Source: Isoetes taiwanensis (lineage: Eukaryota > Streptophyta > Lycopodiopsida > Isoetales > Isoetaceae). From it: a DNA stretch of 64,000 nucleotides. The position numbers and the translations under genes are program-made. Location of the stretch: positions 1,496,010-1,560,009 of the forward strand of contig JAJEKV010000096.1 in NCBI GenBank assembly GCA_021234155.1, read 5' to 3'. Under the pieces are notes generated by a model, which worked only from the letters and a program-made list of their open reading frames with translations, made no database searches and had not been told where the DNA came from. Of the stretch, positions 1 through 64,000 are shown one piece after another (position 1 is the first letter of the stretch; every line of letters begins with the position of its first letter).

Positions 1-641
1 ATCATAGTGGCATGCCGGATAAGGATCATGGGAGCATGCAGGCAGCAGAATCTGCTCAGACAGCAGTGGACAAAAGCTTGAATTTGCGCATTGTGGGTCT
101 CCCAGAGGCAAATCCCGCCTTGGATGTAGAACAGGCAGCCAATTTCTTCACAGATGTTATGCACATTCAGAGGCCTGCCATTGTTACAGCACACAGGGTT
201 GGGGCTCAGAGGCCAGACCGGCCTCGCCATATCATCGTGCAGTTCAATAGCCCACAGGACAGGTTGTATGTCCTTCAGCATGGAAGTCATTTAAAAGATA
301 CCCACTTTTCGATTCAAGAAGATCTCTCTCCGCTCCAGCTGACCAGACGACGACAGGAATTATGTAAAGTACGAGAGGCTAGGCTGCAGCAAAAGTGGGC
401 AGTGTATCGGGGAGGTATAGCAATCATCCGAGACCAGTGGCCTCAGAACCCATGGTTTGGGTACACTTAGCTCATGTGCACATGTTTAGCTACTTATTAT
501 CATTTCTGTTGTGTTTTTGTTATGTTGATATTCTTCATTTCTTTGGTTACTGTCATCGAGCTTACGCCCCATCTTTTGTATTGGGTCCCATAACCCGATT
601 GGGTTTCCGCGGACGTTAAAATTTCTATCTATCTATCTTCT
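1..641 (+). mobile_element. L1-type LINE fragment: ORF1 followed directly by a LINE 3' end
   Basis: An ORF1-like coding stretch (12-470) is followed after about 110 bp by a terminal block at 583-600 (GGGTCCCATAACCCGATT) and a short (TATC)n tail at 625-638. The same terminal block, diverged, precedes another simple-repeat tail on the minus strand near 23387-23406, which supports reading both as LINE 3' ends. No endonuclease or reverse transcriptase (ORF2) lies between ORF1 and the tail, although full L1 elements have ORF2 there. This is either an internal deletion or an ORF1-only non-autonomous element. The left end lies outside the window. Confidence 0.65.
12..470 (+). CDS. L1-type ORF1p-like protein, 5' partial
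   Basis: 152 residues from the ATG at 12; the frame stays open to the window edge, so the true start may lie outside. The protein reads like the RRM-like and C-terminal domains of L1 ORF1 nucleic-acid chaperones: an NLRIVGLPE strand near residue 24, then TAHRVG, RPRHIIVQF near 72-80, a D-R-x-x-V-L-Q segment, and SIQEDLSPLQLTRRR near 101-115. This protein packages element RNA in the LINE ribonucleoprotein. The usual N-terminal coiled coil is not in view. It ends in WFGYT with a normal stop and no internal stop, so it may be fairly young. Family assignment is from remembered motif order. Confidence 0.65.
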   Translation: MPDKDHGSMQAAESAQTAVDKSLNLRIVGLPEANPALDVEQAANFFTDVMHIQRPAIVTAHRVGAQRPDRPRHIIVQFNSPQDRLYVLQHGSHLKDTHFSIQEDLSPLQLTRRRQELCKVREARLQQKWAVYRGGIAIIRDQWPQNPWFGYT

Positions 642-1037
642 GGACACTTACGATCCCACTCTTCAAATCAGCTCAACCATATATTGTTTTGCAATGATAG
701 TTTTATTTCATAAAATCTTGGTAAATTATGCTCGCCAAAATTCATTGGAAGACATTCCCTTATAGTGTGCACATTGCTCTGATACTAATCATTTTAGTGG
801 CACGATGTGCTTGGTTTGACTCAATTTATTTCTTTTAAATAAGAGACTCAAAGGCCATCATTGGAGGGATTTCAAATTGGCCATCTTAATTATTCAATTT
901 ACGCCATGTTAATCATTGTCAACTTTGTGGTTGATAATCTATTCACAGACGTGATTGTCACATGTTTTGGCTTCAGCCTATAGTGTTTTGCTTTTTTTTG
1001 CATGGTTGCAAAGAGCACAAAAGCTTTTTCTACTGCA

Positions 1038-1117
1038 TTAACTTGAACAAGAACATGCTTGGACAAATTCATGCAAATTAACTTGAACAAGAATGTGCTT
1101 GGACAAGTTCATGTCAG
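1038..1117. repeat. 40-bp tandem duplication
   Basis: The unit beginning TTAACTTGAACAAGAA occurs at 1038-1077 and again at 1078-1117 with a few substitutions. Confidence 0.8.
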
Positions 1118-1583
1118 TTCAATATAGCATGGTCCATAAAGCAAGATGCTTTTACAATGTGGGGCGCCAAACCAAGAGAAATTCAATGCAACATTAGAAT
1201 TCAACGTCGATATTTATTTCCATAATATACTAAATTAACAATATTTTATAAGCCATCTCCAGATGAATGCACTCGGTGTTACATGGTCTTCGTCATCTAT
1301 ACCCTCAAAACCTGCAGCATCATCAACATTCTCAAAAGCAAAATCACTTACAGTTGCTTCTGAATCATATAGAGACGAATCAGTGGAGATATCTTCTTCA
1401 ACTCCCCCATACACGTTACGCTTCAAATCCATGAGATAAATAGCAGCATCAAAGGAACAAAAGATGAAATGGTAGATGGAAATCACAACAAACAGATGAA
1501 TTGTGGATGAAGAAATAACTCGTAAGGACGATTCACTTGAAGAAATAGCTCTCTATGAGGGTAAACTTGTGAGCTTTTAGACA

Positions 1584-1637
1584 TTCTATAAAAACCTCCC
1601 CTAGTTTCTTTGGAAAGTTGGGGAGGTTTCTATAAAA
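1584..1637. repeat. Inverted repeat (hairpin) with an 18-bp loop
   Basis: The left arm TTCTATAAAAACCTCCCC (1584-1601) is the near reverse complement of GGGGAGGTTTCTATAAAA (1620-1637). The core GAAACCTCC recurs three times nearby at about 1780-1840, so this may be the end of a short foldback element; no target duplication was identified. Confidence 0.6.
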
Positions 1638-1700
1638 TATATATAAAAAAAATAGTAATTAATTTTCGCAACCATCGAGGGATGGCGCCTCTTCATTAAG

Positions 1701-2188
1701 ACGCACGAGGATTGAGATGCACGGGAGGGCAAATCTTGGTCTTCGTGCAAATTTAAGGAGGAGCTTCTTTTTTATTTTTATGGAAACCTCCCCATCTTTT
1801 CGTGGAAACCTCCCTTGTTTTCTTAATTGGAAACCTCCTTGTCATGAACCTACGCGAAAACAAGAAAAATATGTGGAAAATACGAAAGAAATATGCCCAA
1901 GATCGGCAAAGAATCTAATATATGAATAGGAATCAAGAGTACAATGGCCCGAAGGCAAGCAGGAACACGAGACAGATGCCTAGAAGGCTCAAGACTAGAG
2001 TTGAACTAGAATGGTTCGACAAGACGAAGGTGCCTCCTTATATATCTAGGCCAACGGTCAGGATCGCGCCACTCCAATGGATGAGATCTCGCCAAGTGTC
2101 GCGCATGCATTTAGGTTCTAGAGTATTATAGACCTCCTGGAGGTAGTCCTGCATATGAGAAAGATGTGAGATAATGTCTGCAATAAAT
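1701..2188. other. No gene seen
   Basis: Contains repeated GGAAACCTCC motifs between 1780 and 1840. The short open frames here have no motif support. Confidence 0.4.
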
Positions 2189-2270
2189 ATTGGTAGCGCA
2201 CTTGGCAAAGGTGTGTGACTTGCAACTGGAAGGTTGCGAGTTCAAACCCTATCTTGTGCAACGACCCTTT
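2189..2270 (+). repeat. tRNA-like (SINE-type) head with box A and box B
   Basis: A box A-like TTGGCAAAGGTGTG is followed about 30 bp later by a box B-like GAGTTCAAACCC, the spacing of an internal RNA polymerase III promoter. The T-arm does not pair well, so it is not a functional tRNA. It most resembles a tRNA-derived SINE head. The 3' end of such a SINE is not evident. Confidence 0.4.
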
Positions 2271-2342
2271 TGCATCCGTGTGACGACCATCTTTTATACA
2301 TACGAGTATAACATTCGTATGATACGAATATCCATATGGTCA

Positions 2343-3338
2343 TCACACCATCCCCCTCCTACGATGGCGACGAGTCCTCGGAGCTGGAGCCAGAGTATTG
2401 AAACTTGGCTTGTCCGGGTAACGTCGGTGAAACTCCACAATATTATCAGGAGCATTATTCAGATTCTCGGCAGGCTCTCAGGTTCTATCACTTGGTGAGT
2501 AACCTTTTCAATCGGTGAAGTAATACAATCGTCAACAAAGAAACTTGGAGTCTAGAATCTCTCGAACCTCGAACTCCTCATGATCATCAATTTCTACTGG
2601 TGGTGGCGGCGGAGGAACGCGATCTGGGAAGGTATTGACTGTGTAGGGCTCCAATAGAGAAACATGGAATACTAGATGAAGCCGAACAGCTGAAGGGAGC
2701 TCGAGCCGGAATGCCATATTGCTGATCTGAGGACCAAGGCGACGATAGTCAAACTTATTGCAGGGACGTGAGATAGGGAGGTCCCTACGAAGAAGCCAGA
2801 CAAGGTCACCAACGTGAAATTTAGGAGCTTCCTGCCGATACAAATCAGCATAATGCCAATAGCATTCCTGTGCTCGGTGAAGATGATGTTGAAGATCCGA
2901 TTGAAGAGCCTGGAGTTTCTCAAGTCGAGACTCAGCACTAGGATTGACAGAGTCACCGCCAGCGACGCTAAGGGACCAACGAGGATGCTAACCAGAGTTT
3001 AGAAAGAACGGAGTCTGGCCAGGGAAGCATGTACTGAGTTATTATAGGCAAACTCAGCTAGTGGAAGATAATCGACCCAATCATCCTGCTGCTAACTGAT
3101 AAAGCGCCTTAAATATTGCTCCAGAGTCTGATTAGTGCACTCCGCCTGCCCATTACTTTATGGATGATGACCGGATGTCAATGAGCGGCCGATATGCAAT
3201 AACTCCAAAAGCCGCTTCCAAAAACCTACGATGAACTGTGGTCCACGATCGCTGACGATAGTATCTGGCAAGCCGTGAAGTCTGACTACATCACGAAGAA
3301 GAAGATCTGTTGTTCCCTCACTGGTGATTGTGACGTTG
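2343..3338 (-). mobile_element. Ty3/gypsy chromovirus Pol fragment (integrase to chromodomain), decayed
   Basis: On the minus strand the integrase core reads TSEGTTDLLL then RLHGLPDTIVSDRGPQF and SLTSGHHP (3330 down to about 3158), followed by the C-terminal segment FHVGDLVWLLRR and DYRRLGP (2843-2700) with FHVSLLEP. Next come EFEVREILDSK and a chromodomain-like KGYSPSDRT with stop codons in place of tryptophans (about 2540-2430). A tail of NAPDNIVEFHRRYPDK leads to the stop at 2343-2345. Frameshifts lie between 2850 and 3160. This order is typical of Ty3/gypsy chromoviruses, whose chromodomain guides integration into chromatin. The upstream (right) side is cut at 3338 where the LTR at 3339 begins, so the gypsy copy was older. 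Confidence 0.85.
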
Positions 3339-5674
3339 TGATGCTGCCACATTTTGGCAGCATAGAAGAGCCATTTGCATGAACTACACCTTTGGCTAAC
3401 ATTTGGTTTGATACATGTGCGCATGAGCTAATCAAGCAACTGAATTGAAGATATCTACCTTTGAAGACTCTTAGAAGACATTTGTGATGAAGAACCAAGG
3501 GAGAACATTGATTGAGCATCATACAAGTATGGCAAGAAAGTTGAGATTCAAGCAAGAAGATTTGAGCCTAAATTGAAGACCCCTTGTTAGAGTTTGGAAG
3601 ATCCCTCAAGGTTCATTGGTATGTGGCTAGATCCAAGTCATTTTGGCGTGAATTCCATTTTCCAAGGCTTCTTTCATGTTCTTACCATCTTGATCCCATT
3701 CATGACTTCCTATCTCCATACTCCATTACCATTTCCCCTAGCCAAAGGTTGGCAAAGTTTCTTTTTTCTAGTCAAAGCACATCACATACCTATTATTCAT
3801 CCACTTTCTTGAGAAAATGCAAAAAACTCCACCAAATTTGGCTATTCCTAAGGTCTAAGACCATTTGTGCACAAGTGCCAAATATTATGCCAAATCATCC
3901 ACATCATCTTCAAAATGCCAAATATCATCTACATCATCACTCAAGTACATCCACATCACCATACACATGTCATCCACCTCATCACCACATCACAAAAAGT
4001 TTTGACTAGAAAAAAGTTATTTAACCACCTTGCTTGCCACATCATCACCTCATTGTGCCATGTCATCACCCATTTGCCACATCACTCCATAACCTTGCCA
4101 CCTCACCAAAATTAGCCTTATTTTGAGCCAAAAATTAAGATGCTTTTTTTTTGCTAAAAGATTCTACCCTCACGTAGAGCATCAAAAAAAATTCCATGTG
4201 GAAAAAAGAATTTTTGAAAAAGACCCTGTTATGACCCTCATATTCCATTTCTTGGGAACCGTGCCAAATTTGAAAAAACAAAAAAAATTCCTATTTACTT
4301 CCCCTGGCCTAGTCACCCATTTCCCCAATCACCTTTTGCCACATGGCACCTCGGGTATGTGAGGTGGCAACCACATGGAAATAGCATATGAATAAATTAT
4401 AAAGTTTAGAATTTTGTGCCTTATATATCCGAACTTTCTTTTGTAAAAATGCCTATGGGATATTTCCATGAATTCTTAAAGAACCCTAAAAAGTTGATCA
4501 TGCCAAGAACCATTTTTTCTGATGATTCAACGGCCTAATCATGGTCTATGGGTCTCGAAATGCCTGGATCCAAGCCAAGAAACAGACCCATGCACTAAAA
4601 ACAAACAAAAGCCACGGATTTTACCAAGAATCAACCAAAAAAGGGCATTAGAAAAAGGGGCTTTGGCTATCAGAGAAGAGAGAGGGCTTGGAGCATGAAG
4701 AACAGGTCGAGTTGGCTCTGAAAGAAGGATTGGGGACTCTTACTTGAAGAATAGCTTCCATATTTCAGTTTTTTGACATGCCTTGAGCAAAAAAATCCGA
4801 ATTCTTGATGTATTTTCATATTTCCTTTGAGATTCTAATATAATACTACCTTTGGCATTGTTATGAAGTTCAAATAGATGCTATTCAAGTTGTTTCATGC
4901 ATATTTTCTGATTTTTGAGCAAAATCCCTGATATGTGCACTGAAATTTCACTGTCTCAAGTCTGCAAGTTTAGCCATGCCCTATATGCAAACTTTATCTC
5001 CAAAAAAATTGAGCTTAATTTCCATGACTCTCTTGCTATTCATCTTTCATTCAAAATAGATTTCATAATTTTAGCACTCATAAATCGATAGTTATGGCTT
5101 TGCAAAGTTGGCTGTTCTAGAACTGTAAAAATTTCTGAGACAGTCATTGAAATTTCCTCTTCCAAGTTTGCCTTTTCAAAAGTCCATAGATTTCCAACTG
5201 CTCATCCAAAAATTATGAAACTTTGTCATGTGCATGCCTTCCTATCCATCTTACCCCAGTCCAAGTTTCATGATTTTAGGACTTTTTCATCTCAAGTTAC
5301 AGATCCCCAAAGTTGGCTGTTCCAAAAGTTTCAAAATTTCTGATACACTCATTGAAAATTGTCTGTTTCAAGTCTGCTTGTTCAAAAATCCATAGTAAGC
5401 AAAGGAAACGTCCAAAAATCCTGAAATTAAATAGCAAGCATCCCCTACTACTGTTCTCTCACTATTCCAAGTTTGAATAAATTTTAGTGCACGTATCCCA
5501 AGATATGGATATGCAAACTTGGCATTTCCAAAACAGTCAAAAATTCAGGGACAGTTGAACTTTTGCAATTTGCTTCATTCTAATCCATCATTTGCATTGA
5601 GGATTGATCACCCTAAGTGATTTGGAGGTTCTAAACCACTGAGGTTGAAGGTTTTGCCAGGAACACCTTCAACA
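3339..5674 (+). repeat. 5' LTR
   Basis: Begins TGATGCTGCC and ends CCTTCAACA (TG...CA ends). The first 25 bases hold a hairpin (GCTGCC / GGCAGC). The start is fixed by where identity with the 3' copy at 8279 begins, and the end by comparison with the related LTR at 10325-12567 and by the primer site three bases downstream. Small frames within it, rich in histidine and serine from CATCATC runs, are not genes. Confidence 0.8.
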
Positions 5675-5677
5675 TTT

Positions 5678-5695
5678 TGGAGGTTCTACCGAGAT
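5678..5695 (+). promoter_or_regulatory. Primer binding site complementary to tRNA-Gln
   Basis: TGGAGGTTCTACCGAGAT lies 3 bp after the LTR end. Its complement reads as the 3' end of a eukaryotic tRNA-Gln: an acceptor arm TAGAACC, discriminator T, then CCA, preceded by a TCTCGG T-stem. From memory of tRNA-Gln sequences the match looks complete over 18 nt. Most plant LTR elements use tRNA-Met, so this is less common. Confidence 0.7.
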
Positions 5696-5802
5696 CCTTT
5701 CCTGGTAGACATTCTCGTGGCTATTGAGCAATTAAGCATGCATGTTTCTGATGCTCAGAGTATTCTTGATGGTCTTTGAGTGCCTAAAGTTTTGATAATG
5801 TG

Positions 5803-7641
5803 ATGGAGCAAGCTTCTCAAGGAGAAAAGGTTGCAGCAGTTCCAATTCCCATACAAGTTGATGTGATCTTTCCAATTCCAGCACCTCTTTATCATGGTCT
5901 TGAAGAACCTGAGCTTTATCTTTGTAGATTTGAAGAATATTTTGATGATTATGGTAAGAGAAGAGGAGAAAAGATTGATGTATTTGGCAGGTGCATGAAA
6001 GAGGAAGCAAGCCATTGGTTTGAGTACCAAAAGACTTGCGAGGTACATGATTGGGATGAACTCAAAAGGAACTTCATCAAGAGATTTGGGGTGCCAACCA
6101 CACAAGAGGAGGTCATTCAAGAGCTGCCAACAATTGTTTTGAGGAAGAATGAAGGGGTGCCAAGTTTCGTGCAAAGATTTCATGCCTACATGCTCAAGTG
6201 CAAAAGGTACAAAGTGGAATGGCCTACTCTTCATTTGCTTGTTTACTTTGTGCAAGGTTTTAGATTACATTCCACTGTTTACAAGAAAATGCTGAAATGC
6301 TTTCATAAAGGTATGTTCTATTCTATACAACAAGCCTTTGAAAAAGCTTTGGAAATAGATGATCTTTTGACATATCTTCAAAAGCATGATGTTTATGAGC
6401 AGCCTCTTGATACTAAATCTCTCATATGCGAAAGAAAGATAAGCTCAAATCAAAGGGAAACCTTGGAGGAGAAAATGAAAGAAGATGAGGTATGCTTGGA
6501 TGCTAGTATGTCTCTCTTTTCTTGCGACCATGGAAAATCTCAGCAAGAATCAGTCATGACAGTAAGTAATTCAGCATATTCATGTGACAAAAAGGTACCT
6601 CATGATGTTCCCAAGGTGTTTTCCTTCTTGGATACCATTGCCAAATCTGATTTGCAGGAGTTAGAGCATGTTAGCAGCCATATAAATCCAAGATTTGCAT
6701 GTTTTGAAGGTGATTCACATAAGGCCAGCCATGACACCCTAAAGAATGCACATGGATCAGAGGTTTTCATTGCTAATGAAGTAAGTCTTATCACATCTCA
6801 TATGGTTGAGGAGTTTGAGCATGTTCTCTTGTATGATGTTGCTGAGTTTGAGCATTGCCATGAAGAAAAGAGTGTTGAATGCATGAGCAGCCCTGAGTAT
6901 GAGAATTTTTATACCATTCAAGCATTTGAGGATGATTATGAACCATGTTTGTGTGAATTAGAAGTGGGAAACATTGATCTCTCACTATTTCAATGCTCCA
7001 AAAATAAGTTCCAAGGACTTGAATGCCATGACAGTCATAATAGCAGCTCACATTATGAAGTTTTTAGTTTTGAAACCTGTCTATCAGCTGAAAACTCAGG
7101 TGAGGATGATTTGCACATGCCTCAATTGGAGAATTATGCTTTCTTGGATGATTTGAAGCAAACTTTTGAGTTAAAGATGCAAGTTTTAGATGATGTAATA
7201 GCATATGAAGCTTGTGCAGATCTGATCAGTTCTAAATTTCAGCTTTGTGGCAGTCCAAAAAAGTCTGAAAATGATAAGGAATCAGTCCCATGTGTGGTTG
7301 AGCATGAAGAAGTTAATTTTTTGACTAGTTTTGAGCATGACAATGTAGTTGAACTTGAGAAATCAGACTTGAGCAACATCTTATCCAAATGTGCAGCAGA
7401 AAAATATGAATATCCAAGGTCCTTTTCAGCATTTGAGAACAGCAAGTTGATTGGATCATGCCAACATAGTAGGTATTACTATGTTACATCAGATTTGCCA
7501 CTTTTGTATGCTCGTACAATCATCTTTGAGCAGGCCATAGCATTGTGGCATATTGTTTTGCCACTTATGTTGATGCAAACACAAGTTATCTGCATCCTAC
7601 TATTTGGAGGATGTATACCTGACAGAGTTGGAGTTGGCTAA
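5803..7641 (+). CDS. Retrotransposon Gag-like protein
   Basis: 612 residues from the ATG at 5803. Residues about 25-190 match the retrotransposon gag domain: PLYHGLEEPELYLCRFEEYF, then CMKEEASHWFEY, DWDELKRNFIKRFG and VPSFVQRFHAYM. This is the capsid part that assembles the particle around the element RNA. The remaining 400 residues are acidic, rich in Cys, His, Ser and Glu, without a CCHC zinc knuckle in the usual pattern and without protease motifs. The frame has no internal stop or frameshift, notable for a copy whose 3' LTR is broken. No pol gene follows. The C-terminal function is unknown. Confidence 0.75.
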   Translation: MEQASQGEKVAAVPIPIQVDVIFPIPAPLYHGLEEPELYLCRFEEYFDDYGKRRGEKIDVFGRCMKEEASHWFEYQKTCEVHDWDELKRNFIKRFGVPTTQEEVIQELPTIVLRKNEGVPSFVQRFHAYMLKCKRYKVEWPTLHLLVYFVQGFRLHSTVYKKMLKCFHKGMFYSIQQAFEKALEIDDLLTYLQKHDVYEQPLDTKSLICERKISSNQRETLEEKMKEDEVCLDASMSLFSCDHGKSQQESVMTVSNSAYSCDKKVPHDVPKVFSFLDTIAKSDLQELEHVSSHINPRFACFEGDSHKASHDTLKNAHGSEVFIANEVSLITSHMVEEFEHVLLYDVAEFEHCHEEKSVECMSSPEYENFYTIQAFEDDYEPCLCELEVGNIDLSLFQCSKNKFQGLECHDSHNSSSHYEVFSFETCLSAENSGEDDLHMPQLENYAFLDDLKQTFELKMQVLDDVIAYEACADLISSKFQLCGSPKKSENDKESVPCVVEHEEVNFLTSFEHDNVVELEKSDLSNILSKCAAEKYEYPRSFSAFENSKLIGSCQHSRYYYVTSDLPLLYARTIIFEQAIALWHIVLPLMLMQTQVICILLFGGCIPDRVGVG

Positions 7642-7798
7642 AGCACGTACCATTCCATGATGTAGTCCAAAGCAAGACTTTACTTTGGTGCTACAGTAAT
7701 ACATGTGCTCTTCATCAGAACATGTTTGCACATGTGAACAGATCATACATAGCTGATTCTATCATATTGCCACCATCCCATCATGTCCACACCATGCG

Positions 7799-7918
7799 CA
7801 CATCTCATTTGTCATGTTTCCACATCCTTTTCCATCTGCACATCTCATTTGCCATGTTTCCACATCCTTTTCCATCTGCACGTCTCATTTGCCATGTTTC
7901 CACATCCTTTTCCATCTG
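7799..7918. repeat. Three-copy 40-bp tandem repeat
   Basis: Units begin at 7799, 7839 and 7879 (CACATCTCATTTGCCATG...); a partial fourth starts at 7919. Copies differ at one or two bases. Confidence 0.9.
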
Positions 7919-8240
7919 TAGATCTTATTTGCCATGTACACGTATGTCCCATCATGTCCATATTATGTGCTCACAAGTGTATCCTTATCATGTCCACACC
8001 ATGTACACATCATTCCCAACCATTCATCTCAAGTTACCATCATGCCTCCATATTGTCACCTCTATTTTGCTAACCATACATTCATTTGTCATGCAGGTCC
8101 ACCACATTCATAGTTCCATGATCATTTGCACATCATTTGGCCTACCTACCATACTACCTTGCTTCTCTTTCTCATGAAAACCCATGTTGCCAACCATTTT
8201 TCCACATTGGCAACCATCAAGTAAATCCACATCTAGTTCA

Positions 8241-8253
8241 AGAGGCTGGGGGA
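8241..8253 (+). promoter_or_regulatory. Polypurine-tract-like sequence upstream of the 3' LTR
   Basis: AGAGGCTGGGGGA lies 25 bp before the LTR start; the same tract (AGGCTGGGAGA) precedes the related LTR at 10325 at similar spacing. A polypurine tract normally abuts the LTR, so either the primer lies elsewhere or the LTR boundary is offset. Confidence 0.4.
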
Positions 8254-8278
8254 CCAGCCTATCCTTCTTTGTTTGGCA

Positions 8279-8941
8279 TGATGCTGCCACATTTTGGCAG
8301 CATAGAAGAGCCATTTGCATGAACTACACCTTTGGCTAACATTTGGTTTGATACATGTGTGCATGAGCTAATCAAGCAACAGAATTGAAGACATCTACCT
8401 TTGAAGACTTTTAGAAGATATTCGTGATGAAGAACCAAGGGAGAACATTGATTGAGCATCATACAAGTATGGCAAGAAAGTTGAGATTCAAGCAAGAAGA
8501 TTTGAGCCTAAATTGAAGACCCCTCGTTAGAGTCTGGAAGACCCCTCAAGGTTCATTGGTATGTGGCTAGATCCAAGTCATTTTGGCATGAATTCCATTT
8601 TCCAAGGCTTCTTTCATGTTCTTACCATCTTGATCCCATTCATGACTTCCTATCTCCATACTCCATTACCATTTCCCCTAGCCAAAGGTTGGCAAAGTTT
8701 CCTTTTTCTAGTCAAAGCACATCACATACCTATTATTCATCCACTTTCTTGAGAAAATGCAAAAAACTCCACCAAATTTGGCTATTCCTAAGGTATAAGA
8801 CCATTTGTGCACAAGTGCCAAATATTATGCCAAATCATCCACATCATCTTCAAAATGCCAAATATCATCCACATCATCACTCAAGTACATCGACATCACC
8901 ATACACATGTCATCCACCTCATCACCACATCACAAAAAGTT
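8279..8941 (+). repeat. 3' LTR, truncated
   Basis: About 98% identical to the start of the 5' LTR. Identity stops at 8941, where the sequence changes abruptly to GC-richer DNA. Most of the 14 differences are C/T or G/A, as expected from decay of methylated cytosines. Confidence 0.85.
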
Positions 8942-10200
8942 AAAAATGAGAGCTCCTACCCGTGGCTCTGACTCATAAGGAAGTCGACTGACTGGATAGG
9001 CCTCAAGATAGAGCAGACCGAGTCATAACAATGGCGGGGCTGGCTATAGACAATGGCTAGGGTTGACCACTCCATCCGCCCCTCCTGTGCATACTTTGCA
9101 GATGGGCTAGATCAAGCTCTGGCATGACTCTAGCCTTCTGGATACGCAATCCCATGGCATCACCCATCGGGACTACTCCAGGTTGCATCTCCCTGGTCCG
9201 TCGAGGAAGGAAGGGTTGCATCTCCCCTTCCCGGGGTCTAGAGGTTCCACGGGCGGCTAGAGAATCGTGGCGACACACGATTCGTCAACCCCCCAAAACA
9301 AGAGCCAAGCCAACACTTGCAACTCTTGAGAGGCAGGGCGACACCATTGCCCCAGGAGGTGTGGACTCATGCCCGACCCACACGAAGTGACCGACCATAA
9401 GCCTAGCCCACTATGGGATCCCCAGTAGCCACGCTCAGCAGGGATCCTCCCTCCGCATTGCCTCTAGCCCCGTTGTGTAGTGCTGAGTCACATCATAGCC
9501 TCCATAGCCCGGTGGGTTCCTATGCACAGGCCGCAAGAATAATAGGAACTAAGGGGTCTAAACTAGGAGCATACTACTAAGTAAGGCTACTAGGTCTCTA
9601 CCCCCCTTCCCAATACAAGAGGAGCAAACATGATCAACCATCATCACATCACATCACATCATATCATAGTAACATCATAAGAACATCTTAACCTAATCAT
9701 ACATACCTAACTTACAGTTAGGATTCCTTGATTAGGGTTCAAGATGTTCAACAAGGGTTCTAGGATGGCTCTACTCTAGATACAACATACAGACCCATCT
9801 GGAGTGCTAACTTCCAGATGAACTACCATGACTCTACTCCACCTACCTGCTCCAGAAGCACTTCCTCCCATCCCTGGTGTCTCCATGCTCCTTGACGTGA
9901 TCGAAGTCGTGCTCCCTCCTGGTGCACACACTTCGGGGGCTGCTGCACCAGGCTATGCTACGACGAACGATGCTCGAAACGGGGTTTCGAGCGCGTAGAT
10001 GAGTGTTCAGGTGCTAGAGTCAGGAAAAGGGGTCTAGGGTTAGGGTTTGAGCCAATATAGGTTAGGGTCCACATGGGATGCCACGTGGCACCAATAGGAT
10101 GGGGCCGTGTGGCGGTTGCCCAATAGGATAAGGCCATGTGGAAATGGGCCTTATCCTAAGGGTATCTAAGTTAAACAATTAACTTAGATATGTGCCCCTT
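8942..10200. repeat. GC-richer unclassified repeat segment
   Basis: Clearly higher GC than its flanks, with an abrupt left junction at 8942. No long coding frame. Contains runs of CATCA (9635-9670), a short telomere-like CTAGGGTTAGGGTTT near 10033-10047, and inverted repeats near 10160-10195. It probably derives from another LTR element, but I cannot classify it. Confidence 0.35.
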
Positions 10201-10285
10201 GTCACTTCTAAGGTATACAAGAGACTTGTATAGTGACGGGTCCAGGAATATACGTATTTATGGCGTATATTCCCCTGGAACGTCA
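10201..10285. repeat. Two adjoining hairpins sharing a GTGAC arm
   Basis: The first hairpin runs from GTCAC (10201) through TATACAAG/CTTGTATA to GTGAC (10231-10235). The second runs from GTGACG (about 10233) through CCAGGAATATACG and CGTATATTCCCCTGG to CGTCAC (10285). They share the GTGAC bases. They end directly upstream of the purine tract of the next LTR element. TGGAACGTCAC recurs at 12876-12886 on the far side of that LTR, next to another palindrome. Confidence 0.7.
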
Positions 10286-10324
10286 CAAAAGGCTGGGAGA
10301 CCAGCCTGTTCTTTCTGTTTGGCA

Positions 10325-12567
10325 TGATGCTGCCATGCTTTGGCAGCATAGAAGAGCAAGATACATATTGATTTACTTGTGTCTGCATGTTGATTTGAGC
10401 AAGATACACAAACACCATTGATTTGAAGAGAACACTTCCTTAAAAATCATAAGTGGACACTTGAAGACCAAGGTGAAGACATTCATGAAAGATCACACAA
10501 GTATACTAGGAAAGGTGATTCAAGCAAAGCAACTTTGAAGTTTGGAAGACCCCTTGAGTGTTCTTGGTATGTGGTTTTGCTATTGAATTCTTGGCATGAC
10601 TATTTCATATGTTCCATATCTTAAGCTCTTCATCTCCTTTTCTATGCAAAAGATCCCTATGACTTTAAATTCCATGCCTAGCCTTCATATCCTATAGCAA
10701 ATTGGCTAAGGGAACCTTTTTCTAGTCAAAACATGTCTTTCATACACCATTCACACCTCACACATCCACCATAGCACCATCATCTTGAAAAAGCAAATTA
10801 ATTTGGCCACCTCCATGGTCTAGGGTCAAATTCTCTCTCTAGAAGTCAAAACAGAGAGAGAGAGTGCAAAAATTCCTATGGGAAGCAAGAAAACTCAAAC
10901 TATCAAATTGTTGCCTAAACTTTGCAATTTTATATGCACTAGTATCAAATTGATCCATGTCACCACTCAAAAGTTGCCAAATCATCATACACATCATCAC
11001 CATTGCCATGTCACACCATACACATGTCACCCCTCATTAAAAGTCCATTTTCTTTAAAATTCTCCAAAACAAGTTGTTTAGACCATTAAGGAGACATGTT
11101 GTCATGCCACATCATCAGACACCTCCACATCACCACACACGTGTCACACTCATCACTTCCACTTCATCAAAAGTTTTGACTATAAAAAAGATACCTTGCC
11201 AACTTGTTTGACACCTCACCATCTCTCATTGCCATGTCATCTTCATCTTGCCAACTCACCTTTCCCTCTTGCAACCTCACCATGTTATCATCCCACATTG
11301 AGTCCAAAAGTCAAAGAGCCTATTTTGCAAAAAAGATGGGATATATTGAGAATTCTCCCCAGAACCCTAAATCCTCTGTCATGCCAAGATCCGGCAGTTC
11401 AACCAGAATTAATCACCTAATCATGAAGAAATGCCTTCGGACCTGCCTACACCACACTAAAAACTCGATAATTAAATGAAAAGACAAGATTCTGACCCGG
11501 ATTTGCCAAGAACAGGCCGGAACAAGGCATTTTGGAAAGGGGAAAACAACAAAGAACATTTTCGAGGGCTTTGGACAGATTGGATCGAGACTCTTTGGAG
11601 AAAGACCGATTCTGAAGACTTGTGCTTGAATTTGCCTTTCAAGCATCATATATCTATGGATTTCTTGATGTTATCAGTTGATTACTCGATTTGAAGTTTG
11701 ACTTGAGCCTATACCCAAGACACAGAGCTTGGGATTCTGTTTAATTACTGTGTGACTCTTGAATGAATGAAAATCTGACCCAAACTGAGTATAGTTTTTC
11801 GTTGGCATTCTAAAAAATATGACAGTATATTTTTCTGTGCTTGCACACAGTTAAAAGATATTTGCAGTAAGAATTGCACACAGGTAAGAGCATAACAGTT
11901 GAAGGATTATCAAAAGGCTTGCATATTTCATTAAACCATTAGAGATTCTTGCTTGCATTGCATTATTAAGCCAAGAATTTGCATATTTTAGTCTGTGATT
12001 GCATCTCTCACTAGCTGAGTGGTTGTCCCTCTTGCAAGGTATAAATACTTGCAGGATTTGTTCCAAAAACAAACAAGAGCCCACAGAAGATCGATTTGTC
12101 AAAGCTTTGCTTGCTGTTCATAGTCTGTGACACTCTGTCAGACCTAAATCCAAGATTTCAAGATACTTTGCACCTGTTTATGCAAGAAGTGTACTTGACC
12201 ATTGTGTGCAGGCATATTGAAAGGAGATCCAAGCATCAAAACACAAAAAAGATCTACCTCTTTGGATTTGTAAAAAATCACTCTCTGCCAGGGATATTGA
12301 CCAACTTTTGACCCAGTCAGAAATGTATATTTGAAAGATTTGCACTAATCATAGGACATCTGACTTTTTGCCTAACATTCCTCAAGATCTTAAGTAGCTC
12401 TGGCATTTGAAATCATGACCAAATCCTTGTTTGTTTGCATATGGCATCATCTTTTCTAAGGCAGTCTTTTTTCTGATTTGGAATTTTCTCACATAGAGTG
12501 GTTGCCTTAAGCAACCTGGAGGTTCTAAACCATTGAGGTTGAAGGTTTTGCCAGGAACACCTTCAAC
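10325..12567 (+). repeat. Complete LTR of a related retrotransposon
   Basis: Begins TGATGCTGCC with the same terminal hairpin as the LTR at 3339 and ends with the same block (GAGGTTGAAGGTTTTGCCAG ... CCTTCAAC). Internal similarity is patchy, so this is a diverged relative. It is preceded by the family purine tract, so it is a 3' LTR whose internal region is missing or replaced, not a clean solo LTR. No primer site follows it. Confidence 0.7.
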
Positions 12568-13860
12568 TTGATCCAGCTGGTTTGACAGGTATGAAGAAGC
12601 AACTACTCCTTCTCCAACTCTTCCCAAATTAATTTGGACCAGAATTGGGCTAGAGACCCATTACTTCTCAAATGAGTAAGTAGCCTGAGCCAATCGAGTT
12701 GGTCCAGGTGGCTTTACCCCATTGGTCAAATTGTCCTAATTAATAATAAATAACTAGGCATTTAGTTATTAAATAGCTTAGTTAACTGGTATATTAGCAT
12801 AGCTAATTTAAACCCTTTTATTTTATTCCACAATAGTGTTGTGTCATGATATTTATGCATATTCGTATAAATACATGGAACGTCACATTGATAAAGTGAT
12901 TTTTGTTTATATTGCTCCACCCCCGTTAGTCAACAACGTTGCTGGTTGTGCTTCGGTTATATGAGCCAGCTTGATATTCACCTTTTCAATCATCTTCGTG
13001 TGTATGTCATCGACCATTCTATTGTTTGCATGCGTGTAAGAAGGCAACCTAAATGCAAGTCACACCTTAACAACCTATTAAAATGCCTCATTTATTGCTT
13101 TATGCTCTAATAGATATGAGGACAACACAACCCCTCGACAACTTTTTGTTCAACCTGACAAAGCTGCTGTATAATGAGACATTGGTCAACTCTCCCCTAT
13201 TTGCTTTGATTGGAAACCAACTCCACCATTTTAGGCATCCGTTGTTTTCGTGCAGTATACGTATCTAGTCTGATTGCATCAAGCCTACCCTCAAATAAGA
13301 ATATTGGAGGCATCATCATATCCTAAATGCATTCACCTTGTGTTTGCTCGTCCTTTACAATTTTTCCAGTGTCCCTTCCATACCCACTTTGCACCCTTCT
13401 TGTACTTGTGTTCTTCTACTATTCGAACGGCTTGAAGCATCCTGATTTTCTTAATGCATCCTTACGAAGTTCCTTCGGGGCTTAACATTGTACTATCCAA
13501 TTAGTTTTGTCTCCTTTCTCTGCTCTTCCCAAAATATAGGCACGGACTCGAGTAGCACCTCCATTCCTTGAGACATGTCCACGAAATTTACATGATCACT
13601 CTCCAACAGCCAACCTATCCACATACTCCCACTCAATCCATGGTTTTCTATCTGATGACATATCTCCTTGGCCTGTGCGCGCTTTTTGCTAGCTCCAATA
13701 ACCTTTATTGCATGAGAAGTAGAAGCACGACCCGTATTGCATGGCATAGCTTCTGCTCAATTGACCTTCGAGTGGAGTTCATAACTAGAGGCCATTGTGT
13801 ATAAGCAAAGGAGCATCTCACTTGTATATGTCATACTATCTCTAATCGAAGCTAATGCCA
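12568..13860. other. No gene seen
   Basis: AT-rich. A palindromic block around TATTTATGCATATTCGTATAAATA with TGGAACGTCAC lies at 12842-12886, and a small hairpin with ATAACTA / TTAGTTAT arms at about 12747-12772. Short open frames lack motifs. Confidence 0.4.
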
Positions 13861-13861
13861 C

Positions 13862-14023
13862 GGTTCTATTGCGACAGCAATAGAACCGATCGCAATAGAA
13901 CCGACATTCCTTGGATGGGGACGTCCCTTTGTCACTCTTCCTATTTATTCGGCCTCTCTTTATTGTTCTATCATCGGCATTCTCTTGAGCTAGATTTCTC
14001 CTTCGTCTCTATCCTATCAGTTT
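13862..14023. repeat. Dispersed repeat, copy 1, with a palindromic start
   Basis: Starts with GGTTCTATTGC, GACA, GCAATAGAACC, GATC and a second GCAATAGAACC (13862-13902). It then shares about 140 bp almost exactly with 22141-22284 in the same orientation, 8.3 kb away. Confidence 0.8.
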
Positions 14024-14024
14024 T

Positions 14025-14150
14025 ATCAATCATCTACCTGCCAGTTTGTACCAATGATCTACCACTAGGACTTAGGTTTTCCTACCAGTCGTATCAATCA
14101 TCTACCTGTTAGTTTGTACCGATGATCTACGACTCAGACTTGGATTTTCG
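14025..14150. repeat. Two-copy 68-bp tandem repeat
   Basis: ATCAATCATCTACCTG starts at 14025 and again at 14093; the copies agree through GATCTAC...GACTT with several substitutions. Confidence 0.8.
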
Positions 14151-15193
14151 TGTTGGCATCACCTCTGTTGGGCGCGGCTGCATCTTGCATCTAGCAACAG
14201 GATGGGTGGCAGCATCCAGGGACAGTCCTGTTCAGATTCAAGCGGATATAGATTGTCACGGCACAAGGAGGATGGCGGCATCTCTGTTCCAGAACCTTCT
14301 TTTCGACAAGCAACGTGATTCAAACACACAGGTCCGTAGTTTCTTGCTCACTCATAGATTTTATTTTAGTGGCATCTCGGTTTTTGTCCAAATTTGTGCC
14401 AATAGATGAATCTGTATATGATCTGGCTTGTGGTTTCGTGCTTTCCGATTTTTGAATTGTTTGTGTCTTCGATTTGTTCAAATTGGGAATCTGGGTATGA
14501 TCTGGCTGCAGTTCCTTAGTCTCGAACTTTGGGGCTGCTTCATCGCCTCTGTCATTTCTTGCTTTGTTTGGCTACTATGGCTGCTTCACCGTTTTTGTCA
14601 TCTCTTGCTTGGACACCCTTCAATACATCAGCTTGTGCAGACCTGAGTTGTTTAGGGCCCCCTTTGTTCTAGCCGGCAGAGGCCAAGGATTCTTCTGCCG
14701 CTTTGCCCTTGCCGACTTTGTGGCTTTATGATTCGAGTTTTTGGTGTTAATCGGTTGAGAGATTCAACCAATAGAACTCTCGATGGTCTTCGCTGCATTT
14801 GAAAGAGATCCGCAGAACGAAAAAACAAATAAATAAATAAATGAATTTATGTGAACAGAGCCATTTCTTTGTGACAACTGATTGATTGCAAGGCAGCAAG
14901 CGATCTGTCAAATCCATGCCTTTCTCTGTTACTTTCTAATTCGGAGATTGTTTCTGATTCTTTTGTAATCTAAGCTTCTAGATCCTTTTGTTGTTGAGAA
15001 TAATTGTGATATGTAGGCTTGCAAATCATATATTCATAAGTGATCGATGAAGTTTGATGGACCGATTCCGCTGCTTCTAGCCTATCCTTCTGCATTCCAT
15101 CGCTGGCCCCCCTTTTTATCTTCTGCATTCCATCCCTGGCCCTTTTATCTTCTGTTTTCAACGTAGCCACAAGCTTATTCCTTTCTATTCTAA
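14151..15193. other. No gene seen
   Basis: Weakly T-rich sequence; short open frames show no domain or motif. Confidence 0.4.
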
Positions 15194-15226
15194 CTAGTAA
15201 TGGTGCCCAGCACATTGTTGGGCACC
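15194..15226 (-). mobile_element. Helitron 3' terminus (element lies to the right, minus orientation)
   Basis: Read on the minus strand, a hairpin with GGTGCCCA / TGGGCACC arms is followed by CATTA, then CTAG and a flanking T. That is the Helitron 3' signature of a hairpin a few bases before CTRR, inserted at A/T. The same 19 bases, ACTAGTAATGGTGCCCAGC, occur at 31308, so both belong to one family. The 5' end of this copy was not found. Confidence 0.65.
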
Positions 15227-17984
15227 ATTATTCTTTACTCATAATGCATACAAAGTTTATCAAGACGTCTATATAAGAGTTCACCTAATATAATATGCGT
15301 TATATGTCAAGGGTAGTTAGGCACCACGTGTGCTTTAGAATGGAACATAAATTAACATCAATAATTTGTATTATTTGTGCTTAATGTTGGACTAATATTA
15401 TGTCATGCACGTATTAGAGATTTATTGCGTATTCCTTTGTCAAGATGATTTTATGACGATGTTTTATGATATCACATGATATGATATGACATGACATGAC
15501 TTGACATGACATGATATGTGTGTAGTTCCATGGCTTTTATTTGTGGTTATTGTTGGTAAATGTCTAATTTAGAGATGTCTAGAGTGCAGTGGAATGTACG
15601 GTAACTGGAAATGATTGAAAATTGCAGCAATGGAATGGAAGTTAATTTGTTTTGATTATTGAATATGCTCAAAGTGTGGTTTAGAGGTATCTAGATTATA
15701 GATGTCAATGTTAGTTCGAATTGAGCCAATGAAAACTATGAATACCTTTGCAAAAATGATGTGGTACGAACTCATAATTAATGCTTTGGGCTTTTGTAGC
15801 ATGATTGGAAACATGGCTAGGAATCATCATTGTCTGCTAGGTGTGAATGATGTTAATATTGTAAGGGTTTAAACAACAGACAAACAAATAAAAAGAACAT
15901 TGATACTCTTCATGTTGTTCTGATGAGAAGAGTTGCTTCTAAGGATAATTTGGAAGAACTTGGCAAGAGTGTGTCTTATAATAGAACAATTAGTTATGGT
16001 TACCATAGTTGATTACTTATGGTCATTATAGTTGACGAAATTGATGAGTACCATGGGCTTATTATGACACGACTTGTCCCCTAAGACATTTGTAAAGGAC
16101 ATTTCCCCTAAGACATTTGTAAAGGACAGCCGAGGGCAAAGGTTCCATAAATTTGTTATGGAACTATAATCCCACAACATAGATAATTGAAGGACTCAGT
16201 TGAACAGAATCATATCATCTCATTTCAAATTTGAACCTGACAAACTACAATACTCTAGTTTGATAGGCGTAAACGTATAAGAGATATTTTTATGCTTAAT
16301 TGCTCTGTTTCTTATAGCACCTTGACCATGGAGTCAAAACAGTCAATTCCAAAGATTATCTCTAGCATAATGGAAGATTAACTGGTAAAATCGTATATTT
16401 ATTTAATCATTATTGGTCTAAGGGTTTGTATATCTCTCTAGGTTGCTTGATTGCATTGCATCAGTTCCCTCTTAACAACTAAATTCTAGATTCTACGAAA
16501 TGTACCAATGTCACGTTCATGTTTATCTCCTGTTGATAAGCCAGCACATCAAATACACATTTGACATCTCCCGTGCAGAAGCTGCTTTATGCGTTTAGTT
16601 AATTTGTCAAACGACTCTTCTGAACCATCTATCAACACAATTGAAATTTCCTAATAGGGAAGGAAATGGAGGGAAGGGTTTTGCTCGAGAGTGGTAATAC
16701 TTATCAGAATGAAATGACATTCCTCAAACATCTCTTCTACCTTACTAAATGCAGAAGAGGCAAGGGATACACATTGTCACATGTTCATGCAGACCAAAGC
16801 TGCCATCCACTTTCATATGATGTACAGAGGCAAGATTTTCAATAAATGCAAGTCAATATCATCAAAGGAAACTGATGTCGCCTCTCAAAGAAAATAATAA
16901 CAAACTGTAACATGCAAGAGTAATAGGCAAGAGGTGCAACATGACCTTAGATAGGAAAATATGGTGTAGATGATTTGAAGCTTCACGATTCGGCATGTCT
17001 TCTATGGTGCCCACGATGTCTTAAACAAATTAAGAAATCTGGAAGGGTTGCTCTGCTAAAACTTTGAAAGTTGGAAGATATGATTCGAGTGCAGACTAAT
17101 AACAAAAACAGACTCTTCAGATGCAAAAATATAGAGACCTTACAAATGATTGCTCTTTACCTCTCTATACCAAGGATGCGCATTTACTCCTGCATGTTCG
17201 GCATGTGAATCTAAATTCGTTGTTTGGATGCTTCTCAACCCAACCAATGATCTGGCGAATCTCTACACTGAACCTGCAATAACTGAGACTGGTTGTCCTT
17301 GACAAACAAATTTCTCCTCCTTTATCCTTTAAGATGTGCTAGTTTAAGATGTGCTGAACCATAGTAGCATATTGCAAGTCATAAACAATTGGATGGATAT
17401 GCAAACAGTTTAGATGGAAGTCTATGTTCCGACAAACCTGCAAACCTTCTCTGTAGGGAAGTTTTTTTATTGTGTGCAGCAGGAGCATTTATGTCAAAAA
17501 AACCGAGTCTGTACCTGCAAAACAAAAGCAATGGATGTTCTTAAGGGATCAAAACTACCTAGCAGAATATCAGTGCCATATCACCTTTTTACATGTATAT
17601 TGCCATGAAAGCAATTCTTCCTGCCATCTCCAGCTCTGTGATTACCTACAAAGCATTCTAGCGATGCCAAAAAGACCTCAACGGGATGGCAGGCTAGAAA
17701 TGGATCTGAAATAATCTGGATTTGGCCGAAGTCATGCTAAAGAGGGCCGTCTTTTATAGACCGTACCTTATCTCATGCAGGGCCCCAACATCACTTGCCA
17801 AGTGAAAGAGAAGAGTAGGGAAGCGGACATCCACTGCACTTGCGACCACTGCGGATCTCCCCCCCTGCTCAGAAAAGCCAGAACCAAAGCACCAGATTGC
17901 ATGTTTGGTTCGGCGAGTTTGGCTTATATTCCATAGCCCGGCATCACGCGTCACGATGAGTGGAAGGAGCGGACGCCGTATATA
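15227..17984. other. No gene seen; probable Helitron interior
   Basis: AT-rich. Includes a short ATGAC/ATGAT satellite (15467-15513) and a 27-bp direct duplication around AGACATTTGTAAAGGACA at about 16075-16130. No coding region could be supported. Confidence 0.4.
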
Positions 17985-18230
17985 TCGGACATGTTATATC
18001 CGTGGTATATCCGTGTCTTTGACATGTTATAGCCACGCCCAAAAAAATTTACACGGCGTTGTTGTGGACTTAGTGGATTTTTTGCCATTTAAGGTTGGCT
18101 ATAACATGCCCACGTTCGACATTTACCGTAGATGGCCAGCAGACCAAAATATGGCAAACATGATCGTGACCGTCGAAATTAGGGCGTGAAATCTCGACCG
18201 TCGAAATTAGGGCGTGGTTCAAGACACACC
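17985..18230. repeat. Inverted and tandem repeat cluster
   Basis: CATGTTATAGCCA near 18024 is inverted as TGGCTATAACATG near 18096. A 21-bp unit starting GACCGTCGAAATTAGGGC is repeated at 18168 and 18196. This could be a small MITE, but the ends are unclear. Confidence 0.45.
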
Positions 18231-21200
18231 CTAAAACATTATAATAAAGATTATTCCTTTCTAATCTCAGCTTACCTTGGTTGCAAAACCGGAACCGCCT
18301 CCGCAGCTGTAGCATAGCTATCGCAGGTTCTTTGAGAGAGGGTTACCCGGTCTTGGATTCTCTTGCCCCCCTGGCTGGGGAATACCGGGTCCCCGCTTTC
18401 CCCCAATTTTATTTTTGTTAATTCTAATGGTTGATTTTGTTTTTGTTAGATCATCTAGCTTGCCTTAGTAGACATCAATTTCTTGGGCTCCAGATCATCT
18501 ACTTTGTGCTAAGGAGGGTGTGTTTTTCTCGCCACCGCTGCCCGTATCTACACCGGTCTATGAGGCATTGTTGAATAGCTGCTTTGAGGAGTTTCGCATT
18601 TAAGCAAGACCGGGTCAAGAAGTTTAATTTGAATTATTATTGGTCACTTTGTGAGTTTGCTTGTGTCTCTGTGCGAATCATTATAGGTTTTACTAGCGTT
18701 ACAAACTTTTTGTTGTGCATTATGAGCTTTGTGCACCCAACGAATATTTTATCCCCACTGTGATGTTTCTTTATATATCCCACTGCAATTTTTCCATATA
18801 TATCCTAACACTCACTTTGCCTTTGCACAAGGAAGTTCGATAGGTTATTTTTGTTCTCTCTATGAGATTCTATCAGATGAATGGCCGTCGAGTGTTTTTT
18901 CACGTTCCATTTATTCGTCCTAACAATGCGTATCTATGTTCCGTACAGAGTTCCAGGGTAGTTTCACAAGGGAGTGGCCCTAGGGTGTTTGCACATTCCT
19001 GTTTTATTCATACTCATGCTACATAAATTTCTACATGTGTTGGGACCATGTTCTTGTTGATTTCATAAGAGATCACTAACGCAGTGTTGTTTGAGAAATT
19101 TTGAATTTACCATTGGCCCATGGGCGAGGTTGTGGGTTGTCCTGCTTGTTGGTGCAGGTACTGAAGGGCAAAATCCAAGTCCGGATTCTTAGCCTCGGCT
19201 CTCCTCGTTTCTGGCTTCTATTTCAATGGCTGTTGCGAATCCTCATTGGCTAATCTGGCATTCTAACAGAGGCTTTTGCACTCGTTCCTCCAGTCTCGTG
19301 TCTCTACAATACGGTCAATTTCTCATGTGTGATCTTTGCCTGGGAGTATTTTTTGCTTGGAAACTCGACTTTTTTGAACATTCCTTAGGGCTTGCATGTT
19401 ATTAGTTGGTTTGGACTTGCATGTTTCCGACTTGTTTGTGATCAGTTCCATTAGAAGTTATATCAAGCATAGAGGTTATGCTCTACTTTAGCATGTGTAT
19501 GTCCTCGGGATGTTTATTTCGTTTGATAGAAATGTTATTGTCTTTGTTTTGCGAACTATGAGTTAATATTTATTGTGTTTTGTAGCTATGTGGTTCGATT
19601 TCGTTTTATAGTTTTCATGATGGGTGATTCATTCTCTATAATTTTCATGATGCGTGCGTGTATTTTTTGCTTGCCTTGGTCCATTTGTCTCATGACTTCC
19701 ATTCTCTTCTCTTTTGATGTCTTGCCTCTTTATACTTCGTCTAAGCTTCTTGTACCATTGCCAGATTATCCCATTTGGTCATATTGTTTTCTCAGCTTCG
19801 ATTATTAATCGTTTGTGGTAGATTATACTTCGAGTTACCCCATGGCACCAGAATTCTGGGCTTCTTGTGCTTTTACCACATTATCCCATTCGGTCATAGT
19901 ATTTTCCCCATCCGAATTATTGGTTTCTTTTGTATTGTGGTAAATCTTATTCTTGTCGTCAGAAGTGTGCTACATATTACAAGTTTCATTGCTTTGTTTT
20001 CGTGATATTGTGGTAGATTCTTAGTCTTGCCATCGGAAGTTCGTTAAATATTGCAAGTTATGATCTATTCTAGTGGTTTTATTTGCTTCTTGTGGACGGT
20101 AAGATGCACATCTCTTCGTTTATCGAGTTTGTAGTGCTTTCGTTTATGCCATTTTTCCCTCTGAATTGATTTGTCCCTGTTCATTATGCTTATTCTTGTT
20201 TCATTTGAACTTATTTGTTTCATTAGCTAATATTGTGTTTGTTCTATTTTGCCTAGCCTATTCCATTTGCTCTCTCAATGTTGCTTTGTCCAAGGTTCTC
20301 ATTGGCTCCATTATTCTTGATTGCCATATAGTCCATTTGTTCCCTCATTCTTTAGCTTGTTAGTTTCTTTTTTGCACCATTCGCTTCATTGGCTTAAATT
20401 TACTCTTGTTGTTCGTCTTTCCTGGATGTCTTTGTTGATATACGTTACCCTTTGATTCCATTTGCTTTCTTTTGCCTCTTCCTGATTTGCTCCTTTCGTT
20501 CGATTTCTCTTTCATTTTTGTTGTCCCTTTTCTTCTCTTTCTTTTCTTTATCATATGTGTCTCATCCTATCTCCTGTTTGTAGTCAATTATGTCATTTGC
20601 ATTGCTGGTTCCTTTTACCATATGTATACCACTATGTCTCCTTTATTGGCTTTAACTCTTCTATTTCTTCCATTTGTACGATGTTCCTCTTGTTACGATC
20701 CCATTTCCTATCAGTGTCACTTTGTTTTCTTGTTTGATGGGTCCCCTCAATTTGATATTGACACATTGGGCATCCTGTTGACCATTGTAAACTCGTTCTT
20801 CCATTTTGCTTCTATATTTCATGTTCAGTTTTGGCTTTTTGCATGTGCAATTGTCGCCACGGTACCTGGTCACTATTTTTCCTGTTCTTTCTACCATTGA
20901 TTCGTAATCCTCTTAAGATTCATCATACTCTTGTTTGCCATAGTTGGATCGAGATCTTTTATATACTATGTTGTCATTTAGATGACATTGAGGGTGATAG
21001 CTATCTTGACTTAAAGGAAAGGGGTGTGAGAATATTTGTTCGTATATTTGATTGGTGATTCGCATTAAATATTTTCACTTCGTCGATTCTTATATGGTTT
21101 TATTCATATAGTTTGCTTCGACCTTCGACATTTTGCGCTGTTTGTTTAATGCATATTTTGGTCATATGCATCTGGTAGATAATGCTTGTACTGCATAGTT

Positions 21201-22140
21201 TTATTGTGCTTTAGGATTTGTACATGTGCCTATCTGGTTTCATCTGATATATGCTTCTCCTCCATAGATCCATTCTTAGCATTGGTTTTTTTTTATAACT
21301 CATTTGTTTCATTTGATCACTTGATCCATGCTTGGGATCTCTTATATATTGTTCGTGGATTTTGTTTTTTATCATCGTACTTCCTTATGGTCATCTTGAG
21401 TTACCTCCAGCATTTCTCGAGCATGTTTTGTGGTATTGATGGACCGTGTGTTCCGGTTTGTTCCTCTGTTTCTGATACTCTCTTAGGGTTGTTCTGTACG
21501 TAGGTTTCTCATTTCAGTGCCAGGTGTGCGGTTAGTCTAGTTGGTCGTATGAGTTCCATTGTTGTTCTCTGCTTGGCTAGTTCCTTTTTCACCCCATTGA
21601 CTTTGTTAAAACATTGGCCTTTTGGTTTTTTGCCATGTGTTTGCTCCATGGTTTTCATAAGTTCCTTTGCCCCTTTGTATGTATTGGCTCCAGTGTCATC
21701 TAGTCCTTTGCTTCAGTTTGATGTTTGCTTCAGATGTTACCCCTTTGTGCCATTTGCCCACTATTGGTCCCTTTTTTTTGTGCATTTATTCTGGTTGGTT
21801 TTACTTGGTGTCTTTTGCATCCCTTTAATACGCTTAGTCTATTTATCATGATTGTCGTTTTTGCTCTAGGTTGCTCCAGTCTCCTGCTTGATATCATTAT
21901 TCTAGTTATTTGTATTCCTATGAACTTGTTGTTGCGATATGGTCCATTCACTCGCCATTGCATCTCAATTTGTTTTCTAACCTCATTTGCTCATTGTTTC
22001 TATTAAATCTATTTTCAAGTACTTTATGCCTTTATTTTCGTTTATTTCATTTTGTCAGTAGATTTATTTGTTTCTAGGTGTGCTCCATTTGCTATCATTT
22101 CTCTATTTGGTTGTGCTTGCATTGTTTCCTTAATTTATTT
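18231..22140. other. Long T-rich, gene-free tract
   Basis: From about 18.4 kb the plus strand is strongly T-rich over roughly 4 kb, with repeated TTTG/TTTC/CCATTTG motifs. A degenerate 70-odd-bp repeat (ATTGTGGTA...ACAAGTT) occurs near 19935 and 20007. Hydrophobic open frames here follow from the T content and are not credible genes. It may be an old intron or leader of a large element. Confidence 0.45.
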
Positions 22141-22284
22141 TCTATTGCGTCAGCAATAGAACCAACATTCCTTGGATGGGGACGTCCCTTTGTCACTCTT
22201 CCTATTTATTCGGCCTCTCTTTATTGTTCTATCATCGGCGTTCTCTTGAGATAGATTTCTCCTTCTTCTCTATCCTATCAGTTT
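22141..22284. repeat. Dispersed repeat, copy 2
   Basis: Near-identical to 13862-14023 in direct orientation, starting with a reduced palindrome (TCTATTGC, GTCA, GCAATAGA). Confidence 0.8.
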
Positions 22285-22371
22285 CCCTCACCCTCCCTCT
22301 CTTGATGGTTTTTTCATTGATCGTGTTCGTTATTTCCTGTTCTATTTCCTTTAAATTTGCATTCTTTATTT

Positions 22372-22689
22372 CCTCAGCGTGGCTTTGTAGCCTCTGAGGC
22401 ATACTTATTGGTTTACTCTTTCTCGGCATGGCGCTAGTATTTTATTTATTCATTCATGTTTTCTCTCGGTGTGGCATTGTAGCCTCTGAGTCAATATTTA
22501 TTATTCATGTTTTCTCTCGGCGTGGCGTTGTTGCCTCCGAGATCATATTTATTGGTTTTTTCTCGGCGTGGCGCTGTAGCATCCGAAGTAGCACTGATCG
22601 ATTGTTTTTTCCCGCGATGGTCATTCCGCGGACAGTTCCCGATTGGTCGGCTGTTGTTTCTTTCTTGGCGTGGCCCTGGAGCCTCCGAG
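22372..22689. repeat. Degenerate array of about six palindromic units
   Basis: Units resemble CTCGGCGTGGCGCTGTAGCC followed by TCCGAG; each can fold through CTCGG/CCGAG. Good copies lie at about 22372, 22461, 22514, 22560 and 22662, with a partial one near 22423. Spacing is irregular, roughly 45-100 bp. Confidence 0.65.
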
Positions 22690-23343
22690 TCTTCTTGCTT
22701 ATGGTATCTAACTCATTGACGGGTTATTTTTCTTTCAGTCTTGATTCTGCAGGATTGTTTAAGGTCTTGTGGTTGCCATAGTGCGTGGGGTCGTGCTTCA
22801 ACTAGTTGCTTGGATTTCCTCAAAAACCTAAGAAGGCGTGGTTCTCCGGCCAGTATATGCCTATCATAGGACCCATCCTAGGAATGAATTTACGACTAGT
22901 GATCCCACGGCCACTACACTACAACTAGCAAAGGAGCTAACTCGCTTTGTTAAATACTGGCATTAGGTCTACAGGCGTAGTTACAACATCAAAAAAAGAC
23001 TGTTCACAAGCAATTATGAATTGCACTTAGTAGTCAACACTTTGAGGAAAGGATACCAATATGAACAAACTTATCATATAGTAAGTTGTGTGCTGCAGCA
23101 TTGCTGCATGAATGCTGCAGTAACAACTAAATTGCGGCACAAGCTGCACACATCAGCATCCACTTAAAACGATAAAATTTGGAACGTGTCTACATATCCT
23201 TCTTCATGCGTTTGCATTATAACAAAGACGTCCATGATTACAACAACTTGCGGCTGCAACAAGGAGCCCCAAATTCCAAGGTTTGATTGCGTCCCTGTGG
23301 GCTTCATGCTGCATCCACAACCATTGTGTGACATCAGCGCACA
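22690..23343. other. No gene seen
   Basis: No motif-bearing frame or clear repeat found. Confidence 0.4.
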
Positions 23344-23853
23344 AATAAGAATAAGAATAAGAATAGTTTTTTATCGTTCACTGAGACCAATCGGCCTATG
23401 GGACCCAGAAGGAGCGCAGCAAACTTGTTACTGTCCGGGTTAAAAAAACCCTCGCCTCGAAGAGTTTTCGAGGGAAAAACCGTGGCAGTAATAAGAATGC
23501 TGTCAAACTGTACAAGTATACATCATCATGAAATAAATATGTACATGTCAAGCGCGTGCCCGAGGACATAGCTGATCTCGCATGTTCATGACCTCCTGAA
23601 GGTATGATCCTAGCACCTGTACGGAGGCCGTGCTCAATGTCACATGTAGCGGCTGGCCAGGCCTGACCAACTCAGCATAGCGCGTCCGGATTTGATCATA
23701 TGCTGAGCAACTTTGAAGGGTATGAGATTCATCCTCAATGACTCCCATTTGGCAGCATTGACAGAGCCTGTCCTGACGTGGCTCACCAATCCATCTGCCT
23801 GTCTCATCTACTATCATCATGCAGCCGCGAGCCAACCACACAACGGAAGCCAT
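23344..23853 (-). mobile_element. LINE 3' end with an ORF2 C-terminal remnant
   Basis: On the minus strand, a zinc-binding C-terminal frame (23853-23548) is followed by a 3' untranslated region containing a CCCTCG/CGAGGG hairpin (23449-23474). Then come the block GGGTCCCATAGGCCGATTGG (23387-23406) and a (TTATTC)n-type tail (23344-23366). The block matches the one at 583-600, and stem-loops near the 3' end are usual recognition sites for LINE reverse transcriptases. Confidence 0.65.
23548..23853 (-). pseudogene. LINE ORF2 C-terminal zinc-binding fragment
   Basis: 101 residues. The segment LCQCCQMGVIEDESHTLQSC followed by SAYDQIRTRY has the Cys-x2-Cys ... His-x4-Cys spacing and the ED-E-H-x-L-x-x-C-x-A-Y-x-x-I-R pattern at the C-terminus of LINE reverse transcriptases. 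The reverse transcriptase core and endonuclease are absent upstream, so this is a 5'-truncated copy, as is normal after incomplete reverse transcription. Confidence 0.6.
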
Positions 23854-24261
23854 GGCGTGGTAAGTGCAGTCACATACTTGAAACTTATTGTGTATGTGAG
23901 GTCGTGAAACAAGGATGTGCTATACGCAGACTCGCCTTGAGTCTTTTCGACCACGTCATTTTTTAACGATTTCTACTAATCAAGTTCTCTTGTTTACATA
24001 TAAAATCCATATTTTTGCAAAAAAAAAAGGGGTCTCATATGTTGCATACTTTTATCGTATTTTACATATGCAACTTTGGACCTATCCCTGCTTTGTATAG
24101 GCAGCTACATCTAGGTACAATATATGGCATTGCTTTAAATAATATTAAGCGTCATAGTGCATGGATCCATCTCCAGTCATTCATTAAACCACTAGATGCA
24201 AAGTTTTGTAGAAACAAAAGCTAGAAGGCCCTCAAACAATTTTTTGGGTCAAGTTTGAACA

Positions 24262-24350
24262 AAATAGAATAGAATAGAGAACATAATAGAGTATTATATT
24301 GTCCCTTTGATTGGGCAGGCCATCGGGCTTATGTAATGCCCACTAGTCTT
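24262..24350 (-). mobile_element. LINE-like 3' end with (CTATT)n tail
   Basis: On the minus strand a diverged AAGCCCGATGGCC block is followed by an AT-rich stretch and a TCTATTCTATTCTATT tail (complement of 24263-24278). It resembles the other LINE 3' ends in this window; assignment is tentative. Confidence 0.4.
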
Positions 24351-24480
24351 CTTATAAAAGAAGAGCTACTAGCCAGGTGACACTAATTCATGCAGCCATC
24401 CTGTGGGTTAAAATTGTTCTTTTAATGTCCCAAATCCCCCCTCCCTCCCTCCCTCTCCGGTTCAAAAAGCAAAGTTGGAG

Positions 24481-24585
24481 CAGATAGTTGGACGCAAACC
24501 AGTTGGAAGTAGACCAGTTGGAAGCAGACCAATTGGGAAGCAGATGGGTATGGAGCAGACTAATTGGGGCAGACCGAGCAGACCG
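24481..24585. repeat. Degenerate 15-16-bp minisatellite
   Basis: About six variants of AGACCAGTTGGAAGC in tandem, preceded by a CCCT run at 24427-24450. Confidence 0.7.
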
Positions 24586-25410
24586 AGAGGAACCCTGCCC
24601 TTAATTTGGCACCAGTTCTTTCTTCTTGGTCGAGGGGTCCCCATTCTTTTTTATTTTCTCAGTCCTTCTGGTAAAGAGCACCCTGTCTACATATTCAAGT
24701 GTTTTTCTTACAACAGTTTACACATACCTTAGCATAGTCACCCATCAGTAGCACATGTTGATCCCTTTTGAATTTAATTTCCCCAATCAATTGCAGCACA
24801 TTGAAGCACTTCAATTATCTATCTCTATCCTCTTGCTTTACTATGTCATTTCTGTCTCCCAAGACTACCACTATCTCTAACACCCTTAGATTGTAGCCAG
24901 AATCCTTCGTCTTGTAGATGATATAGCCGGTCACAATGTAGGCAATGTACCTTCCCACAAGCCACACAAGAGTTCAATCCCTTCCCAAACAAAGGCATAC
25001 CTCGTTGCACAGGCACCATGGTCCTACATCCTCCAATTCCTTGTTATATGGGACTGTCAGATTGCTAGGTTCCTTGAATTTCTTTCTCTTCCTGGCTGGC
25101 CTGTCATCTTGAGCTATCGCCTCCACAATCTCTTTCCTCTATCCATCTACTTTGCACTTGATGCTTCCGCGTGAAACCGACTCCGCTTTTGGAAGTGCGG
25201 CCGATGTGTTGGCTATGTCGCTTCCCATTTGCATCGCATCCCTCCTCTGGTCTGAGTGTTTCATACTTATGTTCGTTCCCTCTCCTTGACTCTATGACTA
25301 TTCAGTCGCCCGTATAAAATATTCAATGTGAAAATCTGGTATTTGAGTCTGTGCCCACACCATGTACCGTAAATCATAGGGCTCCATGAGACAAGATGAC
25401 CTTAAAACAT
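24586..25410. other. No gene seen; possible LINE 3' flank at its end
   Basis: No supported coding sequence. The last 50 bp (CATAGGGCTCCATGAGAC ... CTTAAAACAT) may be a LINE 3' end preceding the pentamer array. Confidence 0.35.
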
Positions 25411-25520
25411 ATTCTATTCTATTCTATTCTATTCTATTCTATTCTATTCTATTCTATTCTATTCTATTCTATTCTATTCTATTCTATTCTATTCTATTCT
25501 ATTCTATTCTATTCTATTCT
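25411..25520. repeat. (ATTCT)22 microsatellite
   Basis: Twenty-two uninterrupted ATTCT copies. Given other short (CTATT)-type LINE tails here, it may be an expanded LINE tail. Confidence 0.95.
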
Positions 25521-26684
25521 ATTATGTATTGTGGACATTTTTTATGGCTTTAGGTTGCCTGTTACGTGGTGATGAGAGTCCTTTCAGTTAAGCATAGTTT
25601 GATGCTTGCGCAATATATGTATTGTAAAGTCACCACTACTGCACCATTGTGAAGAATGATTATTTTCTATTCTAGCACCAAGGTTTGTTTGGTCTAATTA
25701 TGAACGTGCTATCTGCTAAATAAGTTTTTGTTGAATGCATGCCTAACCGACACTAGAAAATAGTTTTTTTTTTTCTATCTGTAAATAGAAGACAAATATA
25801 AGGGAAGGAGCTGCTATGATGGTGAATGTCTGGAAACAGCTTCACATAATCCCTCACAATATACATCTCTTTTAAGTTCTCCTTCCTTTTTATTATATGT
25901 TATTTTAATTGAACATATTTGTAGTTTAGAGTGAGGAAGCTTTTTTAGAGGTGTTGTAGCTTTTCCCTTTTGACAAATATGAAATTGCTAGGTCGTTTTA
26001 TTATTTCCTGAGATACTACAATTACCGCGGCGGTAACACACGTCTTTTCTTGTAGAATAGTTTGGTTGTCATCAACTCAATGCCCAAGAATATGTGCACA
26101 ACGTGAAAGGCACGACCCCTATTCAAGGGAATAAAATTAGCTCTATAAAAAAATATTCTCTTATATTTCTATGAAATGATGGTAAGATAACATCCCAATA
26201 AAATAGAAAATAGAATCAACTTACCATCTAGGGAATGGCAGTGGGGCTATCCAAAGACCAATATGAGACCAAATCAATCGAATTCTTGGACTAGATTGTA
26301 CCAAAGCGAGACCCATTTTTGCGATACTGGAGAAAAATCCTGAGACTTCAGGCCTGTATGCCCAAGAAAAGACCGAAAGCATGCGCAAACGATGTGAAAC
26401 TGGTAGCTCGCAATCAACATAGCCGCTGCTAAGAAAAATCAATGAAAAAAAGATAAATGACTAAAAAAACAAAAAAAAAAGATCCAGAATTAAAGGTCTC
26501 TAAGTAGCCGAAAAAGAAAGACCAACAATTCAGACATAATTTTTTGTATTGTTGGGGTGTTGGTTTTGTAACATACTATTCATAAGATGGCCTATATCCC
26601 ATGTGCCAATAAGTACAACAATGCAATTCTCCATGTTTCATAAGCTTTAACGTATTCATACCTGCATTGAACTCGTGCTTTAGC
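25521..26684. other. Upstream region of the ERF gene
   Basis: No gene seen. Contains the palindrome TTACCGCGGCGGTAA at 26022-26036 and A/T runs. This stretch should contain ERF gene control elements, but I cannot assign individual sites. Confidence 0.4.
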
Positions 26685-26692
26685 ATATAAAA
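26685..26692 (+). promoter_or_regulatory. Candidate TATA box of the ERF gene
   Basis: ATATAAAA lies about 45 bp upstream of the ATG at 26738. The partial copy at about 29.57 kb has a weakened version (CATATGAAAAAT), which marks the two upstream regions as homologous. Confidence 0.45.
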
Positions 26693-26737
26693 AGCACGAA
26701 ATGCAGACAAGGGAGCCCAACCATTTCTCTTGATGTT

Positions 26738-27288
26738 ATGGAGCCTCCCTACTATTTGGATTTAGATCAGATTTTGGATGCCTTACCTGAACCCAGCTCA
26801 GAGGAAGCAAAACCATTGTTGTTTCGTTGGGATTGGCTAGAAAATATAGAAGAATTTAGATCAAAGGGTTCGACACAAAGAGGTGAGAAAATAAAGCCAT
26901 GAATGTGTTTTGTATGGCAAAAATCTGTGTTGCTAAAGAACGTTTATCTTCCTCTACAGAAAAAGGAAATGGAAGGAGATATCGTGGCATAAGGGAAAGA
27001 ACTCCTGGAAGATGGGTTGCAGAAATTAGAGATCCGATAAAAAGACGTAGGGTTTGGCTTGGAACTTTTGATAGTGCTGAAGAAGCAGCTAGAGCTTATG
27101 ACAATGCAGCCCTGAGCTTGAAAGGTCCCAGAGCAAAGCTGAATTTTGTGGAGGAGGCCATTTGGCTGCATCAATGTCTACCTAAGCATAAAATTCCACA
27201 TGTCATGCCGGATGATCCTGGCACCTTGGAAGCTTTCATTGCAGAGATAGCAAGAATCCAACAATTTGGCATAACAGCTAGTATCTGA
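26738..27288 (+). CDS. AP2/ERF-domain transcription factor, two exons
   Basis: Exon 1 is 26738-26882 (48 codons plus 1 base). A 77-bp intron (GTGAG...CTACAG) follows, then exon 2 at 26960-27288; the reading frame is kept across the junction, giving about 157 residues. Residues about 54-110 form one AP2/ERF DNA-binding domain: [20 protein letters not shown], then [20 protein letters not shown] and GPRAKLNF. Such nuclear factors bind GCC-box or DRE elements in stress and hormone responses. Diagnostic positions are mixed (Val before AEIR as in DREB, Asp after it as in ERF), so I leave the subgroup open. An acidic N-terminus may activate transcription. The alternative start at 26899 gives an intronless 129-residue protein but wastes good splice sites and the conserved exon 1. 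Confidence 0.85.
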
Positions 27289-28718
27289 CAAGGTGGTATT
27301 ATTTTGCATGTTTAGTGAGAGGATGTATGTGGGTTATCCAATTTCATTCAGTACATATCAATCAAGTCATATAAAGATTCCTTTGTTGTGCCATCGAATT
27401 ATTTATTTGATTAATAGTTGACATGCATTGTAATCGATGCAAGCTCTGAAATTCATTAGATTTTTTATGCAGCTTTGATGTCTCTCTTCCTTTTCTTTTT
27501 GAAGGAGGTATAATATATACATTCCATTATAAGATTGCAATATTATTTTCTATGTCTTGATAGAGGCTAGAGTTTATTTGTCTATATTTAAAACGTCATT
27601 GTAATATTGTTTTTTTTGTATATTTGAAGGTTTTTAATGATGTGAAGGAAGGGTACTAATGAGCCTAAAATAGACCGCAAGGTGTTAAAATAGTTTTTCG
27701 GTCAATTCATTCCATATCAAGCTCTTTGTTAGGCACATATTTCTTGGTTCATATCATCTTTGTGATGGAGCATATCTCCAACAACAAATTTAGGATTGGC
27801 ATGACAAGCCTTGTTTATTGTAACAAATTTTATAAGGATTCAAAAACACAACCCTTTGTTACAATGCTAATGTATCTTTTCTTACAATCCTAATGGAATT
27901 CTAAAGCATATCAAATTGCACAAAATCAGCGAAAATGCCCATTACAATGCTGATACAGATGCATCAGCACACTGTTTTTGATATGGTTGACTTGTTGCCA
28001 CATCTGTAAGAGCATCATGTTAAGTTCTCAGTTCTATCCTTATGCCACTATCTAAAGCTCATATTCATACACAAACACATTAATCAGCAGAATAAAGATT
28101 CTATGCTCAGAAGATTGGAAAAGCAGAATTTTTATTTCATGTAAAAATAACCTCAAGTAAAGAGTGAAATGGAGATTATAGGAGCCTTGAAACAAATCTT
28201 ATCAATTTATAATCCCAACAATCTACCAAGCCTCCTTCAATAATGTTGGATTCTGAGGTAAGGATAAGAAAATCTGTTAAAAGGAAACCTGAGCTTTATG
28301 TCACCTTTATTTTCTAGACTCCTTTATGCCAACAAAAGAAGACAATGTCCAAGTGCTCATGGAAAACAGGCATGCTTTAATTCATGCACATATCAAACTG
28401 CGATAGATGATCATATATCCATTTCGAAACAGAGCTTTTCATTTATGAGGCTCCAAGATTTGATGAAAAACAGAAAAGAATTACATTGTACCTTTGATTC
28501 TGTACCTTTGATTCTGGATTATACATCGGCCACATTTTAACGAAAAAGACATGAAAGATATCTTTCTTATAGAAACCTAGCACGACTCTCTCTTCAATAA
28601 TTGTACTAGAAAGAGGGGGAATGGTTAGTAGCTTGCTACTACAAAACATCTTTGTTTATTTATTTTGCATAATGAGTGACATAAATCCTAGATGTGGATT
28701 CGAGTGCATGATCTGCAC
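27289..28718. other. No gene seen downstream of the ERF gene
   Basis: AT-rich; no coding motif or strong repeat recognised. The first few hundred bases should include the ERF 3' UTR. Confidence 0.4.
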
Positions 28719-28826
28719 GCGACTTCCATTTTTATTGCTATTACATGATAGTTTCTATTCTATTCCATGACTGCGACTTCCATTTTTATTGCTATTACAT
28801 GATAGTTTCTATTCTATTCCATGACT
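28719..28826. repeat. Perfect 54-bp tandem duplication
   Basis: 28719-28772 and 28773-28826 are identical, both starting GCGACTTCCATTTTTATTGC. Exact identity suggests a recent event. Confidence 0.95.
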
Positions 28827-29190
28827 TATAGGCACACGATTATGGATATGCTAGACCCATATGTTGATTTATTGAAGGTATTGGGATGTCATGTTGGCAT
28901 AGAACTTCAATGCTTGCAAGGCTGCAATGTAAGTGATAAGATTTGGGAATGATTTTTTTTTTATTTGCTTTTTGTAGTCAAATGGGTGATAAAGCCAAAA
29001 GGACCTAATTTCTTGATGTTCATGCGACATACGTCTTTACATACGCTCGTCGCATCGTGCACTTTGACACGGCCATTAGGTATCTTGGAAGAACATACTA
29101 AATTTCTATATTGCGTCTGGACTTTTGTGTGGTAACACACTAGTCCTAAAACATCCGTGTCTCGAGTTCAAAGCTGCACTATGTAGAGTT

Positions 29191-29350
29191 TTGTCCAATG
29201 GCATTTATCTGACTGCATACCTGTTAAAATATGATATATATACATGGCATTAGCCAATGGCCGCATATTATTGTCCAATGGCATTTATCTGACTGCATAC
29301 CTGTTAAAATATGATATATATACATGGCATTAGCCAATGGCCGCATATTA
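29191..29350. repeat. Perfect 80-bp tandem duplication
   Basis: 29191-29270 and 29271-29350 are identical, starting TTGTCCAATGGCATTTATCT. Recent duplication, or possibly an assembly artefact. Confidence 0.95.
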
Positions 29351-29511
29351 TTGGCTTCTTAGACTATAAACAACCACTAAGGTACATGCTTGCAACATAG
29401 AACCTAGTTTAGAATGGAATAGAACTACGATTTTCATGGGGTTAGAGAAACTTTTCAAGAAAGATGAGATTCCCTCTTAGCGCAAGAAGGCCCATGTGTC
29501 CATAAATGAAG

Positions 29512-29806
29512 TGGTGCAATTCTCTACATTTTATAGGTTTTAACTTGTTCTTTGAACTCATGCTTTACATATGAAAAATAGGAAGGCAGGCAAGGGAGCC
29601 AACTACTTCGCCTTATGAGATGGAGCCTACTCCTTACTATTTGGATTTAAACTAGATTTTAGATGCCTTGTCTGATCCCAGCACATAAGAAGCAGAACCT
29701 TTGTTGTTTCGTCGGGATTGGCTATAAAATGTAGAAGCATTTGGACCAAAGGATTCGGCACAAACATGTGGGAAAATGGAGCTATAAATATGTTCTGCAT
29801 GGTATG
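29512..29806 (+). pseudogene. Decayed partial copy of the ERF gene (5' region and exon 1)
   Basis: Aligns with the upstream region and exon 1 of the gene at 26738: the TATA region, ATGGAGCCT at 29620, the TACTATTTGGATTTA segment, then GTTTCGTCGGGATTGGCT and TTCGGCACAAA. The reading frame meets TAG twelve codons in, and the AP2 domain exon is absent. It lies 2.9 kb downstream in the same orientation, so it is a truncated tandem duplicate. Confidence 0.8.
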
Positions 29807-31308
29807 GTATGGTGTTTTCCTCGTTTTATTGAATAGAAGGAAAACAAAGTTCTAAAACTACGGAGATAGTTAGAATTTGAGTTATTTTTGTCCTTTTCCC
29901 TTTCAGCTCTCTATTTAATTTCTTTCTGGTCCCTTTCTTCACCGTCAGGCTCGATTCGAGAAATTTTTTAAGCATAAAAGTCAAATTTCCTGTTGGTCTA
30001 GCCCAGGCTACCACCTCCATGTTCCGACTCAATTCCTGCCAGAAGTAACCAGCGAAATCACTATTTTTAGCAGGAAATTTTCCTGCTATCTCAAAACCGT
30101 AGTGTGAATTTTCAGATTTACACGGTAGCTTACAAGGGTTCCGGGGAATTTCCCGAACCAAGCCGTCATGCGTCAGCTCTCGTGCATCTATTTCTTATTC
30201 CTAATGTTGGGCAGTCTCCTTTTTCAATGAAAATAATGAGATTCTGCCAAGTGGCACTTCTTCCTCAATCACTGGAGCTCCTTATGGTCGGCAAGAATTA
30301 CTGAAGTTTAAGTCTGCTGTGAGGTCGGCAGTATTGAGAAGCGGCAATATTCAGAAGCTCTGTTTATTTTCTAAGTGGCAAATCAATCTTTGAATCACAT
30401 ATACAAAGATGTGCAACTCATAACAATGAAGGTTTTTGAATTTGTGGGTCCTAGGTTGAATTATCCAAACGGAGTGATCTGGTCGGTGAGAATAAGGCTG
30501 CAAGTCTAGGTATGCCATGTGGTTTGCTTATTTCATTTGGATCATTAAACATCTTTGCAACTGATATATGAATCTTTGTTAGATGTTAGCCGTGTAAATT
30601 GGCAGCATTTAAGTTTCCTTTTTCTTTAAGACAGCAGCACAGAAGTTTGAATCTTTTTTTTCTGATAATTTCATGCTATAATGTGAACTCTATTCCGGCC
30701 CTGAGAATAAGTTCTGATCTGATTATTGTACTTTATTTTCGCTCATGTTGGCTTTAGATAGTAATAATTTTGTCAGACTTCCGCATATTCTCTTACCTGG
30801 CATGCCGAAACAGATCTTAAAATCTACAGGAAGCATAAAACGGTGGAAATTTTACAGTCAATGAGCAAAAATTATCTCTGGCTAGAGCTCTATTCTTAGA
30901 ACTTGTATTCCTTTCTAACCTATCAGAGTATCTGCTTGTGTTCAATAAGTCTTTCATCACAACCTCCAACAAGTTCTGCTTAAAAATGCTAAAAGACGTC
31001 AAAATTTCCTTTTTACACTATCACCTGTGACAGAGTAAGTATATACATTCCAAGATTGATGTAACTACTTGCTTTGCCGATCTTTGTATACCCTGGTGAT
31101 CAACTTTCATGCCCACCCCTAAATAGGTGTCCTCCCCTTCCTTCAAAGAAGGGAAAAAATTTATAGCCATGATGAATAAGGGTGGCATAAAAAAATGCCC
31201 TTCCCGTAAAAGGGAAAAAAAATAAACAACCTTGAAAATAAGGGCACGGATTTATAAAACCCTTAGAATTCTACGAAGGTCAATAAAAAATGCATATAAT
31301 ACTATATA
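29807..31308. other. No gene seen
   Basis: AT-rich sequence with no recognisable domain or repeat of note. Confidence 0.4.
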
Positions 31309-31345
31309 CTAGTAATGGTGCCCAGCGTTGCTGGGCATAAGTTGG
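31309..31345 (-). mobile_element. Helitron 3' terminus, second copy (element extends right, minus orientation)
   Basis: On the minus strand the hairpin TGCCCAGCAACGCTGGGCA is followed by CCATTA, CTAG and a flanking T (complement of A at 31308). This is a textbook Helitron 3' end, sharing its last 19 bases with the terminus at 15194. DNA to the right includes a segment (32521-32720) homologous to the sequence just downstream of the Helitron helicase gene at 57.7 kb. One possibility is that everything from 31309 to beyond 62.6 kb is one composite Helitron with later insertions. Confidence 0.75.
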
Positions 31346-31484
31346 AAGTCTGTAAATGCTTTGATCTCAATGAGAAAAGTGTGCAGTAATCTTTTAATAA
31401 AACAAAAATATCGATAGATTTAACAATGTTTAAATAGAACTTAGCTCCTTCATGCTAGATAGTATTGCTTTGGTATTTCCGAGA

Positions 31485-31677
31485 CACTACTACAAAAATA
31501 GCTAGAAATGGCACATAAGTGACGTTTTTGCTCTGCCATTTGCAGAGCATGAATGTCACTTTTGTGTCATTGGAGGTACAAACGTCATATATGGCACAAA
31601 AGTGACGTTTCTGGTCCGTAAAAAGGCAGAGCATAAATGTCACTTTTGTGCCATTTCTGCCTATTTTTGTAGTAGTG
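31485..31677. mobile_element. CACTA-type MITE with 3-bp target duplication
   Basis: 193 bp with terminal inverted repeats starting CACTACTACAAAAATAG and ending in the complement. It is flanked by AGA at 31482-31484 and 31678-31680, the 3-bp duplication typical of CACTA elements. Subterminal repeats (AAGTGACGTTT, CAGAGCATAAATGTCACTTT) make the whole element foldback-like. No coding capacity. Confidence 0.9.
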
Positions 31678-31850
31678 AGACCTTTGAATAGAATAGCATA
31701 GTGCTTATATGAAATGGGAGTAAAGTGTTAATTTGAGCAAGTTTTGAGGCGCTGTAGTCAAAGTCTATAAGTCTTTGTGAGGATGGGCATAAGGTGGAAC
31801 ATTGTAGGTTATGAACTCGCACCATCATCTTAGTATATACAAGAAATTTA

Positions 31851-31876
31851 TCGCGGCGGCCTTACGGCCGCCGCGA
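31851..31876. repeat. Perfect GC-rich hairpin
   Basis: Arms TCGCGGCGGCC (31851-31861) and GGCCGCCGCGA (31866-31876) with a 4-base TTAC loop, inside AT-rich DNA; outer GAAAT/ATTTC bases extend it. It is like a Helitron or foldback end hairpin, but no CTRR lies at the expected distance. Confidence 0.75.
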
Positions 31877-31961
31877 ACATTTCTCTTCTCCAACCTACTG
31901 TAAAAAGAATTTTTGTGCCAAGTCGAATAGTTCTCAATTCTGGACAACCTTTGAATGTGAA

Positions 31962-32045
31962 ATAACATGCAGGAGTTGAACCTGCACAATTGCCATTTGT
32001 TTTGTGCCCGTATGATAGATAGGTGCTATAACCGACTACCATGGG
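31962..32045 (-). ncRNA. tRNA-like sequence with intact T-arm (probable tRNA pseudogene or SINE head)
   Basis: On the minus strand the T-arm GCAGG-TTCAACT-CCTGC (31969-31985) pairs perfectly and contains box B GGTTCAACTCC. A box A-like TAGTCGGTTATAGCAC lies upstream, with CAT in a possible anticodon position. The acceptor stems do not pair and the variable region is long, so it is not a working tRNA. Confidence 0.4.
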
Positions 32046-32091
32046 ATTCACAATTATTACCATTGCCATCATTTATTTTATTTTATTTTTG

Positions 32092-32420
32092 CATCCGATG
32101 ACAGTCAGTGGGTTTTGGGCATTGGATGGGGTCAACCATTAACAATAGCTTGACCACTAAACTGTCATCGCGATGGATGTTCTTTTGATTTATCTGATCT
32201 TATTTTTTACATCCAATGACAGTCAGCGGGTTTTGGGCTTTGGATGGGGGTCACCCATTACCAATAGCTTGACCACTAGACTGGCATGGCGATGTTATTT
32301 ATTGAATGCTCTTTTCATTTATCTTATCTTATTTTTCACATCCAATGACAGTCAGCGGGTTTTGGGCTTTGGATGGGGTCACCCATTACCAATAGCTTGA
32401 CCACTAGAATGACATGGCGA
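32092..32420. repeat. Three-copy tandem repeat of about 118-129 bp
   Basis: Units start CATCC(A/G)ATGACAGTCAG at 32092, 32210 and 32339 and include AGCTTGACCACTA and GGCGATGTTATTTATT. The second and third copies are closest. Confidence 0.9.
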
Positions 32421-32520
32421 TGTTATTTATTAAAAAATGAATGACGTGAATGCAATGGTGATCAGATAGCACATTATCTATCACACGGGCAGAGAATGAA
32501 GATTTTTTTTTTTTTTTTGG

Positions 32521-32720
32521 GGCCATACCTTATCCGAATAACGTTGAAGAAGTCGTTTGTACATGCCTAATTAGTGGTTGAAGAAAACAGGCGTTAGCAG
32601 AGAAAATGATTGAGAAAACATACTTCTGTATAAGAGACATGAAGAAGTTGCAAGCATCTGCATATATGATCGTCACGGAAAAACTAGCTTGTTAGCAAAC
32701 GAGTCCTTTAGTATATATTA
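32521..32720 (-). mobile_element. Helitron 3' subterminal segment, copy A
   Basis: Clearly similar to 57735-57930: ATACCTTAT...GAATAACGTTGAAGAAGT, then GAAGAAGTTGCAAGCA and ATATATGAT. At 57.7 kb this sequence adjoins the 3' end of the Rep/helicase gene, so here it probably marks the 3' region of a related Helitron with the gene deleted or displaced. Confidence 0.65.
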
Positions 32721-33759
32721 CCTCTTGCATAAGGGAGTTTTTTTGGGTTGCCCCTAGGGGGGCAAACCCTCGTTTATGTGGGTTTGTGGGATATACTGAG
32801 TATATGCTGGAATATACTCAGTATATGTTGATGATTGCTAAAAACCCTTTGTTCCCTGTAAATGCACGGTCAGTTGCGTTGTGGATCAAGGATGTTCTGG
32901 ACCGGGTAACTGGCGGCTCAATCGATGAATAAGAACACGGGGAGGCGATAAATTTGCTTATGGCTATATAGAAAAAAAGAGTTCGAATTAGAAACGAGGG
33001 GTGAGCATCCATCTGGTTCTCCTTTTTTTCGGGTGTTTCTTCATATAGTAGCGTGTATAGCTAGCCTTGCCTTAGGTTTACGTCTTTCCAAAGTGAATCC
33101 ATGCTTATATCTAAGCGACCTCAAGCTTTTCTCGGGTGTTCTATCATCAAGTATTGAGACATATAGCGGGGAAATACTCCTTCGTTAAGCTATCTACGGT
33201 TGTAGATTCAGCGAAGAGGTCAGTAAAACCAAAGACCGACCATGTCCATGTTGGTAGGCGGTCAGAAAACCCAAAGACCAACCATGTCCATGTTGGTAGG
33301 CATGATATTTTGGTCAGACCATGGCCACATCCAGATCCATTGGAACCCATGCTTCCTATATATTAACGAGATGCGAGACCATGATATAGTGTCATGGAGG
33401 CTAGGCCTGGAATAGGTATCACAAATCTCATCTCAGAACATTCTAAAAGGCACAACATATCTCTGTAGTATTATAGAAATTGTGAAATGCTAACGTTGTT
33501 GTGCACTGACCTTGTCTTGCTTAATTTCTAGTATTTGTGTAACAGATTCAATACTCCTGTATGTTGCGCAATTGCCTTTCTTATTTTCAGGCGGGTTATT
33601 CGCTGTGTCAAGTTATGTTCAGTTGCAACATGAAAGGGTTTAAGATGGAAGTTTCCATTTCTTCAGTTTTTTCAGGAAAAATGCCAAGTTGATCCTACGT
33701 CTTCCTACATGCTGTTAATGCTTGACCTTGTTACCTTTGTTCTCTCATTTTATGCATAG
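32721..33759. other. No gene seen
   Basis: Includes a hairpin near 32745-32773 (GGGTTGCCCC / GGGGGCAAACCC) and two similar GACC(G/A)ACCATGTCCATGTT segments at about 33236 and 33277 (41-bp period). The last bases contain the intron acceptor of the NSUN fragment. Confidence 0.4.
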
Positions 33760-34301
33760 TTTCTGAGTCAGGTGGAGCACCAGACTTAAACAGAAAAGGA
33801 AATCCTTGCTCAAATGGAGCAGTGGTCCCAAATGAACCAACAAAAATGGGGAGATATACAAGTAAAGCCGCAGCCAGGAAGCAGGCAAGAAAAACAAGGA
33901 ATGGACCTGGAAGAGGACAGAATACAGGAGGGAGAGTCAGTCATATTGATGGGTTCTCACCTCACAGTTTTGACAAAGTTCTTTTAGATGCACCTTGCTC
34001 CGCCCTTGGCTTACGCCCAAGACTTTTTGCTGGCGAGGTGAGTGAGTGCTTTTACTGTTCAAGCATATGTTGGAATCACAAATGTTAAGATAAAATTGAT
34101 GTTCAGCAAACTAAAGTCGGAAGACAGTTCTGCTATTGTTTTAAATATTTTAATTTCTCTTTTAATCATCATACCATAAATTGATCATGTTCTTTTATAG
34201 GAGACATTGGATTCTCTAAGAAGACATGCAAGCTACCAAAGAAGGATGTTTGATCAAGCAGTGCAACTGGTTCGTCCTGGGGGAAACATTGTCTACTCTA
34301 C
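33760..34301 (+). pseudogene. NOL1/NOP2/Sun (NSUN6-like) RNA m5C methyltransferase fragment, two exons
   Basis: Exon 33760-34037 (acceptor TGCATAG, donor GTGAGT) encodes GRYTSKAAARKQARKTRNGP and then FDKVLLDAPCSALGLRPRLF. Exon 34201-34301 continues in phase: ETLDSLRRHASYQRRMFDQA then VQLVRPGGNIVYST. These are the SAM-dependent RNA cytosine-5 methyltransferase motif IV (DAPCS) and the step into motif VI. The exon that should carry the catalytic TC motif is missing, as are all upstream exons, so this is a fragment. Introns are retained, so it came from genomic DNA, not an mRNA copy. It lies among Helitron sequences on the strand opposite to the Helitron gene, which fits gene capture. Confidence 0.85.
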
Positions 34302-34770
34302 GTAGTATAATGCTACATTTTGCAGCTGGCATGGAGGGATTCGTGCTGGATCCCTCTTAATATGTTTGCCATTGCAATCACTTCCAGGTGGGATATTGTT
34401 GCAGGCCCTGCCTTATGGGCTTTAATCTTGGGTGCAGCCTACTGCCTATTTACAAATAGGTTTAATAGGTTCAAAATGCTAGTTTCAATTTCAAGTATGC
34501 ATGTCGACATGCACACATGTGGTGAACATGTGTTTGTGTGGCTGGGAACAATTTGATTGGGCTTTTCTCTCAAATAATGTTGAACACAGCCATGGACCAG
34601 TTTATAATGAACAAATGATGTGAAGGAGATCAAATTGTGTCCGATTTTTCAGAAGTAATTGCAGAAATATCTGAATGCTGAAGAATCTAAAAAACTAAAG
34701 GCAGAATTTAGCTCGCCGCTTGCATAATTCTTTCAACTGTTATGGCCATTGAACTTGTTGCTTTATGCAG

Positions 34771-35655
34771 GCACATCTGACCAAGAACATCACAGCCCAA
34801 GTGAAAGTTCTTTGTAGGGCTGGAGTGCCTGGCAAAAATGCCATTGGACGACTCTGTCTTTCCGTATGTATGATGGGAGTTCATGGGTTACTATTCAGGT
34901 ATGACCTTTTTTCCTAATGCTCATCTAAATTTGGTAGGACTTGAAGAGCTTTACGAACTTGCTAAAGTAAGGACACCATTTTTTAATCCGCCTCACAAGC
35001 TTTTAAACGCATAGAGAAATGTAATTCATATGATTATTACTTCCCTGCTGACTCTTTGTGGTTGTTATGTCAGGCTCTAGCAGATGGTGTTATTCCTAGT
35101 GAACATGGGATGAACCCAAAATATTAATTTAAAATTGGTGCTAAGGTCTGTCTCTTCTTTCTGTTCTTCTATTTGTTACTCTTTCCAAGCCTCAAATTGT
35201 AGAAATATGAATGCTTAGCCCATGCTGTCAGCTTTTAGATATAGGTGAAAATTGTAAGAGATAGAATATGCAAATTTTCCAAAGTCATTTTTCCTTGAGT
35301 CTTACGCTACTGTAGAGGTTGAAGACGTTGCTTTCAGATGGTTTCTTATATGTTTGCAGGCAGCCAGAGAGGTAGCAAAGAATAGGCCTTCTCCAACTAA
35401 GGAATCACAAGGCCAGAAGTTTGGAGGTGAAATATCCAAATTTATGAATGTATATTTCTAGTTTATATTTATTTATCCAACTATCTGGAGGTTGTACAGA
35501 TAGAACTGAAAAGTGCCTTTCGTCATGTTTGTACGATGCCTATGTTTATAGGGTGTGAACCAAATATTCATTGTAATTGACCATGATGATGTTTCAGATA
35601 GACTTGTGGAATTTCAGCTTGTTGCTATGGCTGGGTTTTCTCATTTAATGAGGTA
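34771..35655 (+). pseudogene. Exon-like fragments of an unrecognised plant gene
   Basis: Several short pieces look like exons with splice signals: AQVKVLCRAGVPGKNAIGRL (about 34798-34857), GLEELYELAKV (about 34939), ALADGVIPSEHGMNPKY (about 35074-35124, after an acceptor and ending in TAA), AAREVAKNRPSPTKESQGQK (about 35361-35420, acceptor TTTGCAG), and DRLVEFQLVAMAGFSHLMR (about 35598-35653, acceptor and donor present). I do not recognise the protein, and the pieces may come from more than one gene. They follow the NSUN fragment in the same orientation. Confidence 0.4.
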
Positions 35656-36153
35656 TGTGACTGAATCATGGTTGTCAGTGGTACATTGAGTTTGGATATT
35701 ATTCCATCGGTTGTATGTGGGCTCTTTAATATCCTTCTGAGTTATATAAAATAAGAATTATGTGCGTGCCTTTATGCTATATATGCTATCGGTATATTTA
35801 TGCTTGATATATGCCATTTTCCGCCCGTCAAGCACTTTTTTAGCAGTTTTGTTCTGTAATATTTAGACGAATTTCGCGTGACGGCCTGCAGTCAGATGGC
35901 CCGTCAGGCATACATATGAAGGCCGCTGACGGTCACTGACGGTCAGAGAAGGCCACCAGTCATCAATTCTTTTCTGGCGCGAATCATTTGGAAGAATGAT
36001 TTTATGCATAATTCTTCCTCGGGCTCTTCAAAATCCTTAATTTCTTGGACTGTCCGACCGGATTGATCTGTCCTTTGCCTTAATGCGAATGATAATGCTT
36101 CATCTTGCTTCAAATTCTTCTGTTTTTTGAATTCAACACTCGAAGAAGAAAAC
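35656..36153. other. Left flank of the outer DNA element
   Basis: Contains repeated CTGACGGTCA motifs at 35927-35945 and related GACGG/CCGTC motifs from 35827, just upstream of the accessory gene. These could be subterminal repeats or promoter elements. I could not match an inverted partner near 51.3 kb. Confidence 0.4.
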
Positions 36154-36985
36154 ATGGCGACCAAAACCAATTCCGGCGAGGTAAGAAGCATTTTTTTTTA
36201 GTCCGAGTTTGTTTTTTTTCTTAATATAGAATGTTCAATCGGGTTTCCAGGACATGCTTTTCGCAAGAACTCCTCTTGAATTTGCTAAGTATCGTAAGCT
36301 TTCTATGGAGGGCAAAAATGCAAGAAGCATCAAAAAGGGAGATGTTTCAGATGCAGAATTTCAGCAAGTTTGGCAGAAGCCCATGCCCAAGACGGGCAAG
36401 ATTCATGTAAAGCTGATCAGGCCTGAGTTCAAGACATCTCTGACAGACTTGATCGAGAGGGTTTACCAGAAACCCCTTCCAAACAATGAACTTCGAACAT
36501 TGTTTGCCAGAGCATTCGCCTGGTCTCATAGTGCTAAAGCCTTGCAGAATCCTGATGAGTACAAGGTCAATTGGGCGAGTTTAGCAGCAGAGGCTTACAG
36601 AATTGGGCAAGTACAGTTGAACAAAGAGCATGGGAATGCTTTTGAAAAGAACACCAAATCCCTGCTGAACCACATGAGGTCTCTTTCTACAATGTTAGAA
36701 GACAGTAAAAAGGAATTGGTGGAGAAGCAGGCTGATCTGTTGAGGATGGAGGGTTCTGCTAATAGCTCGATGGCATGCTTTAAGGATCTTGAAGATGAAA
36801 TTAAGGAGAAAAGGCAGAACTGGTTGGCCTTGGAGCTCTTCAACCCTGAAGAAGAGGATGCAATACAGTTAATACAAAAGGAAGAGCAAGCTTTGCAATC
36901 ATTTTTAGACAAAACACGATTGCAAATTAAACGGGAGTGTTGCAGCACTCCCGTTTCAAAGATTCCCTTGAAAAAAACAGCCTGA
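36154..36985 (+). pseudogene. Accessory coiled-coil protein of the outer element, 5' part (gene split by insertion)
   Basis: Exon 1 is 36154-36180 (MATKTNSGE; donor GTAAGA) and exon 2 starts at 36251 after TTTCCAG, in phase, giving DMLFARTPLEFAKYRKL and about 220 further residues. The C-terminal third is a charged coiled coil (MLEDSKKELVEKQADLL; LEDEIKEKRQNW; LIQKEEQALQSFLDKTR). From about 36912 the frame runs into an inverted terminal repeat and stops by chance at 36985. The protein continues 8.3 kb away at 45240 with another coiled-coil segment and a zinc finger. I therefore read one gene interrupted by a transposon. Function unknown; similar two-gene layouts suggest a partner of the transposase. 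Confidence 0.55.
36918..36969 (+). repeat. Left terminal inverted repeat of the inner element
   Basis: Two blocks, 36918-36937 and 36956-36969, repeat inverted at 45212-45231 and 45164-45177. Between and overlapping them is a hairpin at 36929-36956 with 11-bp arms (AAACGGGAGTG / CACTCCCGTTT) and a 6-base loop. Confidence 0.6.
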
Positions 36986-37440
36986 TCTAGAAAATGACAC
37001 TTTTTTCCTTCTAATTGGGAATTCCAATAGGCTTAATTTTTTTTTACCTCTTTTTTGGCCCCCTAGTGTAAAATAACTTGGAATTTGCCAAAACCAACAC
37101 TTGAAAAGGGAAGAATTTAGACATGCTTTTGTATTCTCAAAAAGTACTATCTTGAAAACACCAGAATGTAGTGAATAAAATAATTATTATATAATGAAGA
37201 GTGTTTCAATGATACAATTTGTAACATCACATGGTGGTCAGTATTAATGTTTTTTGGAAAAGACAGACTAAAGGTCCAAATCAAAGTCTTCATCATGCTT
37301 TTTGCTTGATTCTCACAGGCTGATTCTACTGATCGATCCTTTTCTTGTGCCTTACCCTTGTCTACTTGTGCGGTGTCTTCAGAATGGTAGCTAGTGCCAC
37401 TTCTTTCAGCTCTGCAAAAGTAGCTTCATCCTCTAAAGAG
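36986..37440. other. 3' flank of the ParB-methyltransferase gene
   Basis: A/T-rich, no gene seen; holds poly-T and CCCCCT tracts near 37040-37070 that look like those near the right end at 45.1 kb. Confidence 0.4.
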
Positions 37441-40431
37441 CTAGTGAATGGAGGTCGTATCTCGAGAAGAGGTCACTTTGGCAAAATCGGATGAGGATTT
37501 GGCCCCTAACTCTTGGTGCTCATCTGGTAGGGTAGGCAAGGCTGCCAGTCTCATCTTGATGAATTGCACAGCTTCTTTATCAATGTCCACTGCTACACAA
37601 TTCCGGCCCTTCCTAAGTGCACAAGCTATTGTTGTACCAGAGCCAGAGAAGGCATCAAGCACCCAATCTCCTGGACGTGAAAACATGTCTAGGAGATGGT
37701 TGATTAGCTTTTGAGGCTTCTGGTAGTGATTAACAATTCTACCTTGTGCACTAGGGTCCTGAAGCTTTTGAAGCACTGACCGAAATTCCAACACATTAGA
37801 AAATTCGCATGTCATGCCAGTTAAAATGCTCCATGGTGCGTTTTCCATCTAAACTCCAAAGAAGCAACATGGAGGTATTCAACCTTACTCAAAGAATCTC
37901 GCCCGCCGCCATGGTAGTTTATATTTGTTTTGTACTGTAGAAATTAGAGTGGTGTCACTAACGAAAAAACAACAAGAAACAAACAAAGAGAACAAGTGAA
38001 AGGCAATTATATTCGAATAGAAAACTAAAACAAAAAGAAGAAACAAGCCCAACGTATTCCGTAATAAAGTACTCACCAAACCAAATTCTCATAACCAGCT
38101 TTTTGCACCGGGATCCGGCGAGTTTTAAACGTGGACTCCACAAGGCCGATTGCATGCTCGAGTGAAACACGACAAGACGCCGCTGCTTGGCGTTGTGACT
38201 TGTTTTGATGCCGCCGACGAAAGCGTTAAACTCTGAAAATTTAAAAGGTCGGGTCGTCAGAATTACCGTCCTTTAGTTTAAAGCCATAAGGAAGGTCCGC
38301 AATCACCAAAGGAAATCTTGTGGCTTTTATCGTCCCAACCAAATTAGTGCAGTCCCCGTGAATGATGGAAAACAAATTATTTTGGTCAAATAAATTAAAC
38401 TTTTCATAATCGAAAGGCTCCACATCTAGAGTTCTCCTCTCTGCCAAGTGTTCTTTCTTCTCGTGCGGTCGACGAGGTGCATAAAACCTTCCGGCGGTAC
38501 TTATTTTTCTTCTTGTTCTCGCAAACAAAGGGGAGATTGAGACGTAGACAAGTAAAGTATGACGTGTTTAATCAAGCACCCCATCCTTCAAAAATTTGGT
38601 GCGTCTTCGAAGCATACGCCGTCGGATGTAGCTATGGGATAAAGCTCCTTGCACCTCTCCCACGCCTCCACGCTGAGTTGCTCCATCGACATGTCCGCGG
38701 TGTGATAACATTTTTTGGCTAGAAAGAAAAAACACAACCTTTTTAGCAGTTGAAAAGAGAAAACGCCAAGTAAACTATCTTCCCGCCACCTAAAGTTATT
38801 CTAGAATACAAGCGGCGAATCAATATTTTTTCTTGTTGCGCGTATGTATTCCGTATACACTTTAATCAAGAAAGAAGAAGCGAAAGTGTATTCGAATACA
38901 CTTCTACAACGCAACAAGTTAGAGTGTGTATTCCGCATCACGCTTTATTTGACTCAAAGGAGTAAAAGTGTATTCGGAATACACTTTTACACTACAAGAA
39001 GAGAGAACGTGTATTCTGAATACACTCGCTCCCATCGAGGGTGCGAAAAGCATTTCCGTGACCACTAAATTGCTTTGTTATCCGGACAGAATTCTACAAG
39101 TGAAAAGGCAAAGAATGATTGTATGCTTACTTGTGCAACTCCTTCGACATTTCTTCGAAAGTGTGAACTCCTTGTCCACCACCTTTTGCGTAAGTCGTTC
39201 TAGTAATTACGGTCGCTGAACCCCCGCATCTCCCTCCGCATGCTGATGGTCATTTCTTTCTTTGGGACGTCGCCTTTCTTCTTCTCCGACACCTTTCCCT
39301 TACTTTTTAGCTCACCGCTCAAACATATTAAATATTTCGCTCAAGCTCCCGTGATTCGCAAACAAATTAAAAACTTAGAAGCTAGTTGCACACTAAATCT
39401 TATTCTGGAATACGCTTGTAACCTTACCCGGCCATCCCTGAACGCTAGCTGAAACCAATTGTCATGACCAATGAGTGATGCCCGTTTGTTCGCCTCGTCG
39501 TATTTAAGGCAACACTCAATGGCACAAGCTTCTTTAAGTTCAAGGGAGTACTGTGGCTTTTTGAGATCCTCTCCATACTTTTCCTTGAAGATAACATATT
39601 CTCTGTGCATGAATCTGATTTTGTCGACAAAGCTCATTTTTAACTTGTACTCGTTGTCAGCGTTGTGAGTGTTGGCAACGATTTTGGCTTCCTCGTCGGT
39701 CAAACCACAGTGAGACAAAGAACAGAGAACATACAAGTACCTAGGATTCTTTTTTTCCTTGTATAATTGCCTCCTTGCCTTAAAGCTGTGGTTCCCACCC
39801 AAAACATAATGCGTATATGTGTCCGCATTTTCTCTATCGTACTCTGCAGGAGTTGTGCACTGCTCTCTATCAACAAGAACAACAATTGGAGCTACATGTG
39901 CATTGGGATTGCTCCGGATTCTGTCCTTGAGGTTCCTTAGATGGTCTGCATATATCTTTCGAACCTGCAGTGGTCGTTCTCCAGCATTTTTTGAGGAAGC
40001 TTCATAGTCGGACCGGGTAATAAATGACACCTTGCACAAATTTGTGCGTGTTTATCTCTTCCATTTTCTCTGGCTTGTTTTATCAACTTTTTTTTTTTTT
40101 TGATGGCAACGCCAGTGCTTTGCCTTTCCCCTTCTTCTTCTTGTGTGCATCCTCAGGAGCATCTTCTGTTTCAATGATAGCCGTTTTTCTTTTCTTAGGC
40201 TCTTTAGCAGCTACGGTTTGCCTCTGCTTCTTTGCTGGTGGTGGAGGTGGCTGCTCTTCCGAACCTGATGAACTCACGGATGGGCTCGCCCGACCGTGAT
40301 GGACTCCCCGATAAATTCCCTCGATCTTCCTCTTCCCCTTGTTCCGACTGTTGTAGGGGGAAGTCCTCGCCGTTATTAGCAACGTAATTAATGATGGCGA
40401 GAGCGACCTCTTGTTCACGTGAGAGAAACAT
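37441..40431 (-). pseudogene. ParB-domain plus beta-class N6/N4 DNA methyltransferase, multi-exon, probably frameshifted
   Basis: From right to left on the minus strand: an N-terminus at 40431 (MFLSREQEVALAIINYVANN), a lysine-rich nuclear-type segment ending in a run of lysines (to about 40090), then a ParB/Srx-like domain (40030-39428) with APIVVLVDREQ and the nucleotide-pocket motif VLGGNHSFKARRQL. A donor GTAAGG follows at 39427. Further exons include MSMEQLSVEAWERCKELYPI (about 38695-38636), then IIHGDC and the methyltransferase motif IV IADLPYG (38282-38305), LVVFHSSMQSALWSPRL, and finally DAFSGSGTT (SAM-binding motif I, 37629-37656) with a stop at 37441. Motif IV before motif I marks the beta class acting on exocyclic amino groups of A or C. 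At least two frame breaks (near 40300 and 38250) suggest decay. Confidence 0.7.
38845..39025. repeat. Palindrome cluster 2 (inside an intron-like part of the ParB-methyltransferase gene)
   Basis: Perfect palindromes AAGTGTATTCGAATACACTT at 38884-38903, a 29-bp one centred on 38976 (38962-38990) and GTGTATTCTGAATACAC at 39009-39025, plus imperfect half-matches at 38845-38860 and 38924-38940. Same sequence family as the array at 41043. Confidence 0.9.
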
Positions 40432-41042
40432 ACTTATAAAGAGGATGTGGATTTACCTTCACAAGTCTAAGGTAGGATTCATCAACATGAATAAAGCCTT
40501 GAGATGTCCGAAAAGACAATCTCCCTCCCTTACCGGTCTGCCCGCCTACCTCACTCCACTTTACGGACAGATGGTGCCCATGCATAAATTCCCCATCATC
40601 GCATTACCTTTTGGTTCCGGGCTCCCACGGACATGTAGAAAAGTCGTGGTGTTTGACTTTCCGTAAGTACCCCTTGTAAAACCATTGAGTTTGGAAGTTT
40701 TCAGAAATAGCGGTAAATCCGACTCCTCAACCCTTCTCTGGTGCGGTTTCAGACGATTTTAAGAGGCTTCTTCATTTGTTTCTTCTTGCCGCCGTCATGT
40801 TCAGGTAAATTGTGTGTAAACACGACCTTGTTAGAAAAAAAAAAGGGTGGCAAAGAACTATTCCGTAATACAAAATGGCTTACAAAAAGGGAAAAAAGAG
40901 GGCAAAAAGAGGACAAAATGTCAAAAAAGCACTCTAATCTTGACAACAAAAGTGGTCTAAACAAGCTAAAAATGCAGCAAGAACGCCTAAATTAACTAAA
41001 AAAAAAACGCAAGGAAAAGTAACCCCTAAAACCTAAAAACGT

Positions 41043-41244
41043 AAAGTGTATTCGAATACACTTTTCGAGTGGAGGGCGAAAGTGTATTCGGAATACACTT
41101 CGCCTCACCGGCAAAAGTGTATTCGAATACACTTTTCGCATCTCCAAGGCTAAAAGTGTATTCGGAATACACTTCGCCCACTGGTTAAGCGAAAGTGTAT
41201 TCGGAATACACTTTCGCCGAAAGTGAAGGCGAAAAGTGTATTCC
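41043..41244. repeat. Palindrome array 1: five copies of a GTGTATTC(G)GAATACAC palindrome plus a half-site
   Basis: Copies at 41043-41064, 41080-41100, 41113-41136, 41154-41174 and 41189-41217, with a half-site at 41232-41244. Each is a perfect palindrome or perfect around one central G. Centres are 34-40 bp apart, close to 3.5 helical turns. Outer bases often add GCGAA/TTCGC. The array lies between the divergent starts of the ParB-methyltransferase gene (40431) and the transposase gene (41638), so it could be an operator, a ParB-type binding cluster or a transposase binding region. Further half-sites follow to about 41570. Confidence 0.95.
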
Positions 41245-41637
41245 TAATAAGAAACGTACATGCAAATGATTGTGCGTTGTACTTTCTCACTGACCTGTCC
41301 ATGGTTTCTCTATGTGAATCGGAATACGGAATCAAATATAATAATCGAAGTATTTGGCGCCGGCGACTTGAGCTCGTGAGACCGAATACATGAACCGAAG
41401 GCGCCGAAATTTCCTTTTAAAGGTATCATTTTCGTCTTGCTCTTTTTCTATGTGATCCGGAATACGTTCAGCTTTACTATCCTACTCTTGTGTATTCCAG
41501 AATAGCTTTTATTTTGACTTTCACTTGATTAGTACTGGAACTTCTACTTGTACTACGTGGGCGTGTATTCGGGAATAAGAAAAGCTCTGCATTACAGAAA
41601 GTTTCTCAAATCTCTTTACTATTTTGCAGTTGTCAAG

Positions 41638-42588
41638 ATGACGAACCGCTTCGTGAACAAGCTTCCACCACCTTTTGTTGTCTCAAGCTCGTCTGGTTCT
41701 GAGGACACGCTTGGGAACAACGTCATTTCTAGTGAAGACCGGCATTCTCCGACTCCTACCTCTGCTTCATCGTTGTTGCTTCTCGAAGACACACCGAGTC
41801 CAGCACAAAACAGACTTCCACCACCCTTCCAACCGTCACCAAGTCCTGTAGACAGCACACTGGCATCTCCTTCCAAAGAATCACCACCAGTTCGGAGCAG
41901 GTTGCCACCACCCTTTGTTCCATCCCCGGGACCTACAGAAGCTCCACAACAAAGGGTGCTCAAGAACAAGCTACCCCCCCCTTTTGTAGTTTCGCCCCCT
42001 TCGTGCAAACATACAAGGAACACAGAAAACACAGAAGACTGTGAGATTCAGTACAATTTCTCTCACCAGGACTTCACTACAAATGAGGACGACGCTCCAG
42101 CATGCACTCCTCTTCACACAACAACGGTTGTGACACATGGATTTGCAGAATTCCAGTCCGCTCTAAAGGAGATGTTTGCAAGAACTCCTTTTCAAGATGG
42201 TACAAGAACAGCTGATGCCACAACCTCTTATGGGCCATCACCATCCTTTAACACTGTACCCCCGCCTATTCCGGGAACAACTTCACGTGGTCTGTTTTCC
42301 TCTACAAGCACACCACTCAGGACAGAGGAAGTCACCCCCAGAGTAGAAGTTTCATCAGAAGATGAAGACACCAACGAGGAACAAAGAGATTACATGTTCT
42401 CAAGCCAATCTTCAAAGAAATTCAAGGTGGATTTTGGTTTGAGGGCGTGCTCCTCTGCAAGAAGAAGAAATCTTATGGATGAACACAAAATGAGGAGACT
42501 TTTGAGAACTAAATGCTGCTCATTGGGTTGCATCAACAGATTTAATATGGCTAAATTACGAGCAGTTAGAGACAACTACGCCCCATGA
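41638..42588 (+). CDS. N-terminal part of the inner element transposase, proline-rich repeats
   Basis: 316 residues from the ATG at 41638, chosen because it follows an acceptor-like TTTTGCAG and starts MTNRFVNKLPPPF; the upstream extension to 41548 is probably untranslated. Four copies of (N/S)(K/R)LPPPF(V/Q) followed by Ser-Pro lie at about residues 5, 60, 89 and 110, in a low-complexity Ser/Pro/Thr region. The C-terminus is basic with a cysteine motif, RTKCCSLGCINRFNMAKLRA, like the zinc-binding head seen before the catalytic domain of several eukaryotic DDE-type transposases. The frame stops at 42588, but similar sequence resumes at once in another frame. Confidence 0.55.
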   Translation: MTNRFVNKLPPPFVVSSSSGSEDTLGNNVISSEDRHSPTPTSASSLLLLEDTPSPAQNRLPPPFQPSPSPVDSTLASPSKESPPVRSRLPPPFVPSPGPTEAPQQRVLKNKLPPPFVVSPPSCKHTRNTENTEDCEIQYNFSHQDFTTNEDDAPACTPLHTTTVVTHGFAEFQSALKEMFARTPFQDGTRTADATTSYGPSPSFNTVPPPIPGTTSRGLFSSTSTPLRTEEVTPRVEVSSEDEDTNEEQRDYMFSSQSSKKFKVDFGLRACSSARRRNLMDEHKMRRLLRTKCCSLGCINRFNMAKLRAVRDNYAP

Positions 42589-43930
42589 CATTGGCGGCAC
42601 CCGTAATGCCTACTTAGCTTATCATGTAAGACTAGACCGCAACACCTTCTTGCACTACATTAACCGTCAAAGAAGTTTGCCGAAATGCTTTATGGTTGTC
42701 CACCGCTTAGGGTCCACCGTAATGTCTAGAATACACAAAAGATCGGACAAAAATCCAAAGAATCGATGATCATTGTGGACCAAGAAGAGTTGTAACCATG
42801 CATGCCCTTCTTGGGCCGTGTCATGGATGGAGAAATATTTTAGAGAAACATGTGAGAAGCTACCTAACAAAGAACATGTATCATTTAACCGATAACATCA
42901 CCAAAAGATGTTTTTAATGAGTACAAAGAGACTTGCACTCGCCTTCAAAGACATCTCTTACTCACACTTCACCGTGATCGTGGAAAAGTGAATTCGGTCT
43001 TGTGAAAATTCCTAGAAAACATAGAATGTCCGCTTGCTCGAGGTGTGCGTAATTAAAGAGTCAACGAAAACCGCAAAGACAGAGGTCGAAAAGAAGTAAG
43101 CTCATGTTCTCCAATCTCTCACTTGTTTTTCCGAGAAAATGTTTTGACCTGATTTCTTCTACGATATTGTGCAACGTAACCTTGCCGGACATCGTGAACA
43201 ACAAGCAAGCAGAGAGAAGAAAGCTTGCCAAGCATAGAAAAAAGCTCTTGAACGTCCAATCGCAATACATGTCTCATTGTGATTGATGGAATGGACCAAA
43301 AAAACAACTCTACCACATTTCTTGAACATTCCTAAGGATGTGCGGAGGAATGTTTTGTTAAGGTCCACCTTGTAGGAGCTATGGTCTTCAAAGGAAGTCT
43401 AAAGTGCAAAGTATTTTTGACGATCCAAACTTGCATGGTGACCCGAACCTCACAATTACAATTCTTAACAAGGTCCCGTATGAAGCAAGAGCAATTACCA
43501 CCAAAGTGCTTTATCCGCAACTTGACAATACTACAAGGGAGAACAAGAATCAAACACTCTTTGCGTCATCGTGCCATGTTAGTGGAGCTAGGGATCTTTA
43601 GAAAAGTGAAGCTTGGTTTCTTACTTGTAGGCCACACTCATGATCGATTGACCAAATGTTCAAGCAGATTTTTCAGTGCGCTTTAGAAGGAAGAAGGCTT
43701 TTCTGTCTTCCTTCTTTAGTTCGAATTATTGAAGATTCTTACACTCCTACTCCAAAGGTCGATCTTCTTAAAGAGACCGCTGATTTTAGAGAGTTTGTTT
43801 TCTCTCAACGCTCAAACAGAGAACAAGTCGTGAACAAGTTGAATGATCTCACCTTTCAAAGATCATATCAAGTTCTACTTGAAGGATGGCCAAAGCTTCT
43901 TCTGTGGGAAGAAGTATACCACAACTAAGG
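42589..43930 (+). pseudogene. Frameshifted catalytic region of the inner transposase
   Basis: Conserved pieces in changing frames: GGTRNAYLAYHVRLDRN directly after 42588, VIDGMDQKNN at about 43282-43311, KVHLVGAM at about 43360-43383, LDNTTRENKN at about 43520-43550, GIFRKVKLGFLLVGHTHD at about 43591-43645, and RRLFCLPSLVRIIEDSYTPT to about 43752. This spacing of D, D-N and G-H-T-H-D motifs matches, from memory, an RNase H-fold transposase-like region labelled DUF7869 in databases. Many small indels make it inactive. I do not attempt a restored reading. Confidence 0.6.
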
Positions 43931-44294
43931 ACCGGAGTCCACCGGAGGGATTACGCTTCCTTAAATACATTCCGGACACTTCCTTCATAGAGCGTCTTTA
44001 ACAACTTCCTCTCAAAAATCCTAAGAGTCCAAGGTAAGAAAAAGTACCCCGAGTCATCCTTAAAAGCCATTGAAAATGGAATTTCCTCAGCTTTAAGTAC
44101 TTCTTAGAAGAAGATCGGATGTGGTGGAGTAATTTCTTTCTCGAACAAAAAATTGTTGTACAACATATAGCTCTAAGACAGCGATTTGCAAGAACCATTT
44201 CAATGGCCTAACACCTTCCATCAACCCCAAAGACTAAGCGTGTCCAAGCAAAGCTACATTTGCACCTGCAGTAGAAGACGAGGAGGACCGAGTC

Positions 44295-44861
44295 ATGTAC
44301 CTCGGACCAAGACGCAGGAATGAGCCTCAAGGTAATATCACAGAAATTACCAAAGGTATGCTAATTGCTCTTCCGACTGAGGAGGATGACAAAGGTCGAC
44401 CGTTCTGGATAGCAAAAGTGCTTGACACAGTCAAGGAGGAAGGCTTAGTCACTAAACTCAAGATTCATTGGCTTGCAACACGCTCAGAAAATGCTTTTGA
44501 AGGTAGATATGAGTTAGAAATGAGAAGCCAAGGAAAAGGGAGAAAGTCCAAGAAGGTGGGTTGTAGGGACGAGCTAAACCTTAATGACGTGACTATTTTG
44601 TGCTATGATTTTAAATTGAAATCTGACAATCGTCTACGCCAGAAGACTATCAATTTGCTTAAAAAAGCTTGTAATTACGAAGAAGATGATGAAGAAGGTG
44701 GTGACAATGCTTCACCGTCTGTTGATAGTGATGAGGAAGATAACTCAAGCACTTCCTGGATGACAAAGGAAAGAAGTGAAGGTGATGACGATGGCATAAA
44801 TGAATATGAAGACGTCCTGGATCCCTCTCTCATCACTCCTCACACTTTTGCACATAACTGA
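44295..44861 (+). CDS. C-terminal domain of the inner transposase
   Basis: 188 residues: a globular start (GMLIALPTEEDDKGRPFWIA, KIHWLAT) and a very acidic tail (YEEDDEEGG, SDEEDNSSTS). It comes where the outer transposase has a comparable C-terminal domain (AVGDNFAVVSEP, VDFYVLKCTK), so the two proteins share architecture. The ATG at 44295 is probably internal to a longer original protein. The frame itself is intact. Confidence 0.45.
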   Translation: MYLGPRRRNEPQGNITEITKGMLIALPTEEDDKGRPFWIAKVLDTVKEEGLVTKLKIHWLATRSENAFEGRYELEMRSQGKGRKSKKVGCRDELNLNDVTILCYDFKLKSDNRLRQKTINLLKKACNYEEDDEEGGDNASPSVDSDEEDNSSTSWMTKERSEGDDDGINEYEDVLDPSLITPHTFAHN

Positions 44862-45163
44862 GTCTTAGAAAAAGACTGTAAATTTTGCATGTGAATATGA
44901 AGATTCTATCTTCAAATTTTGAGAATACTACAGTTTCGATTCTGCACTTACTTCAATTTTTTGTTACATATTTTATCCTCTGAAATTAGAGTTTCTCTCT
45001 TTAAACATACTTGAAGAACATTCTATTTGCTAAGAAAAGTGACACTTTAAAAAAGTCAATTCTTTCGTTGCAAAAAAAAATTAGTCATTTGGGGGGGGTC
45101 AAAATAGAATTTCATGCATCTTTTTTTTTTTAACCTCGTTTTACCCCCTTTTTTGTAAAAAAA
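44862..45163. other. 3' flank of the inner transposase gene
   Basis: No gene; contains G8, A9-A10 and T12 homopolymers. The right inverted repeat starts at 45164. Confidence 0.5.
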
Positions 45164-45231
45164 AAGGGAATCTTTGAGGAATATTCCTTTTGCTCTCGTT
45201 TCAATGATTTGCTCCCGTTTAATACGCAATC
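45164..45231 (-). repeat. Right terminal inverted repeat of the inner element
   Basis: Complement of the left repeat: 45212-45231 (18 of 20) and 45164-45177 (14 of 14), in the same order with 34 bp between blocks against 18 bp on the left. Confidence 0.6.
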
Positions 45232-45239
45232 TTGTTACA

Positions 45240-46746
45240 AGCAGAAGTCGAAGACCAACTCCTCAAGTCTGCAAGCACTAAAGTTAAGTATTTCTATCCT
45301 TGAGTCTGAAATTGAAGAATATGAAGTTAACTTGAAATATTGGCATGCAAAGTGCAAACATGTGGCATATTTGCATCAGAATCATAAGTCAAAGAAGAAT
45401 CTGCCAAAGATAGGAATGGGAAATTATTTTTTCCCAATGTCATCAGATGGGGGAAGTACTTGTGAGGGCTGTGGCCTTCTGTTTTCAGAGGAATATGAGT
45501 TGCATGTCAAACTCAAAGAATGTGGACACATTTACCATGTAATTTGCTTCAGTGTTGTGCTGGAAAGTATGCAATGTATTGCATCAGGTTGTGAAGCTGA
45601 GGTGCCTGCCACCATTTTGGACGAGCTTGGCTTCAAGGAACTGAAGCCACCAGTGTCTGATGATGAAGAAGATAGTGATGAATCTGCAGAAGAAGTGGAA
45701 AAAATCAGCAAAGAAGATTTCAAGTCCAAAAGCACAAAGAAGGAGGTAACTCCTAAGAAAAGATTCAGAGATGATGCAAGCTCTAGTACCTCCTTATTCA
45801 ATGAACCAGCAAGTAAAGACTTTCAGCCAGTCAGACAAGCAAAGAAAAGATTGACAAGGAGTTCTACAAAAAGTAATGCATCAAAGCCAGTTGAAACAGG
45901 TATGAAATTTGCTGATTACTAAATTGTTTAGGTCTGTTAACTTAATTGTGTTCATATGTATTCATTATAGATCCAATCGATGTGGACAAAGTTAGTCCTG
46001 TAAAGTTTTTACACTTGACTCGTGAAGAGGGTTTTCAGCTCAGATCTAAGTCAGCATGTATTAACTTACCTGTATCAGCAAAAGAACATCAGTCCCTTAA
46101 CATGCAAGGTAATAGTATTCCAACATCTCATTCAATGAAGTCTTAAATATCTTAGAATTGTTTGTTTATGTAGCTGAAGGTAGTTCAAAAGCTGGTAAGA
46201 GTTCAACAGAAAAGAGTTCACCAGCTAAACAAGTACCATTGAACAATGGTAAGTGAGTTTTGCACATTAATTCAAACCCTACAAATCTCTGACATGAATG
46301 TCTATTCTTAACAGAAACTGAGATTGAAGAAAATCACTCCCTCTCTCCTATGAAGACTCCAGTTAAAACTGGTAAGCAGTTTTTCAGCAGTTTTCTTCTA
46401 ACTAGTCCTAATTAACATTATGCAGATAATGAAGTCACTGAAGGAGATGGTGCCGACACCAAAGAAGATTCCAACTCCCCCGAGCACCCTGTGAGTTAAA
46501 ATTTCCGAGGTTCTTTACATAGGGTATTCTTTACATAGTTTAATTAGTTAGTTTCTTGCTCATGCAGGTCGAGAACTGAGCATTGTAGTAATATCACCAG
46601 TGGGTGTGGTGCTAACTCCATCACAGCGGCAAGTACTCCAAACTCCAGAAAGCCCAGACAGCCCAATGGAGGAGGAGCTTACCATGGAAGGGTGGTTGAA
46701 GAAGAAGGAGCAGATGAAGGGAGTTGTGAAAAATATCTTCAAGTGA
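45240..46746 (+). pseudogene. Accessory coiled-coil and zinc-finger protein of the outer element, 3' part
   Basis: Continues the gene begun at 36154. The first exon (to 45899) encodes a coiled coil (LSISILESEIEEYEVNLKYW) and a zinc-binding segment at about 45460-45610 with Cys-x2-Cys, Cys-Gly-His-x2-His-x2-Cys and Cys-x4-Cys, similar to RING/SP-RING folds (CEGCGLLF; ECGHIYHVIC). Then acidic and lysine-rich tails. Small exons with good GT-AG borders follow: 45971-46108, 46174-46248, 46315-46371, 46426-46490 and a last one from 46568. The last exon reads well (RELSIVVISPVGVVLTPSQR ... GWLKKKEQMKGVVKNIFK, stop 46744-46746) only one base out of phase. A SUMO- or ubiquitin-ligase-like role is possible but unproven. 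Confidence 0.55.
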
Positions 46747-47430
46747 TACTTGTTTTGTTGTCAGAAAAACTTTCAGTTATTTTAACTTCTAAGTTATATT
46801 TTCATGTAAAACAGTGAGCACCAATTTTCCCTTTTAGGTGCCAGTTTTGTAAAGTTTTACATGAATACATATCTCTATTATCTTTTGAGGATACTTGTTT
46901 TGGAATATGAAGTTGTTTGCAGTCATAGGAGTGCTAATGTTTTGAGTTATCAATCCCTTGTTTTGCAAGCAAAGTATTAAAAACATTAACTCCAAGTTTT
47001 GAAGATTGGCAACTCGAAGTTTTGAAACTAAACAATGAAACTAAAAACTTAATGTTATAAACAATGAAACTAAAACAATGAAACTAAACAACAAAAGAAC
47101 AACTAAACAATGAAACTAGAAACTTAATGTTATAAACAATGAAACTAAAACTTCATGAATCAATGAAAGAATCCATGTTACAATCAATGTTACAATTAAA
47201 GACTTGGATGCAGACAATTTGATGCAGACTTGGAATTTTTTTTACACTTTGATTCATTATGAACACTTCATGTAGGCTGATCTCGATTCCCCGAAAGCAA
47301 ACAAAGCAATCGCTTTTGTGGCAAGTCATCCAAAGATTTGGTTATGTATGTCTTCCGGCAAATTGAAGCAATTTCCAATTCCATCACTATTGCTCATCTC
47401 AAAACAAACCGGTTACCAAATGATCAAACA
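46747..47430. repeat. Convergent intergenic region with an AAACAATGAAACT tandem repeat
   Basis: Lies between the 3' ends of the accessory and outer transposase genes. A 75-bp repeat starts at 47028 and 47103 (CTAAACAATGAAACTA ... AACTTAATGTTATAAACAAT), with extra partial copies. Confidence 0.7.
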
Positions 47431-50400
47431 TTACACTGGTTCATTCACAAGTAGCTCATATCTATTGCACCCTAAATACTTGTAGAATAACCCAGTAACA
47501 ACAACTTCATTTCTGCCAAACTTCTGACCCCATGGATCTTTGAATGCCTTCTCAACAACATGTTTGACTTTGGTGCATTTGAGAACATAAAAGTCCACCT
47601 TCTCTTTATTGTCAGGCTCTGAAACTACAGCAAAATTATCCCCAACTGCAAGAATATCAGATATCCATTGTGGATCACCTTCAAACACAGGACCATCCAC
47701 AATATCTTCCACATAATTAGCACATGGTCTAAGTTCTGAGTACTGCCATGTACCTATTCTGGCTTTGTTAGGACACTTGGCATGTTTGCCTAACCAGCAA
47801 TTATGGCAGAAACAATTATAATCCATATGAGCTACCTGTGTTGGATCTGTTGTTTGAATTGGCCTGATAGAATGAAATTTGCTTGAACCTACTAGTGTAG
47901 CACAATCAAACCTCTCTGACCTGTCGACTTCATCCACTCCAATTTCCCAAAAGAACCTGTAAAAAGAGGATTATTTCTCATATTGTAAGAAAAAAACAAC
48001 ACTATTTCAGCATACCTGTATCTGTCCTTTCCCTCGAGTTGGGAGTTGTCACTGAAATGTTTAATTAGAAATACCACTGCATCATGTGCATTTCTTAAGG
48101 GTACTGAGCTCCTCTTCAGCATCTCATGAGTTAAAGCTCGTTTGATGACAGCTCCAGCACCATCATGCTCACCTGGTATACAATTTCCATGAGATAACAA
48201 GAATACATTACAAACACAAAGTAAAACCATAAAAGTACTTACCCTTTCCATGATATGAGGCAAAGTAGTTCCAATTTATTGGAATGCCAGTGTTGTGGTA
48301 GTTCCTGCCAAGGAAATAGAAGGTTCTTGATCCTTTGAACTGATGAGAACATCCATCAGACCACATGATGTGCTTGTTGTATTTCACACCTTTGCTGCTC
48401 AAGAATGCAGCATGCTTATTCAAGCAATGCTGCACAATCAATGTATCATGGTCCCTGTCATCTGATATGTAGAAGTGAGTTTCCTTCACAACCCTTCTCT
48501 CTTTCTCGTCAAGATTAATGTCATCTAACTTGGTAGCGTGTCTATAAGTAATATGCACCAAGATTGTGCATTGGTCATTCCTCCAATGCAGACTTTGTAT
48601 CTCTTGCTGAATCTTAAAACTATAGTTTTCAGCAAAATCTATGACTGACACAATTGTGTCCTTTGGGAATGTTGCCAGGCATTCTCTGAATTGCTTGGCT
48701 TGCCATCTCCCTTCATAGTTATGTGGAATAAATTCTTTTAGAACTGTTTTTGCTTCCTGGAAAATGCAAGCAGCAGTTGTGCATTTGTAAACTAGTTTGG
48801 TAATTGGTTTACTACCAACTTTGAACCCTCCTTTCCCATCAGGCTCTGGCTCTCCTGTAGGCTCAAGTACCTGCAACAGTAGTGACAAATCATTGACATT
48901 AGACATCACAAATAGAAATCATGATACTATTAGGTTGAACTCTTACCTTGTCATAGGTTTTCCACTCGATTTTGTGATCTGATCTGTGTTCTAGCTCCTT
49001 TGGACATGTAGGTAAATTGGCAGGTCCACATTTCTTGCATTTTAGAGTTAAACACTCATGTGTATGCCACTCTTCTGTTTCTTCATCCTTTTGACAGACT
49101 AATGACCTCCACAACTCACTAGTAGCTGCATATGTGCATGATTTGGCCATGCAAATAGGTCCTGGACCACTCCCTAACTTTTCTCACATATGGTGGCTTC
49201 AAAGCATGAAACATTGAGAAAGATACCTCAAATTTTGGGTATTCTGCTGTAAACCTCTTGTAGAAACACACCTAGGAGAACATCAAATTGAAGAAACAAC
49301 AAAAGTAAGTAATTGAATTGAAATAAGAATCACAACTACTTTAGAAAAAAAACTGACCTGAGTTTCTTCCAAGAAATGCAAGGGATGCATTACTTTCACT
49401 CCTTTGGCTAGTCTGATCTTCATGACATGTTTTTTGCAAGGTGACACTCTAGTGTTGTTTCTCCAGAAGTCAACCACAAATTTTCTTTGATCATAAGAAA
49501 GCTTGTCACATCGAAAGTGCTCTTCTTAAGCATTGACCATGGACCTTTCCCATGTTCACCGCCAACCTTCTATTGACAAAGAATCGATACAATTCTCCTA
49601 TTCAAGTTCAATTGCTTTGCAAAAGCTCTTCTATTGGTATCAGAATTTACAGAGAAAGTCATAGCAGTACTTCTTGCTCTCCAAATATCCATATCCTTAG
49701 CATACTTGTGAGCTGCAAATGATTTCTTCAAGTTATCCACTATAGCTTTCATAGTCTTTACTTCTTTGATGGATTCAACACCAAGTTGAGGCAACCATTT
49801 GGCTGCCCCCCTTAAGATATCTTCCTTGTCCTTTTCACTTGCGTTATCACAAATTTCAGTTACAAGTTTGCCAATGTTTTTTGACAGCCTTTTCTTCTTC
49901 TTTGTGTTGAATTCACCATTGACTTTGGCTTGCTCATCTGCAGCAGCCTCCCTCTCTCTCTATTTTTGCCTCTCCTTCCTTCTTTGTTCAGCTCTCTTCT
50001 TCCTAAAAAGGACAGCTACATATGCTAACAATAGCTAAATTTCACAAAGCAAGAGTCATTTAATCAACATAAAGAAATAAACATTTCTTACTTTCAATAT
50101 CCGTGTCAGCACTTGTATGTTTTGGTATAAATGCAGCCTCTACTTGTTCATTGGATAATCCTGCACCTACAGTTGAACAGAAAGCTTTAAAAATGAATTC
50201 AGCACCATTTCAGCATAAAAAAAATGACAGCAGTACTTGAAAGTAAATAAGTTACCTGTTGCCTCAGCCATTGTTTCCTCTTGCAAGTACTCAGCAACTG
50301 TTTCTTCTGCAACAAATTCACCATGTACCTCTTCAACACATGTACCAAGACCTGGCAATGAGGAAGTACAATGAAAGTAAGTGCAAGACCTTGACATTGA

Positions 50401-51053
50401 GTCTGAAATCAAAATTGCAAACCAATTTGGCAAACCAATTTGAAATACCTGAAATGTGAAAGCCGTTTATGCTTTCATCTTCCATGACTTGTTGTCCATA
50501 ATCTTGAAAACAAGAAAGACATATATACTGCTAATAAGTACAAATTTCAATGGTTATTGAAGCAGCACACAAATACAAATGCTAAACCTTCATGTCCAGC
50601 TTCTTGATAAGCTTCTTCAATAGTTGGTCCATCTAGGGGGGTAGCAAATCCACCATTTCCTGAAAAAAATAGAGTAGAAGTAATTAAGAATTAAGAAAGT
50701 ATTGCAAAAAAAAATTAACAAGCAGAGGTTACACCTCTGTCTTCTTGGTTCACTTCTTTAATTGAAGATCCACCTGAGGGGGCAGCAATTCCAGCATTTC
50801 CTGAAAGAGAATAGCATTGTTCACAGTTATGTCATGCAAGAACAAATTATCGAGCAGAAGTAAGACCTCTGTCAATAATTGTGCTGAATTTTGAACAAGA
50901 TTCCATAAATCTTTTGGACTGTTGTTCGAATTCATGGAGGCCGGAAAGAATTGATGCAGGATCAAACGCCACCTTGTTCTTGGCCAGAGAGCCGAGGAAG
51001 GAGGCGTTCCATTCCATTTGAGAGAAAAAAATGAAACAAAGAATTTCGGCCAT
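47431..51053 (-). CDS. Outer element transposase-like protein, about 12 exons
   Basis: Minus-strand exons with GT-AG borders: 51053-50867, 50800-50735, 50659-50588, 50502-50449, 50351-50256, 50166-50092, 50002-about 49570, about 49570-49358, 49271-48947, 48870-48243, 48172-48016 and 47956-47431. The first exons give a low-complexity N-terminus; exon 7 is basic and coiled-coil (KRAEQRRKERQKQREREAAA). A cysteine cluster (CLTLKCKKCGPANLPTCP) precedes the likely catalytic core: VIDFAENYSFKIQQEI, WSDGCSHQFKG, then FASYHGKG|GEHDGAGAVIKRA, an acidic triad as in RNase H-fold DDE transposases. A second zinc-like motif (CFCHNCWLGKHAKC) and VDFYVLKCTK follow; the stop is at 47431. Small frame breaks near 49.55 and 49.19 kb probably inactivate it. 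I cannot name the superfamily. Confidence 0.65.
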
Positions 51054-51780
51054 AATTTAAGACAATTGCAAGAACCCGAGCTTACTCCGCCATTACCCAT
51101 TTCAAATTCAACTTGATCCGGCGCCCAGTCGATCCAAGAATGGAAGCTCTCTCCCGCCCATGAAAATTGGATGACGGTTGGATGAAGGGCAGAACTTCGA
51201 CGACGGGCGCTGAAGGGCATGACGCTCGGGGTTGAAGTTCGAAAAGCAGTTTTACAGCACCAATGTCGCCCACATGCTTTTTGGCCTATATCAATTAAAA
51301 ACACACCCGCACATGGTATGTAAGAATCTGAACAATTCTTACGTGGGTTAGTTCAGTCTAAAAATTCATTATTATTATGTTGATTTGCTCTTCAAACAAG
51401 AGCTTGGATTGTGGCTTGCAATTTTAGAGCTTTTTGTATAATTATGATCTGTGGCAGTGTCATTGATTGGCTAAATTCTTTGAGATTTCTTGATTAACAG
51501 AAGCGCCATTCAATGCATTTACAATGCGATAAGAGCTAATGGCTAGGAATTTATGTTTTACCGCTACCCTTTTGCAATGATGGTGAATTAATTATTAGCC
51601 CATCAGGTTATGTCAGTGTACATCGGCAGTTAATATGGATGGAGATGTTGCGGCCTTAATGATAGAGTCAGGTTGGCTGTTTGTTAGCCTACGAAATGAA
51701 TTGAAAATGGAGTTAAACCTTTCCTTCTGTAGATAGTTGTTATGTTCTTGAAAGTTGTTCTGATGTTTTCTAATATACAG
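51054..51780. other. Right flank of the outer element; no gene seen
   Basis: Contains the hairpin GTAAGAAT / ATTCTTAC at about 51320-51342. The outer element should end somewhere between about 51.1 and 51.4 kb, but I found no inverted partner near 35.8-36.1 kb. Confidence 0.35.
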
Positions 51781-52400
51781 GCATGGAATATGACAGCTTC
51801 TGCACAGCAAGGTGTGATGGACCTAAGGGACAAGTTTATGCTCTTGCGGTGCATGGGGACTCAGTATTTGCTGGATGTAATGCAAGGCTTTCTTTGTTTC
51901 GACCTAATTGCAGGTTTCATGGCATGCTTTCCTGAAATTGCAGTCTGCGCAAACTATTCACTTGGCACTTTGTATTAAGACTAGTCTGTATATATTGTTA
52001 AAGGATGGAACTATTCTGGCATGGAGGTTGAGCGTGGCTACTTTCAATAGTTTAAGTAGTCGTGGTGCATTGTTGTCAATGTTAAAAGATAGAGGCTATG
52101 ACATTTCTGAAGAAAAATTTACCAAATGTTTTGTATCTTCTTGCCTTTTTTGGATCCCTGAAACTTCGAGTCTGGCAAGGCATTCTAGCTTTGTGCGGGA
52201 CAACCGATGCTTAGGGGAAGCCAGACTTCTTTTATGTTCCTTCAATGACAATACAGTCTTCGAGTCTGGCAAGGTGTTCTAGCTTTGTGCGGGACAACCG
52301 ATGCTTAGGGGAAGCCAGTTCTTTTATGTTCCTTCAATGACAATACAGTCCGGGTTGCCAAAGTACGACATTGTAATTCAAGAATTTCCCATGAATTTAA
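51781..52400 (+). pseudogene. CCCH zinc finger-WD40 (ZFWD-type) protein fragment
   Basis: After the acceptor AATATACAG, the sequence reads GPKGQVYALAVHGDSVFAGC, then KDGTILAWRLS at about 51999-52033, and LALCGTTDA, a stop, GKPVLLCSFNDNTVRV at about 52280-52370. These are WD40 blades characteristic of plant proteins with CCCH fingers plus WD40 repeats (RNA-associated). The zinc fingers are missing and frames are broken. Part of the last blade is duplicated in tandem (94-bp period, starts 52164 and 52258). Confidence 0.75.
52164..52351. repeat. 94-bp tandem duplication within the WD40 fragment
   Basis: CTTCGAGTCTGGCAAGG starts at 52164 and 52258; the copies are nearly identical, with a small deletion in the second. 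Confidence 0.9.
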
Positions 52401-53639
52401 TTTACTTGTGTTATCTGACAAATTTGTTACAACTTTCATAATACATGAAAATTGAATGGTTTCACATTGAATGGTTTCACATAATTGGATGATTGAACCT
52501 CAATCCTTTTCTGTGCCATGTAAGAACTTCTAGGACCCATGGTCAGGGAATTGAAAATACGATGGTAGTCTTTTCATAATGTTAAAATATTGTCACAATG
52601 TACACAAATGTTAAAATATTGTCACTTACAATGTACACAAACTTCGGAAATTTCATCAATGCTTGAATTTTGCTTAAGTTGTCTACACGTGCATGGGTGA
52701 TCCTCACTTTAAATTATTCGGAGGCTTACATTAACATGTTTTAAGTTGCAAAGCATGCATTTTTTCAGGGCTTAAGATACAAGCATGGATGGCCTCGCTT
52801 TAAATGATTCAGGGGCTTACATTAACATGTTTTTAGTTGCAAAGCATGCATTTTCAATGGTTTAAGGTTTAATCTCTGTTTTTGAAAATATAATTGGAAG
52901 GAGCAAAAGTAGTCAACTTCAAAACACTGAGTTAGATTTCAGACTTCATGCGAACCAAGCATTGCTGTTGTATCTTAGCAAACATTCATAAGTTCTAGAC
53001 TTCACCTATACAAGAACCTAGCAAACTGCTGCCCTTCGTCAAACTCAAAGTCTGTTGGTAGTGGCGCATGGCAACAATCAGAATAAAATCTAGACAACCA
53101 AAAATAAAAGTTATACATCAGATAGAAGATTGAAACAAGAACATTCCTCATATCAAACCAAAGACGTGCAGATAGGCTAGACAAGTTCCAAACTACAAGA
53201 AAAGATAGTCCTTACTTGAATGTCTGTATATCTTTGCCACTTGAAATGCATATTCTTCAATGACATTTTGTTATACCACATTATACAAAATCTGGCCAGT
53301 GCCTATATCAAAAGTTTGAAAGGCAGGACAGTTGTTAAAAGAGATTTATTATCCTAGATAGTAGAATGGCCACATAAGATGACATGAAATGAAATGGTTT
53401 TTCAAAAGTCAAACTTACCACTGTACCCTTTCTATTTGCTTGCGTCTGCATTTTTTTTGCCTTTTTTAAATATGTGGCGAGCTATAAGGCTGAGCCAATT
53501 ACTGGCACGATACGCTAGGTGATTAATTTTTGCATTAGCTGGCCGGCATTTCAGTTCTTCATTATTATTTTTTTGGTTATTAATTATTTGATTTGGATAT
53601 GGCAGATACTCGGCTTGTTTGGCGCTGAGGGAGTTTATT
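52401..53639. other. No gene seen
   Basis: AT-rich; a CATTGAATGGTTTCACA-type short duplication at about 52455-52480, and a second duplicated block (TTCAGG...GCTTACATTAACATGTT...GCAAAGCATGCATTTT) at about 52720-52770 and 52805-52855. Confidence 0.4.
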
Positions 53640-53925
53640 AGTTTGCTTCAATGGCATTCAAGATTGTGATGCAGTGTCAAGCTGGTTTCCGGATGAATTA
53701 TAGTTCCTAGACAATGATGTAGTAGCGACACTCACAAACAAAGACTTCGCAACACACGTTCTAGAAAATACCAAGGTATATCTTTTGCCACTAAAATTAA
53801 GCCAAAATTGTCCTTGCTTCTCACCTTATTCCACGTGCAGGAACGACGACATGATAAATGAGTTAACAATGTTCGGCGATATCGACACTGCATCCAAGAT
53901 GCTACATGTCACAGTGGTAGGAGCA
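53640..53925 (+). pseudogene. Exon-like fragments of an unrecognised gene
   Basis: One piece reads NGIQDCDAVSSWFPDEL, a stop, then FLDNDVVATLTNKDFATHVL (about 53650-53770). A second follows an acceptor CCACGTGCAG: NDDMINELTMFGDIDTASKM and VVGALLDKFLGYP. Codon-like composition and the splice site suggest captured exons; no family recognised. Confidence 0.3.
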
Positions 53926-55659
53926 TTGCTTGACAAATTTCTCGGTTATCCATTAGGATTGTGTTATTTTCTTTTCTTTTGTTTATGAATTGTTCATGGG
54001 CCAAGCCTGTTTCTAGCATGGAGATTATGACTTGAGATCTCTAACATGAGATGTTTATTATTGTTTTTGCCCGTGCTTTACATACCTTGTAGCAAGAGGC
54101 GTAATTTTGTTGTTTTTATGTCTAAAGCATGAACTACAGTTCCAAGACCTAGATATGAGACCTTTAGGAATGATAGCCATATATGAGCATTGATGCGAAG
54201 GTGTGGTGCAGTTTCTATGTTTTAATCTTGGACCAGTGGATGGGCAAGACCAAGAGTGTTAATTTGGAATTTCATTGATATGGTGTAGGAATGGTATCAA
54301 TATGATGTAAGAATGCTTGAGCCATAACTTATTACATCGATGTATTGTTGGATTCCAGTAGCTTAAGTTTAAGATGTAATCACTTGCACAATCTCTAGCT
54401 TATAGGGAATGATGCAATACCCTTGCGAACTAAATTTTTAAGCATGTTGAAGTAAAACATGATATATAAAAAGTTGTGCATGGTTGATTTATATGTAACT
54501 TTAACATGCTCGTTCACTTATCAAATACTTGCAATGGTGTAATATTTCATGTGTCATAATGGAAGGATCCTTGGATTTATTGTCGAAAATTATATGTGTT
54601 ATTGCACTAGATACATTAGATATGTAATGTTTTGTGCAAGCAATTATCGTTATTTTTTTTGTTGAAGGACGTCAGACTTTATTCAATCAAAGAGTCAAAT
54701 ACAAGTATAAATGCAGAGACAGGAATAAAATCTCAGCGGATAAGCGGAGACCCACCGAGTGAAGCAACCTGCCTAAGCATAAGAGTGCACATCCAAATAC
54801 TCCTCAAAAATCAATCGCCTCTTGCGAGGGGCAAGTGAAGAACAATGATACGACTTTACAATGTAACCTTGAGCTTCTTGGAGAACACGATTATCTGCCA
54901 CATCCAGACCTTTGAAGATTACCAATCTTCGTCTTTTCCAGATAGTCCAAAGCAGATTTTGAGTGCGTCATTATTGTAAAGAACATGCGATTGATTATTT
55001 ATTTATTGAGGTGTAAGTTCTAGAATTGAGAACTTAGAGTATATTCTTGCAAAGAAATAGTAGTGACGAGATTAGAAAGTTCTGAAAATAAATATGTAAG
55101 TTATATATAGATAAGGTGATTTTCTTTAAGTTCTTAGTAATTGATTAGTGCCTTGGAGGCTATCACCCTCCTTGAGATTCATAATTCTGAAAGTTTTCAG
55201 TCTAATATGGATCTCCCGTGAACATTGATAAATTCTTTCTTTCTTATCTGACCTATCAAGCATATGCTTTTCCTTTTGCCTTTCTTTTTTATTATAAAGA
55301 TTCCACATTTAAATTCATAAATAGGAAATGGCACTTACCATAGAAAAGGCACCTCCATAATAAGGATATGCAGCCTTGATGAACCTCTCATACTCACTAT
55401 GCCTAAATGGTCTGACAGGTATCTAGAAGAGCAGAAAGTATATGTTTATAAAAACTCAATGGACCTCAAATAGAAAGCACCAAGTGAAGCAGACTTCATA
55501 GCAGATTAGAGAGAAGAGCAAACCTAGACCTTAAACTGAAACATGCCATAGACATCTGGAACTTGAAATGGTGTTCACACAAATGTTACATGCTGGGAAG
55601 GATATGTGATTCTATTGTGCTTTGCACTTCAATCTCTGTTGTTATGTATCGGCACTGAA
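53926..55659. other. No gene seen
   Basis: AT-rich stretch without recognisable coding motif or strong repeat. Confidence 0.4.
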
Positions 55660-55867
55660 AGTAGTCCGCCATTGCAGTCTTCGGTCTAGGTGCACTTGGA
55701 CTTGCAGTGAACGTCCTGTTAAGGTTTTTCAATTTATATTAAACGTAATGTTGCACATGTGCATTTTATTGACACAATTATTTTTATGCAGGTTATGATA
55801 GGTGCAAAAATGGCTGCTGCTTCCAGAATAATTGGCATTAATACCAACCCTGCCAAGTTCAACAAGG
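55660..55867 (+). pseudogene. Zinc-type alcohol dehydrogenase fragment (NAD-binding region), two exons
   Basis: The first piece reads SAIAVFGLGALGLAV (about 55665-55711), the GxGxxG dinucleotide-binding turn. After an intron with acceptor TTTATGCAG comes VMIGAKMAAASRIIGINTNP then AKFNKG (55792-55867) with a GTATTT donor. This matches the Rossmann fold of plant class I/III alcohol dehydrogenases. Catalytic zinc ligands and all other exons are missing. The retained intron means a DNA-level copy, as for the NSUN piece. Confidence 0.8.
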
Positions 55868-56478
55868 GTATTTATTTATCACTCTCATTCTTTACTGCAA
55901 AATAGAGATCATATCTTGCATATGTCTTGTTCGCATTTGTTTAACAGCCAAAGCTCTCAGGCAACTGATCTTTCAAATCCAAAGAACTGGATAAGCCAGT
56001 TGAACATGTAGTCTAGATTGTTTAAAGAAAGGAGCCCCGCTGGAAGTTTATTTAACTCTATATATATTACGTGTAATTCAAACGATGACATAGGGATGTA
56101 GACTACAACCTTGAGTGTCTCAGAAATAAAGAGGTGATGCAATCAACGTATGAATGCTATCACATAGTATGTTTGTGAAAATTTGATGTGCCAAAGCGAG
56201 AAGCGTAAAAAAGATATTCTTTGTGCTTTTGCTCATTCAAAAGAACATATGGTAAAGTCTTCTTCAATGATTTATTTCCCATAATTGCTATGAATTTGAA
56301 CATGTTAAGAAGTTGAAACGCAAATAAGAAATATTTATCTTACAAGCTAAGCATCAAATGATGTATAAGGTTTGACAAAGATTAGGTTACAGGAACTTGA
56401 AAGTGGGACAAATATAAGGTTGTGTAAAGCTCACAAACAATGTGATGGAATAAATGTCCGATAGATATAACATCTCAC
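55868..56478. other. No gene seen
   Basis: AT-rich; nothing recognisable. Confidence 0.4.
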
Positions 56479-56850
56479 TTGCAATTGCAATATGAAGTAT
56501 TAGTGCAAAAAGAGCTTGGCTATGGAAAAGCAATTGCTATTGTGGCAATAGATGTGTCTAGGGCCCAAATGATATCACGCGTGTTTCATTATATGCTCAA
56601 CATGACAAGGCTTTTTGCTTTACAAAGATGCAATGATATGCAAAATGAAATTACATCCTCGTGCATTTTCAAAGCATGTGGTAGCGTTGGAGTTAAAGAG
56701 CATGACAGTGCATGCGTGAACTTGTTGCGAAAACCGAAAATAATATGTTTGCAAGGCATGAAAACATGGAGGAGACTTCGTCGGGTTTTGATAAGCCACC
56801 AAGGGGACGTGGCATTATGGCTTAAAATGATAACAGGATGCCTTGGGTGA
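56479..56850 (+). pseudogene. Possible PPR protein fragment
   Basis: 123-residue frame. ITSSCIFKACGSVGVKEHDS resembles the pentatricopeptide pattern T-F-x-C-x-L-K-A-C-G-S-x-G-A of plant organelle RNA-editing factors. Only one repeat-like segment is visible, and the rest does not fit, so this is tentative. Confidence 0.3.
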
Positions 56851-57734
56851 TGACGATCTTGGCATGGCTGTAATTTGCCTCTAGAGTATGCAGCACTATG
56901 ACAAGATCGGGCGAAATATCTTGCTCACTGCAATCCTTAGTGCAATGCTAAAATGCCATAGCATAGACATATATCTATATCATTGTATGCGCATGTTGCC
57001 CTTTTGGGTCATACTTTAGGGAAGCTAAAGGTATATTTGAAAGCTATAAGGCAACCCACATCTATACATGGATGATTTTACTCATGCTACAATGCATGGG
57101 AACATTAGAGTTAGGAAGATATAAAGATTAATTTTTTCTTAACACATTTCGTTCATTTAGATTAAAACATAATTTTTTTATACCACTCAAAATTTCATGG
57201 TCTATGGTGCATTAGATAAACCCGTAGTGGTAATAATGATAAATAAAAGTGGTGAACACAAAGCTTGCAGATTTTTTCCAATGCAAGATGTGTTAAGTGG
57301 TGGAGTTTAAGGTTTACTAAATGGAAGGCTATCTTTGGAAGCATTTTAGATCCAATATTATTTTTCCTCTTGTTTAGATATTAGCCTGTTGCACTTATCT
57401 TTTAAGAGTCTAGCTTTGTGGATATATTAGAGTTTGCTTGCTTTATAAAGTATAGAGTCATAACTTCTAGGTACCATAGTTTTTGTTGATTCTCATTTCC
57501 TTAACAAGTAGAGAGTTCAGATTTGTATTAATACTTGTGGACTAGTTAATGTTTGTTGAATTTGCTTGTTTAATTGTGCAATTTCAAAGGGATCTGATAC
57601 GAAATACCGTGCTAAAAACTAGTCACTCAAATCTGCTTATCTGACACAAAAAGACGAAACATGAAAACACACTTTCGGGCCACCGGAGGGCAACCCGTCG
57701 TGCGCAGCACCTTGTTTTTTTCTTTTCTTTTCTT
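56851..57734. other. No gene seen; candidate Helitron 3' flank
   Basis: AT-rich. At 57677-57712 a GC-rich CGGGCCACCGGAGGGCAACC...GCGCAGCACC stretch stands out and might include a Helitron end hairpin, but no CTRR terminus is convincing. Confidence 0.35.
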
Positions 57735-57918
57735 GATGTACCTTATATTTGAATAACGTTGAAGAAGTCATCTGTACCTACTTAATTAATGGTTAGGGAA
57801 AAGAAGATGCACATTAACATAGAAAAGGATTTAGGCAAACGTACCTTTGTAAAAGAGAATTGAAGAAATTGCAAGCACCTGGATATATGATGTGATAATT
57901 AAAAAAAAACTTGGCTAG
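57735..57918 (-). mobile_element. Helitron 3' subterminal segment, copy B
   Basis: Similar to 32521-32720 and immediately downstream of the Rep/helicase reading frame, so it is the 3' non-coding part of the Helitron that owns the helicase. Confidence 0.65.
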
Positions 57919-60900
57919 CTAGAAAAGTAATTCTTTGTAGACGACATTCGCGGTATGTTTTGTTGTGTTATCCGGAGATAGGAGGATGAGTACATCTTCC
58001 CTCTTTCGTATGCGCGTGAGGGCTGTGTATAATTGACCGTGTGCAAAGACATTTGTACGTAAATCAAGGACAACACGGTCCAACGTTAATCCTTGGCAGC
58101 TATTGAAGGTGGTGGAATATGCTAGTCGTAATGGTAGCTGGCGTCTGTGGATGGTCCATGGTCTATTTTCTGGTTGGTAAAAGAAGTCAGTTCTCGAAAT
58201 AGGATATGTGCAATCATTTGAACGCGCTGTTGACCCTAGGACTTTTACCATTACGAACTTATCATGCATTGATGTGATCATGGCTCTTGCATTCTTTACC
58301 AGACCTTTTTCGTGTCAAGACGTTTCATAATGTGGCATATTGCTCCTACTTTAAGGTTCAGTTCGTGTTCGGGGATGCCAGAATGCGTGAAATTGTTCAA
58401 AAAATCTGATGTTGCATAACGGTGGTCGATATGATTTCATCCTCGTTTCACCGATGTGATCGTGGCTATAATATTTCTTACTGCATTTAACACTTTATCT
58501 AGCGTGCGACGCCGTTGAAATCTTTGACGTGCTTGTTGATTGGGCTTGGAGATGTGAATGCTTGTTTCTCACATTGGCTTGGATTCTTCAAGATGTCGGT
58601 GCAAAAATAAAAAATAAAAAATCACATTGGCTTGGATTAAAATTATTCAAGATACATGAAGTCTTCAAGGCGTCGCAATTTTGGTAGTTGTGTTAAATAT
58701 GTCTAATGAAACTGGATTGCTGCCAGTTTTCTCCTATGTTATCAACGTACTGCATTAGCTCGGGATCACCCGCATTTAAATTGGCGCAGCCCAATTTTAG
58801 AACGTGAAATGTTCGCCATAATGGAGATGATTTTATGGACGCATTGGTCGCTGCGGTTTTACCACCTCCCTTAACGACAAAAAGCTACTTGCCTAAAATC
58901 TCCGTAAGCTATGAAGTGTTTTGCTCCAAAGGGAGAATCGTTTTTACACAACTGCAAGGTACAAAGTTGTGTACACTCTCTATAACTGCTTTATTAGCCA
59001 TTGGGAATTCATCCCAAATTATCGCTTTTGCTGCAGCGGCTCCTGAATCCCGTTCTAATAATGAATGTAGGCCTACATTTTTTTCTACAACTGGTATTTG
59101 AAAAAGCGAGTGAGCAGTTCGACCCCCTGGGTATTGAAGAACTGCAAGTGCTGTTGTTCCGCATGGAAGCACTATGTTCTTGTTCCCGCGTATTAATAAA
59201 CATATACAATTGAGAACAAACGTTTTTCCTGTACCAGCCTTGCCATTTACAAATATTGGTTGGTTGCTCTGTATCTGTTTTATCTCGTCTCGTATATAAG
59301 TATACACCTCTAATTGATTAGTGTTCATTGCGCTCGACATCTCTGCTACAGCTTCTAAATAAGCTTCATGATCGGCAAATGTAGATAACTCATGCATTAC
59401 ATCTCTTACGAGACGAGCGTGCAATTGTAATGCGAAAGCTACGATGTTAGTGCCATGCTGAGTCAATATATTATTGATTAGGTGGAGTGATTCGTTAAAT
59501 GCAACTGTTTCATCATTCGAGTATTGGTCTAGCAAGTCAATGCTCATCGGTACTCGGAATCTACTCCATATCTCGAGTGCTGGCGCTTGATCAAGTAAGA
59601 CCATTGCAAATAAAAATCGTAGTTGGGACTTAGAGACAACGACGTTGCTTCTTCCATAATCAGCGTTGCCTCATTACACGCTGCAAGTAGTCCATGTGCC
59701 TCTGCAGCTTGTCGATAAGTTTCATGTTCCAAATTATTTACGATTTTGATTTCATCCCATGTTCTTACAGGCCGATGTAGGATTTGCCTTAAATAAAATG
59801 CTTCACCAACCCGAGGTAATAATAAACGTACTCTACATATAATCGGTTGCATAGATCTCTTCTTGACAATGTTTCTCACGTATCCTGGTCGCTCTTGCTC
59901 TAGATACTCACCATGTTGCAAGATAGATGTCCCATTATATGGAATTAATGTGTATTGTTCATGATATTGGATATACGTGAGAGAATCAAACTCAGAATCT
60001 AGTGGCCGTGAAAAATAGTGATCCAAGAGCGAGTTTGTATTTGGTAACCATAGGTGCAGTGGGAGACATCTGACGAATGGCGATTTATGTGTTATATGAT
60101 AGGACATTATTCTCCATGATGCCTCCATGGCAGACAGATACCGTCCATTCACGTAGTCCCGTATTTCGTTCGTAGCATTTGGTTTAGTAGGTTTATCCGA
60201 TAATATATTTTCGAAAGAATCTTTAGACGTTTCTATTCCTTGCCCTCCATTTGCTAACGAGGTACATGACATGTGTTGAGTTGGTTGACTATTTATTGAT
60301 GAAGATTGACCTGCAGACTCATTATCTAGTGCTACTCGAAAGTTGGCACTATCGAACCCTTTATATATATAACCATAGAGATAGGAAAAGACGTGCACAG
60401 TAGATGCAACGTCCACGGTGATATGGCAATCTAGTTCGTGAAGCAAGAACGCATTGTACGACACCACCCACATATCATCTGCACTTCTTCTTCTATATTG
60501 TACATAACCTCTCGAATCAAGATATGTCGTGGGATTCACGGGCTTTGGGAAGTTGTAACAGCAGGAAGAATTGTTAGAAGAACATCTCTCTGCATGCCTA
60601 TGAATCATGAACTTTTGTACTTGTGCTCGAAGGACTGGATCCGATGGCAGCTCAGCAGGAATGATCTCATCGATACAATCGATCGGTATATCAGGTTCTG
60701 TGCGTAGCACAAGGTGAGCATGGGGCAATCCTCATTTCTGGAACTCTACAACATGTATCATATATGATATACGTTGAAAGAACTTTCGTAGCAACTCTTT
60801 TAGTCGTCGTAGTCTACCGTGGAAACACCGAACTACGATCATAGGAGCATCGGATGCATTTTGTCCCCGCCTAAGTGCGCCTCAGATCTCGGGCCAATCT

Positions 60901-62645
60901 GTGTTTGTCGTCATCGTAATAAATAAGGTAGGGCGACCTTTTGCCCTTGAGAGTGCTAATGCGTCATACTTGTACCGAACACCATCTTTACAACCCAAGA
61001 ATGATGCGTAAGATAATGTCATTTTCATCATCGTTATCGTGTGTTCTAATAATCCTCATCATATTCATTCTTCTCTTATATGAACGCCGTTGTTTTAAAA
61101 TAATTCAGACGGGCATCCTCAACTCTCGAATACATATCTACTAGGTATTCTCCTCGCAGAGTCGACCTAACCGCAAGAACCGATCTTCATGTAATAACCT
61201 TGTCCTATACCATTGCAATTCGTCCAAGTTGTGCTCATTTCCAAGTCCCCATCCTAATGTGCCATGGGGAAAGAACAAAGGGTATTGAAGTGGTTCATAC
61301 ATGGGATCAAGGATATTTATGAAGGTCGGTTCTCCTTGGTTCCAACCCGTAATCCAAAGAACGCGAGGTCGGATGTCTGCTGTATTGTTGACCTCGGCAA
61401 TAGATGCAATTTCATTAATAGCAACAGCTCCTTCTATTGTTATGTATGTCGATGGCATATCCATGCTTCCCATAGTTCGAAGGTGTCGTATGAATGGGTT
61501 TAATTGGTTAAGAGCCGATCCAACTGTCACAATCCATTGGAATGGCACTCTTTGATTACGTGCATGTATGTAACGTTGCGATTCATTATAGACATACCAA
61601 TGGATAGGATTCCCAACATCTGCTGTAGGGAGTAATCTATTATATGTACGACCCGTGATCGCAACGGAGGATGGAAAATCTAAGTTCACGAAGCTGCCAT
61701 CAACTCCAAGTACACTGAAACAGAACAACTTGTTTATTCGTCTGGCGGTGTGTTGTACAAATTAATTAATACTGTAGGCAAAGGTGGTAACGGTGGAAGT
61801 AACCATCTTCCATTATTACAACAAAAACCATTTTCCTCAATGTTAAGCAGCAAGATTTGACAATATGTGCACCTCTTATTCCATGTGCACATTACGTAAG
61901 TTCTATTCATTGCCAAGTTCATACGTCGTGCACATGCACGCCAATGTGTTAGATCTCGTTGATCTGAGCTCTCAAGTCTTTCATTTAATTCTGTTATGGA
62001 ACCAAGAATATCATTATATTCGAGTTGCGCAATGGGTAAACTACTTGTGCCTGCAGTCGTTTGGTCAACTGGGCACATGTCTACCATGGATGCAGTTGAA
62101 CATAAACTATGTCGATGTTTCCTTGCAACATCCACTAATCTCTCACGTCTCACTGGGGCTATACACAGTACTGTGGGTTGTTCCACTGAGACAGTTTCTG
62201 CTGGCGCCTCAGTAGACCACCCAGCTCGCCAATGCGCGGAAGATTCCTCCCCTGACTCCCTCAGTGCAGAGCTTGCTTGATCAGGTAATTTGCTTGGGCC
62301 AGCAACTTGTGATTGCAAGTTATTTATTTCAGCCATATTTGCATCTATTATTGGGGTATCTAAGCAAGTAGACTCTGTGCTCCTATCAATTCGTTGCCTA
62401 GACAACTCTCGTCTATATGCATAGCGTTCTCTTCTTCTTTGTAATGCTCTTTCACGTTCTTCTTCGGATCGAGCTGCATAACGCTCTCTTTCTCTTCGAC
62501 GTATTCTCTCCCTACCTTCTTCACTTAAGTTCGAATACCACTCTCTAGTAGGCATTGGATTATGTATGCTAGTTAACGTAACAATCTCATGTGTGAAGGG
62601 ACTTACCTGTGTTGTTTGTTGTTTCTCATTCGCAATGTTTCCCAT
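57919..62645 (-). pseudogene. Helitron Rep/helicase (RepHel), frameshifted
   Basis: Minus-strand pieces in order. An arginine-rich N-terminus (62645-61734; RRRERERYAARSEEERERAL). An N-terminal Helitron domain (61728-61141; LLPTADVGNPIHWYVYN, PLQYPLFFPHGTLGW). The Rep nuclease with the HUH motif GLPHAHLVLR near 60700-60730 and a tyrosine motif YLYGYIYKG (60728-59544). A PIF1-like helicase with Walker A GKAGTGKT (59221-59244) and Walker B IIWDEFP (59002-59022). Finally the C-terminal helicase motifs TFNSCQGLTLDRVV and HGQLYTALTRI (58281-57919). Rep nicks and rejoins single strands in rolling-circle transposition and the helicase unwinds DNA. Breaks: TGA at 60732-60734 just before the HUH motif, frame changes near 60.8-61.1, 59.6 and 58.3-58.9 kb. 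Confidence 0.9.
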
Positions 62646-64000
62646 ACATTTCTCCTACTTTCTATCTCTCATCTCTTTCCGTCACTTTAGAGGCATCACA
62701 TTATCAATGAGCAAAAATAAAGCCTGTACAAATGGAAGAAATTGACATGTCAGAGCCATCGTTGCTATCTCATCCAATCAATATTAAACAATTATATTGA
62801 TGCTAACGTAAGGTGTTTAGCTTATATAGACTTGGACATGGTAGCATTACCTTAACCTCATAAAACTTCCCATTAGTGTAAAGGGATAATAACCATATGT
62901 TCTAAATTTCTTTATATTCACAATTAACATTTCCACATCATATGTTGCCTAATTTTCAAAATTGATCTTTATAACCAACCATCAATGTAGATGTACCTCT
63001 ATATAAAATTTCATTTTGTGAAAAAAATAAGCTATTTGGCTTTTGACTTATTTCGATGACCACATGAACACGTCAAAATTGTTCTCTCTCTCTCTCTCTC
63101 TCTCCCTCCCTCCCTCCCCCTTGCCTTTTAACTCACTTACACCTAGGTACCATTCGAGTATTCTGTATATAATCTAGAGAATGTATACAATAGTGCTATT
63201 TGTTGTACACGATTACGTTAGATTTGGGGAACATCCAGAATAGGATCTATGTATCCAAATTTAATCATCGTCTAGATTGGGAAAATTGGAGGAATATTTC
63301 CCTAGCATTATGATAAGATTTAATAAAGCTTTAATTAAGTTGAGAAAGGAATATTTAGAATAAAATAGCCATGGTCTCGTAACAGGATGATTATCTTTCA
63401 TATAACATATAACATGAACATGAACTATACACTACTCACGGAGGCCGTGCCATAGAGAACATGAGCTCCGGTCAAAGTTAGGCTATGGAGTTCGAATGGC
63501 CATTCCTGCTTTGTGTTTTGGAAGTTTTTGCATTTGTTGTGGTTTTAATATGGATAATTCGGAAGTATGAATCTTGTGGATTTAGCAGGCGGAATGATCG
63601 CCATTAAATTGCCACGTTATTCATGACCACCTATAGTTAGTCCGTTTTGAAAACGTTCATCCGTTTTGGCTCCTTGCATTTCGAGGTATCTCGTTTTTCT
63701 ACGTGTTTATACAACGCCGTTGTTGCAGGCGTGTTCTTCTTTTACACATAGTAAGTCTCTTCCTTCCTTCTGCTGTTACTTTCAGTATTCCTTGCCATTA
63801 TTCAATTTTGCTATGCAACAATATAGACTTCCACCGTTTAGTTCTTCATAATGTTGCTTTGACAATTGGGGGAAAATGGATACGTTTAATGCTTTCTAAA
63901 TACAGTCTAAAGTTCTATCCCGCTGAATTTCACAGCATTTAAATACATTCTGTCCTGTGTATATAGCAATAACCATACTTCAATTGGTGTATAGTGTGTT
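62646..64000. other. Upstream of the Helitron gene; no further gene seen
   Basis: Should contain the RepHel promoter and perhaps the Helitron 5' TC end, which I could not place. Includes a (CT)n/(CCCT)n microsatellite at about 63083-63118. Confidence 0.4.

Follow-up and report, generated by a model that had tools for sequence, protein, structure and literature searches.

Plasmid ParB and KorB proteins act in partition or repression through palindromic sites, the parS or operator arrays. The locus described here likewise brings together a likely ParB-family protein and palindromic sites, but it lies in a chromosomal transposon of a plant, and no ParA-like gene was noticed inside it. Among bacterial ParB-methylase fusions, those of Bacillus cereus for example likewise couple a ParB/Srx-type domain to an adenine methylase; these fusions are prokaryotic, and the account on which we draw mentions no transposon with phased arrays (PMC5512222). 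Fungal DNA transposons encode TET/JBP dioxygenases, by which they are thought to escape methylation-based silencing (PMC12730594). Like the quillwort element, these are DNA transposons, mostly with DDD/E transposases, that carry an extra base-modifying gene, whereas they oxidise 5-methylcytosine, live in fungal hosts and use other transposase families, and the portion of the report used here describes neither a ParB domain nor phased palindrome arrays (PMC12730594). DIRS retrotransposons carry Dam-like N6A methylases, and dinoflagellate and charophyte retrotransposons carry DNMTs (PMC5890265). They too are examples of eukaryotic transposon-encoded DNA methyltransferases, but the elements are retrotransposons, and the text available to us describes no ParB fusion or self-recognition sites in them (PMC5890265). 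Compared by element features, Sola2 shares with the quillwort element 4-bp target duplications, short terminal repeats, a large transposase and, sometimes, cargo (Fanzor); Sola2 duplications are, however, AT-rich (AWWT), whereas those found here include CTGG, GTGG, TCCT and CCTT (PMC3627910). Transposons with DNA-modifying enzymes are thus already known; the element described here combines such an enzyme with a fused, putative addressing domain and with phased sites of its own.

The window analysed is a stretch of 64,000 nucleotides from Isoetes taiwanensis (contig JAJEKV010000096.1). It contains a member of a high-copy transposon family, 8.1-8.8 kb in length, that carries a DUF7869 transposase gene, a divergent gene for a ParB-like/N6-N4 methyltransferase and two arrays of an 18-bp palindrome.

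Structure of the element

The element measures 8324 bp (36913-45236; Table 1), and its junctions read ACAA|AACACG...CTTGTT|ACAA. A preliminary description had placed its ends at 36912 and 45240; the element itself is confirmed, and these limits were off by 1 and 4 bases. The inverted repeats reported there are present as an outer pair of 25 nt with 88% complementarity and an inner pair of 13 bp. When the flanks are joined with the duplication counted once, a continuous open frame of 446 aa is obtained, which supports the ends given here; the element can be called nested insofar as it splits this frame. In the interrupted frame (36254-36912 and 45241-45922), a RING-like stretch was matched weakly, its E of 0.012 falling short of the cut-off. 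Elsewhere in the window, a PIF1 helicase piece lies beside a 394-aa frame (58909-60728), which we read as a Helitron remnant, a 613-aa frame at 5800-7641 contains a retrotransposon gag match, and a 233-aa frame at 48208-48909 has no Pfam match and looks, to the eye, like part of another transposase family.

Table 1. Features of the element and of its target site (window coordinates)
Feature	Position	Strand	Basis
Target site duplication ACAA, left copy, 4 bp	36909..36912	.	copy comparison
Terminal inverted repeat, left, AACACGATTGCAAATTAAACGGGAG	36913..36937	+	pairs with right end
Inner inverted repeat, left, CAAAGATTCCCTT	36957..36969	+	read from sequence
Methyltransferase exon, motif I DAFSGSG, PF01555	37441..37848	-	Pfam match
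Methyltransferase exon, motif-IV-like DLPYGF	38244..38567	-	copy comparison
Predicted intron GTAAG...CTAG with palindrome array 1	38719..39129	-	copy comparison
Palindrome array 1: five units with spacings of 40-42 bp	38844..39025	.	site search
ParB-like domain exon	39344..40051	-	profile comparison
N-terminal part of ParB-methyltransferase gene; broken here, open in C952 and C1076	40083..40830	-	
Palindrome array 2, in the divergent promoter: five units, in this copy with spacings of 35-39 bp	41045..41211	.	site search
Transposase N-terminal part, low-complexity, open	41639..42585	+	ORF
Transposase core, DUF7869, frameshifted here	42586..44237	+	Pfam, model
Transposase C-terminal part, open; weakly BAH-like in a relative's model	44238..44858	+	
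Inner inverted repeat, right	45165..45177	-	read from sequence
Terminal inverted repeat, right	45212..45236	-	pairs with left end
Target site duplication ACAA, right copy	45237..45240	.	copy comparison

The two divergent genes noticed earlier were both found by domain matches, and both are frameshifted in the window copy. On the plus strand, DUF7869 (PF25273) is matched at 43336-43683 (E 2.8e-12; 47.1 bits against a gathering score of 26). A first Foldseek comparison of the transposase model returned nothing at E <=0.001 and a second found an integrase fold; the predicted structure shows the RNase H-like catalytic fold expected of a DDE/D enzyme, including its three conserved acidic residues. 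On this model, the gene is a DUF7869 transposase with a predicted DDE fold. A literature search of limited coverage, and hence a weak test of absence from print, retrieved no paper on DUF7869.

On the minus strand, the PF01555 match (E 4e-17; 63.3 bits against a cut-off of 26.7) identifies the methyltransferase, and the motif order is that of the beta class, the DLPYGF exon lying upstream of the DAFSGSG exon in the gene. The canonical motif IV is [DNS]PP[YFW], from which this protein departs, with DLPY (DLPYG[FI]) in 17 of 21 copies and DIPH in the relative P0080. Three longer relatives were recovered among 4846 candidates, P0079 and P0080, whose Gb_ gene names we take to denote Ginkgo, and P0081 from Riccia; P0001, a ParB fragment of 160 aa, is a further one. 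The three share the ParB-like plus methylase layout, P0080 without part of the ParB region; the motif IV stretch is missing from the gene models of P0079 and P0081.

The ParB assignment is more remote. TIGR03764 matches the window exon at E 5.2e-4 and the C952 copy at E 7.4e-5, and was seen in two of five members; its best score, 22.5 bits, did not reach the curated ParB cut-off of 143.75. Alignment to the ParB profile with hhalign (E 0.0011, probability 20%) covered two typical ParB/Srx stretches. The plant domain carries a variant GG[NC]H[ST], in which it differs from the bacterial fusions. A ParB tblastn of plasmids gave three weak matches (E 0.3-3), two of them annotated ParB, and the same search of phages gave no match. 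Among solved structures, the single ParB sequence retrieved just sodium pump beta chains (E at least 0.3) and the profile no match; the AlphaFold model of the region (pLDDT 41.7) was too poor for use. Of the earlier proposal of a ParB domain joined to a beta-class methyltransferase, the fused gene and the methyltransferase stand; the TIGR03764 matches, the profile alignment and the two plasmid ParB matches make a remote ParB/Srx kinship of the fused domain plausible and indeed likely. As for the origin of the methylase gene, P0080 matched 536 phage records, in the methylase region only and at below 60% identity among the 15 matches listed, a viral scan with the methylase exon gave no confirmed match, and alignment A4 gave one methylase match each in genome and viral contigs; the phage, plasmid and viral searches identified no donor.

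Copies, lineages and frameshifts

We searched the genome (1,658,258,908 bases in 1110 contigs) for copies by DNA similarity. Scoring of 25 of 4851 candidates gave 78 matching pieces, from which 25 genomic places were assembled, the window copy among them. All 14 copies with both ends resolved, the window included, measure 8144-8760 bp and are flanked by perfect 4-bp target duplications (ACAA, AGTA, CTGG, AATA, ATTT, TGAA, GTGG, GTAT, AATA, TTGA, TCCT, CCTT, TCAT, TTTG); at the remaining 11 places an end was not fetched, interrupted or lost. The transposase and the ParB-methyltransferase half lie side by side in 22 of the 25 places, 21 found by BLAST, some partial, and C1063 by protein search. 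This half is absent from the 10.8 kb fetched at C1089, and the sequence fetched at C1038 and C907 is too short to judge it. The ParB exon was also used as a protein query; scoring was applied to the top 150 of 3317 first-look candidates, all of which matched (E 2e-100 or better, identity 75-100%), and about 40 of these, by hand count, lie within stop-free frames of at least 400 codons. Because of the 22 places and of these 150 best matches, we regard the family as large, with the ParB gene usually travelling with it. That the two genes and the inverted repeats travel together, as first supposed, is borne out by the 14 resolved copies, each of which keeps the ends, the duplication and both gene halves.

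The two halves differ in their divergence. The transposase is 86-95% identical to that of the window in 19 other copies. Over the ParB and methylase exons, C46 and C952 reach 86-91% identity and the other copies measured 69-77%, while in two of the 19 little or nothing could be measured; the C1065 copy at 9.29 Mb shows 89% identity over its left half. Between lineages, the intron and the remaining noncoding sequence show background identity, short pieces excepted. Among 11 copies, and with stretches below 50% identity to the query dropped, which lowers pN, median pN and pS were 0.052 and 0.824 for the ParB exon, 0.051 and 0.644 for the motif-I exon and 0.111 and 0.849 for the motif-IV exon (55 of 55 pairs each), and 0.035 and 0.088 for the transposase (45 of 55 pairs). 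Without this filter, frameshifted codons push the ratios to medians of 0.18-0.75, depending on the bin. Codon identity of the ParB exon between the window and other lineages is 0.39-0.54, equal to or slightly above the 0.38-0.42 obtained after shuffling; for the motif-I exon it is 0.46-0.57 against 0.36-0.42, clearly above, and silent sites are therefore near, not at, saturation. Selection for synonymous avoidance, considered since pS reaches 1.0, was rejected, as codon identity is at or above the shuffled value and noncoding parts are equally diverged.

Since the ParB exon encodes a protein about 90% identical between lineages despite saturated silent sites, the ParB-methyltransferase is under purifying selection across deeply diverged lineages. 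At least three old methyltransferase lineages can be recognised in these comparisons (the window, C1048/C1076 and C1032/C1065 types), all being near silent saturation with one another, and C1025 is intermediate (codon identity with C1048 0.68). These old lineages all carry a single transposase half of recent common origin. Identity changes abruptly close to the divergent promoter and at about element position 3300, which suggests recombination.

The frameshifts of the window copy were also considered. Compared with C952, single-base deletions affect 15 of 207 CWG sites and 12 of 1428 control trinucleotides (p 9e-8); the values at CWG are 6 of 208 against C1076 (p 0.011) and 4 of 169 against C1030 (p 0.11). 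The bias is strong in C1103 and C46, weak in C1047 and C1027, not significant in C1055 and absent from two reverse comparisons. CWG content is 0.67 of expected in the window copy and 1.04-1.29 in cleaner copies. The assembly (1658.30 Mb; 204 scaffolds and 909 contigs) was built from nanopore reads (flow cell 9.4.1) and polished with racon and pilon (PMC8566536), and in bacteria nanopore consensus errors are documented at Dcm-methylated CCWGG (PMC6591954). Given this precedent and the CWG bias, the pseudogene look is probably in part the product of assembly errors at putatively CHG-methylated sites. It is doubtful that real decay accounts for every frameshift, given the enrichment of single-base deletions at CWG; the window copy may nevertheless contain true deletions at such sites.

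Two phased arrays of one palindrome

The two palindrome clusters of the preliminary description are both present, with the correction that one sits within a predicted intron of the methylase gene. Allowing up to 3 mismatches, six sites were found, whereas shuffles of the window give an expectation of 0.08; the other 55,660 bases of the window contain none at up to 3 errors; the half sites GTATTC/GAATAC occur 31 times inside the element, compared to about 5 expected from base composition. The commonest palindrome, GTGTATTCCGGAATACAC, accounts for 69 of 133 units at up to 2 substitutions, from 20 of 21 copies. The next commonest centres are CTGG (25) and CCAG (11), as expected if the methylated C of a central CpG is lost. 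Full copies contain 8-17 sites at up to 3 errors (n=14). The unit period in both arrays is 41-42 bp, about four helical turns: 80 of 124 spacings below 120 bp are 40-44 bp and 21 more are 35-39 bp, array 2 being mostly spaced at 42 bp in cleaner copies. Agreement among 10 copies is 93% in the palindromes and 48% in the spacers. Dyad complementarity extends beyond the core at positions ±10, 13 and 14 (0.83, 0.63 and 0.62, against 0.50, 0.36 and 0.36 expected), with none above expectation at ±11.

The donor of the array intron follows MSKELHK and was found together with the next exon in 19 of 21 copies. All 19 have 4-7 palindromes between the two, and 18 have the donor GTAAG and 18 the acceptor AG at the expected place. 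The array is retained while the surrounding intron has otherwise lost similarity between lineages. Genome-wide, the exact 18-mer GTGTATTCCGGAATACAC occurs at 2585 sites (reversed control 0; about 0.03 expected from base composition), and among the first 50 listed, one of which belongs to a copy treated above, there are 22 neighbours closer than 260 bp, and 17 of these are one, two or three 41-42-bp units apart.

Some further features of the arrays should be noted. The array intron of C952 (block from 15722187) has about 500 bp extra, 983 bases compared to 347-507 in the other 18. Centres lacking one C or G (TTCGGAA, TTCGAA) occur in the promoter array of the window and in C46, C1027, C1055 and C1103, mostly copies richer in private small deletions, with C1055 as an exception; they are possibly modified-base sequencing errors exactly at the sites. 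Many promoter-array spacers (for instance in C1055 and C1025) contain a weaker dyad midway, such as GCCTTC....GAAGGC, giving a dyad every 21 bp or so.

Possible roles of the ParB-methyltransferase

The reading we favour, tentatively, is that the ParB-methyltransferase reads the arrays, regulates both genes and marks the DNA of its element in cis as self. It is the simplest link between a selected methylase, an apparent addressing domain and phased sites in intron and promoter. The protein would assemble on the phased sites of its own element, regulate both genes from the promoter array and modify amino groups of adenine or cytosine in cis; such a self mark could keep copies expressible or transposable in a genome that silences transposons by 5-methylcytosine. 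We infer both the base modified and the benefit, be it anti-silencing, self-recognition or autoregulation. A stronger version, in which ParB-type proteins would load on parS-like, helically phased arrays of intron and promoter and spread over the element, so that the fused methyltransferase puts an amino-methyl mark on that copy only, is doubtful.

Alternatively, the arrays could work like enhancers that drive both genes and are bound by the transposase or by a host transcription factor, with the methyltransferase acting elsewhere, for example on host DNA. This is unlikely, though the best placed of the alternatives: one array lies within the divergent promoter, copies resemble each other most in their transposase half, and the core site is identical in copies of all methyltransferase lineages. 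The core TTCCGGAA also has the form TTCnnGAA, presumably that of a heat-shock half pair, but conservation covers 18 bp plus the dyad extensions, beyond such a pair, and the units are about 42 bp apart and not contiguous. Moreover, the second array lies within the methyltransferase gene's own intron, and the terminal repeats are without any such site.

It is improbable that the ParB-like domain is a nicking nuclease, with arrays that serve as nicking or replication-assisting sites and are protected by the methylase. Strong dyads could expose nick sites, but a DDE-type transposase would not need such help, and the nicking precedent of a bacterial ParB-methylase, from Bacillus, is a largely sequence-nonspecific activity (PMC5512222). 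A role of the palindromes as RNA hairpins or cruciforms, with hairpins in the intron steering splicing or feeding small RNAs, would agree with the intronic position of array 1 in 19 of 19 copies and with covariation of the dyad arms; we consider it very unlikely, as the same core with the same period also occurs in the intergenic promoter and a hairpin needs neither fixed letters nor 42-bp phasing. Finally, that the gene is a captured passenger of no use to the element, as its broken state in the window and other copies might suggest, is hardly credible given median pN/pS of 0.08-0.16 over the three exons tested, its retention in 22 of 25 places and the roughly 40 open frames among the best 150 ParB matches.

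In nanopore assemblies, methylated repeats may show frameshifts that mimic pseudogenes. The presence of 6mA in plants is disputed (PMC12695648), and a ParB-methyltransferase transposon bears on this question. It becomes testable whether a plant transposon writes its own 6mA or 4mC mark and whether that mark opposes silencing. A self-addressing transposon, if this proves true, would own reader, writer and address.
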